A stretch of DNA of 33,859 nucleotides from Myxococcales bacterium. Its GTDB lineage: Bacteria > Myxococcota > Myxococcia > Myxococcales > JAKAPL01. Position numbers and translations under genes: made by a program. The DNA is taken from NCBI GenBank assembly GCA_021783235.1, contig JAJXUD010000019.1, forward strand, positions 1-33,859, in the 5' to 3' direction. The notes under the pieces were generated by a model, which was given only the letters and a program-made list of their open reading frames with translations, searched no databases and had not been told where the DNA came from. Shown here piece after piece: positions 1 to 33,859 of this stretch. The first letter of the stretch is position 1; every line of letters starts with the position of its first letter.

Positions 1-215
1 CCGGCGCCGAGCAGGGCGCGCGAGACCATCCGCTCCTCCTCGGCGCGGGTCGGCCGGTCGGGCCGGCCGGCGAGCGCCCGCTGGAGGACGACGATTCCGT
101 CGTAGGCGCTCCGGCAGCGGGCGCAGCCGCGCAGGTGGGCGCGCAGCCGGGCGGCGCGCGCCGGGGGGAGGTCGCCCGAAACCAGCCGGTCCAGGCTCCG
201 TGGGCTAAGGTGCAA
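1..215 (-). CDS. Anti-sigma factor with ZAS zinc finger (partial, runs off left edge)
   Basis: Reading the minus strand from a TTG at 215 gives an open frame to the window edge (about 71 residues). It contains the zinc-binding anti-sigma signature H27-x3-C31-x2-C34 within HLRGCARC, the hallmark of the zf-HC2/ZAS family that binds and inhibits ECF sigma factors. The start is supported by GGGAGG five bases upstream. It overlaps the last 11 bases of the upstream sigma gene, so the two are translationally coupled and are probably a cognate pair. Any transmembrane or sensor domain lies outside the window, so the signal it senses cannot be told. Confidence 0.8.
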   Translation of the reverse strand, partial: MHLSPRSLDRLVSGDLPPARAARLRAHLRGCARCRSAYDGIVVLQRALAGRPDRPTRAEEERMVSRALLGA

Positions 216-852
216 GGTCGCCTCCCGCGCGCAGGTATCGCCCGAGGGCCGAGAGCAGCGTGGGCTCGGTTCGCGCCCGCGCCGCGAGCACCTTCTTCAA
301 GTACTTGCAGCGGAGCCGGGAGATGGAGAGCCGCTCGGCGACCTCCTCGTAAGGGAGCCCCTCGACGAAGTGGAGGCGGAAGAAGCCGCGCCAGTCGCCC
401 TCGAGCTTCGCCTCGAAGGCGGCGACGGCGCGCGAGAGCTCCTCGGCCTCGGCGGCGGCGAGCTGATCGGGCCCGGCCGCCGGCGCCCCCTGGGCGAGCT
501 CGTCGAGCGGCTCGGCGGGCCGCTCGCGCCCCGCGCTGCGCAACAGGTCGACGCAGCGGCGCCGCGCGAGCACCGCGAGCCAGCCGCGGGCCTCCTCCGC
601 GCGGGAGGGGTCGAGGTATTCGCGCTGCCGGAAACACTGCATCCAGACCTCCTGCGCTGCCTCTTCCCGCTCGAAAGCCCCGCGAAAATACTTGGCGACG
701 ATCGATCGCACGAGCGGAGCGAACCCCCGGACGAACGCCTCGAACGCCTCTGGATCGCCATCTCTGAAGCGCTCGAGGGTGGCGGCCGGGAGCGTCACGT
801 CTGAAGAACGAGTACGGAGCGGTTCGTTCGGCGGGAGAATCGAGCGGCTCAC
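205..852 (-). CDS. ECF-type RNA polymerase sigma factor
   Basis: A 215-residue protein of the sigma-70 ECF class. Region 2 is clear: FRDGDPEAFEAFVRGF, then EEAAQEVWMQCF, then ARGWLAVLARRRCVDLLR. Region 4 follows a short linker: FFRLHFVEGLPYEEVAERL, then SISRLRCKYLKK. The recognition helix lacks the usual VKSRL pattern, so promoter preference may be unusual. The GTG at 852 was chosen because GGAGAGG lies seven bases upstream; a GTG at 798 is possible and would give 197 residues but has no ribosome site. The next gene is an overlapping ZAS anti-sigma factor, the standard regulatory arrangement. Confidence 0.85.
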   Translation of the reverse strand: MSRSILPPNEPLRTRSSDVTLPAATLERFRDGDPEAFEAFVRGFAPLVRSIVAKYFRGAFEREEAAQEVWMQCFRQREYLDPSRAEEARGWLAVLARRRCVDLLRSAGRERPAEPLDELAQGAPAAGPDQLAAAEAEELSRAVAAFEAKLEGDWRGFFRLHFVEGLPYEEVAERLSISRLRCKYLKKVLAARARTEPTLLSALGRYLRAGGDLAP

Positions 853-940
853 GCGGCTGCCTCTCCGAGGGACGGTCCAGTGATCCCAGCGGCTTGCACC
901 AGCTTTTCTCCCGCTCGACGGCTCGCTCCGTACCACTCTT

Positions 941-957
941 TCGAAGGGCCCTTTCGA
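941..957. promoter_or_regulatory. Palindrome between the sigma gene and the small acidic gene
   Basis: AAGGGCCCTT (944-953) is a perfect 10-base palindrome flanked by TCGA on both sides, giving a near-perfect 17-base dyad. It sits in the divergent intergenic region between the sigma factor start (852) and the small gene start (975), where an operator would be expected. No protein is known to bind it; the assignment is positional only. Confidence 0.3.
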
Positions 958-974
958 CCCCCTGGAGGCGCGTG

Positions 975-1202
975 ATGAGCGAAGCCGAGATCGAGGACAT
1001 CTTCGAGCGCATCTTGAAGGCCCCCTCGGGACCACCGCTCGTGATCGAGCTCGGCGACGGCCGCCCAGAGCCCGCCCAGGCGAAGCGGCCGCTGCCGCCC
1101 GCCCTCCCGGAGGGCGACGAGCCGCTCGAGGAGATCGAGGGCGCCCCTTCGGGTGACGAGCACGAGGAGTCCCAGCCCTACCGGCCGCCGTCCCCGAGGT
1201 AG
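975..1202 (+). CDS. Small acidic hypothetical protein
   Basis: A 75-residue protein starting MSEAEIEDIFERILKAP, with a Pro/Glu-rich second half (EGDEPLEEIEG, then YRPPSPR at the end). The ATG has GGAGG seven bases upstream, which is why it was preferred over an upstream in-frame ATG at 894. No signal peptide, membrane segment or Cys motif is visible, and the family was not recognised. It is divergent from the ECF sigma gene and could be under its control, but that is inference. Its last 25 bases overlap the end of the convergent membrane-protein gene. Confidence 0.55.
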   Translation: MSEAEIEDIFERILKAPSGPPLVIELGDGRPEPAQAKRPLPPALPEGDEPLEEIEGAPSGDEHEESQPYRPPSPR

Positions 1203-1798
1203 CGGGCCGTCAGGGCGCCGTCGGAGGGGGGGGCGAGGAGCGCGAGGTCGAGGGCCGCGGTGGCGACGCTCGCGTGGAGGTAGAGGGCCGGGAGCCAGAG
1301 GGGCACCGCGAGGCCCCGGATCTCGCCGGGGGCGAGGTAGTGGAAGGCTCCGAGCCGGCAGAGCGCCGCCTCGACGAGCGGGCCGACGAGGGCGGCGCCC
1401 ACCCCGTGGAGGGCGAGCCGCGGCGAGCGGCGCACCTCGAGGAGCCAGGCGGCGAAGAGGACGTCGAAGGCGATCGTCGGCCGATCTCGCAGCGCGACCG
1501 TGGCGGCGTAAGCGGCCGCGAAGCCGAGGAGGGCGAGGCCGAAGCGGCCGCCGCTCGTCCGCTCGCCGGCCGCGCGGAAGAGCAGCCGGTGGTTCCAGAC
1601 GAGCGCGACGGCCGCGGCGCCGAAGAGCAGCGGCACCCAGGCGGCCTCGCCGAAGAACGCGGGGTGCGGGTAGGCGAGCACGCCGCCCCGGACGTGGAGG
1701 TTGTCGAGGGCGGTGCCCACGAGCGCCCCGAGCGCGAAGACGGAGAGGACCGGGACGGGGAGCCCGCCGTCCGCCTCGCGGCCGGGGAGGCGACTCAC
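1178..1798 (-). CDS. Polytopic membrane protein, INSIG-like
   Basis: A 206-residue hydrophobic protein with about five to six membrane segments. An early segment ends in LDNLHV, followed by GVLAYPHP and the motif AAWVPLLFG. A late segment has GAFHYLAPGE followed by PLWLPALYLH. The order of an xWWVP..FG block near the first helices and a G.Y.Y..P/WLP block near the end resembles the INSIG fold known from animals and a few bacteria, but this is pattern resemblance by eye. The start is GTG at 1798, overlapping the stop of the upstream lipoprotein gene by four bases (GTGA), so the two are probably coupled. If not INSIG-like, it is an uncharacterised integral membrane protein. Confidence 0.75.
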   Translation of the reverse strand: MSRLPGREADGGLPVPVLSVFALGALVGTALDNLHVRGGVLAYPHPAFFGEAAWVPLLFGAAAVALVWNHRLLFRAAGERTSGGRFGLALLGFAAAYAATVALRDRPTIAFDVLFAAWLLEVRRSPRLALHGVGAALVGPLVEAALCRLGAFHYLAPGEIRGLAVPLWLPALYLHASVATAALDLALLAPPSDGALTARYLGDGGR

Positions 1799-3042
1799 GG
1801 GCTCGGCAGCGCGGGGATGAGGGTCACGAGCGGGTTGAAATCCTTCGCCGCCACGGTCCCGCTGGAATCCACCGGGGCGTTCGCGAAGCCGTCGAGGTCG
1901 ATGCGCGCGACCCAGGTCCCGTCCGTGTATTCGAGGAAGCCGACGGGGTTGCCCGAGAGCAGGCTCACGCTGACCGCGAGGCCGTGGGGATCGCCCGCGT
2001 TCACCCAGCCGCTGTTGTCCGGCAGGTTCGGCATCTGCGCGGACTTGACGGCCGGCAGCGTGAGGGCGCCGCTCGGGGTCGTGGACGGCAGGTCGAGCAC
2101 GGCGACGGCGCTCGCCGCCTCGGACTCGAGGAAGGCGTGGTGTCCAACTGGATCGATGGCGACGCCCGTTAGCGCCGACAGGTTGGGCGACTGCTCGTAG
2201 GTCGCGGTCACGGAGCTTCCGCTCGGGTTCAGGCTCTCGAAGTTGGCGCCGTAGATGTTGCCCCCCTCGTCCGGGACCACCACCACGCCGGTGGTCGTGT
2301 CGACGTCCGCCGAGTCGGGCTCGGCGAACGGCACGCCGCCGTCGGCGTCGGTCACGAGGTAGCTCTTGCCGCCGTTCATGTCGACGATCTGTAGGCCCTC
2401 CGCGGGGAAGCTGTTGGAACAGTTCGGGCAGTCGTAGAACGGCGCGAGTACCCAGCCCTTGTCCGGCCAGAAGCCGAAGTTCTCGGCTGGCGCGGCGGGG
2501 ACGACGGCGCCGAACTCGTGGGTGGTGAGGTCGAGCGGCAAGAAGCCCTGGGTCACCGCGAGGATGGCGCGGTGCTTCACCGGGTCCACGACGACCCCGT
2601 TGACGAGGCCGCCGCCGCCGCTGAAGCTCGCCTGCGGCTGGGCACCCTGAACGGAGGCGGGTAGCTGCACGGTGCTGGTGACCGCGTCCGTCGTCGGGTC
2701 GATGAGATCGACGTAGACGCTCTGGTAGCCCACGGCCACGACGACCCCGTCGCCCGCGGCGGTGGCGGTCGCGAAGCTCTGATCGGCGTGGTTCGTGAGG
2801 GCGATCGTGCCGAGGAGCGGCTTGCCGGTCTGGCCGTCCCAGGCGGCGTCGAGCACGGCGATGGTCGGCTGGCCGTTCGCGTTGGCGCTCTGCTGCGGCA
2901 CGTAGAGCTTCTGCTCTTCCTTGCCGTTCACCGTGACCGTGATGATGCCGAGGGAGCCCGAGCTCGTCGGCGTGGCGGGCGGGGTGGCCGGCTTGCAGCA
3001 GGCAGAGAGCGCGAGGGCGCAGGCGAGGGCGGTGCGGTGCAT
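1795..3042 (-). CDS. Secreted lipoprotein, probable beta-propeller-like repeats
   Basis: A 415-residue protein with a lipoprotein signal (MHRTALACALALSACC, lipobox LSAC). The mature part repeats short strands such as TIAVLDAAWDG, VVVAVGYQSVYVDLIDP, VDTTTGVVVVPDEGG and LTGVAIDPVG, the pattern of YVTN/SMP-30-type beta-propellers in which each blade begins with a value-reporting strand. The pair of close cysteines in YDCPNCSN may form a disulfide. The start ATG has GGGAGG five bases upstream. It leads a two-gene unit with the membrane protein that follows. It probably sits on the periplasmic side of the envelope; no catalytic motif was seen. Confidence 0.8.
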   Translation of the reverse strand: MHRTALACALALSACCKPATPPATPTSSGSLGIITVTVNGKEEQKLYVPQQSANANGQPTIAVLDAAWDGQTGKPLLGTIALTNHADQSFATATAAGDGVVVAVGYQSVYVDLIDPTTDAVTSTVQLPASVQGAQPQASFSGGGGLVNGVVVDPVKHRAILAVTQGFLPLDLTTHEFGAVVPAAPAENFGFWPDKGWVLAPFYDCPNCSNSFPAEGLQIVDMNGGKSYLVTDADGGVPFAEPDSADVDTTTGVVVVPDEGGNIYGANFESLNPSGSSVTATYEQSPNLSALTGVAIDPVGHHAFLESEAASAVAVLDLPSTTPSGALTLPAVKSAQMPNLPDNSGWVNAGDPHGLAVSVSLLSGNPVGFLEYTDGTWVARIDLDGFANAPVDSSGTVAAKDFNPLVTLIPALPSP

Positions 3043-3119
3043 GGATTCCTCCCGAGAATCGAGGGTGTAAGATGCGCGGCGCCCCCGCGGAGGTCAAGCG
3101 ACCAGGCGCGGGATCCGCA

Positions 3120-3923
3120 ATGGAGACGCTGGGACTCATCGCCGGCAACGGCCGACTTCCTTTCGCGCTGGCGCGCGCCGCGCGGGCGGCCGGCTTTCGC
3201 GTGGTGGCGGTGGGCCACGTGGGCGAGACCGATCCCGCGCTCGAGGGAGAGGTCGACCGGCTGGGCTGGGTCCGCCTGGGGCAGCTCCGCCGCATCGCCG
3301 CCGAGCTGCGGGGCGAGGGGGTGGGCAAGGCGCTCCTCGCCGGCGGGCTGCGCAAGGCGAGCTGGTTCTCGGGGGCCCGCCCCGACCTCGCCGCGCTCGG
3401 GCTCCTCGCGAAGCTGCGCGCCCGGGGTGACGACGGCCTGCTGCGCGCCATCGCCGACTGGTTCTCGGAGCAAGGGGTCGAGATCGTCCCGCCCCACGGG
3501 TTCGTGCCGGGCTGCTTCGCGGCCGAGGGGGCGCTCGCCGGCCCCCCCGCGGACGACGAGGCGCTCGCCGACGCGCGCGAGGGGATCCGGATCGCGCGGC
3601 TCCTCGGCGCGGCGGACGTGGGCCAGACGGTGGTGCTGCGCGAGGGGGCGGTGGTGGCCGTCGAGGCGATGGAAGGCACCGACGCCTGCATCCGGAGGGC
3701 CGGCGAGCTCGTCCCGGGGGCGGTGGTCGTCAAGTGCGCGAAGCCCGGCCAGGACCTCCGCTTCGATCTGCCGGCGGTGGGGCCGGGCACCGTCGCGGCG
3801 CTCGCGGCGGCGAAGGCCCGCCTGCTCGCGCTGGAGGCCGGGGCGACCTTGATCCTCGACCGCGAGGAGCTCGTCCGCGACGCCGGGCGGGCGCGGATCT
3901 CGATCGTGGGGATCGCCGGGTGA
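3120..3923 (+). CDS. lpxI: UDP-2,3-diacylglucosamine pyrophosphatase LpxI
   Basis: LpxI hydrolyses UDP-2,3-diacylglucosamine to lipid X and UMP, the fourth step of lipid A synthesis, in organisms that lack LpxH. The 267-residue product begins METLGLIAGNGRLPFALA, the conserved LpxI/DUF1009 opening. It carries the C-terminal motifs ADVGQTVVLREGAVVAVEA, EGTDACIRRAG and KCAKPGQDLRFDLPAVG, with family-typical length. The ATG at 3120 fits the conserved N-terminus; an ATG at 3072 would add 16 non-conserved residues. It is the first gene of the envelope operon and overlaps lpxB by four bases. The 77-base gap to the divergent lipoprotein must hold the operon promoter; a possible -10 box TAAGAT lies at 3068-3073, but no convincing -35 was seen. 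Confidence 0.95.
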   Translation: METLGLIAGNGRLPFALARAARAAGFRVVAVGHVGETDPALEGEVDRLGWVRLGQLRRIAAELRGEGVGKALLAGGLRKASWFSGARPDLAALGLLAKLRARGDDGLLRAIADWFSEQGVEIVPPHGFVPGCFAAEGALAGPPADDEALADAREGIRIARLLGAADVGQTVVLREGAVVAVEAMEGTDACIRRAGELVPGAVVVKCAKPGQDLRFDLPAVGPGTVAALAAAKARLLALEAGATLILDREELVRDAGRARISIVGIAG

Positions 3924-5125
3924 GCGCGGCCGTCCTCGCGGAGGCCGAGGGGCGCGGCGCCGCGTCGGAGGCGGGGCCGCTCTTTCTCGTCGTCGCGGGC
4001 GAGGCCTCGGGCGACCTGCACGCGGCCGCCGCGGTGCGGGCGCTGCGCGAACGCTGCCCCACGGCGCGCTTCACGGGCATGGGGGGAGAGAAGCTGCGCG
4101 ATGCCGGGGTCGAGACGATCTACGACGCCGCCGAGGTGTCGGTGATGGGCATCAGCGAGGTCCTCGGCCGGCTGCCCCGTATCCTCGGGGCGCTGCGCGG
4201 CCTCGCGCGGCTCGCCGAGGAGCGGCGTCCCGCCGCGGCGCTGCTCGTCGATCTGCCCGACTTCAACCTGCGGCTCGCGAAGCGGCTCAAGCGGCTCGGC
4301 GTCCCGGTGATCTACTACGTGAGCCCGATGGTCTGGGCCTGGCGGCCGCGCCGAACCCGGGCCATCGCCCGCTCGGTGGATCGGCTCCTCTGCATCTACC
4401 CGTTCGAGGAGCCGTTCCTGCGCGAGCGCGGCGTCGAGGCGACCTACGTCGGCAACCCGCTCCTGGACGAGCCGCCGCCGGCGCGAGAGGGCGAGGGGGC
4501 GCGCCGCGCGATCGGCCTCGACCCCGGCGCGCGCACGCTGGCGCTCCTCCCCGGCAGCCGCGAGAGCGAGGTCGAGCGGCTCTTCCCCTCGATGCTGGCG
4601 GCGGCCGAGCGGCTGCAGCGGAGCGACGGGCCGCTCCAGCTCGTCGTGCCGGTGGCGCCCACGGTCGACGCCTCCCGGCTCGAGCGGCTCGCCTCGGCGC
4701 GCGGCTTGAACGTCCGCTTCCTGCGTGGCCGGACGGCGGACCTGCTCGCCGCCGCCGACGCGGCCATCGTCGCGAGCGGCACCGCGACGCTCGAGACCCT
4801 GCTCGCCGGCCGGCCGATGGTGGTGGTCTACCGGGTCTCGTGGCTCACCTGGCTCGTGGGGCGGCTGCTCGTCCGGGTGTCGCACGTCGCCATCGTGAAC
4901 CTCCTCGCGGGGCGGCGCCTCGTGCCCGAGCTGCTCCAGCGCCAGATGACCCCCGCCGCGGTGGCCGAGGCGCTCCGCTCGGTCTGGCTCGACGCCGGCC
5001 GGCGCGCCGAGCTGCTCGCGGGCTACCGCGAGGTCCGCGATCGGCTCGGCGGCGCCGGGGCCTCGGGTCGGGTCGCCGCCGCGCTGCTCGAGGCGGCCCG
5101 TGACCCCGCGGCTGTCCCGAAGTAG
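3920..5125 (+). CDS. lpxB: Lipid-A-disaccharide synthase LpxB
   Basis: LpxB (GT19) joins lipid X and UDP-diacylglucosamine into the lipid A disaccharide at the cytoplasmic face of the inner membrane. The 401-residue product has VAGEASGDLHA at the start, then VMGISEVLGRLPRI, DLPDFNLRLAKRLK, YYVSPMVWAWRPRR, YVGNPLLDE, LALLPGSRESEV and the nucleotide-binding ASGTATLETLLAGRPMVVVY, all in family order. The GTG at 3920 overlaps the lpxI stop (GTGA) and is the first plausible start. Consecutive action of LpxI and LpxB explains the coupling. Confidence 0.97.
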   Translation: MSAAVLAEAEGRGAASEAGPLFLVVAGEASGDLHAAAAVRALRERCPTARFTGMGGEKLRDAGVETIYDAAEVSVMGISEVLGRLPRILGALRGLARLAEERRPAAALLVDLPDFNLRLAKRLKRLGVPVIYYVSPMVWAWRPRRTRAIARSVDRLLCIYPFEEPFLRERGVEATYVGNPLLDEPPPAREGEGARRAIGLDPGARTLALLPGSRESEVERLFPSMLAAAERLQRSDGPLQLVVPVAPTVDASRLERLASARGLNVRFLRGRTADLLAAADAAIVASGTATLETLLAGRPMVVVYRVSWLTWLVGRLLVRVSHVAIVNLLAGRRLVPELLQRQMTPAAVAEALRSVWLDAGRRAELLAGYREVRDRLGGAGASGRVAAALLEAARDPAAVPK

Positions 5126-5137
5126 ACTTGCGGCGCC

Positions 5138-5908
5138 TTGAGCCCCCCGATTCGAGAGCCGGCGCGCGACGCCCTGGTGATCCTGCCGACCTACAACGAG
5201 GCGGAGAACCTCGAGCCCATCGCGCGCGCCATCTGGGCGGCGACCCCGCGCTGCGACGTGCTGGTCGTGGACGACGGCTCGCCGGACGGAACGGGGGCCA
5301 TCGCCGATCGGCTCGCGCTGGAGAGCCCCCGGCTGACGGTCCTCCACCGCGAGCGCAAGGAGGGGCTCGGGCGCGCCTACCTCGCGGGCTTCGCGCTGGC
5401 GCTCGAGCGGGGCTACCCCTTCGTCTTCGAGATGGACGCTGACTTCTCGCACGACCCGGCCTACCTGCCGAAGCTGCTCGACGCCGCCGAGGGCGCCGAC
5501 CTCGCCATCGGCAGCCGCTGGGTCGAGGGCGGCGGCACCCGCCACTGGGGAGTCGGGCGCCAGGTCGTCTCGCGGGGTGGCAGCCTCTACGCGCGGACCA
5601 TCCTCGGCGCCCCGGTGCGCGACCTGACGGGCGGCTTCAAGTGCTTCCGGCGGGAGACGCTCCTCGCGCTCGATCTCGGCTCGGTGCAGAGCAACGGCTA
5701 CTGCTTCCAGATCGAGCTGACGTACCGCGCGCTCGCGCTCGGGCTGCGCGTGCGCGAGGTGCCGATCGTCTTCGAGGACCGCCGCGTCGGGCAGAGCAAG
5801 ATGTCGCGGCAGATCTTCCTCGAGGCGGTCGGCATGGTCTGGAAGCTGCGGCTCGGCCGTCGGGCCTTCCTCGAGCGGGCGAGGAGCGCCCGCCCCGCGG
5901 CCACGTGA
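5138..5908 (+). CDS. Polyprenol-phosphate mannosyltransferase-like GT2 (DPM synthase family)
   Basis: A 256-residue GT2 glycosyltransferase that transfers a sugar from a nucleotide donor to polyprenyl phosphate. It shows LPTYNEAENL, the VVDDGSPDGT nucleotide-binding loop, the EMDADFSHDP metal site, GSRWVEGGGTRHWG, DLTGGFKCFRRE and EVPIVFEDRRVGQSKMS, a diagnostic series for the dolichol-/polyprenol-phosphate mannose synthase family. There is no C-terminal membrane domain, as in short DPM1-type enzymes. The start is a TTG at 5138 without a clear ribosome site, 12 bases after lpxB. Being in the lipid A operon suggests it supplies a lipid-linked sugar for envelope glycans or protein glycosylation; substrate unknown. 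Confidence 0.9.
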   Translation: MSPPIREPARDALVILPTYNEAENLEPIARAIWAATPRCDVLVVDDGSPDGTGAIADRLALESPRLTVLHRERKEGLGRAYLAGFALALERGYPFVFEMDADFSHDPAYLPKLLDAAEGADLAIGSRWVEGGGTRHWGVGRQVVSRGGSLYARTILGAPVRDLTGGFKCFRRETLLALDLGSVQSNGYCFQIELTYRALALGLRVREVPIVFEDRRVGQSKMSRQIFLEAVGMVWKLRLGRRAFLERARSARPAAT

Positions 5909-6561
5909 GCCCCGTGCGCGAGGTCGTGAGCTTTTCGCTCGTGACCTTTACCGGCATCTTCACGGTGGTCGACCCGCTGAGCGCGGTGCCGCTCTTCGTC
6001 GCCATGACCCGGCGCGACGGGCCGGAGGCGAGGCGCGACATGGCGCGGCGCGCCTCGGTGGCGGCCGCGCTGATCCTCTCGGCGTTCGCGCTCGCCGGCG
6101 GCCTTCTGTTCAAGTTCTTCGGCGTCACCTTGCCGGCCTTCAAGATGGCGGGCGGGCTCCTGCTCTTGCTCATGGCGATCGACATGCTGCGCGCCCAGAC
6201 CTCGCGCGTCCGATCGAGCCCCGAGGAGGCGGCCGAGGGGGCCGAGCGCGAGGACGTCGCCATCTTTCCGCTGGCGACGCCGCTGCTCGCGGGGCCGGGA
6301 TCGATCGCGACCACCATGGTCTTCATGGGTCGCTCCACCGCCTGGTGGCAGGCGATCCCGGTGGTCGGCGCGGTGCTGCTCACCTGCTTCCTCGCCTATT
6401 GGCTCCTGCGCGGCGCGACGCTCATCGATCGGCTGCTCGGCAAGACCGGCATGAACGTGCTGAACCGCGTCATGGGGCTCATCCTCGCCGCCATCGCGGT
6501 GCAGTTCATGTTCGACGGGATCGCCGGCGCCTTCCCGGGAATCGCCGGGCACGGCGCGTGA
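5905..6561 (+). CDS. MarC-family integral membrane protein
   Basis: A 218-residue protein with six hydrophobic segments and the MarC signatures TVVDPLSAVPLFVAMT in the first helix pair and FPLATPLLAGPGSIATTMV in the middle, at the family's usual length (about 200-220). MarC proteins (UPF0056) are inner-membrane proteins of unsettled function; the original antibiotic-resistance link is not upheld. The start GTG at 5905 overlaps the upstream stop by four bases; a GTG at 5914 is also possible. It is coupled to the transporter gene that follows. Confidence 0.93.
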   Translation: MSPVREVVSFSLVTFTGIFTVVDPLSAVPLFVAMTRRDGPEARRDMARRASVAAALILSAFALAGGLLFKFFGVTLPAFKMAGGLLLLLMAIDMLRAQTSRVRSSPEEAAEGAEREDVAIFPLATPLLAGPGSIATTMVFMGRSTAWWQAIPVVGAVLLTCFLAYWLLRGATLIDRLLGKTGMNVLNRVMGLILAAIAVQFMFDGIAGAFPGIAGHGA

Positions 6562-8339
6562 CGGCCCGCCGCGCCCTCGCGCTGCTCTCGCCCGAGCTCG
6601 CCTCGCTCGTCCTCGCGATCGCCTGCATGGCGGTCTTGACCGCGACGACGGCGGCCGGCGCCGAGCTCGTCGGCCCGGTGCTCCACGGGCTCGTGACCGG
6701 CGACCTCTCGGCCAGGTCGAGCTGGCTCGCGCGGCTCTTGCCGGCCCACCGGCTCCGGGACGACGCCTGGTTCGTGCCGGCGCTCCTCGTCGGGCTCGCC
6801 CTCGTGAAGGGGGGCGCCTACTTCGGGCAATTCTTCCTCGTCGGGATGGCCGGGCAGCGGGTCGCGAGCCGGCTCCGGTCGCGGCTGCTCTCCGCGCTCG
6901 TCGAGGCCGGCCCCGCTTTTTTGGCCTCGCAGCGGACCGGGGACCTCCTCACCCGGCTCTCGAGCGACGTCGGCGCGGTGGAGCTCGGGGTCACCTACGC
7001 GCTCGCCGCCTACGTCCGGGACACGCTCACCGCGCTCGTGCTCTTCGGGCTCTGCCTCGTCCTCGACTGGCGGCTCTCGCTCCTCGCCTTCGGCCTCCTG
7101 CCGCTCACGGTGGGGCCGCTCGTTCGACTCGCGCGCCGGCTCCTCAAGGCGACGCGCCGGGTCCAGGCGCGGCAGAGCGATCTCGGCCAGAGCCTCGCCG
7201 AGGGGCTGCAGGGGCTTCGGCTCGTACAGGTGGACGGGCTCGAGGGGCGCGAGACCGATCGGTTTCGGCGGCTCTCCCGGGAGCAGCTGCGTGACGAGCT
7301 GCGCGTCGCCCGGCTGCGCGCGCTCGGGAGCCCGCTCATGGAGGTCGTCGCGGTGCTCGGCCTCTGCCTCATGCTCTGGGTCGCGGCGACCGAGGTGGCG
7401 CGCGGAAGCCTCTCCCCCGACCACCTCGTCTCGTTCCTCGCCGCGGCGCTGCTGCTCGCCCAGCCGCTCAAGTCGCTCGGCAAGGTGGGGCCGCTCGGCA
7501 CCTCCGCGCTCGCGGCGCTCGAGCGGCTGTTCGAGACCGAGGACGCCGCGCGCCGCCACGCGCCGAAGCTCTTCGAGAGCCCCGAGGCCGTCGCCCCGGG
7601 CTTCGAGGAGCTCGCCTTCGAGGGGGTCTGGTTCCGCTACTCCGAGGAGGGCGACTGGCTGCTCCGGGGGCTGGATCTGCGCCTGCGGCGCGGCGAGCGG
7701 CTGGGCCTCGCGGGGCCGAGCGGCTGCGGCAAGACGACGCTCGTCTCGCTCTTGCTCGGCCTGCGGGCGCCGTCGCGCGGCCGGATCTGCCTGAACGGGC
7801 GCGATCTCGCCGAGCTGCCGCTCGGGATCCGCCGCCGGCTCCTCGCCTGGGTCGGCCAGGAGGCGCTCCTGCTCGACGCGACCGTCGCCGAGAACGTCGC
7901 CCTCGGCGTGGCGGTCGAGCCCGCGCGGCTCGAGGCGGCGCTGCGCCGCGCCGGCGCCTGGGAGCTCGTCGGGCGCCTGGGCGGTCCGGGCTCGCGCGTC
8001 GGCGAGCGCGGCGCGCGGCTGTCGGGCGGCGAGCGGCAGCGGCTCTCGATCGCGCGGGCCTTCTACCGCGATGCGCCGCTCCTGCTGCTCGACGAGCCGA
8101 CGAGCCAGCTCGACGCCGAGACCGAGCGCCGGGTTGGCGAGGCGCTCGAGGGGCTGCTCGCCGACCGGACGGCGCTCGTCGTGGCGCATCGGCCGGCGAC
8201 GCTGCTCGGCTGCCACCGGGTCGCGCTCCTCGACGGCGGTCGGATCGTCGAGGAGGGCTCCCCGCGGGAGCTCGCGGCCTCGGGGGGGGCGTTCGCGCGG
8301 CTCTTGCGGACGGCCGCGCCCGCGCCGAGGGCCTCCTGA
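6558..8339 (+). CDS. msbA: MsbA-like lipid A export ABC transporter (half-transporter)
   Basis: A 593-residue ABC exporter with a fused six-helix membrane domain (about residues 10-310) and nucleotide-binding domain (about 350-590). The NBD shows Walker A GPSGCGKTT (387-394), Q-loop WVGQE (431), signature LSGGERQR, Walker B LLLLDEPTSQLD (508-519) and H-loop VAHRP. Family length and position between lipid A and Kdo genes argue for flipping of lipid A-core across the inner membrane. The GTG at 6558 overlaps the marC stop by four bases. A different lipid or peptide substrate cannot be excluded from sequence alone. Confidence 0.9.
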   Translation: MTARRALALLSPELASLVLAIACMAVLTATTAAGAELVGPVLHGLVTGDLSARSSWLARLLPAHRLRDDAWFVPALLVGLALVKGGAYFGQFFLVGMAGQRVASRLRSRLLSALVEAGPAFLASQRTGDLLTRLSSDVGAVELGVTYALAAYVRDTLTALVLFGLCLVLDWRLSLLAFGLLPLTVGPLVRLARRLLKATRRVQARQSDLGQSLAEGLQGLRLVQVDGLEGRETDRFRRLSREQLRDELRVARLRALGSPLMEVVAVLGLCLMLWVAATEVARGSLSPDHLVSFLAAALLLAQPLKSLGKVGPLGTSALAALERLFETEDAARRHAPKLFESPEAVAPGFEELAFEGVWFRYSEEGDWLLRGLDLRLRRGERLGLAGPSGCGKTTLVSLLLGLRAPSRGRICLNGRDLAELPLGIRRRLLAWVGQEALLLDATVAENVALGVAVEPARLEAALRRAGAWELVGRLGGPGSRVGERGARLSGGERQRLSIARAFYRDAPLLLLDEPTSQLDAETERRVGEALEGLLADRTALVVAHRPATLLGCHRVALLDGGRIVEEGSPRELAASGGAFARLLRTAAPAPRAS

Positions 8340-9329
8340 GTGCGCAAGGGCCTTGCCGCCTGCGCGGTCGCCCTCGCGGCGCTCGGAGCGCGCTGGGCCT
8401 TCGTCGCCTCCGCCCGCCTCCCCGCCGCCGTCGATCGCCACCCGGAGCCCCGCGGCGTCTTCCACGTCCACACGACCCGCTCGGACGGCCGCGGCACGGT
8501 GGACGACGTCGCTCTCGCCGCCGCGGCCGTCGGGCTCGACTTCGTCGTCCTCACCGATCACAACGTCGCGCCGCTGCCCGCCGAGCGCCGGCACGGCGTC
8601 CTCCTGATCTACGGCGAGGAGCAGTCGCTGCCGGAGGGGCACCTCGTCACCCTCGCGGCCACGGGCGGCGAGCTGCGGCTCTTCGCCCACCCGCTCAACC
8701 GGCGGGTGCCCTGGCGCGAGCTCTCGGAGCCGGCCGACGGGATGGAGCTGCTCTCGTGGGACGACTTCTGGCGCGAGGCGCTCCGCCCGCCGTGGGGCCG
8801 GCTGCTGCTCGCGTTCGTCGACGCCCCGGCCTCGATGCTCTACGGGGTCTACGACCTCTTCCGGCGGCCGGTGGAGGCGCTCTCGGCTTACGACCGGCTG
8901 CGGCCGGGGCGACCGGGGTTCAGGGGGCTCTGCTCGGTCGACGCGCACGGGCTTCCCGGCTACGCGACCTCGTTCCAGTCGCTCCAGATCCACCTGCCGG
9001 GGCTGCGCCTCTCCGGCGACGCGGCGAGGGACGCCCTCGCGGTCGCGGATGGTCTGGCCCGGGGACCGCTCTACTGCGGCCTCGACGGGGTCGCGAGCGC
9101 CTCGGGGCTCGGCTTCGCGCCGGTCCCCGGCGGCACCGAGCTGCGGGCGCCGCCGGTCGGCTTTCCCGCCGACGCGCGGGTGGTCACCTTCTGTCGCGGC
9201 GCGGTCTCGGCCGAAGGGCCGCTGCCCGTCCGCGTCCCCCGCGGCTGCCGAGCCGAGATCCGGCTGCCGGAGCTCCAATCCCGCTGGCCCGCCAGCGGGG
9301 GAAGCTGGATCTACGCGGACCCACCCTGA
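8340..9329 (+). CDS. PHP-domain metal-dependent phosphoesterase, membrane-anchored or secreted
   Basis: A 329-residue PHP-superfamily protein. An N-terminal hydrophobic stretch (residues 4-25) looks like a signal anchor. The metal site is well preserved: H42-x-H44 in FHVHTTRSDG, D73-H74 in LTDHN, E93 in YGEEQS, H117 in LFAHPLN, and D201/H203 in SVDAHG. PHP enzymes hydrolyse phosphate esters using two or three metal ions. The start GTG directly abuts the msbA stop with no gap. Nothing identifies the substrate. Its place between msbA and waaA suggests a phosphate group on lipid A, Kdo or a carrier lipid, which is inference only. Confidence 0.85.
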   Translation: MRKGLAACAVALAALGARWAFVASARLPAAVDRHPEPRGVFHVHTTRSDGRGTVDDVALAAAAVGLDFVVLTDHNVAPLPAERRHGVLLIYGEEQSLPEGHLVTLAATGGELRLFAHPLNRRVPWRELSEPADGMELLSWDDFWREALRPPWGRLLLAFVDAPASMLYGVYDLFRRPVEALSAYDRLRPGRPGFRGLCSVDAHGLPGYATSFQSLQIHLPGLRLSGDAARDALAVADGLARGPLYCGLDGVASASGLGFAPVPGGTELRAPPVGFPADARVVTFCRGAVSAEGPLPVRVPRGCRAEIRLPELQSRWPASGGSWIYADPP

Positions 9330-9379
9330 GGGGGAACGGCGCGCCGCGCCGCCTCCGATGGTACCTTCGGCCTCGACCC

Positions 9380-10687
9380 GTGCACCTCCTCTACCAAGTC
9401 GCCTCGCTCGCGCTCTTCTCGGTCCTCTGGCCGTTCCTCTTCGTCCACCCGAAGCTGCGCCACGGCATCCGGCAGCGGCTCGGCTTCTTCGGCGGCCCGA
9501 TCTGCCCGGACGGGAGGGGGCCTCGCATCTGGCTCCACGGCGCCTCGGCGGGCGACCTGCTGGCCCTGACGCCCGTGATCGACGGGCTGCGGCAGCGCTT
9601 CCCGGGCTGCACCCTGGTGGTGTCGACGCTCACGAACTCCGGGCAGCTCATGGCGCGCCAACGCATCCGGGGCGTCGACGCCGTCATCTACCTGCCTTAC
9701 GACCTGCCGGGCGCGACGCGGCGGACGATCGCGGCGGTGAGGCCGGACCTCCTCGTGCTCGAGTACACCGAGATCTGGCCAGGACTCATCCGGGCGGCGC
9801 GGCGGGCCGGAGCGCGCATCGCCCTCACGAACGGCCGCTTCTCGGCCCGGCACCTGCGCGAGTACCGCTGGCTCTTCCGGCTGATCGGCAACCCCCTCGG
9901 GGAGATCGACCTCTTCCTGATGCGTGAGGACGTCGAGGCGGAGCGGGCGCTGGCGCTCGGGGCGCCGCTCGAGCGAGTCTGGGTCACCGGCAACACGAAG
10001 TTCGACGCGCTGCTCTTCTCGGGCCAGGGGCCCGCGCCCAAGGCCGGGGGAGGCGTGCCTTCGCTGGACGAGGCGTTGAGCGGCGACGGGCCGCTCTGGA
10101 TCGCGGGCTCGACGCACGAGGGGGAGGAGGCGCTCCTGCTGTCGGCGTTCGGCCGGCTCCGCCAGGAGCAGCCGAAGCTCCGGCTCGCCATCGCGCCCCG
10201 TTACATCGAGCGGGCGGGGAAAATCGTGGCGCTCGCCCGCGAGCACGGCTTTCGGGCCCGCTTCCGGTCGGAGGCGCCGACGCCGGCCGACGTCGTGGTC
10301 CTCGACTCGATGGGCGAGCTCGGGCAGGCCTACCGCCTCGCCACCCTGGTCTTCGTGGGCGGCTCCTTCACGCAGAGGGGCGGCCAGAACATCCTGGAGC
10401 CCGCGGCGGCGGGCAAGCCGGTCCTCTTCGGCCCCAACATGGACAACTTCCACGACAGCGTTCAGGTGCTCGTGGGCCGGGGCGGCATCCAGGTGAAGGA
10501 CGAGGAGCAGCTCCATCGGGTGGTGAGCGACCTGCTCCTCCGTCCCGACCAGATGGCCGAGCTCGGCGCCATGGCCCGCGACGCGGTGGCGGCGGTGCGG
10601 GGCGCGGGGCAGCGGGACGTCGAGCAGCTCGCCCGGCTCCTCGTCGAGCGGACAGAGGGGCACCCGGACGGGCGGCGCGCGGCGTGA
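9380..10687 (+). CDS. waaA: 3-deoxy-D-manno-octulosonic-acid (Kdo) transferase WaaA/KdtA
   Basis: WaaA (GT30) adds Kdo from CMP-Kdo to lipid IVA at the inner membrane. The 435-residue product has an N-terminal hydrophobic anchor (LLYQVASLALFSVLWPFLF), then RQRLGFF, WLHGASAGD, VVSTLTNSGQLMA, LEYTEIWPGLI, TNGRFSARHL, VTGNTKFD, WIAGSTHEGEE, FVGGSFTQRGGQNILEP and FGPNMDNF, all in GT30 order. The usual SxGE catalytic glutamate is an aspartate here (residue 59). The start is GTG at 9380, 50 bases after the PHP gene, with no clear ribosome site. It overlaps the next gene by four bases. Confidence 0.94.
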   Translation: MHLLYQVASLALFSVLWPFLFVHPKLRHGIRQRLGFFGGPICPDGRGPRIWLHGASAGDLLALTPVIDGLRQRFPGCTLVVSTLTNSGQLMARQRIRGVDAVIYLPYDLPGATRRTIAAVRPDLLVLEYTEIWPGLIRAARRAGARIALTNGRFSARHLREYRWLFRLIGNPLGEIDLFLMREDVEAERALALGAPLERVWVTGNTKFDALLFSGQGPAPKAGGGVPSLDEALSGDGPLWIAGSTHEGEEALLLSAFGRLRQEQPKLRLAIAPRYIERAGKIVALAREHGFRARFRSEAPTPADVVVLDSMGELGQAYRLATLVFVGGSFTQRGGQNILEPAAAGKPVLFGPNMDNFHDSVQVLVGRGGIQVKDEEQLHRVVSDLLLRPDQMAELGAMARDAVAAVRGAGQRDVEQLARLLVERTEGHPDGRRAA

Positions 10688-11673
10688 CGCTCGGGCGGAT
10701 CCTGATCGTCCGGCTGACCGCCCTCGGCGACGTGCTCCTCGCGACGCCGCTCGCGCGGGCGCTGCGCCGAGCCCAGCCCGCTGCCGAGATCGACTGGCTC
10801 GTGGCGCCGCCCTTCACGCCGCTGCTCGAGGCGAACCCGAACCTCTCGCGAGTCTTCCCGGCGGAGCGCGGCGTGGCCGCGCGGCTGCGGGCACGCCGCT
10901 ACGATCTCGTGCTGGATCTGCAGAACAAGCCGAGGACGGCGCTCTTGCGCGCGAGCCTCGGCGCTGCCCGGGTGGTGAGCCTGCGCAAGCGGACCTTCAG
11001 CGGGGCGATCGCCTCGCTGCTCGGCCGCGAGCGGCCGGCGACCGAGCCGCACGCGGTCGAGCTCTACCTGTCCCTGGCCGCGCGGCTCGGCGTCGCGTCG
11101 GCCGGCACGCGGCTCGACCTCGTGATCCCCGAGCGGGCCCGGCTCGAGGCGGCCCCGCTGCTCTCCCGCCGCGGCGCCGCTTCGCTCTGGGGCCTCGCCC
11201 CCTCGACGCGCTGGGCGACCAAGCGCTGGCCGATCGAGCGCTTTCTGGAGCTCGGCCAGGCGGCCGAGGAGCGCGGCGCGAAGCTCCTCTTGCTCGGCGG
11301 CGCCGCCGACGGCCCGACGCTCGACGCGCTCTCAGCCCGCCTCGGCTCGGCGCTGCTCGGCGACACGCGGGCGCTCGGGACCGGAGGACTCGCGGCGGCG
11401 ATCGAGGCCTGCGACCTCGTGGTCGCGAACGACTCGGGGCCGGCGCACATCGCGGCGGCGCTCGGTCGAAAGCTGGTCGTTCTCTTCGGCCCGACCGCCC
11501 CCTCGCGCTGGGCGCCGATCGGGTCCGACGTCGAGCTGCTCTACCGGGGCCTGCCGTGCAGCCCCTGCAGCAACCACGGCTCCGCTCGCTGCCCGCTCGG
11601 GACGCACGCCTGCCTCGCCGAGATTCCCGCGAGCGAGGTGCTCGCGGCGGCCTCGCGGCGGTGGGCATCGTGA
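10684..11673 (+). CDS. GT9 heptosyltransferase (WaaF/WaaC type)
   Basis: A 329-residue GT9 enzyme that adds heptose to the inner core. Motifs are LIVRLTALGDVLLATP at the start, LDLQNKPRTALL, LAPSTRWATKRWPIERF, and the donor-binding VANDSGPAHIAAALG. The C-terminal Cys cluster CSPCSNHG...CPLGTHACL is typical of WaaF-like heptosyltransferases. Start GTG at 10684 overlaps the waaA stop. It fits an enzyme acting immediately after Kdo addition; whether it adds the first or second heptose cannot be decided. Confidence 0.92.
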   Translation: MTLGRILIVRLTALGDVLLATPLARALRRAQPAAEIDWLVAPPFTPLLEANPNLSRVFPAERGVAARLRARRYDLVLDLQNKPRTALLRASLGAARVVSLRKRTFSGAIASLLGRERPATEPHAVELYLSLAARLGVASAGTRLDLVIPERARLEAAPLLSRRGAASLWGLAPSTRWATKRWPIERFLELGQAAEERGAKLLLLGGAADGPTLDALSARLGSALLGDTRALGTGGLAAAIEACDLVVANDSGPAHIAAALGRKLVVLFGPTAPSRWAPIGSDVELLYRGLPCSPCSNHGSARCPLGTHACLAEIPASEVLAAASRRWAS

Positions 11674-12704
11674 GCCTGCGCGATCGGGTCGAGCGGCTGC
11701 TCGAGCGGCTCTGGAGCCAGCCGCTCGAGCCGCTCGCCTGGCTCATCGTCTGGCCGCTCGGGCTCGCCTCCATCGCGACGCGCCTCGCTGGACGGCGACG
11801 GCGACGCCGGTCGCGCGCCGCTCCCGCGCTTCCCACCGTCGCGATCGGAAACCTCCACGCGGGCGGGACGGGCAAGACCCAGGTCGCTCTCGAGCTCTGC
11901 GCTCGCACCCTCGTCGAGGGGCGCTCGCCCGCGGTCGTGCTGCGGGGCTACGGCGGAAGCGAGCGCGGGCCCGCCGTCGTGGGGCCCTCGGGTGACGCCG
12001 CCCGCTTCGGAGACGAGGCCCTGCTCCTCGCCCGCCGCTGCCCGGGGGCCCTGGTCGTCGTCTCCCGCGACCGCGCGGCGGGGATCGCGCTCGCGGCGGG
12101 GCGAGGGGCGGATCTGGCCCTGCTCGACGACGGGCTGCAGCAGCGGGACGTCGAGCCCTCTCGCAACCTGGTGCTCTTTCCGGCCGAGTCGCCGCTCGGG
12201 AACGGCCACCTCCTGCCGCTCGGTCCGTTGCGCGAGCCCCTCGGCGCGATGCCTCGCGAGCGGCTCGTCTGGCTCCACGGCGAGGGCGCCGGCGAGCCGC
12301 CTTTCGAGGTCGACGTCCGCTCCGTGAGCGTGCCGGTCGGCCTCGTCCCCTCGGGCGACCTCGGCGCGGCCCCCGCTCCCTTCGCGGGGCTCCGGATCCT
12401 CGCCTTCTGCGGGATCGCCCGGCCGGCCCGCTTCTTTCGAACGCTCGAGATCGGCGGCGCCGAGCTGGCCGGCCGCGTCGCCTTCGGCGATCACCGCCGC
12501 TTTCGGCCCGCGGAGCTCGTGGCTCTCGCGGCGAGGGCCCGGGAGGCGGGCGCGGGCGCGCTCTGCTGCACCGAGAAGGACGCCGTCCGCCTGCCGAGCA
12601 TCGAGCTCGCCGTCCCGATCCTCGCGCTGCGGGTCTGCTTGCGCCTGATCTCGGGCGAGCCCTCGGTGCGCCGGATCGTCGGCGCCGCCCGTTGGCCCGC
12701 ATGA
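11670..12704 (+). CDS. lpxK: Tetraacyldisaccharide 4'-kinase LpxK
   Basis: LpxK phosphorylates the 4' position of the lipid A disaccharide at the inner membrane. The 344-residue product has an N-terminal membrane-associating stretch (PLAWLIVWPLGLASIATRL), the Walker A AIGNLHAGGTGKTQ (58-71), VVLRGYGG, GDEALLLARR, LALLDDGLQQRDVEPSRNL and GNGHLLPLGPLREP, followed by AFCGIARPARFF and CTEKDAVRL. The start GTG overlaps the heptosyltransferase stop (GTGA). It is the last gene of the operon, and its stop codon lies in the left arm of a terminator-like stem-loop. Confidence 0.96.
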   Translation: MSLRDRVERLLERLWSQPLEPLAWLIVWPLGLASIATRLAGRRRRRRSRAAPALPTVAIGNLHAGGTGKTQVALELCARTLVEGRSPAVVLRGYGGSERGPAVVGPSGDAARFGDEALLLARRCPGALVVVSRDRAAGIALAAGRGADLALLDDGLQQRDVEPSRNLVLFPAESPLGNGHLLPLGPLREPLGAMPRERLVWLHGEGAGEPPFEVDVRSVSVPVGLVPSGDLGAAPAPFAGLRILAFCGIARPARFFRTLEIGGAELAGRVAFGDHRRFRPAELVALAARAREAGAGALCCTEKDAVRLPSIELAVPILALRVCLRLISGEPSVRRIVGAARWPA

Positions 12705-12739
12705 TTCACGGGACGCCGCAGCAGCCGGACCGTGAATCA
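12702..12739. terminator. Bidirectional terminator-like stem-loop between lpxK and ispG
   Basis: TGATTCACGG (12702-12711) and CCGTGAATCA (12730-12739) are perfect 10-base inverted arms with an 18-base loop, in which CCG/CGG can pair further. The left arm includes the lpxK stop codon. The element lies exactly between two convergent genes, as expected of a shared terminator, though neither side has a long T run. Confidence 0.7.
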
Positions 12740-12749
12740 GGCGGGGCAG

Positions 12750-13952
12750 CTAGAAGCGCGTGTGGGCGAGGACGTCCTGGGCGATCGGGTGGAGGCGGGG
12801 TCCAACGTCGGCGGCGGACGGCGGTGGGGGGGGCTCGGCGACGAGCTCGCTCGGCTCGCCGGCCGCGATCTTCCGGGCCTCCTCGACGAGGACGGCCTCG
12901 AGCTCGTCGGCCGGCATCCGCTTGACGAGCCTCCCCTTCTTGAAGAGGACGCCGACCCCGCCGTGGCCATAGGCGATGCCGATGTCGGCCTCCTTGGCCT
13001 CGCCGGGACCGTTGACCTCGCAGCCCATGACGGCCACGTGGACGTCGCCCGCGATGACCTGGAGCTTGCGCTCGACGCGCTCGGCCACGGGGATCATCTC
13101 GACGGAGCAGCGGCCGCAGGTCGGACAGGCCACGAAGGTGAGGCCGCCGTCGCGCAGCCCGAGCGACTTGAGGAGCGAGACGCCGACCTTGACCTCCTCG
13201 ATCGGATCGGCGGCGAGGGAGATGCGCAGCGTGTCGCCGATGCCCTCGGCGAGGAGGATCGCGAGACCCGCCGCGCTCTTCACGCTGCCGGTCTGGAGGG
13301 TGCCAGCCTCGGTGATGCCGAGGTGGAGCGGGTAGTCGAACGCCTGCGACGCCAGCCGGTAGGCCCGCACGGCGGTGGGCACGTCCGAGGCCTTGAGCGA
13401 GATCTTGATGTCGAGGAAGCCCTCGTCCTCGAGCATCCGGATCTCGTCGCGGGCGCTCTCGACCATGGCCTCCGGCGTGGCGCGTCCGTACTTCGCGAGC
13501 AGGCGCTTCTCGAGCGAGCCGGCGTTGACGCCGACCCGGATCGGCACCCCCCGCTCCTTCGCGAGCTTTGCCACCTCGCGCACGCGGGCCTGGCCGCCGA
13601 TGTTGCCGGGGTTCAGCCGGATCCCTTGGACACCTTGGAGGAGCGCCTCGAGGGCGAGGCGATGGTCGAAGTGGATGTCCGCGATGAGCGGGATGTTGAT
13701 CGCCCGCTGGAGCGAGCCCAGGTTCGCGGCGGCCGTCTTGTCGGGAACGGCCACGCGCACGATGTCGGCCCCGGCGGCCTGGAGCTGCCGGATCTGGTCG
13801 GTGCAGGCCGCGAGGTCGCGGGTGTCCGCGGTCGCCATCGTCTGGACCGAGATCGGCGCGCCGCCGCCCACCGCGAGGCGGCCGAGCCGAATCTGGCGCG
13901 TCTGCCGCCTCGGCGCGAGCGGCCGGCCGGCCTCCGCGTCGTGCAAGCTCAC
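12750..13952 (-). CDS. ispG: 4-hydroxy-3-methylbut-2-en-1-yl diphosphate synthase IspG
   Basis: IspG is the [4Fe-4S] enzyme that converts MEcPP to HMBPP in the MEP isoprenoid pathway. The 400-residue product contains APISVQTMATADTRD, ADIVRVAVPD, PLIADIHFDHRLAL, GIRLNPGNIGG and LHLGITEAGT. The cluster ligands are C276 and C279 in ACPTCGRC, C311 in MGCEVNGPGE and E318, spaced as in E. coli (C270, C273, C305, E312). A Pro-rich tail (EPPPPPSAAD) extends the C-terminus. The start GTG at 13952 overlaps the stop of the upstream thioredoxin-like gene. Confidence 0.96.
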   Translation of the reverse strand: MSLHDAEAGRPLAPRRQTRQIRLGRLAVGGGAPISVQTMATADTRDLAACTDQIRQLQAAGADIVRVAVPDKTAAANLGSLQRAINIPLIADIHFDHRLALEALLQGVQGIRLNPGNIGGQARVREVAKLAKERGVPIRVGVNAGSLEKRLLAKYGRATPEAMVESARDEIRMLEDEGFLDIKISLKASDVPTAVRAYRLASQAFDYPLHLGITEAGTLQTGSVKSAAGLAILLAEGIGDTLRISLAADPIEEVKVGVSLLKSLGLRDGGLTFVACPTCGRCSVEMIPVAERVERKLQVIAGDVHVAVMGCEVNGPGEAKEADIGIAYGHGGVGVLFKKGRLVKRMPADELEAVLVEEARKIAAGEPSELVAEPPPPPSAADVGPRLHPIAQDVLAHTRF

Positions 13953-14968
13953 CGGGACTTCTCGGCGAGGGCGCGCTCGATCGCGCCGTGCAGCTCGTCG
14001 TAGGAGGTCGCGCCCGAGAGCGGGCGGCCGTTCACGAAGAGGGCAGGGGTCCCGTCGACGCCGGCCTGCTCGCCGGCGTGCAGGCTCCGCTCGATGCGCG
14101 CGTGGGTGTCGGCCGCGTCCAGGCAGGCGGTGAACTTCTGGCCGTCGAGGCCGAGAGCGTGGGCGTAGCCTTGGATGGCCTCCTGCGAAAGGGCGTGCTG
14201 GTTCTCGAAGAGCTTGTCGTGCATCTTCCAGAACTGGCCCTGGGCATCGGCGCAGATCCCCGCTCGGGCGGCCCGATCGGCGTCGGGGTGGATGTCGAGC
14301 GGGAAGTCGCGGAAGACGAGCCGCACGTCCTTGGGGAAGTCGGCGAGGATTCGGTGGAGGGCCGCCTCCTGGCGCTGGCAGTAGGGGCACTGGAAGTCGG
14401 AGAACTCGACGATCGTCACCTTCGCGCCGGCAGGACCCTTGGAGGGGCCGTCGGCGGCCACCTCGACGCGCGGCGGCTCGATCAGGACCTCCACCTTCGC
14501 CTCGCGCTTGAGCTTCTGGAGGAAATCGACGATCGCGTCGCGGCGCCGCTCCTGCACGAGCTGCTGGGCGATCTGGTCGTGGACGTCGGACAGCTTGTAG
14601 CCGGAGCTCGCGACCCGGGCATCGTAGTAGGCCTGGATCTCCTTCTCGGTCGGTGGCGTCGCCCGCCGGCTCACCTCGTCTTGAAGGAGCTTCTCGGGGG
14701 TGACCTTGCGGCGGGCGGCCTCGCGCTCGACGAGCCGCTGGAGGATCATGCCCTCGAGCGCGTCGCGCCGAAGGTCGTAGAGCTGCTTCGCGAGCTTGGG
14801 CTTGCCGGCGATCTCTCGGTCGAGCTCGGCCTCGGTGACGGGGCCGTCCACGGTGGTCGCGACGACGGCAGAGGAGGGCGACGGGGAGACGCGGCCGGCC
14901 GGGGCGGCGGTGGCGCAGGCCGAGAGCGCGAGGAGCGAGGCGAGGCGCAACACGAGGGGGATCTTCAT
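13949..14968 (-). CDS. DsbA-like thioredoxin-fold lipoprotein with foldase-like N-terminal region
   Basis: A 339-residue lipoprotein (lipobox LSAC, Cys18). Residues about 40-165 are charged and helical (EAELDREIAGKPKLAKQL, then REAARRKVTPEKLL), resembling the SurA/PpiC-type chaperone N-terminal region. Residues 175-335 form a DsbA/DsbG-like thioredoxin domain with CPYC at 194-197 and the cis-proline GTPALFVNGRP. It should act in the periplasm as a thiol oxidoreductase or isomerase. It lies 48 bases downstream of lpxC and overlaps ispG by four bases, so it may be in one transcript with both. The peptidyl-prolyl isomerase domain of full SurA is absent. Confidence 0.88.
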   Translation of the reverse strand: MKIPLVLRLASLLALSACATAAPAGRVSPSPSSAVVATTVDGPVTEAELDREIAGKPKLAKQLYDLRRDALEGMILQRLVEREAARRKVTPEKLLQDEVSRRATPPTEKEIQAYYDARVASSGYKLSDVHDQIAQQLVQERRRDAIVDFLQKLKREAKVEVLIEPPRVEVAADGPSKGPAGAKVTIVEFSDFQCPYCQRQEAALHRILADFPKDVRLVFRDFPLDIHPDADRAARAGICADAQGQFWKMHDKLFENQHALSQEAIQGYAHALGLDGQKFTACLDAADTHARIERSLHAGEQAGVDGTPALFVNGRPLSGATSYDELHGAIERALAEKSR

Positions 14969-15005
14969 GGCGGCCGTACCTTAATGGCCGCCAACACGCG
15001 AGTCG

Positions 15006-15027
15006 AGGCGGCTTTTCTACGCCGCCT
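15006..15027 (-). terminator. Stem-loop over the lpxC stop codon
   Basis: AGGCGGC (15006-15012) and GCCGCCT (15021-15027) are perfect 7-base arms around an 8-base loop that contains the lpxC TAG. There is no T run after it in the lpxC direction, so it may only attenuate transcription into the downstream genes or protect the 3' end. Confidence 0.35.
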
Positions 15028-15949
15028 GGCCTTCGAGGACTCCCCAGGAGGGCGGCAGAATCGACATCCGCTCGAGCTGTTTCTTCTCGCGGACCTCGAC
15101 GATCTCGGCCGCGCCCGGCTCCGAGACGAGCCGGCGGACGAGCTTCTGGTTCAGCGCATGGCCGGACTTGTACGAGACGACGTGGCCGATGACCGGCATG
15201 CCGCAGAGCGCGAGGTCGCCGATGGCGTCGAGGATCTTGTGCCGGACGAACTCGTCCGAGTAGCGCAAGCCCTCGGGGTTCAGGATGTTGAAGTCGTCCA
15301 CCACGATGGCGTTGTCGAGCGAGCCGCCCCGAGCGAGTCCCATCCCCTTGAGCGCCTCGACGTCCCGCAGGAAGCCGAACGTCCGGGCGCGGCAGATCTC
15401 CCGGTAGAAGATCCGGTCGGAGAGCTCGACCTTGAGCTCCTGATCCTTGATGAGCGGGTGGTCGAAGTCGATGGTGCAGGAGATCGTGAACTGCGAGGCG
15501 GGCTGGATGGAGGCCCGCTTGCCGCCGTCGACGACCTCGACCGGGCGACGAACGACGAGGAAGTGCTTGAACTTTCGCTGTAGCTCGATGCCCGCCGTGC
15601 GGACGAGGTAGACGAACGGCGCGGCGCTGCCGTCGAGAATCGGGACCTCGGGGCCATTGAGCTCGACCCGAACGTTGTCGACCCCGAGCCCTGCGAGCGC
15701 CGCCAGCAGGTGCTCGACCGTGCCGACGCGGACGCCATTCTTGCCGAGGGTCGTCGCGAACGCCGTGTCGACGACGTTCTCGGCGCAGGCCCGGATCTCG
15801 ACCGCGGGGGAGAGATCGGTGCGGACGAAGGTGACGCCGCTGCCAGCGGGGGCTGGCCGGAGCGTCATCTCGACGTGGGCGCCGCTGTGAAGACCGATTC
15901 CCTGGCAGCCGACCGGGGCCTTGAGCGTTCTCTGGTTGAGCTCTGTCAT
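15017..15949 (-). CDS. lpxC: UDP-3-O-acyl-N-acetylglucosamine deacetylase LpxC
   Basis: LpxC is the zinc deacetylase of the committed step of lipid A synthesis. The 310-residue product has GIGLHSGAHVEMTLRPAP at the start, TVEHLLAAL with zinc ligand H80, EVPILDGSAAPFV, RTFGFLRDVE, and RHKILDAIGDLAL with ligands H237 and D241, plus the catalytic H264 in KSGHALN. Length and spacing match the family. The ATG has GAGGGA about five bases upstream. It stands apart from the main lipid A operon, at the head of a minus-strand run with the DsbA-like gene and ispG, and has a long leader region that could serve regulation. Confidence 0.97.
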   Translation of the reverse strand: MTELNQRTLKAPVGCQGIGLHSGAHVEMTLRPAPAGSGVTFVRTDLSPAVEIRACAENVVDTAFATTLGKNGVRVGTVEHLLAALAGLGVDNVRVELNGPEVPILDGSAAPFVYLVRTAGIELQRKFKHFLVVRRPVEVVDGGKRASIQPASQFTISCTIDFDHPLIKDQELKVELSDRIFYREICRARTFGFLRDVEALKGMGLARGGSLDNAIVVDDFNILNPEGLRYSDEFVRHKILDAIGDLALCGMPVIGHVVSYKSGHALNQKLVRRLVSEPGAAEIVEVREKKQLERMSILPPSWGVLEGQAA

Positions 15950-16166
15950 CGCGTCCCTCGGTCGACCCTGGCCGACCGTCCCCTGGTTGACGGCTTCGTC
16001 GCCTCTAAATTCGCCAAGAAAAGCAGAGCAAATCGCGTGCCGGAGGCCGGTTGGAGCCCCGGCTGGTGTTCAGCTGCAACTCATCGGAACCGCTCGCCTT
16101 TTTTGCCATGAAAGACTCGCTCTGCAGACGAGTCCCTCGGCGTTCTTCGCGGCGGACGACGTTTCC

Positions 16167-16180
16167 TGACATTTCTGTCA
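16167..16180. promoter_or_regulatory. Candidate operator TGACA-N4-TGTCA
   Basis: A perfect 5-base dyad with a 4-base spacer, in the size range bound by dimeric helix-turn-helix regulators. It lies 218 bases upstream of lpxC and 143 bases upstream of the rhomboid gene. Which gene it serves, and whether it is bound, is unknown. Confidence 0.3.
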
Positions 16181-16287
16181 TGTTTTCTCAGGGGGCCAGC
16201 CAGGCGCGCGAAACGATTCCAGTTGACGCAGGACGTTAACAGCAAGCGCTCGCCCTCCGCAAGAAAAAAGCCTCGCAGATCCCGCCA

Positions 16288-16316
16288 TTGACGGCCCCGG
16301 GCCCCCCCGGCAGAGT
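16288..16316 (+). promoter_or_regulatory. Possible promoter of the rhomboid gene
   Basis: TTGACG (16288-16293), a 17-base spacer and CAGAGT (16311-16316) place a predicted transcription start at or next to the GTG at 16323. That would make the mRNA leaderless, consistent with the lack of a ribosome site. The -10 match is weak (3 of 6). Confidence 0.3.
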
Positions 16317-16322
16317 GCCCGG

Positions 16323-16997
16323 GTGATCCCGCTCAAGAACGACGTGCAGCGCGATCGCCCGCCGCTCGTCACCATCGCGCTCATCGCGGCGAACGTCATG
16401 GTCTTCGCCTGGCAGCTGGGGGTGGGGCCGTCGAGCGTCGACGTGTTCGGGGCGGTGCCGCGGGCGATCGCCTTCAGCCGGACCGCCCGCGCCCTCTCGC
16501 CGCTCCCCTGGCCGCCGCTCACGCTCCTCACGTCGATGTTCCTGCACGGCGGCTTCCTGCACCTCGGCGGGAACATGCTCTTCCTCTGGATCTTCGGGGG
16601 GAACGTCGAGGACCGGCTGGGCCACGTGGGCTACCTCGTCTTCTACCTGCTCTGCGGTCTCTGCGCGGGCGTGACGCAGGTCGCGGCCGACCCGGCGAGC
16701 CGACTCCCGATGATCGGCGCCTCGGGGGCGATCGCGGGGGTCCTCGGCGCCTACTTTCTCCTCTTCCCGACGTCGCGGGTGCTCACGCTCGTCCTCGTCT
16801 TCTTCTTCGTCCGGCTGGTCTACCTGCCCGCGGTTCTCTTTCTCGGGATCTGGCTCCTCGTGCAGCTCCTCTCGCTGCCGGCGGGAATGCAGCAGGGCGT
16901 CGCCTTCGCGGCGCACGTCGGCGGCTTCGTCGCGGGGCTGCTCTTCGTCTGGATCTTCGGCGGCACTCGCCCGCGGCCCCGGCGCTTCGCCTATTGA
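16323..16997 (+). CDS. Rhomboid-family intramembrane serine protease
   Basis: A 224-residue polytopic membrane protein with the rhomboid core. HGGFLHLGGNMLFLWIFG marks the second helix, GASGAIAGVLGAY carries the nucleophile S134, and AHVGGFVAG carries the histidine H198 of the Ser-His dyad. The helices are about 14-32, 83-91, 103-120, 129-148, 153-182 and 194-212. These proteases cut transmembrane substrates within the bilayer; the substrate is unknown. The start is GTG at 16323 with no ribosome site, and the start region can pair with an upstream GC arm (16296-16302 with 16317-16323). It converges with ruvB with 41 bases between. Confidence 0.93.
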   Translation: MIPLKNDVQRDRPPLVTIALIAANVMVFAWQLGVGPSSVDVFGAVPRAIAFSRTARALSPLPWPPLTLLTSMFLHGGFLHLGGNMLFLWIFGGNVEDRLGHVGYLVFYLLCGLCAGVTQVAADPASRLPMIGASGAIAGVLGAYFLLFPTSRVLTLVLVFFFVRLVYLPAVLFLGIWLLVQLLSLPAGMQQGVAFAAHVGGFVAGLLFVWIFGGTRPRPRRFAY

Positions 16998-17038
16998 CCG
17001 CGAGCGGGCGGCCCAGGGCAGCGGGCCGGGAGTGGCTT

Positions 17039-18091
17039 CTACAGGAGCGAGCCCTGGGAGCGCTCTCCTCGTTGGACGCCCAGGTGGGCGTGGGCGCGCG
17101 AGGTGGCGATGCGCCCCTTGGGCGTCCGCTGGAGCAATCCCTGTTGGAGCAAAAACGGTTCGTAGACGTCCTCGATGGTCTCTTTCTCCTCGCCGACCGA
17201 GGCCGCGAGGGTGTCGACGCCAACCGGACCGCCGTCGAACTTCTCGATGATGGTCGAGAGGAGCCGCCGGTCCATCGCGTCGCACCCGAGCTCGTCGACC
17301 TCGAGCCGGTCGAGCGCCGCCGCCGCCGCCGCCCGCGTGATGGATCCCTCGCCCGACACCTCGGCGAAATCGCGGACCCGGCGCAGGAGCCGGTTCGCGA
17401 TGCGCGGCGTCCCGCGGGCGCGCCGGCCGATCTCGCGGGCCCCCTCCTCGTCGATGCGAATGCCGAGCAGCCGCGCCGATCGAACGACGATGGCCGAGAG
17501 CTCGGCGGCCCCGTAGAAGTCGAGTCGCTCCACGATCTGGAACCGGTCGCGCAGAGGCGAGGTGAGGAGGCCCGAGCGCGTGGTCGCGCCCACGAGCGTG
17601 AACCGCTCGAGGGGAAGCTTGAGCGTGCGCGCCGCCGGGCCGCTCTCGAAGATGACGTCGAGCTGGAAGTCCTCCATGGCGGGGTAGAGCGTCTCCTCGA
17701 CGGGCGCAGGGAGTCGGTGGATCTCGTCGATGAAGAGGATCTGGCCCCGGCCGAGGTTCGTGAGGATGCCGGCGAGGTCGCCCTTGCGCTCGATGGCCGG
17801 TCCGCTCGTCACGTGGAGCGGCACCCCCAGCTCCTGGGCGATGAGATGCGCGAGCGAGGTCTTGCCGAGGCCGGGGGGGCCGCAGAAGAGCGCGTGATCG
17901 AGCGGCTCGCCCCGCCTCTTCGCCGCGGCGACGTAGACGCGCAGCTTGTCGATGACGGTCGGCTGCCCGACGTACTCGTCGAAGCTGCGCGGTCGGAGCG
18001 CCGCGTCGAACCGCTGCTCGTCGGGGGCGGCGGCCGGCTCGATCTCCCTGCGCGGGGGCTCCCCCTCGCCGATCGCGACGAGCCCCTTCAT
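17039..18091 (-). CDS. ruvB: Holliday junction branch migration ATPase RuvB
   Basis: A 350-residue AAA+ motor that, with RuvA, drives branch migration during recombination repair. It has [19 protein letters not shown], Walker [10 protein letters not shown], Walker [11 protein letters not shown], sensor 1 GATTRSGLL, arginine-finger region [13 protein letters not shown], sensor 2 [17 protein letters not shown], and a winged-helix C-terminus ending in a typical [13 protein letters not shown]. The ATG at 18091 overlaps the stop of the upstream unknown gene (ATGA). Neither ruvA nor ruvC is adjacent, which is unusual for this gene. Confidence 0.97.
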
Positions 18092-18417
18092 CCGGTGAGC
18101 CGGCGCCGGACGGCGGCGTTTTGGAGCAGGATCTCGAGCTCGTCCGGGCTCAGGTAGGCGGTGCGGACGGAGCGCGCCCACCGGATCTCGAGCCGCACTC
18201 GGCCCTGGTCGCCCTCGGGACCCCGCTCCACGATCGGGGCGTCGGGAGCCGCGAGGATGTCGGCGCGCAGCGAGCGCAGGTGGCGGTAGATCCGCAGGGC
18301 GGTGCGGCCCCGCCAGTCGCTGAAGACCTCGAAGTGCCTGTTTCGGCTCAGGGTCTCCGCTCCCTCGGCGTCGCGGTCGAGCAGTCGGGCGGCCAGCCGT
18401 TTGACGAAGCCGTTCAT
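18088..18417 (-). CDS. Conserved-looking hypothetical protein upstream of ruvB
   Basis: A protein of 109 residues from the ATG at 18417; a GTG at 18483, six bases after the upstream stop, would give 131. It is soluble and charged, with [19 protein letters not shown], then [28 protein letters not shown] and [15 protein letters not shown]. No known domain or metal motif was recognised. It overlaps ruvB by four bases, so its translation is tied to the motor protein; a role beside RuvB or a purely positional link are both possible. Confidence 0.7.
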
Positions 18418-18489
18418 CGACCATCGAGGATAGCGCACTTGCCCCGCGTGGGGCAGCTCTCGCCCGGGCCCCTCGTCCGTCACGGGCCC

Positions 18490-18849
18490 TCACTTCTCGT
18501 CGGCGCGCTTTGGCTTGCAGTGGCAGCCCGCGACCATCCCGGAGCAGTGGCCGCAGTGGCACGTCCCGCCGCAGGTGCAGGGGTGGCCGGCCATGTCGGC
18601 CACGTTCATGCCGCCCGCGGGAAGGGGCGGGGCAGAGCCGGCCTGACCCGCCGGAGCCGCGGGCATGGCTGCCGCGGGCACAGCGCTGACGCCATGCGGT
18701 CCATAGTGGGCGGCGTCGGCGTTGGGGCCGAGCGCGGCCTTGGGCGCCGCGGGCGGTGCCGCGGCCTTGGGCGCCTCGCGCGCCTCGTTGCAGGCGAAGG
18801 CGCCCGCTGCAAGCGTGGCCACGAAGAAGGCTCGGGTCGAAGGTCGCAT
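18490..18849 (-). CDS. Small secreted Cys-rich protein, probable lipoprotein
   Basis: A 119-residue protein with a signal sequence ([20 protein letters not shown], a weak lipobox at Cys20), an Ala/Pro-rich linker, and a C-terminal cluster: [12 protein letters not shown] then GCHC. The cysteines follow C-x-C-x3-C-x-C-x2-C-x6-C-x-C with interspersed histidines, a pattern suited to soft-metal binding. The start ATG has AGGAG six bases upstream. The gene lies 8 bases after the XRE regulator, so they are probably co-transcribed. The family was not recognised; copper, zinc or iron-sulfur binding are all conceivable. Confidence 0.8.
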
Positions 18850-18857
18850 CGGGTCTC

Positions 18858-19265
18858 CTAGTCGTCGGCGAAGATCGCCTCGGCGACGGCGAGCAGCCGG
18901 ACGAGGTCGTTGCGGCCGAGTCGCCGCGAGCGAACGAAGTCGGCGAGCCTGCGGAACGCCGGATTGCTCTCCGTGGGCTCGGGATCCGACCGGAAGAGCT
19001 CCTGGAGCGAGACGCCGAGCGCGCCCGCGATCTCGTCGAGAGTCTCGACACTCGGGCTCCGCTCGCCTCGCTCGATCATGGAGAGGAAGGAGACGGAGAC
19101 GTGGGCCTTTCGAGCGATCTCGCCCTGCGTGATCTTCCCGCCGCGCCGGTCGATCCGCAGGCTTCGGATCCGCCGGCCGATCGCCTCGATGACCTCTCGC
19201 CGCAGCCCGGGCTCGCGAGCCCCGCCGCCGCTCGAGGCCGCCTGCTGCTTCGACTTTCTCGCCAC
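18858..19265 (-). CDS. XRE-family transcriptional regulator
   Basis: A 135-residue regulator with a Cro/C1-type helix-turn-helix at about residues 30-92: IGRRIRSLR, then [20 protein letters not shown] and [21 protein letters not shown] basic Lys/Arg and Ser/Gly-rich tail precedes it, and the C-terminal 40 residues are helical ([20 protein letters not shown]). There is no cupin domain. The GTG at 19265 has GGAG nine bases upstream; a TTG at 19280 is an alternative. It leads a run with the Cys-rich protein and has a promoter plus palindrome in its leader, suggesting self-regulation. Confidence 0.88.
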
Positions 19266-19298
19266 GTTGCAAAACTCCAACCTCCCCCTCGACCTCCT

Positions 19299-19317
19299 TG
19301 GGGTCGCCGCGACCCCA
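19299..19317. promoter_or_regulatory. Palindrome at the start of the XRE transcript, candidate operator
   Basis: TGGGGTCG (19299-19306) and CGACCCCA (19310-19317) are perfect 8-base arms with a 3-base spacer. It begins just downstream of the predicted -10 box, overlapping the expected start of transcription, a classic position for repression by the downstream regulator. It could instead be an mRNA hairpin. Confidence 0.45.
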
Positions 19318-19328
19318 GGAGTGCCGCG

Positions 19329-19357
19329 ATCCTTTCGGGTGCAGCCGTCCCTGTCAA
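19329..19357 (-). promoter_or_regulatory. Sigma-70-like promoter of the XRE/Cys-rich unit
   Basis: On the minus strand a perfect TTGACA (19357-19352) is followed after 17 bases by AAGGAT (19334-19329), which agrees with the -10 consensus at three positions. It is about 65 bases upstream of the GTG start. Confidence 0.5.
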
Positions 19358-19391
19358 CACCTCGGCGCCCGCTCTGCCTTCCCTCCGGCTC

Positions 19392-20639
19392 TCACTCGTA
19401 ACGGAGCGCGTCGACCGGGTCGAGCGAGGCCGCCCGTCGCGCCGGCAGCACCCCCGAGAGCACCCCGACCGCGGCGGAGAAGCCGAAGGCGAGCAGCACG
19501 ATCCAGAGCGAGAGTCGGGCGGGCAGGCTCGGCAGGACGAGGCCGGCGACGAGGACGACCGCGGTCCCGAGGAGAAGCCCGATGATGCCGCCGATGAGGC
19601 TCACGACCACGCTCTCGATGAGGAACTGGGCGAGGATGTCGCTGCGGCGCGCCCCCACGGCGCGCCGGACGCCGATCTCACGGGTCCGCTCGTTCACCGA
19701 GACGAGCATGATGTTCATGATGCCGATGCCGCCCACGACGAGCGAGATCGACGCGATGGCGAGCACCACGCTCGCCATGGTGTCGGCGATCCGGTTGAAG
19801 GTCCCCATCAGATCCTGCTGGGTGTGGACCGTGAAGTCCTGGTGCCCGGCATGACGCCGCTCGAGGACGTCGGTGATCTGGGCGACCGCCGTCCCGACGT
19901 CTTCGTGGCTGCGCGCCTTCGCGAGGATCTCGGTCACGAAGTCGCGGTTGAAGAGATCCTCGGTCGCGGTCACCGGCACGAAGGCGAGATCGTCGAGGTC
20001 GAAGCCGAGCATCCGACCCTTCGGCGCGGTGACGCCGACGACGAGGAAAGGCGCCCCAGAGATCTGGATGGTCTTCCCGAGCGGGTTCTCGTCGGCGAAG
20101 AGCTCGTGGACGACGGTGTGGCCGAGGATCGCGTAGCGCCGCCGGGCCGCCTCGTCGTCCGCGCTGAACGGGTGGCCGATCTCGACCCGCATGCCGCGCA
20201 CCTCCCAGAAGCGCTCGCCGACGCCGGCGACCATGACGTCCCGGGAGCGGTTCAGGTACGAGACCGTACCGCCGCCGACGAGATCGGCGGAGAAGCCCAC
20301 GACCGACGGGACGCGCTGCGCGAGCACCTTCGAATCGGCGATGGTCAGAGGCCGCTGCACGTTCTCGAGCGGCGGCCCGAACCCCGACGTCTCGGTGTGG
20401 CCGGGCTGAACGACGATGAGGTCCGCGCCGAGCCCCGCGAACTGCTCGCCGAGGAAGCTGCGGACGCCGTCGCCGAGGCTCACGAGGACCACCACCGAGG
20501 CGACGCCGATGACCACCCCGAGCGTGGTGAGCAGGCTCCGCGCGCCGTTCGCCGCGGTGGCCTCGAGCGCGACGCGCACGAGCTCGAGGAGCGGAATCGA
20601 GCGGCCGGCGGGGCGCCGCTCGAGCGCCGGCGCGCTCAC
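19392..20639 (-). CDS. MacB-type ABC transporter permease (FtsX-like)
   Basis: A 415-residue permease with the MacB layout. An N-terminal helix follows [21 protein letters not shown] large periplasmic domain (about 60-285) contains the MacB_PCD-type [14 protein letters not shown] and [11 protein letters not shown]. Three C-terminal helices follow, with the conserved [19 protein letters not shown] and [14 protein letters not shown]. The protein ends [17 protein letters not shown], the usual FtsX-domain ending. The GTG at 20639 overlaps the ATPase stop by four bases. It would couple ATP hydrolysis to substrate extrusion through the adaptor; no TolC-like outer-membrane gene is in the window. Confidence 0.93.
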
Positions 20640-21343
20640 GGGGAGGCCTCGGGCTGCCGAACGTCGGCCCGAACGCTGCCGTCGACGAGCTCGATCCGAC
20701 GGCGAGCGTGCTGCGCGATCTTGGGGTCGTGCGTCACGAGCACGATGGTCGCGCCCTCTCGATGGAGCTCGTCGAAGAGCCCGAGCACCTCGCGCCCGGT
20801 CGCCTGGTCGAGGTTTCCGGTCGGCTCGTCGGCGAGAATCAGCGCCGGGCGGGTCACGAGCGCCCGGGCGACCGCCACCCGCTGCCGCTGCCCCCCCGAC
20901 AGCTGATCGGGACGGTGGTCGACTCGATGCTCGAGGCCGACGCGCCGGAGCGCCTCTCCGGCGCGTCGCCGCCGCTCGGCGCGCGAAAGGCCCGCGTAGA
21001 CGAGCGGGAGGGCGACGTTCTCGAGCGCCGTCTGGCGCGCCATCAGGTTGAACGTCTGGAAGACGAAGCCGATCTTTCGGTTGCGGACGTCGGCGAGCTC
21101 GGCGTCGTCGAGCCGCTCCACCGCGGCGCCGTCGAGCAGGTAGCGTCCCTCGGTCGGTCGGTCGAGGCAGCCGAGCAGGTTCATGAGGGTTGATTTGCCC
21201 GAGCCGGACGGGCCGATGAGGGCCAGGTACTCGCCGGACTCGACCGAGAGGTCCACGTTGCGGAGCGCCCAGACGTCGCCCTCGCCCATCCGGAAGCGAC
21301 GGGACAGGGCTCGGCACTCGATGACGGTCGCCACCGCGCTCAC
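20636..21343 (-). CDS. MacB/LolD-type ABC transporter ATPase
   Basis: A 235-residue ABC ATPase with Walker [10 protein letters not shown] (44-52), Q-loop [18 protein letters not shown], signature [15 protein letters not shown], Walker [13 protein letters not shown] and H-loop VTHDP. The FQTFNL and EPTGNLD forms place it in the MacB/LolD/FtsE subfamily that works with FtsX-like permeases. The GTG start overlaps the stop of the adaptor gene, and its own stop overlaps the permease start. Confidence 0.95.
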
Positions 21344-22473
21344 CGGCCGGCGTCCGGGCCGAGGTCGGCCACGCGGGCGCCGTCGCGCAGCCCCTCGACG
21401 TCGAGCGTCGTGATCACCCGGTCGCCCTCCGCGAGCCCCGCGGTGATCTCGGTCCGCTCCCAGTTCGAGATCCCCGTCTCGACCGGCACCTCGCGGGCGA
21501 CGCCAGCCCTCGCCAGCCAGAGGTTCCGGCGCGCGCCCCGGCCCACGACGGCCTGCGAGGGGACCCAGAGGACGCCGCTCTTGCGGGCGACGATGACCTC
21601 GACCGTCGTGCTCATGCCGATGCGCAGCCGAGGGTCGGGGTCGACCGCGATCCAGATGGGCAGCGAGCGGGTGGTCCCGAGCCGTGGGTCGGGGGCCACG
21701 GCCGGCGCCACGAGCGAGACCCTCCCGCCGAAGCGGACGCCTGGGTAGGCGTCGAGGGTCAGCTCCGCGGGCTCTCCGAGCTGGATGCGGGCCGCGTCGG
21801 CCTCGTCGATGGTGGTCTCGACGCGCGCCGCCTCGGGGTCGAGGAGGTCGAAGACCGGCGCGCCCGGCGCGAGGTCGGCGCCGACCTCGGGGTAGAGCTG
21901 CTGGAGCGCTCCCGCGAACGGCGCGGTCACGGTCGCCTTCTTTCGGGCGAGCCGCGCGAGCTCGAGCGCCGCTTGCGCGGCGGCGATCTGGGCCTTCGCC
22001 GACGCGAGGGCCGCCAGCGCCGCGAGCTCCTGCGAACGGGCCCGGTCGGCCTGCTCCTGCGTCGCCGCGCCCTGCTTCGCGAGCCGCAGCAGCCGCTGGG
22101 CGGTCGGCTCGGCGGCGGCCTGCTGGGCCTCCGCCTGCGCGAGCGCGGCGCGCGCCGCCTCGAGCTGGGCGCGCGCCTCGTCGATCCGAGCGTCGAGCTC
22201 GGCCGCGTCGAGCTCGACGACGGTCTGCCCCTGCGCGACCCGGTCGCCTCGGCGGCAGAGCACCTTCGCGACGCGACCGGAGATCTCGCTCCTCACCGCG
22301 GTCTCCCGCCGCGGCTTCACCTCGCCCGCGACGGCCGAGGTGACGACGTCCTCGACCTCTCCGCGCGCCACCGGGACCGTCCGGACGGCGATTGGCGCCT
22401 TCGGCCAGAAGACCGCGGCCCCCGCGAGGGCCACGAGGAGGATCGGCCAGAGGAGCCAGCGGAGGGCGCGCAT
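21340..22473 (-). CDS. HlyD/MacA-type periplasmic adaptor protein
   Basis: A 377-residue membrane fusion protein with an N-terminal signal anchor (LRWLLWPILLVALAGAAVF). A lipoyl half follows (SEISGRVAKVLCRRGDRVAQ), then an Ala/Gln-rich coiled-coil hairpin at about residues 95-180 and a second lipoyl half (KATVTAPFAGALQQLYPEVG). The beta-barrel region has ELTLDAYPGVRFGGRVSLV, and a membrane-proximal domain ends EGDRVITTLDVEGLRDGARV. It would link the ABC pump to an outer-membrane channel. The ATG at 22473 has a GGGGGGA stretch about four bases upstream. It precedes the ATPase gene with a four-base overlap. Confidence 0.93.
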   Translation of the reverse strand: MRALRWLLWPILLVALAGAAVFWPKAPIAVRTVPVARGEVEDVVTSAVAGEVKPRRETAVRSEISGRVAKVLCRRGDRVAQGQTVVELDAAELDARIDEARAQLEAARAALAQAEAQQAAAEPTAQRLLRLAKQGAATQEQADRARSQELAALAALASAKAQIAAAQAALELARLARKKATVTAPFAGALQQLYPEVGADLAPGAPVFDLLDPEAARVETTIDEADAARIQLGEPAELTLDAYPGVRFGGRVSLVAPAVAPDPRLGTTRSLPIWIAVDPDPRLRIGMSTTVEVIVARKSGVLWVPSQAVVGRGARRNLWLARAGVAREVPVETGISNWERTEITAGLAEGDRVITTLDVEGLRDGARVADLGPDAGR

Positions 22474-22513
22474 CGTGTCCCCCCAGGTAACAGCGGGGGC
22501 GGGGCCGGGCAAA

Positions 22514-23152
22514 TCAAAAGGAGATCTGCGCGAGGAGCCAGTCGGTCGCCTCGCCCACCCGCGCCTCGTAGCCGTCGAGATCCTCCGTGAAGAGGTGGCT
22601 CGCGCCGGAGACGACCCAGAGCCGCGCGGGCGGCGGCAGCTCCCGGACGAACGCCTCGACGTCGGGGAGGCTCGCGTACTCGTCCCGATCCGCGACGACC
22701 ACCGCCTTGGGCTCGGCCGCTCGGCGCAGCTCCTCGAACCCGTAGAGGCCGACCGGCGGGGCGAGGACCAGGAGGCCGTCCGCCTCGCCGGCCCCCACGG
22801 CGGAGGCGACCCAGGAGCCGAACGAGAAGCCGCCGACGAACAGCGGCCCCCCCGGCACGCGTTCGCGCAGCTCGGCCAGCGCCGCCCGTGCGTCGTCCCG
22901 CTCGCCGACCCCCTCGGCATGTCGCCCCTCGCTTCGGCCGACGCCTCGAAAGTTGAAGCGGAGGACGGCCGCGCCGCGGGCCCGCAGCGCCCGCATCGCC
23001 CGGAAGACCGCGTGGGTGTGCATCGTCCCGCCGCCCAGCGGGTGGGGGTGGCAGAGGAGCGCGGCGGCGCGCGGCGGGCCATCCGGGAGATCGAGCTGCG
23101 CCTCGAGCCGGCCGGTCGGGCCGGCGATCTCGAGCGGCGCGATCGAAGGCAC
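22514..23152 (-). CDS. Alpha/beta hydrolase (COG2945-like)
   Basis: A 212-residue alpha/beta hydrolase. It shows LLCHPHPLGGGTMHTHAVF near the oxyanion site, VLRFNFRGVGRSEG, the nucleophile elbow GGFSFGSW (S110), an acidic DRDEY (about 155-159) and the histidine in VSGASHLF (H186). The short form without a cap domain matches a widespread family of predicted esterases with unknown substrates. Start is a GTG at 23152. It lies 40 bases upstream of the adaptor gene in the same direction, so it may be the first gene of the efflux operon. Confidence 0.88.
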   Translation of the reverse strand: MPSIAPLEIAGPTGRLEAQLDLPDGPPRAAALLCHPHPLGGGTMHTHAVFRAMRALRARGAAVLRFNFRGVGRSEGRHAEGVGERDDARAALAELRERVPGGPLFVGGFSFGSWVASAVGAGEADGLLVLAPPVGLYGFEELRRAAEPKAVVVADRDEYASLPDVEAFVRELPPPARLWVVSGASHLFTEDLDGYEARVGEATDWLLAQISF

Positions 23153-23169
23153 GGCCGAGACGTTACCAC

Positions 23170-23198
23170 TCGACGGCGCGGGCGGCCGCCCCTATCCT
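23170..23198 (+). promoter_or_regulatory. Possible promoter of the 372-residue unknown gene
   Basis: TCGACG (23170-23175), a 17-base spacer and TATCCT (23193-23198) would start transcription about one or two bases before the GTG at 23207, implying a leaderless message. The gene lacks a ribosome site, which agrees. Confidence 0.35.
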
Positions 23199-23206
23199 CA
23201 CGGGGC

Positions 23207-24325
23207 GTGACGTCACGTATCCCACCGCCGGTCGAGGACGATCGGCTGACGCCGCTCTTCGAGGCCCCCGGCCGCTCGGTCGAGGCGCCGCCGGAGTTGG
23301 CACAGGCCGCCGTCGCGCAGGCGGTCGAGCGTCGCCGTCCGGACGTCCTCTGGGCGCTCGCGGCCCATGCCGATCGGGCGGTCGCCAAGGCCGCCAAGCG
23401 CGGACTGCACCTGTTGCGCTCGCGCGGCGTCGACGTCGAGGAGCCCGCGCGAGCGCCGACGCCTCGCCACGCGCCCGTCGATTCGGAGTCGCCGGAGCCG
23501 CCGTGCTACGCCACCGCCGTCGACGGTTTCGGCGACAGGGCCCTCTTCCTTCCGCTCAGGCGCTCGCAGGGCCTCGCGCTCTGGCAAGCGGTCCTCTCTG
23601 ACGAGATCGGCGTGCGGGAGCTCGCTCCGCTCGACGTCTCCCGCAAGCAGCTTCGGGCCTTCATGGCCTCGCTGCCGCAGGAGGGGGCGTCATCGGTGCG
23701 AGAGATCTCCCGCGAGATGGCGGCGGCGCTGCTCGCCGAGGCCATCTCGCTCGCGCCGGAGACACCGCGCGCCGTCGACGCGAGGGAGATCCTGGGGAGG
23801 CTCGGCGGCGGCGATCCGTCGCTCGCTCGGCCCCGTGCGGCGCAGTCGCCCCCGCTGGAGAACGAGCGCGCCCGGCTGGCCGAGTCGGCCTCGCTCTTCG
23901 ACGAGCCCGAGCTCGCGAGCTACGTGCCCGCCGAGGACGCCCTCCGCGCGCTCGCCGTCAAGCTCGACGAGGTCCTCGTCAGTCCGCTCCTGCTCGACGA
24001 GCGGCAGAAGGCCGAGCGGTGGGAGCGGACGGTGGAGCAGGCGGCAACGGACTACTTCACGCCCGAGCGGCGCGCGCGCTACGCGCGACGGCTCTTCGAG
24101 ATGTCCGATCGGTTCGCCGAAGACGGGCGCCGCGAGGCGGCGGAGCGGGCTCAGGCGGCCGCCCGCCAGCTCCAGGGTGTCGGCGAACTCTTGGAGAACC
24201 CGTTCGCCCGGCGGCTCTTCTCCCGCGTCTTCGCTCCGGCTCCGGCCAGAGAGCGCGAGCCAGAGGAGAGACGGCCCCCGGAGCCTCCCGCGGCTCCCGG
24301 TGGCCTCGTGCTGCCCGGCAGGTGA
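23207..24325 (+). CDS. Hypothetical protein, unrecognised, mostly helical
   Basis: A 372-residue soluble protein starting at GTG 23207. Residues about 30-75 (ALAAHADRAVAKAAKRGLHL) look like a HEAT-like helical pair. A middle block has DGFGDRALFLPLRRSQGLAL followed by WQAVLSDEIGVRELAPLDVS and RKQLRAFMASLP. The C-terminal half is charged and helical (EKRARYARR-like, with LLLDERQKAERWERTV and LFEMSDRFAEDGRREAAERA), ending in a Pro/Glu-rich tail. There is no signal peptide, membrane segment, Walker motif or metal motif. It is divergent from the hydrolase/efflux genes with 54 bases between. Coding character is strong, but no function can be given. Confidence 0.8.
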   Translation: MTSRIPPPVEDDRLTPLFEAPGRSVEAPPELAQAAVAQAVERRRPDVLWALAAHADRAVAKAAKRGLHLLRSRGVDVEEPARAPTPRHAPVDSESPEPPCYATAVDGFGDRALFLPLRRSQGLALWQAVLSDEIGVRELAPLDVSRKQLRAFMASLPQEGASSVREISREMAAALLAEAISLAPETPRAVDAREILGRLGGGDPSLARPRAAQSPPLENERARLAESASLFDEPELASYVPAEDALRALAVKLDEVLVSPLLLDERQKAERWERTVEQAATDYFTPERRARYARRLFEMSDRFAEDGRREAAERAQAAARQLQGVGELLENPFARRLFSRVFAPAPAREREPEERRPPEPPAAPGGLVLPGR

Positions 24326-24343
24326 GGGGGAGCCGACGAGGCT

Positions 24344-24838
24344 TCAGCCAGCGTCCGCGCTGAAGCAGCTCTGCGGGCCGCCGACCTGGAAGATCGAGCG
24401 AACCGTCACCGCGAGCGGGTCGCCGCCGTCGGCCGAGACCACCGGCGTCTGCGTCACGTCGGCGCCCTCCGCCTCCAGGGCGTAGCAGCTCCCCGGAGCG
24501 AGGCCGCCGCTCGGGGTCAGCGTCACGCAGATCGGGTTGCCGGCGTCGTCGCTCTCGGCGACGGAGGCCGAGACCCCGGACACCACGCCGCCGTCGATGG
24601 CGGCGCGCGGCGCGCAGCTCGCCGGACCGAGCAGGAGGTCGCCGTTGGTCATCGCCGCGGGGTCGATGGGCTGATTGAAGCAGACGGTGGCGGGCCAATG
24701 GGGGCAGACGTTCGAGGCGCCGTCCTGCGGCGAGAAGCTCACCACGCCGAGCGGCAGGCTGACCTCGACGGTCGGCGCCTGGCAGGCGAAGATCGCGAGC
24801 GACGAGAGGAGGGCGAAGGCGAAGGGGCGGCCCTTCAC
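24344..24838 (-). CDS. Lipoprotein with bacterial Ig-like (Big_5) domain
   Basis: A 164-residue protein from a GTG at 24838 with a lipoprotein-type signal (KGRPFAFALLSSLAIFAC). The mature part begins with a Big_5/SbsA-type pattern: VVSFSPQDGASNVCPHWPA, then VCFNQPIDPAAMTNGDLLL, and later GLAPGSCYALEAEG. Six or more cysteines probably form disulfides. An ATG at 24910 would add 24 residues but would give too long an n-region for a signal peptide. Such domains occur on surface proteins as structural modules. It converges with the 372-residue unknown (18 bases apart). Confidence 0.75.
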   Translation of the reverse strand: MKGRPFAFALLSSLAIFACQAPTVEVSLPLGVVSFSPQDGASNVCPHWPATVCFNQPIDPAAMTNGDLLLGPASCAPRAAIDGGVVSGVSASVAESDDAGNPICVTLTPSGGLAPGSCYALEAEGADVTQTPVVSADGGDPLAVTVRSIFQVGGPQSCFSADAG

Positions 24839-24919
24839 CGTGGGTGCGTCCGCGGGGCGCTTCTCGTCGATCGTCCGGGGGAGCGTCCGTGAGGCCGTGC
24901 GGGCGGGCATGTGGGCATG

Positions 24920-25798
24920 CTACCGAACGCTCTGGCCTTCGGACAACTGATACTTGTAGAAGCCCTCTCCCGCCTTCTTCCCGAGCTTCCCCGCGCGCAC
25001 GAGGCGGCGCAGGAGCTGCGGGGGCTGGAAGCGCAGCCCGCCGAGCTCCCGGTTCAGGTAGTCGGCGATGGCGAGGCGCACGTCGAGGCCCACGAGGTCG
25101 GTGAGCTCGAGCGGACCCATCGGGTGGTTGTAGCCGAGCCTCATCGCGCGATCGATGTCCTCCGCCGAGGCGACACCCTCCTCGAGCATCCGGATGGCCT
25201 CCATGGCAAGGGCGATCCCGAGTCGGCTCGAGGCGAAGCCCGGGGAGTCGCGGACCTCGACGACCTCCTTGCCCATTCGCTCGGCGGCGGCGCGAACGCG
25301 CGCGATCGCCTCCGGCGCGGTCTGCTCGGCCCGCACGATCTCGACGAGCTTCATGACGGGCGGCGGGTTGAAGAAGTGCATCCCGACGACGCGCGAAGGA
25401 CGAGGCGTCGCGGCGGCGAGCTCGGTGAGCGAGAGCGAGGAGGTGTTGGAGGCGACGATGGCGTCCTCGGGCGCCGCGGCGCAGGCCTCGGTCAGGATGC
25501 GGCACTTGACCGCGAGGCTCTCGGGGCCCGCCTCGATGACGAGGTCCGCGTCGTGGACGGCCTCTTCGAGGCTCTTCGCCCCGTGCAGCCGGGCGAGCGC
25601 GCGCGGGCCCTCCTCGGCCAAAAGCCTTCCCTTCTGGATCGCCCGCTCCACTCCGGCGCGGGCGGCCGCGAGCCCCTTCGCGAGGGCCTCCGGAGCGGGG
25701 TCGAAGACGCGCGTCTCGAAGCCGGCCTGGGCGGCCAGCTGGGCGATCCCGTGCCCCATGGTGCCGGCCCCGAGCAGCGCGATCCGCCGGTCGCTCAC
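24920..25798 (-). CDS. 3-hydroxyacyl-CoA (3-hydroxybutyryl-CoA) dehydrogenase
   Basis: A 292-residue NAD-dependent dehydrogenase of fatty-acid or butyrate metabolism. The Rossmann motif is LLGAGTMGHGIAQLAAQAG, followed by ADLVIEAGPE, SNTSSLSLTELA, GMHFFNPPPVMKLVEIV (catalytic His), DSPGFASSRL, and the C-terminal domain GYNHPMGPLELTDLVGLDV with KAGEGFYKY at the end. It matches the stand-alone PaaH/Hbd type. The GTG at 25798 overlaps the enoyl-CoA hydratase stop by four bases, so the two consecutive beta-oxidation steps are coupled. Confidence 0.95.
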   Translation of the reverse strand: MSDRRIALLGAGTMGHGIAQLAAQAGFETRVFDPAPEALAKGLAAARAGVERAIQKGRLLAEEGPRALARLHGAKSLEEAVHDADLVIEAGPESLAVKCRILTEACAAAPEDAIVASNTSSLSLTELAAATPRPSRVVGMHFFNPPPVMKLVEIVRAEQTAPEAIARVRAAAERMGKEVVEVRDSPGFASSRLGIALAMEAIRMLEEGVASAEDIDRAMRLGYNHPMGPLELTDLVGLDVRLAIADYLNRELGGLRFQPPQLLRRLVRAGKLGKKAGEGFYKYQLSEGQSVR

Positions 25799-26598
25799 GA
25801 GCCTCGCTCCTTGCCGGACACCGGCTCGCCCCGCGCGGCCGCCGCCGAGCGCTTGCGGTCGAGGAACGCCTGCATCCGCTCTCGCTTGCCGGGCGAGTCG
25901 AAGAGCAGCGCCTGCCCCGCCTTCTCGAACGCGTCGCTGTCGCGACCGTGCGCGGTCGCGAGGAGCGCGAGCTTCGCCATCCGCAGCGCGAGGTCGTCGT
26001 TCTGGGCGATCTGGCGGGCCAGCGCGAGCGCCTCTTCCTCGAGCCGCTCCGCCGGCACCACCCGGTTGACGAGGCCGATCCGCTCGGCCTCCAGGGCGCC
26101 GAGGTGACGGCCGGTGAAGACGAGCTCTCTTGCCCAGCCGTCGCCCACGAGCCGAGGGAGCCGCCGGGTCCCGCCGGCGGCAGGGAAGATCCCGAGCGTC
26201 ACCTCGGGAAGCCCGAGCTTCGCGTCGTCGGCCGCGATCCGGATGTCGCAGGCGAGCGCCAGCTCGAGGCCGCCGCCGAGCGCCCAGCCGCGAAGGGCGG
26301 CGACGGTGGGGACCGGGAACTCCTCGACCGCCTGGAAGAGGCGAGCGTTGATGGACAAGAGCGCCTCGCGCGAGCCGCGCCGCTGGAGGTCCGCGATGTC
26401 GGCCCCGGCCGCGAAGGCTTTGCCGCCGGCTCCTTGCAGGACGAGCGCCCGGACGTCGCCGCGCGCGGCGAGCTCCTCGAGCGCCCGGTGCAGCGCCTGG
26501 ACGAGCTCGAGATCGAGCGCGTTGCGCGCCTCGGGGCGGTCGAGCGTGAGCGTCGCGACGCCCGCGTCGACCGAGACGGCGATGGAGGACCGGCTCAT
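25795..26598 (-). CDS. Enoyl-CoA hydratase/isomerase
   Basis: A 267-residue crotonase-family enzyme that hydrates 2-enoyl-CoA. It has DRPEARNALDLELV, the oxyanion-hole AFAAGADIADL, GWALGGGLELALACD with E112, and GLPEVTLGIFPAAGGTRRLPR with E132. The pair of acids at a 20-residue interval is the catalytic pair of true hydratases. The C-terminus shows the usual helical trimerisation region (FLDRKRSA). The start ATG overlaps the stop of the upstream lipoprotein gene (ATGA). Confidence 0.95.
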   Translation of the reverse strand: MSRSSIAVSVDAGVATLTLDRPEARNALDLELVQALHRALEELAARGDVRALVLQGAGGKAFAAGADIADLQRRGSREALLSINARLFQAVEEFPVPTVAALRGWALGGGLELALACDIRIAADDAKLGLPEVTLGIFPAAGGTRRLPRLVGDGWARELVFTGRHLGALEAERIGLVNRVVPAERLEEEALALARQIAQNDDLALRMAKLALLATAHGRDSDAFEKAGQALLFDSPGKRERMQAFLDRKRSAAAARGEPVSGKERGS

Positions 26599-27455
26599 TG
26601 CGCCGCGACGACGTCGCTCGTCGTGCGCGGCCGGAGCTTCCAGTGGCCGAACTGGTAGTGGAGCACGCCGGTGATCGAGCTGAACTGGCTCCCCTGCTGG
26701 ACGAAGATCGAGACCCCGGAGAGGAGTGGATCGATCCAGAGGCCGCCCTCCTCGAGGGTGAAATCACCGTAGGCGTCCGGGCTCGGATCGGCCACCGTCA
26801 CGTTCTTCACCATGACGAGGTTGGCCGCGTACAGGACGGCGCTCGTCGAGCCGTCGGCGATGACGGCCGGGTCGACCACGGTCGGCGGCGGCGGGGTGGC
26901 CGTGCCGATCTTCGACATCGAGCTGACCTGGAACTCGGGAAACGGGTCGGAGTCGCACTGGTTCAGCGAGGTGTCGTAGGTCTCGCAGTAGGGCGCGAGG
27001 GCGCCCTGGACGTCGAGCTCGTCGCCGGGCTGGACGTCGTCGGCGAGCGGCCCCCCCACCGCGTAGCCCGGGGGCGACGGGCAGCTCGAGCGGCTCTGGC
27101 CGCCCTGTGCCGGGTCGTTGTTGATCTTGTTCATGTCCCCGAGCGCGACGAGCAGGAGCCCGTTGTTCGGCTGGCCAGCCTCCCCCGGATCCGCCACGAA
27201 GATTCCGTAGTAGCAGTCGGGCGCGCTGCCCCGCGCCTTGCGGAGGTAGAACTTGGGGGTCAGCGCCACCGGCTTCGGGGCGATCGTCGAGGGAATCCCC
27301 GGCGCCGCGAGGCCGCCGTTCAAGGCCAGGATCGACTCGGGGAGTGGCCCGGCGTCCGAATTGCCGTCGTCCGGCGGCCGGATGAAGCAGCCGGCCGCGC
27401 AGAGCGGTGAGATGGCGAGCGCGACGCGGACGAGGCGACCAGGCGTTGTGGGCAT
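26595..27455 (-). CDS. Lipoprotein with probable OB-fold-like C-terminal region
   Basis: A 286-residue lipoprotein (MPTTPGRLVRVALAISPLCAAGC, lipobox CAAGC). The middle has paired cysteines (APDCYYGIFVADPG, and CETYDTSLNQCDSD). The second half has VKNVTVADPSPDAYGDFTLE, LWIDPLLSG and SSITGVLHYQFGHWKLRPRT, a pattern like the OB-fold modules seen before secreted nucleases, but no nuclease follows. ATG at 27455 has GAGAGG eight bases upstream. It is translationally coupled to the enoyl-CoA hydratase, an odd partner for a surface protein. Confidence 0.8.
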   Translation of the reverse strand: MPTTPGRLVRVALAISPLCAAGCFIRPPDDGNSDAGPLPESILALNGGLAAPGIPSTIAPKPVALTPKFYLRKARGSAPDCYYGIFVADPGEAGQPNNGLLLVALGDMNKINNDPAQGGQSRSSCPSPPGYAVGGPLADDVQPGDELDVQGALAPYCETYDTSLNQCDSDPFPEFQVSSMSKIGTATPPPPTVVDPAVIADGSTSAVLYAANLVMVKNVTVADPSPDAYGDFTLEEGGLWIDPLLSGVSIFVQQGSQFSSITGVLHYQFGHWKLRPRTTSDVVAAQ

Positions 27456-27516
27456 GCGCGAAACCTCTCGGCGAGCGCGTCTTCTGGACGCCCGGCGGGC
27501 GGCCACCCTACCGCAA

Positions 27517-27566
27517 GCCTCGCCGGCGAGGCAAACCCGCGGAATGGCCTCCGCCCGCCGCGGGTT
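27517..27566. promoter_or_regulatory. Two adjacent dyads upstream of the protease gene
   Basis: GCCTCGCCGGCGAGGC (27517-27532) is a perfect 16-base palindrome. Directly after it, AACCCGCGG (27534-27542) and CCGCGGGTT (27558-27566) are perfect 9-base arms around a 15-base loop, ending 9 bases before the protease start. Both lie in the 120-base divergent region with the lipoprotein gene. Either could be an operator; the second could also fold in the mRNA and mask translation. Confidence 0.4.
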
Positions 27567-27575
27567 CTCGCGGCC

Positions 27576-28247
27576 GTGCTCGCCCTCGCGCTCCTCCTCG
27601 GCTGGCCGGTTGCCGCGGCCGGGTCGCCGGCGGATCGACGCGCCGAGGCCGTCGCCGCGAGCGTCGTCGTGCGGGCCGACGGCTTCTACGGGGCCGGGGT
27701 CGCGGTCGATCCGGCGGCGGGGCGCGTCCTCACGATGGCGCACGTCCTCGACGGCGTCCGCGGGCCCATCGAGGTCCTCTGGCCGGACGGCGAAAGCGAG
27801 CCCGCCACCCGGGGCCCCGAGGACGCCTTCCTCGATCTCGCCGTCCTCGACGTCGCGCCCCGCCGCTGGCCGTCCGCCGCCATCGGCTCCGTCGTCGATC
27901 TCGAGGTGGGCGAGCCACTCGCCGCCGCCGGCAGCCCCCGGGGAGAGGCGTTCGCCGCCAGTCGCGGGCGAGCGGCCGTCATCGGCCGCTGGCTGCTCGG
28001 GTCGCTCTTCCTCGAGGCCGACCTGCCGCTCGATCTCGGCAGCAGCGGCGGCCCGCTGGTCGACGCGAATGGCCGGGTCGTCGGGCTCGTCGACTACCTC
28101 TCCCGCGCCGATTCGCGGCTGGGATACGCGCTCCCCATCGACTACGCCGTCGAGCGCTTCCCGGGCCTCTTCGCCACCTTGAAGGACCGCGAGGGCTACC
28201 TCGCGCGCTTCGAGCGCTGGCGCCGGACGCGCGCCCCAGGGCGTTAG
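27576..28247 (+). CDS. Trypsin-like (HtrA-type) serine protease without PDZ domain
   Basis: A 223-residue secreted protease. An N-terminal hydrophobic signal (LALALLLGWPVAAAG) is followed by a chymotrypsin-fold domain with H56 in VLTMAHVLD, D87 in AFLDLAVLD and S157 in DLGSSGGPLVD, the triad pattern of HtrA/DegP relatives. It stops soon after GYALPIDYAVERFPGL, so the PDZ domains of DegP are missing. The GTG at 27576 is the only usable start in frame, but it gives a signal peptide without basic residues, so the true N-terminus is uncertain. It is followed by a strong stem-loop. Confidence 0.85.
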   Translation: MLALALLLGWPVAAAGSPADRRAEAVAASVVVRADGFYGAGVAVDPAAGRVLTMAHVLDGVRGPIEVLWPDGESEPATRGPEDAFLDLAVLDVAPRRWPSAAIGSVVDLEVGEPLAAAGSPRGEAFAASRGRAAVIGRWLLGSLFLEADLPLDLGSSGGPLVDANGRVVGLVDYLSRADSRLGYALPIDYAVERFPGLFATLKDREGYLARFERWRRTRAPGR

Positions 28248-28259
28248 TCGGTCGGAAGG

Positions 28260-28282
28260 CCCGGGTTCGGTCGGAACCCGGG
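28260..28282. terminator. Strong stem-loop between convergent genes
   Basis: CCCGGGTTC (28260-28268) and GAACCCGGG (28274-28282) are perfect 9-base arms with the 5-base loop GGTCG. It lies 13 bases after the protease stop and 28 bases before the end of the convergent lipoprotein gene, fitting a shared terminator, although no T run follows. Confidence 0.65.
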
Positions 28283-28310
28283 GGCGGGCCTTGGGGCTGC
28301 GGCGGGGCTG

Positions 28311-28480
28311 TTAGCCCGCGTCGCTCGGGCCGGCGTCGCTGCCCGCGTCCTGCGGGCCGGCGTCGCTGCCCGCGTCCTGACCGGCGTCTTCGCCAGCGTC
28401 GGCCGCCGGACCGGCGTCCAGTCCCGCATCGGCCGCCGGCCCGGCGTCGAAGCCCGCGTCGGCGGTCGCGGCACCGGCGT
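28311..28480. repeat. Imperfect tandem repeat encoding DAG units
   Basis: Direct repeats of GCCGGCGTC and related 9- to 27-base units, including two near-identical copies of a block around CCGGCGTCGCTGCCCGCGTC, encode the Asp-Ala-Gly tail of the lipoprotein. The array is in frame. Confidence 0.6.
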
Positions 28481-28688
28481 CGCTGCCGGCCGCGCCCGTT
28501 CCGCCGTCCTGCACGGCTCCGAAGACGAGCGACGCCGGCAGGCAGTGGCCGAAGCCCGAGCTGTCGGGCACGCAGACGAACGAGCTGCCCTGGGAGGCGC
28601 AGTCCGTGTCGTACACGCAGGTCACGTCGTCGTGGCAGGCGGCGAGTCCGAGGAATAGAACGGAAAGGAGGACGGTTCTCGAACGCAT
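28311..28688 (-). CDS. Lipoprotein with Asp-Ala-Gly repeat tail
   Basis: A 125-residue lipoprotein (MRSRTVLLSVLFLGLAAC, lipobox LAAC at Cys18). A small Cys-rich head (TCVYDTDCASQGSSFVCVPD, then GHCLPAS) resembles short disulfide-bonded modules of myxobacterial surface proteins. The last 55 residues are a low-complexity run of DAG units (for example FDAGPAADAGLDAG). ATG at 28688 fits the signal peptide; AGGAG lies 12 bases upstream. The tail is probably a flexible acidic linker, yet it ends the protein with nothing after it. Confidence 0.8.
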   Translation of the reverse strand: MRSRTVLLSVLFLGLAACHDDVTCVYDTDCASQGSSFVCVPDSSGFGHCLPASLVFGAVQDGGTGAAGSDAGAATADAGFDAGPAADAGLDAGPAADAGEDAGQDAGSDAGPQDAGSDAGPSDAG

Positions 28689-28763
28689 CGGGGGCACGGA
28701 CTCCTGGAGGTTTTTCGGCGAGCGCATCAACACCGGCCGGTCGACCTCTGTCAAGATGCGTGG

Positions 28764-28793
28764 TTGACTCTTGCTCCCCCGCGGCCGTATCGG
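28764..28793 (+). promoter_or_regulatory. Possible promoter of the NTF2-like lipoprotein gene
   Basis: TTGACT (28764-28769), an 18-base spacer and TATCGG (28788-28793) lie about 25 bases upstream of the ATG at 28819. On the opposite strand TTGACA (28754-28749) could serve the divergent DAG lipoprotein, but its -10 is poor. Confidence 0.4.
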
Positions 28794-28818
28794 GATGGCG
28801 CTTCACGCCGGAGGTGAC

Positions 28819-29292
28819 ATGGCTCGCCGCACCCTTCTCGTCCTCGCCGCCGCGGCGCTCTCCAGTGCCTGCGCCCCCTCGCTCCTGCCGGGCACCGAGG
28901 TGCCGGACACCCGGGAGAACCGCGAGATCATGAAGGTGGTCGAGCTCTACCGCCAGGCCGTCGAGCGGCGCGACGCCACCGCCATCCTCGATCTCGTCGC
29001 GCCCTCTTACTTCGACGAGCGCGGCCACCCGGACGACGCGTCCTTCCACTGGAACTTCGAGCGGCTCGCGAGGGACCTGCCGAAGAAGTTCGAGAAGGTG
29101 AACGACGTGCGGCTCACGATCACCGTGCGCCGCATCGAGGTCGACCAGGAGCGCGCCAAGGTGAGCTACCTCTACGTCGAGGACTACATCGCGAAGCTGC
29201 CGCAGGGCGAGACGCCCGAGCACGCCTCGGACATCGACCGGATGGAGCTCGTCCGGTCGGGCAAGCGCTGGCTCATCACGAAGGGGATCTAG
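28819..29292 (+). CDS. Secreted NTF2/SnoaL-like lipoprotein
   Basis: A 157-residue lipoprotein (MARRTLLVLAAAALSSAC). The mature part has the NTF2-like opening IMKVVELYRQAVERRDATAI, then LDLVAPSYFDERG, a central VNDVRLTITVRRIEVDQERA strand pair, and a closing MELVRSGKRWLITKG. This cone-shaped fold binds small molecules or forms dimers; no catalytic residues are evident. GGAGG four bases before the ATG decides the start over an ATG at 28771. It resembles the protein at 31947-32420 in motif order. Its end overlaps the convergent kinase gene by 17 bases. Confidence 0.85.
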   Translation: MARRTLLVLAAAALSSACAPSLLPGTEVPDTRENREIMKVVELYRQAVERRDATAILDLVAPSYFDERGHPDDASFHWNFERLARDLPKKFEKVNDVRLTITVRRIEVDQERAKVSYLYVEDYIAKLPQGETPEHASDIDRMELVRSGKRWLITKGI

Positions 29293-30271
29293 CCGTCGCC
29301 TCGAAGGTCCGCCCGTCGAGCCGCAGCGCCTCTTCGAGGCGCGCGCGCATCTCGCGCCAGTCCTTGCGAACGAGCGCGCTCTCGGGCAGCGGCGAGAAGT
29401 GGAAGTCTCGCAGCCGCGAGAGGGTGAAGCGGGTCGCCGCGAAGGCGAGGCAGCGGGCGAGCGCCCCGGGATCCGGCGGCGGGTCTGGCGCCCGGGCGGT
29501 CCGGTAGCCCGCGAGCAGCGGCCCCGCCGGCGCGAACCGCTGCCCCTCCGGCGCCGCCGCGTCGAACGCCCAGTCGAGCAGGGCGACGGCCAGGTCGAGC
29601 TCCCAGGGGGCGTCGCCCGCCATCTCGAAGTCGAGCAACGCGGCGATCCGGTCGCCCAGCCAGAGGACGTTGTCACGGAAGGCGTCCCCGTGAATGACCC
29701 CCTCGGAGAGGCCCGAGAGATCCCCCGCCTCGAGGCCCCGCCGCAGCAGCGGAAGCGCCGCCGCCACGTCGGGATCCCCCCGCCCGTCCGTCGCCTCGAG
29801 CTCGGTCAGCCAGCCGCGGACCCGCTCGGGGCCATAAGGATTCGGGCGGCGCAGCTCGCTGCCCCGGGTGAGCCGGTGCAGCCGCCCGAGGATCCGGCCG
29901 AGCTCCATCCGCCGCGACGCCGAGGGGAGCTGGTCCCGCTCCGGCTCGCCCGCGACCCAGGGGAAGAGCGAGAGGAGGCCGCTGCCGAGCTGGACGAACG
30001 GGAGGGCCGCTGCCCCGGGGGTTCGGAGCGGGGCGACGACGGGCAGGCCGCCCGCCCGCAGCTCGACGAGCAGGGAGGCCTCGAACTCGAGGTCGGCCTC
30101 GCTGCGGAGCTCGGTGAGGCGGGCGAGGAACGTCCCGGCCTGGGTGACCAGCCGGTGGTTCGTGTTGATGGAGCCCTCGGGTAGCCCGATCGCCTCTCGG
30201 ACGGGGCCGACCCCGAAGGGGGCGAGGGCGCCCGAGAGCTCGTCTGCCGAGAGCCGGATCCGGACGGCCAT
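29276..30271 (-). CDS. APH-fold kinase, homoserine kinase (ThrB-type II)-like
   Basis: A 331-residue kinase of the aminoglycoside phosphotransferase fold. GSINTNHRLVTQAGTFLARL forms the nucleotide loop; LEFEASLLVELRAGGLPVV and SLFPWVAGEP follow. The catalytic loop is GVIHGDAFRDNVLW with D196 and N201, and the metal site is ALLDFEMAGD with D214. The tail WELDLAVALLDWAFD matches ThrB-type homoserine kinases, which phosphorylate homoserine in threonine synthesis. A protein or sugar kinase such as SrkA remains possible. The ATG at 30271 has GAGG five bases upstream. Confidence 0.85.
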   Translation of the reverse strand: MAVRIRLSADELSGALAPFGVGPVREAIGLPEGSINTNHRLVTQAGTFLARLTELRSEADLEFEASLLVELRAGGLPVVAPLRTPGAAALPFVQLGSGLLSLFPWVAGEPERDQLPSASRRMELGRILGRLHRLTRGSELRRPNPYGPERVRGWLTELEATDGRGDPDVAAALPLLRRGLEAGDLSGLSEGVIHGDAFRDNVLWLGDRIAALLDFEMAGDAPWELDLAVALLDWAFDAAAPEGQRFAPAGPLLAGYRTARAPDPPPDPGALARCLAFAATRFTLSRLRDFHFSPLPESALVRKDWREMRARLEEALRLDGRTFEATARSPS

Positions 30272-30299
30272 GGGGGCCTCAAACGTCCAATGGCGCAGA

Positions 30300-30335
30300 C
30301 TGTCAAGGGAAAACGACGGACGGACAGCTTGACAG
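30300..30335. promoter_or_regulatory. Inverted repeat with TTGACA in both arms, divergent region
   Basis: CTGTCAAG (30300-30307) and CTTGACAG (30328-30335) are perfect 8-base arms separated by 20 bases, between the kinase gene and the TPR gene. Each arm carries TTGACA reading outwards, so the repeat may be paired -35 boxes or an operator for both genes. Confidence 0.4.
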
Positions 30336-30358
30336 CCGTTTTGACGCTCTGCTACAGC
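30329..30358 (+). promoter_or_regulatory. Promoter of the TPR gene
   Basis: A perfect TTGACA (30329-30334), an 18-base spacer and TACAGC (30353-30358) predict a start near 30365. That is downstream of the ATG at 30360 and supports the ATG at 30396. Confidence 0.5.
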
Positions 30359-30395
30359 CATGACCCTTCCGCCCGATCAAGAGGTCGAGGATCCC

Positions 30396-31925
30396 ATGGC
30401 CAACCCCTCGAAAAGCGAGACGCGCAAGAAGGCCGGAGAGAGCCTCGGGGGCGCGCTGCGCGACATCCTCGTCCTCGGGGCGCTGCTGCTCGCCGGGCTC
30501 GTCTTCTATTACCGGCACGTCCAGACGAGCAAAGAGGTCAACCACGTCGCGAAGCAGGCGAAGGACCTCTCCGAGAAGGACACGCCGCGGGACTTCGAGA
30601 AGGCGGAGAAGGACCTCGATCACGTCCTCTCGCTCGACGGAAAGAACGCCTACGCGCTCTCCTCGCACGCCGAGCTCGACGCGCTCCTCTGGGGCGAGGA
30701 GGGGGTCCGCGAGAAGGAGAAGGACGCCGAGGACTTCGCGAAGCGGGCGGACGAGGTCCACGCCCACATCCAGGAGCGCTACGCCGCCGACGCGCTCCTC
30801 CTCCTCTACCAGGGCCACCCGGACCAGGCCGAGCAGTCGCTCGTCGGCGTCATCAACCGCGGCGCCCACGGCAGCCACATCTTCGACGCGCTCGGCCGGT
30901 CCCAGCGGCAGCTCGGCAAGCTCGACATGGCGAAGAAGAGCCTGACCGAGGCCGCGAAGGGGAGCTGGCGCAACCCGCGCTTCAACGTCGATCTCGCGAA
31001 CCTCTACTTCGACGACGGCGACACGATGAACGCGCTCGCCTATTTCCAGAAGGCGCTCGAGAGCAACCCGGATCACCCCCGGGCGCTGCTCGGTCGGGCC
31101 CGCGCCGGCCTCGCGCGCGGCGAGAAGATCAAGACCGCGACCGACGACCTGGCCTCGCTGCTCGGCCCTCGCAAGGACGAGCTGACCCCGGGGCTCCTCT
31201 CGCTCGCCTACACCGCCCGGGCCGAGCTCAAGCTCTTCAACCGGCAGTTCAAGGACGCCGAGCGGGACGCGCAGGAGGCGGTGAAGGCCGGCCCGCGGAA
31301 CGCCTGGGCTTACGAGGCGCTGGGGCTCGCGCGGGCGCACACCCAGCCCGCGGACGCGTCCCCGGCCTTCGACAAGGCGCTCTCGATCGACCCCTACCCG
31401 GTGGCCTTCTACTTCTCGTCCGCGCGGGCGCTGCTCGACGCGGGGCAGGCCGACAAGGCCATCGCGATGATGCAGCGCTACGAGAAGGTGCTCTCGAAGG
31501 ACGAGCACTACTACGTCTTCTACGCCGATCTGCTCGACCGCAAGGGGGACAAGGCGGGGGCGCTCGCCCAGCTCGAGCTCGCGCTCAAGGCGAATCCGTT
31601 CTCGGCGCCTGCCTGGTACGCGAAGGGGCGCATTCTGCAGGGCGAGCACAAGTACCCGGAGGCCGGCAAGGCCTACGAGGCGGCGCTCGGCGCGCAGGAG
31701 AACTTCCCCGAGGTCCACCAGCAGATGGGCTACATGTTGATGGACGCGAAGAAGCTCGTCGACGCCGCCGGCGAGTTCGAGACGGCGCTCGAGCTCTTCA
31801 AGGCGGACCAGGCGCCGCGCGCGAAGCTCGTCTCCTTGCGGGACGACTTCGCGAAGCGGCTCAAGAAGGGCCCGAAGCCTCTCCAGAAGAAGTTCTGGGA
31901 GGACTCGAAGGTCATCCTCCACTAA
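30396..31925 (+). CDS. Membrane-anchored TPR-repeat protein
   Basis: A 509-residue protein with a short cytoplasmic tail rich in Lys/Arg, one transmembrane helix (DILVLGALLLAGLVFYY, residues 23-39), then a long chain of helical pairs. TPR signatures include NLYFDDGDTMNALAYFQKAL followed by ESNPDHPRALLGRA, and AYEAALGAQENFPEVHQQMG. At least eight to ten TPR-like units can be traced. Such scaffolds assemble envelope complexes. GAGG five bases before the ATG at 30396, and the promoter position, decide the start over 30360. It is 21 bases upstream of the next gene. Confidence 0.88.
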   Translation: MANPSKSETRKKAGESLGGALRDILVLGALLLAGLVFYYRHVQTSKEVNHVAKQAKDLSEKDTPRDFEKAEKDLDHVLSLDGKNAYALSSHAELDALLWGEEGVREKEKDAEDFAKRADEVHAHIQERYAADALLLLYQGHPDQAEQSLVGVINRGAHGSHIFDALGRSQRQLGKLDMAKKSLTEAAKGSWRNPRFNVDLANLYFDDGDTMNALAYFQKALESNPDHPRALLGRARAGLARGEKIKTATDDLASLLGPRKDELTPGLLSLAYTARAELKLFNRQFKDAERDAQEAVKAGPRNAWAYEALGLARAHTQPADASPAFDKALSIDPYPVAFYFSSARALLDAGQADKAIAMMQRYEKVLSKDEHYYVFYADLLDRKGDKAGALAQLELALKANPFSAPAWYAKGRILQGEHKYPEAGKAYEAALGAQENFPEVHQQMGYMLMDAKKLVDAAGEFETALELFKADQAPRAKLVSLRDDFAKRLKKGPKPLQKKFWEDSKVILH

Positions 31926-31946
31926 AGTCCCCGCGGCCGGAAGTCC

Positions 31947-32420
31947 ATGGTGGGAAAGCGGCTCCTCGTTCTTCTGCTCCTCGCCTCGCTGCTCGGCGCC
32001 GCGTTCGCGTGGCGCCAGCTCGCGGGGGGCGACGAGCGGCAGATCCAGTCGCTCGTGCGGGAGATCGCGCGGGACGCCGAGCGGCGCGACGTCGCCTCGA
32101 TGGCCCCCGAGGTGAGTCCGTCCTACCGGGACGGCCGCGGCTTCGGCCGCGCCGAGCTGCTCTCCTCCCTCGGCAGCTACCTGCGGCACGCCCGCTTCCA
32201 GCGGGTGCTGCCGGTCAAGGTGACCGTCACCGAGATCAACGGCGCCGAGGCCAAGGCCACCGCCAAGATCCTGCTGGCGCAGGGGGAGGGCGGGGCCGGC
32301 CGCCGGGTCTCCGACGCGATCCGCATCGACCTCGACCTCGCCCGCGAAGGCGGCCGCTGGCGGGTCAAGAACGCCGAGGACTGGGAGGTCCCCACCGGCG
32401 ACCTCGTGCTGATCCCCTGA
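31947..32420 (+). CDS. Membrane-anchored or secreted NTF2-like protein
   Basis: A 157-residue protein with an N-terminal signal anchor (KRLLVLLLLASLLGAAFAW) and an NTF2-like domain: IQSLVREIARDAERRDVASM, SPSYRDGRGFGRAELLSSLG, LPVKVTVTEINGAEAKATAK and GGRWRVKNAEDWEVP. The motif order matches the lipoprotein at 28819-29292 (errD...SpsY.D.rG), so the two are probably paralogues. It lies 21 bases after the TPR gene with GGAAG before the ATG, and the two are likely one operon. Confidence 0.85.
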   Translation: MVGKRLLVLLLLASLLGAAFAWRQLAGGDERQIQSLVREIARDAERRDVASMAPEVSPSYRDGRGFGRAELLSSLGSYLRHARFQRVLPVKVTVTEINGAEAKATAKILLAQGEGGAGRRVSDAIRIDLDLAREGGRWRVKNAEDWEVPTGDLVLIP

Positions 32421-32482
32421 GCGGTCGGTCGAGCTCGTCCCCGACTGCTTCCCGGCCCTCGCCCCCAGAGCGCCGCGGGCCG

Positions 32483-33859
32483 CTACTGGCAGCCGTTCAG
32501 AAGCACACTCACCGTGCCGTCGTTCTTGTTCGCCACGGCGAGGTCGGGCTTCCCGTCGCCGTTGAAGTCCCCCACCGCCACGGCGCTCGGGTGGGTCCCC
32601 GCCGCGTACGAGCTCTGGGGGCCGAACGTCCCGCCCCCTCCGTTCAGGAGCACGCTCACCGTGCCGTCTCCCGAATTCGCCACGGCGAGGTCGGGCTTCC
32701 CGTCGCCGTTGAAGTCCCCCACCGCCACCGACACGGGCAGGCTCCCCACCGCGTACGAACTCTGGGGGCCGAACTTCCCGTTGCCCTCGTTCAGGAGCAG
32801 CCTCACCGTGCCGGAGCCGTCGTAGCTCGGCACGGCGAGGTCGGGCATCCCGTCGCCGTTGAAGTCCCCCACCGCCACGGAATAGGGGCTGTTCCCCGCC
32901 GCGTAGGAGGTCTGGAGGCCGAACGTCCCGCCCCCCCCGTTCAGGAGCACGCTCACCGTGCCGTCGAGCGAGTTCGCCACGGCGAGGTCGGGCTTCCCGT
33001 CCCCGTTGAAGTCCCCCACCGCCACGGAATAGGGCTCGCCCCCCACCGGGTAGGAGGTCTGGCCGCCGAACGTCCCGTTCCCCCCGTTCAAGAGCACGCT
33101 CGCCGTGCCGGCATTCGCGTTCACCACGGCGAGGTCGGGCTTCCCGTCGCCGTTGAAGTCCCCCACCGCCACGGACACCGGCCCGCCCCCCGCCGCGTAG
33201 GAGCTCTGGAAGGGGAACGTCCCGCTTCCCCCGTTCCAGAACAGGCTTACCGTGCCGTCGTTGAAGTTCGGCACGGCGAGGTCGGGCTTCCCGTCCCCGT
33301 TGAAGTCTCCCAGCGCCACGGACCAGGGATTGAGCCCGCTCCCCCCCACGTACGTCACCGGCGCGCCGAACGTCCCGCCCCCCCCGTTCATGAGCACGCC
33401 CAGCGTGGCAGGGGTGGCTTCGTCCGCCACGGCGAGGTCGGGCCTCCCATCCCCGTTGAAGTCTCCCACCGCCACGAAAACGGGGCCACTCCCCGCCGCG
33501 TCCGAGGCCTGGAGGCCGAAGGTCGGGCTCTGCCCCGCCCCGCAGAAGGCGCAGGCGCCAGGCTGGCAGGCGACCCCCGTCCCGCAACCGGTCGCGCAGC
33601 CTCCCCCGCAGCCGCAGCAGCTGGCGCCCGCGACGGCCGCTCCAGCGATCGCGCAGCCCGTGCCTCCCGTCGTGCTGCCACCCGTCGTGCTGCCTCCCGT
33701 CGTGCTGCCACCCGTCGTGCTGCCGCCCGTCGTGCTGCCGCCCGTCGTGCTGCCGCCCGTCGTGCTGCCGCCCGTCGTGCTGCCGCCCGTCGTGCTGCCG
33801 CCCGTCGTGCTGCCGCCCGTCGTGCTGCCGCCCGTCGTGCTGCCGCCCGTCGTGCTGCC
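32483..33859 (-). CDS. FG-GAP/VCBS-repeat secreted protein (partial, N-terminus beyond window)
   Basis: The frame is open from the right edge to a TAG at 32483, giving 458 visible residues. From the N-terminal side they are a Ser-Thr-Thr-Gly-Gly pentapeptide array, a Cys-rich module ([13 protein letters not shown], then [10 protein letters not shown]), and seven beta-propeller repeats of 49-52 residues. Each repeat carries a calcium-loop motif [16 protein letters not shown] followed by [14 protein letters not shown]. The seven blades end at LLNGCQ and could close a complete propeller. Internal GTG/ATG codons such as 33475 are not starts, because the frame continues upstream through plausible domains. 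It is a surface or secreted protein; signal peptide and any N-terminal domain lie outside. Confidence 0.9.
32561..33475. repeat. Seven direct repeats of about 147-156 bp encoding propeller blades
   Basis: The sequence GTTGAAGTC recurs at 32561, 32708, 32858, 33005, 33152, 33299 and 33455, each within a highly similar block of about 60 bases that encodes the [12 protein letters not shown] loop. The steps are 147, 150, 147, 147, 147 and 156 bases, all multiples of three. The near-identity of DNA between units suggests recent duplication or conversion. Confidence 0.9.
33661..33859. repeat. 15-bp minisatellite encoding a Ser-Thr-Thr-Gly-Gly array
   Basis: Thirteen full copies of a 15-base unit (TGCCGCCCGTCGTGC) plus four bases reach the window edge. 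The nine copies nearest the edge are identical; the four nearest the Cys-rich module differ only at the fifth base (T, A, T, A), which is silent in the encoded glycine. The unit is a multiple of three, so copy-number change would lengthen or shorten the linker without shifting frame. Confidence 0.95.

Follow-up and report, generated by a model that had tools for sequence, protein, structure and literature searches.

Introduction

The PHP-fold enzymes with complete metal sites that have been studied mostly cut phosphate esters, nucleotidases and histidinol phosphatase among them. The known lipid A phosphatases, LpxE and LpxF, have the PAP2 fold. PMT_2 proteins belong to the GT-C class of glycosyltransferases, which use polyprenyl-phosphate sugars. 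The lipid A of Bdellovibrio bacteriovorus, after work by Schwudke in 2003, is said to be neutral, with mannoses replacing the phosphates (title cited in PMC7795004). In Myxococcus xanthus the single Kdo carries phosphoethanolamine and the lipid A fatty acids are branched (PMC12288465).

Here we describe a PHP-fold protein encoded in a lipid A operon of a Myxococcales bacterium. The nearest studied kin that we found are the secreted PHP phosphodiesterases Sb-PDE and No-PDE (PMC5460133, PMC11656708), not lipid A enzymes. The likeness lies in the PHP fold and in the spacing of nine ligands: the trinuclear centre of No-PDE and of the structural relative 3E38 follows the pattern HxH, D five on, E-x6-H and DxH (PMC11656708). 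Unlike our protein, Sb-PDE and No-PDE are soluble enzymes of organophosphate breakdown, and the available text describes neither a membrane tether nor an LPS linkage for them. Sb-PDE is exported, its signal peptide being cleaved off, and is suspected of having a disulfide (PMC5460133, PMC11656708); it thus sets a precedent for an exported PHP phosphoesterase.

Other described systems resemble the protein in single respects. Its best curated model is CehA/McbA (NF038032), whose namesake substrate is a carbamate: CehA is a carbamate hydrolase (PMC4850150), and carbaryl hydrolases carry export signals (PMC8292978). The best structural match, TM0559 (2ANU), is called only a predicted PHP phosphoesterase in its entry title. 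The PHP domain of E. coli Pol III has lost metal ligands and kept a structural role (PMC3666897); in ligand loss it is like some relatives treated below (L150, L152 and those of Bdellovibrio type), but it is part of a polymerase. LpxE and LpxF are alike in proposed place and substrate and differ in fold, and PAP2 genes are present separately in the same genomes. Literature searches, with subscription journals mostly outside their scope, returned, among the papers listed, no published report of an msbA-linked PHP gene or of the linkage itself; in the available part of PMC12419801 the only PHP passage concerns another gene cluster.

The PHP gene in its lipid A operon

The window, by which we mean the whole stretch of 33,859 nucleotides that was analysed, carries a run of lipid A and core genes on the forward strand (Table 1). 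A preliminary description of this DNA had placed a PHP gene between msbA and waaA, flush against msbA, and the arrangement was confirmed to the base: the msbA stop codon TGA occupies 8337-8339, the GTG start of the PHP gene follows on the very next base, and 50 bases separate the end of the PHP gene from waaA. The best NCBIfam match of the window's msbA was TIGR02203, at 391 bits and under the cut-off of 602. The lpxI gene, to which the same description had referred, was found upstream. A coding artefact was ruled out for the PHP gene by orthologues with the same fold residues across families of the order and phylum.

Beyond the lipid A genes the opposite strand carries lpxC (15017-15949), 2.3 kb past lpxK, side by side with genes for a DsbA-like thioredoxin protein (13949-14968) and GcpE (IspG; 12750-14390). 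The family 2 glycosyltransferase gene, which we take to be of Dpm1 type, and marC were also seen near lpxB/msbA in most of the Myxococcales loci read. The sole DUF374 (LpxJ family) gene of the window's genome lies away from the lipid A cluster (L161, G000:C19:512-700).

Table 1. Features of the window and of the PHP-fold protein that it encodes.
Feature	Position	Strand	Basis or remark
lpxI (start approximate)	3120..3923	+	domain match
lpxB (start approximate)	3986..5125	+	domain match
Family 2 glycosyltransferase, presumed Dpm1 type, conserved in cluster	5138..5908	+	Glycos_transf_2 9e-30; synteny
MarC-family membrane protein (start approximate)	5938..6561	+	domain match
msbA-type lipid A flippase gene (start approximate)	6552..8339	+	directly 5' of PHP gene, zero gap
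PHP-fold protein gene	8340..9329	+	329 aa, GTG start; ORF, PHP fold, orthologues
N-terminal membrane helix, residues 2-24, predicted signal anchor or uncleaved signal	8343..8411	+	model helix; hydropathy
PHP domain, about residues 38-250	8451..9089	+	structure match 2ANU, 3E38
Metal ligands H42, H44, D49	8463..8486	+	invariant in alignment A1; No-PDE spacing
Metal ligand H74	8559..8561	+	alignment
Metal ligands E94, H101	8619..8642	+	E-x6-H spacing as in No-PDE
Metal ligand H117 (AHP motif)	8688..8690	+	alignment
Cys198, possible disulfide partner	8931..8933	+	invariant in A1
Metal ligands D201, H203	8940..8948	+	alignment
Cys246, possible disulfide partner	9075..9077	+	alignment A1
C-terminal beta-sandwich, about residues 250-329	9087..9326	+	weak structure matches
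waaA, Kdo transferase	9380..10687	+	Glycos_transf_N 9.6e-51
Glycosyltransferase family 9 (heptosyltransferase type)	10684..11673	+	domain match
lpxK (start approximate)	11670..12704	+	domain match

Fold, metal site and family membership

The predicted structure of the window protein (pLDDT 85, pTM 0.86) consists of the N-terminal helix, the PHP domain and the C-terminal sandwich. In VIA-align 2 its best match was 2ANU (Z 14.3, rmsd 3.0, 164 aligned, protein residues 34-250), followed by 3E38 (Z 14.1, rmsd 3.0, 174 aligned, protein residues 33-281). The sandwich gave weak matches to fibronectin-type and similar sandwiches, with Z 4.9 at best, and no lipid A enzyme was named among the 50 structural matches listed, an absence to which we give no weight. 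All nine metal ligands are present in PHP order and spacing, which bears out the full ligand set of the preliminary description.

The Pfam PHP model (PF02811) matched weakly, at residues 41-77 with E 2.8e-4 and 21.7 bits, under the gathering cut-off of 26.4; it was matched at E 0.01 by 22 of 23 aligned orthologues. We assign the protein to the PHP superfamily because of its fold and ligands, with the Pfam cut-off not reached; on the modelled structure and the ligand set, it is a member. The best NCBIfam match, CehA/McbA metallohydrolase NF038032, reached 40.2 bits under a cut-off of 80. This model was matched at 1e-3 by all 23 aligned A1 orthologues, and four of nine PHP proteins scanned passed its cut-off (L037, L140, L144 and L036), with L150 giving no match. 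Scores straddled the value of 80: 81.0 for L037, the M. xanthus orthologue, 86.8 for L140, 73.4 for L101 and 45.1 for L142. A search of PHROGs with the window protein gave no match.

With a PHP fold in place of PAP2, the protein should not be classed as LpxE or LpxF, although its action may resemble theirs. As far as sequence features go, it combines a predicted N-terminal export signal with a complete PHP ligand set, as in the Sb-PDE type. In a tree of 48 rows the Myxococcota sequences formed no single supported clade against the other phyla.

Membrane segment, cysteines and topology

The N-terminal signal anchor of the preliminary description is borne out as a membrane segment: the model helix at residues 2-24 is the most hydrophobic stretch of the protein (Kyte-Doolittle 1.87 over 19 residues), the next being 1.72 at residue 54, inside the PHP core. 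Across relatives a hydrophobic N-terminal stretch exceeded the hydropathy mark in 76 of 79 rows, the three below it being L100, L147 and L150. Net charge averaged +1.7 before the stretch and +0.3 after it in 77 rows, and was higher before than after in 50 of the 77, a modest signal that 27 did not show. These 77- and 79-row sets were built without rows of doubtful start and without rows from the phylum of L097, a Syntrophobacterales genome. Starts were chosen by script and may be in error for L139, L148, L150 and L152, of which L150 and L152 were re-read from the lists of open reading frames.

Of 53 Myxococcota rows, 51 carry both Cys198 and Cys246, and the remaining two, L144 and L145, have the first only. 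Neither cysteine is present in eight rows from elsewhere or in 22 Bdellovibrionota rows. That the pair is kept or missing together fits a predicted disulfide, and thus a periplasmic location. Taking the N-terminal segment, the charge and the cysteines together, we favour a topology with the PHP domain on the periplasmic side, a lean that the missing charge bias in 27 of the 77 rows tempers.

Linkage in the Myxococcales

Some match at 1e-10 was present in 119 of 145 genomes of the order, with bit scores that split into full-length matches and short PHP matches. An orthologue of the PHP gene was counted in 90 of the 145, including one partial gene (G102) and one split in two frames (G112). In the latter (G112:C1:2572859-2573967) the split may be a frameshift.

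The waaA gene was found in 136 of the 145 genomes. In 80 of the 90 genomes with an orthologue, the PHP match stops 16-86 bases short of a waaA match on the same strand. Eight others have 0.8-2.8 kb between the two genes; six of these are from one genus, and in the one that was read an open reading frame intervenes (L135). In two genomes of the window's own family (G001 and G002) waaA lies on another contig, with the PHP gene still beside msbA. By rule, msbA is directly upstream of the PHP gene in 36 of 38 order loci, a set that includes some species twice. Rows L031-L049 and the G-handle loci overlap in species (L031 and L116, for instance), so that not all loci are independent. One locus missed by the rule (L100) has an adjoining msbA match, with an early stop in the frame followed. 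L102 keeps the PHP gene and waaA without an adjoining msbA.

The PHP gene is dispensable, because it is absent from 46 of the 136 waaA-bearing genomes and because msbA and waaA adjoin in 8 of 17 PHP-less loci read (L120, L121, L122, L125, L129, L131, L132 and L133; not in the other nine). Genomes with and without it occur even within one genus (G028 and G043). No PMT_2 match was found in 20 order loci (L099-L118). The window's genome has 14 PMT_2 matches, and none of eight such loci compared resembles the cluster PMT_2 proteins of other genomes at E 1e-3.

Linkage in other Myxococcota and other phyla

Beyond the order, a relative at 1e-25 or better was present in 14 of 50 further Myxococcota genomes, and 12 of these 14, spread over eight families, have it immediately after msbA. 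The exceptions are L151, and L141, in which on reading it follows another ABC ATPase gene. Measured from msbA, possible PHP starts are at -4 in L140 and L144, 2 to 4 bases downstream for L142, L143 and L145-L147, 15 bases downstream for L149 and 25 for L150; L139, L148 and L152 offer several possible starts. With msbA and waaA as its neighbours across order and phylum, in one or both cases, the gene's synteny clearly reaches beyond the window's genome, and an objection foreseen by the preliminary description falls away.

A gene of the DUF374 family, to which the lipid A acyltransferase LpxJ belongs (PMC6148475), comes next in six msbA-PHP loci (L140, L143, L146, L147, L148 and L150). Three loci, L140, L144 and L145, the last two from one genus, have PMT_2, msbA and the PHP gene together in this order, and tie the msbA-PHP and PMT_2-PHP arrangements to each other. 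A Dpm1-type family 2 glycosyltransferase gene was seen within many Myxococcota clusters.

A wider profile (A3) picked up relatives in 62 of 191 genomes from the phylum to which L054, from a Bdellovibrionaceae genome, belongs. From these 62 we examined 24 Bdellovibrionota-type loci, mostly the best-scoring (L170-L188, L220-L222, L053 and L054); the genome set groups L053 with the phylum of G195, yet the tree tool labelled it Myxococcota. A PMT_2-like (GT-C glycosyltransferase) gene lies directly upstream on the same strand in 20 of the 24, all except L172, L174, L176 and L220, and in 16 it overlaps the PHP gene by exactly 4 bp. For L184 an early start put the gene outside the distance rule. PMT_2 was named in these loci by tblastn similarity, and Pfam was run on the PMT_2 proteins of L053, L140 and L144. 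In 16 Bdellovibrionota-type loci, each up to 15 kb long, there was no match at 1e-3 to MsbA, LpxB, LpxI, LpxK, WaaA or DUF374; the neighbours there do not, therefore, imply lipid A.

Among six relatives from Acidobacteriota and Gemmatimonadota, none was read behind msbA (for L048 only 227 bases lie upstream). Two acidobacterial relatives (L036 and L050) adjoin phage-integrase-family genes, and two (L050 and L051) have an extra C-terminal stretch and are convergent with LptF/LptG genes; we read these neighbours as a hint at most. Matches in the phylum of L097, present in 19 of 297 genomes, were set aside, since none of the 19 loci had msbA or PMT_2 in flanks of up to 1.5 kb; the starts listed for them showed no plain membrane segment (row L191 is in the wrong frame).

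Decay of the metal site

Among the 53 Myxococcota rows, 51 have the complete set of nine ligands, and these include all 39 rows from the order. The two others, L150:8812-10056 (G189) and L152:8839-10194 (G149), have lost most ligands but retain their length, the linkage to msbA and the two cysteines, and in its C-terminal domain L150 is still close to its relatives. Loss is more widespread among the 24 Bdellovibrionota-type proteins, of which seven keep all nine ligands (L170, L177, L182, L184, L185, L053 and L054) and 17 do not (L171-L176, L178-L181, L183, L186-L188 and L220-L222, with G274 among the decayed). At the roughly 25% identity of this alignment single sites are unsure, and the motif stretches are plainly changed. 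Thirteen of the 17 decayed proteins are still encoded behind PMT_2, 12 with the 4-bp overlap. Judged from these alignments, some lineages keep the PHP protein without its usual metal site.

PAP2 genes in the same genomes

If the PHP protein removes lipid A phosphate, a genome in which its site has decayed may require a different phosphatase. Of 60 genomes tested, 59 had a PAP2 match, irrespective of the condition of the PHP gene, and the Myxococcota showed no separation. In the Bdellovibrionota group, the six genomes with an intact PHP protein had best PAP2 E-values of 6.9e-6 to 4.6e-23; among those with a decayed one, 12 of 13 had PAP2 at 1.4e-20 or better and one had none, a pattern that follows clades. 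A PAP2 gene at L148:5939-6487, between lpxB and a glycosyltransferase gene, belongs to a cluster whose PHP gene is intact.

Discussion

The protein described here has a PHP fold, a full ligand set and an N-terminal membrane segment, and its gene is tightly linked to msbA, waaA or, in relatives, PMT_2. Our leading interpretation, held tentatively and at somewhat less than even likelihood, is that of an exported, inner-membrane-tethered PHP hydrolase that would edit a phosphate on lipid A or on the inner core directly after the flipping step of MsbA. We arrive at it because the steady partner of the gene is the flippase in Myxococcota and a lipid-linked-sugar transferase elsewhere. The protein would work on the periplasmic side with a trinuclear metal site, and its substrate would be lipid A or the first core sugars, met just after MsbA flips lipid A. 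The most likely cut would be at a phosphate ester; this could be a monoester, or a diester of the kind by which phosphoethanolamine is attached, and the phosphoethanolamine on the Kdo of M. xanthus may be one such diester nearby. Removal of phosphate would change the charge of the molecule or expose a hydroxyl to which a GT-C transferase could add a sugar. The absence of PMT_2 from the 20 order loci means that this sugar-transfer part is not backed in the window's own order.

The preliminary description had proposed a periplasmic phosphatase of lipid A or of a carrier lipid. The place that it assigned holds, through the msbA/waaA linkage and the lean towards the periplasm, and the chemistry is plausible; side of the membrane, phosphate chemistry and a substrate in lipid A or core are what we infer. 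A simple enzyme fares less well. Ligands are lost in two msbA-linked Myxococcota and in 17 of the 24 Bdellovibrionota-type proteins, losses that count against a purely catalytic role since the gene is kept, and the gene itself is dispensable within the order. Also against our interpretation weigh the missing lipid A genes around the Bdellovibrionota-type loci, the PAP2 genes in 59 of the 60 genomes, and the position of the six Acidobacteriota and Gemmatimonadota relatives away from msbA. In relatives with a decayed metal site the protein would have to act non-catalytically, as a partner of MsbA or of a GT-C enzyme.

Such a role may be the conserved one throughout: the protein would be a periplasmic partner or stabiliser of MsbA or a GT-C glycosyltransferase, with a metal site that was inherited and then dropped by some lineages. 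L150 and L152 argue for this by what they retain, down to the C-terminal domain of L150, as do the decayed Bdellovibrionota-type genes that still overlap PMT_2, and the Pol III PHP domain provides a precedent (PMC3666897). Against it stand the nine ligands kept in nearly all Myxococcota rows and in seven of the 24 Bdellovibrionota-type rows, and we regard it as rather unlikely.

Phosphate editing of lipid A or core has a further competitor in a hydrolase that sits in the same place, has another chemistry or substrate (an ester, for example, or some soluble phosphate compound of the periplasm) and is in the operon purely for regulation. CehA/McbA is the best NCBIfam match, with four of nine scanned proteins past the cut-off, and the carbamate hydrolase CehA (PMC4850150) and the carbaryl hydrolases with their export signals (PMC8292978) also speak for it. 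Linkage to msbA or PMT_2, however, is seen repeatedly in two phyla and is often only a few bases wide, which is more than a loose regulatory grouping calls for; we think this account unlikely.

The polyprenyl carrier of the Dpm1-type and GT-C enzymes may instead be the substrate, as for a carrier-lipid phosphatase. This would draw on the Dpm1-type genes in many Myxococcota clusters and on the PMT_2 genes of L140, L144, L145 and the Bdellovibrionota-type loci, and it would also explain the PMT_2 loci without lipid A genes. Within the order, however, it is msbA and waaA that regularly flank the gene, the 20 loci are free of PMT_2 matches, and carrier phosphatases of other folds exist; we hold it to be very unlikely. 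A cytoplasmic nucleotide phosphatase is disfavoured by the N-terminal segment, present in 76 of 79 rows, and by the gene linkage.

Extending the phosphate-editing interpretation, one may picture a lipid A phosphate remover of PHP rather than PAP2 fold that acts right after MsbA in Myxococcota and their kin and opens positions to GT-C sugars, giving a less charged lipid A like the mannose-for-phosphate form reported for Bdellovibrio. In lineages in which another phosphatase stepped in, perhaps Bdellovibrio itself, the PHP protein would have decayed to a non-catalytic GT-C partner. We offer this as a conjecture and consider it distinctly unlikely as a whole.

The PHP gene is a tightly coupled partner of msbA in a phylum of social and predatory bacteria. 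If its product edits lipid A or core, it would represent a new class of enzyme for outer-membrane remodelling. The repeated loss of its metal site also offers a natural case in which to study the change from an enzyme to a partner protein.
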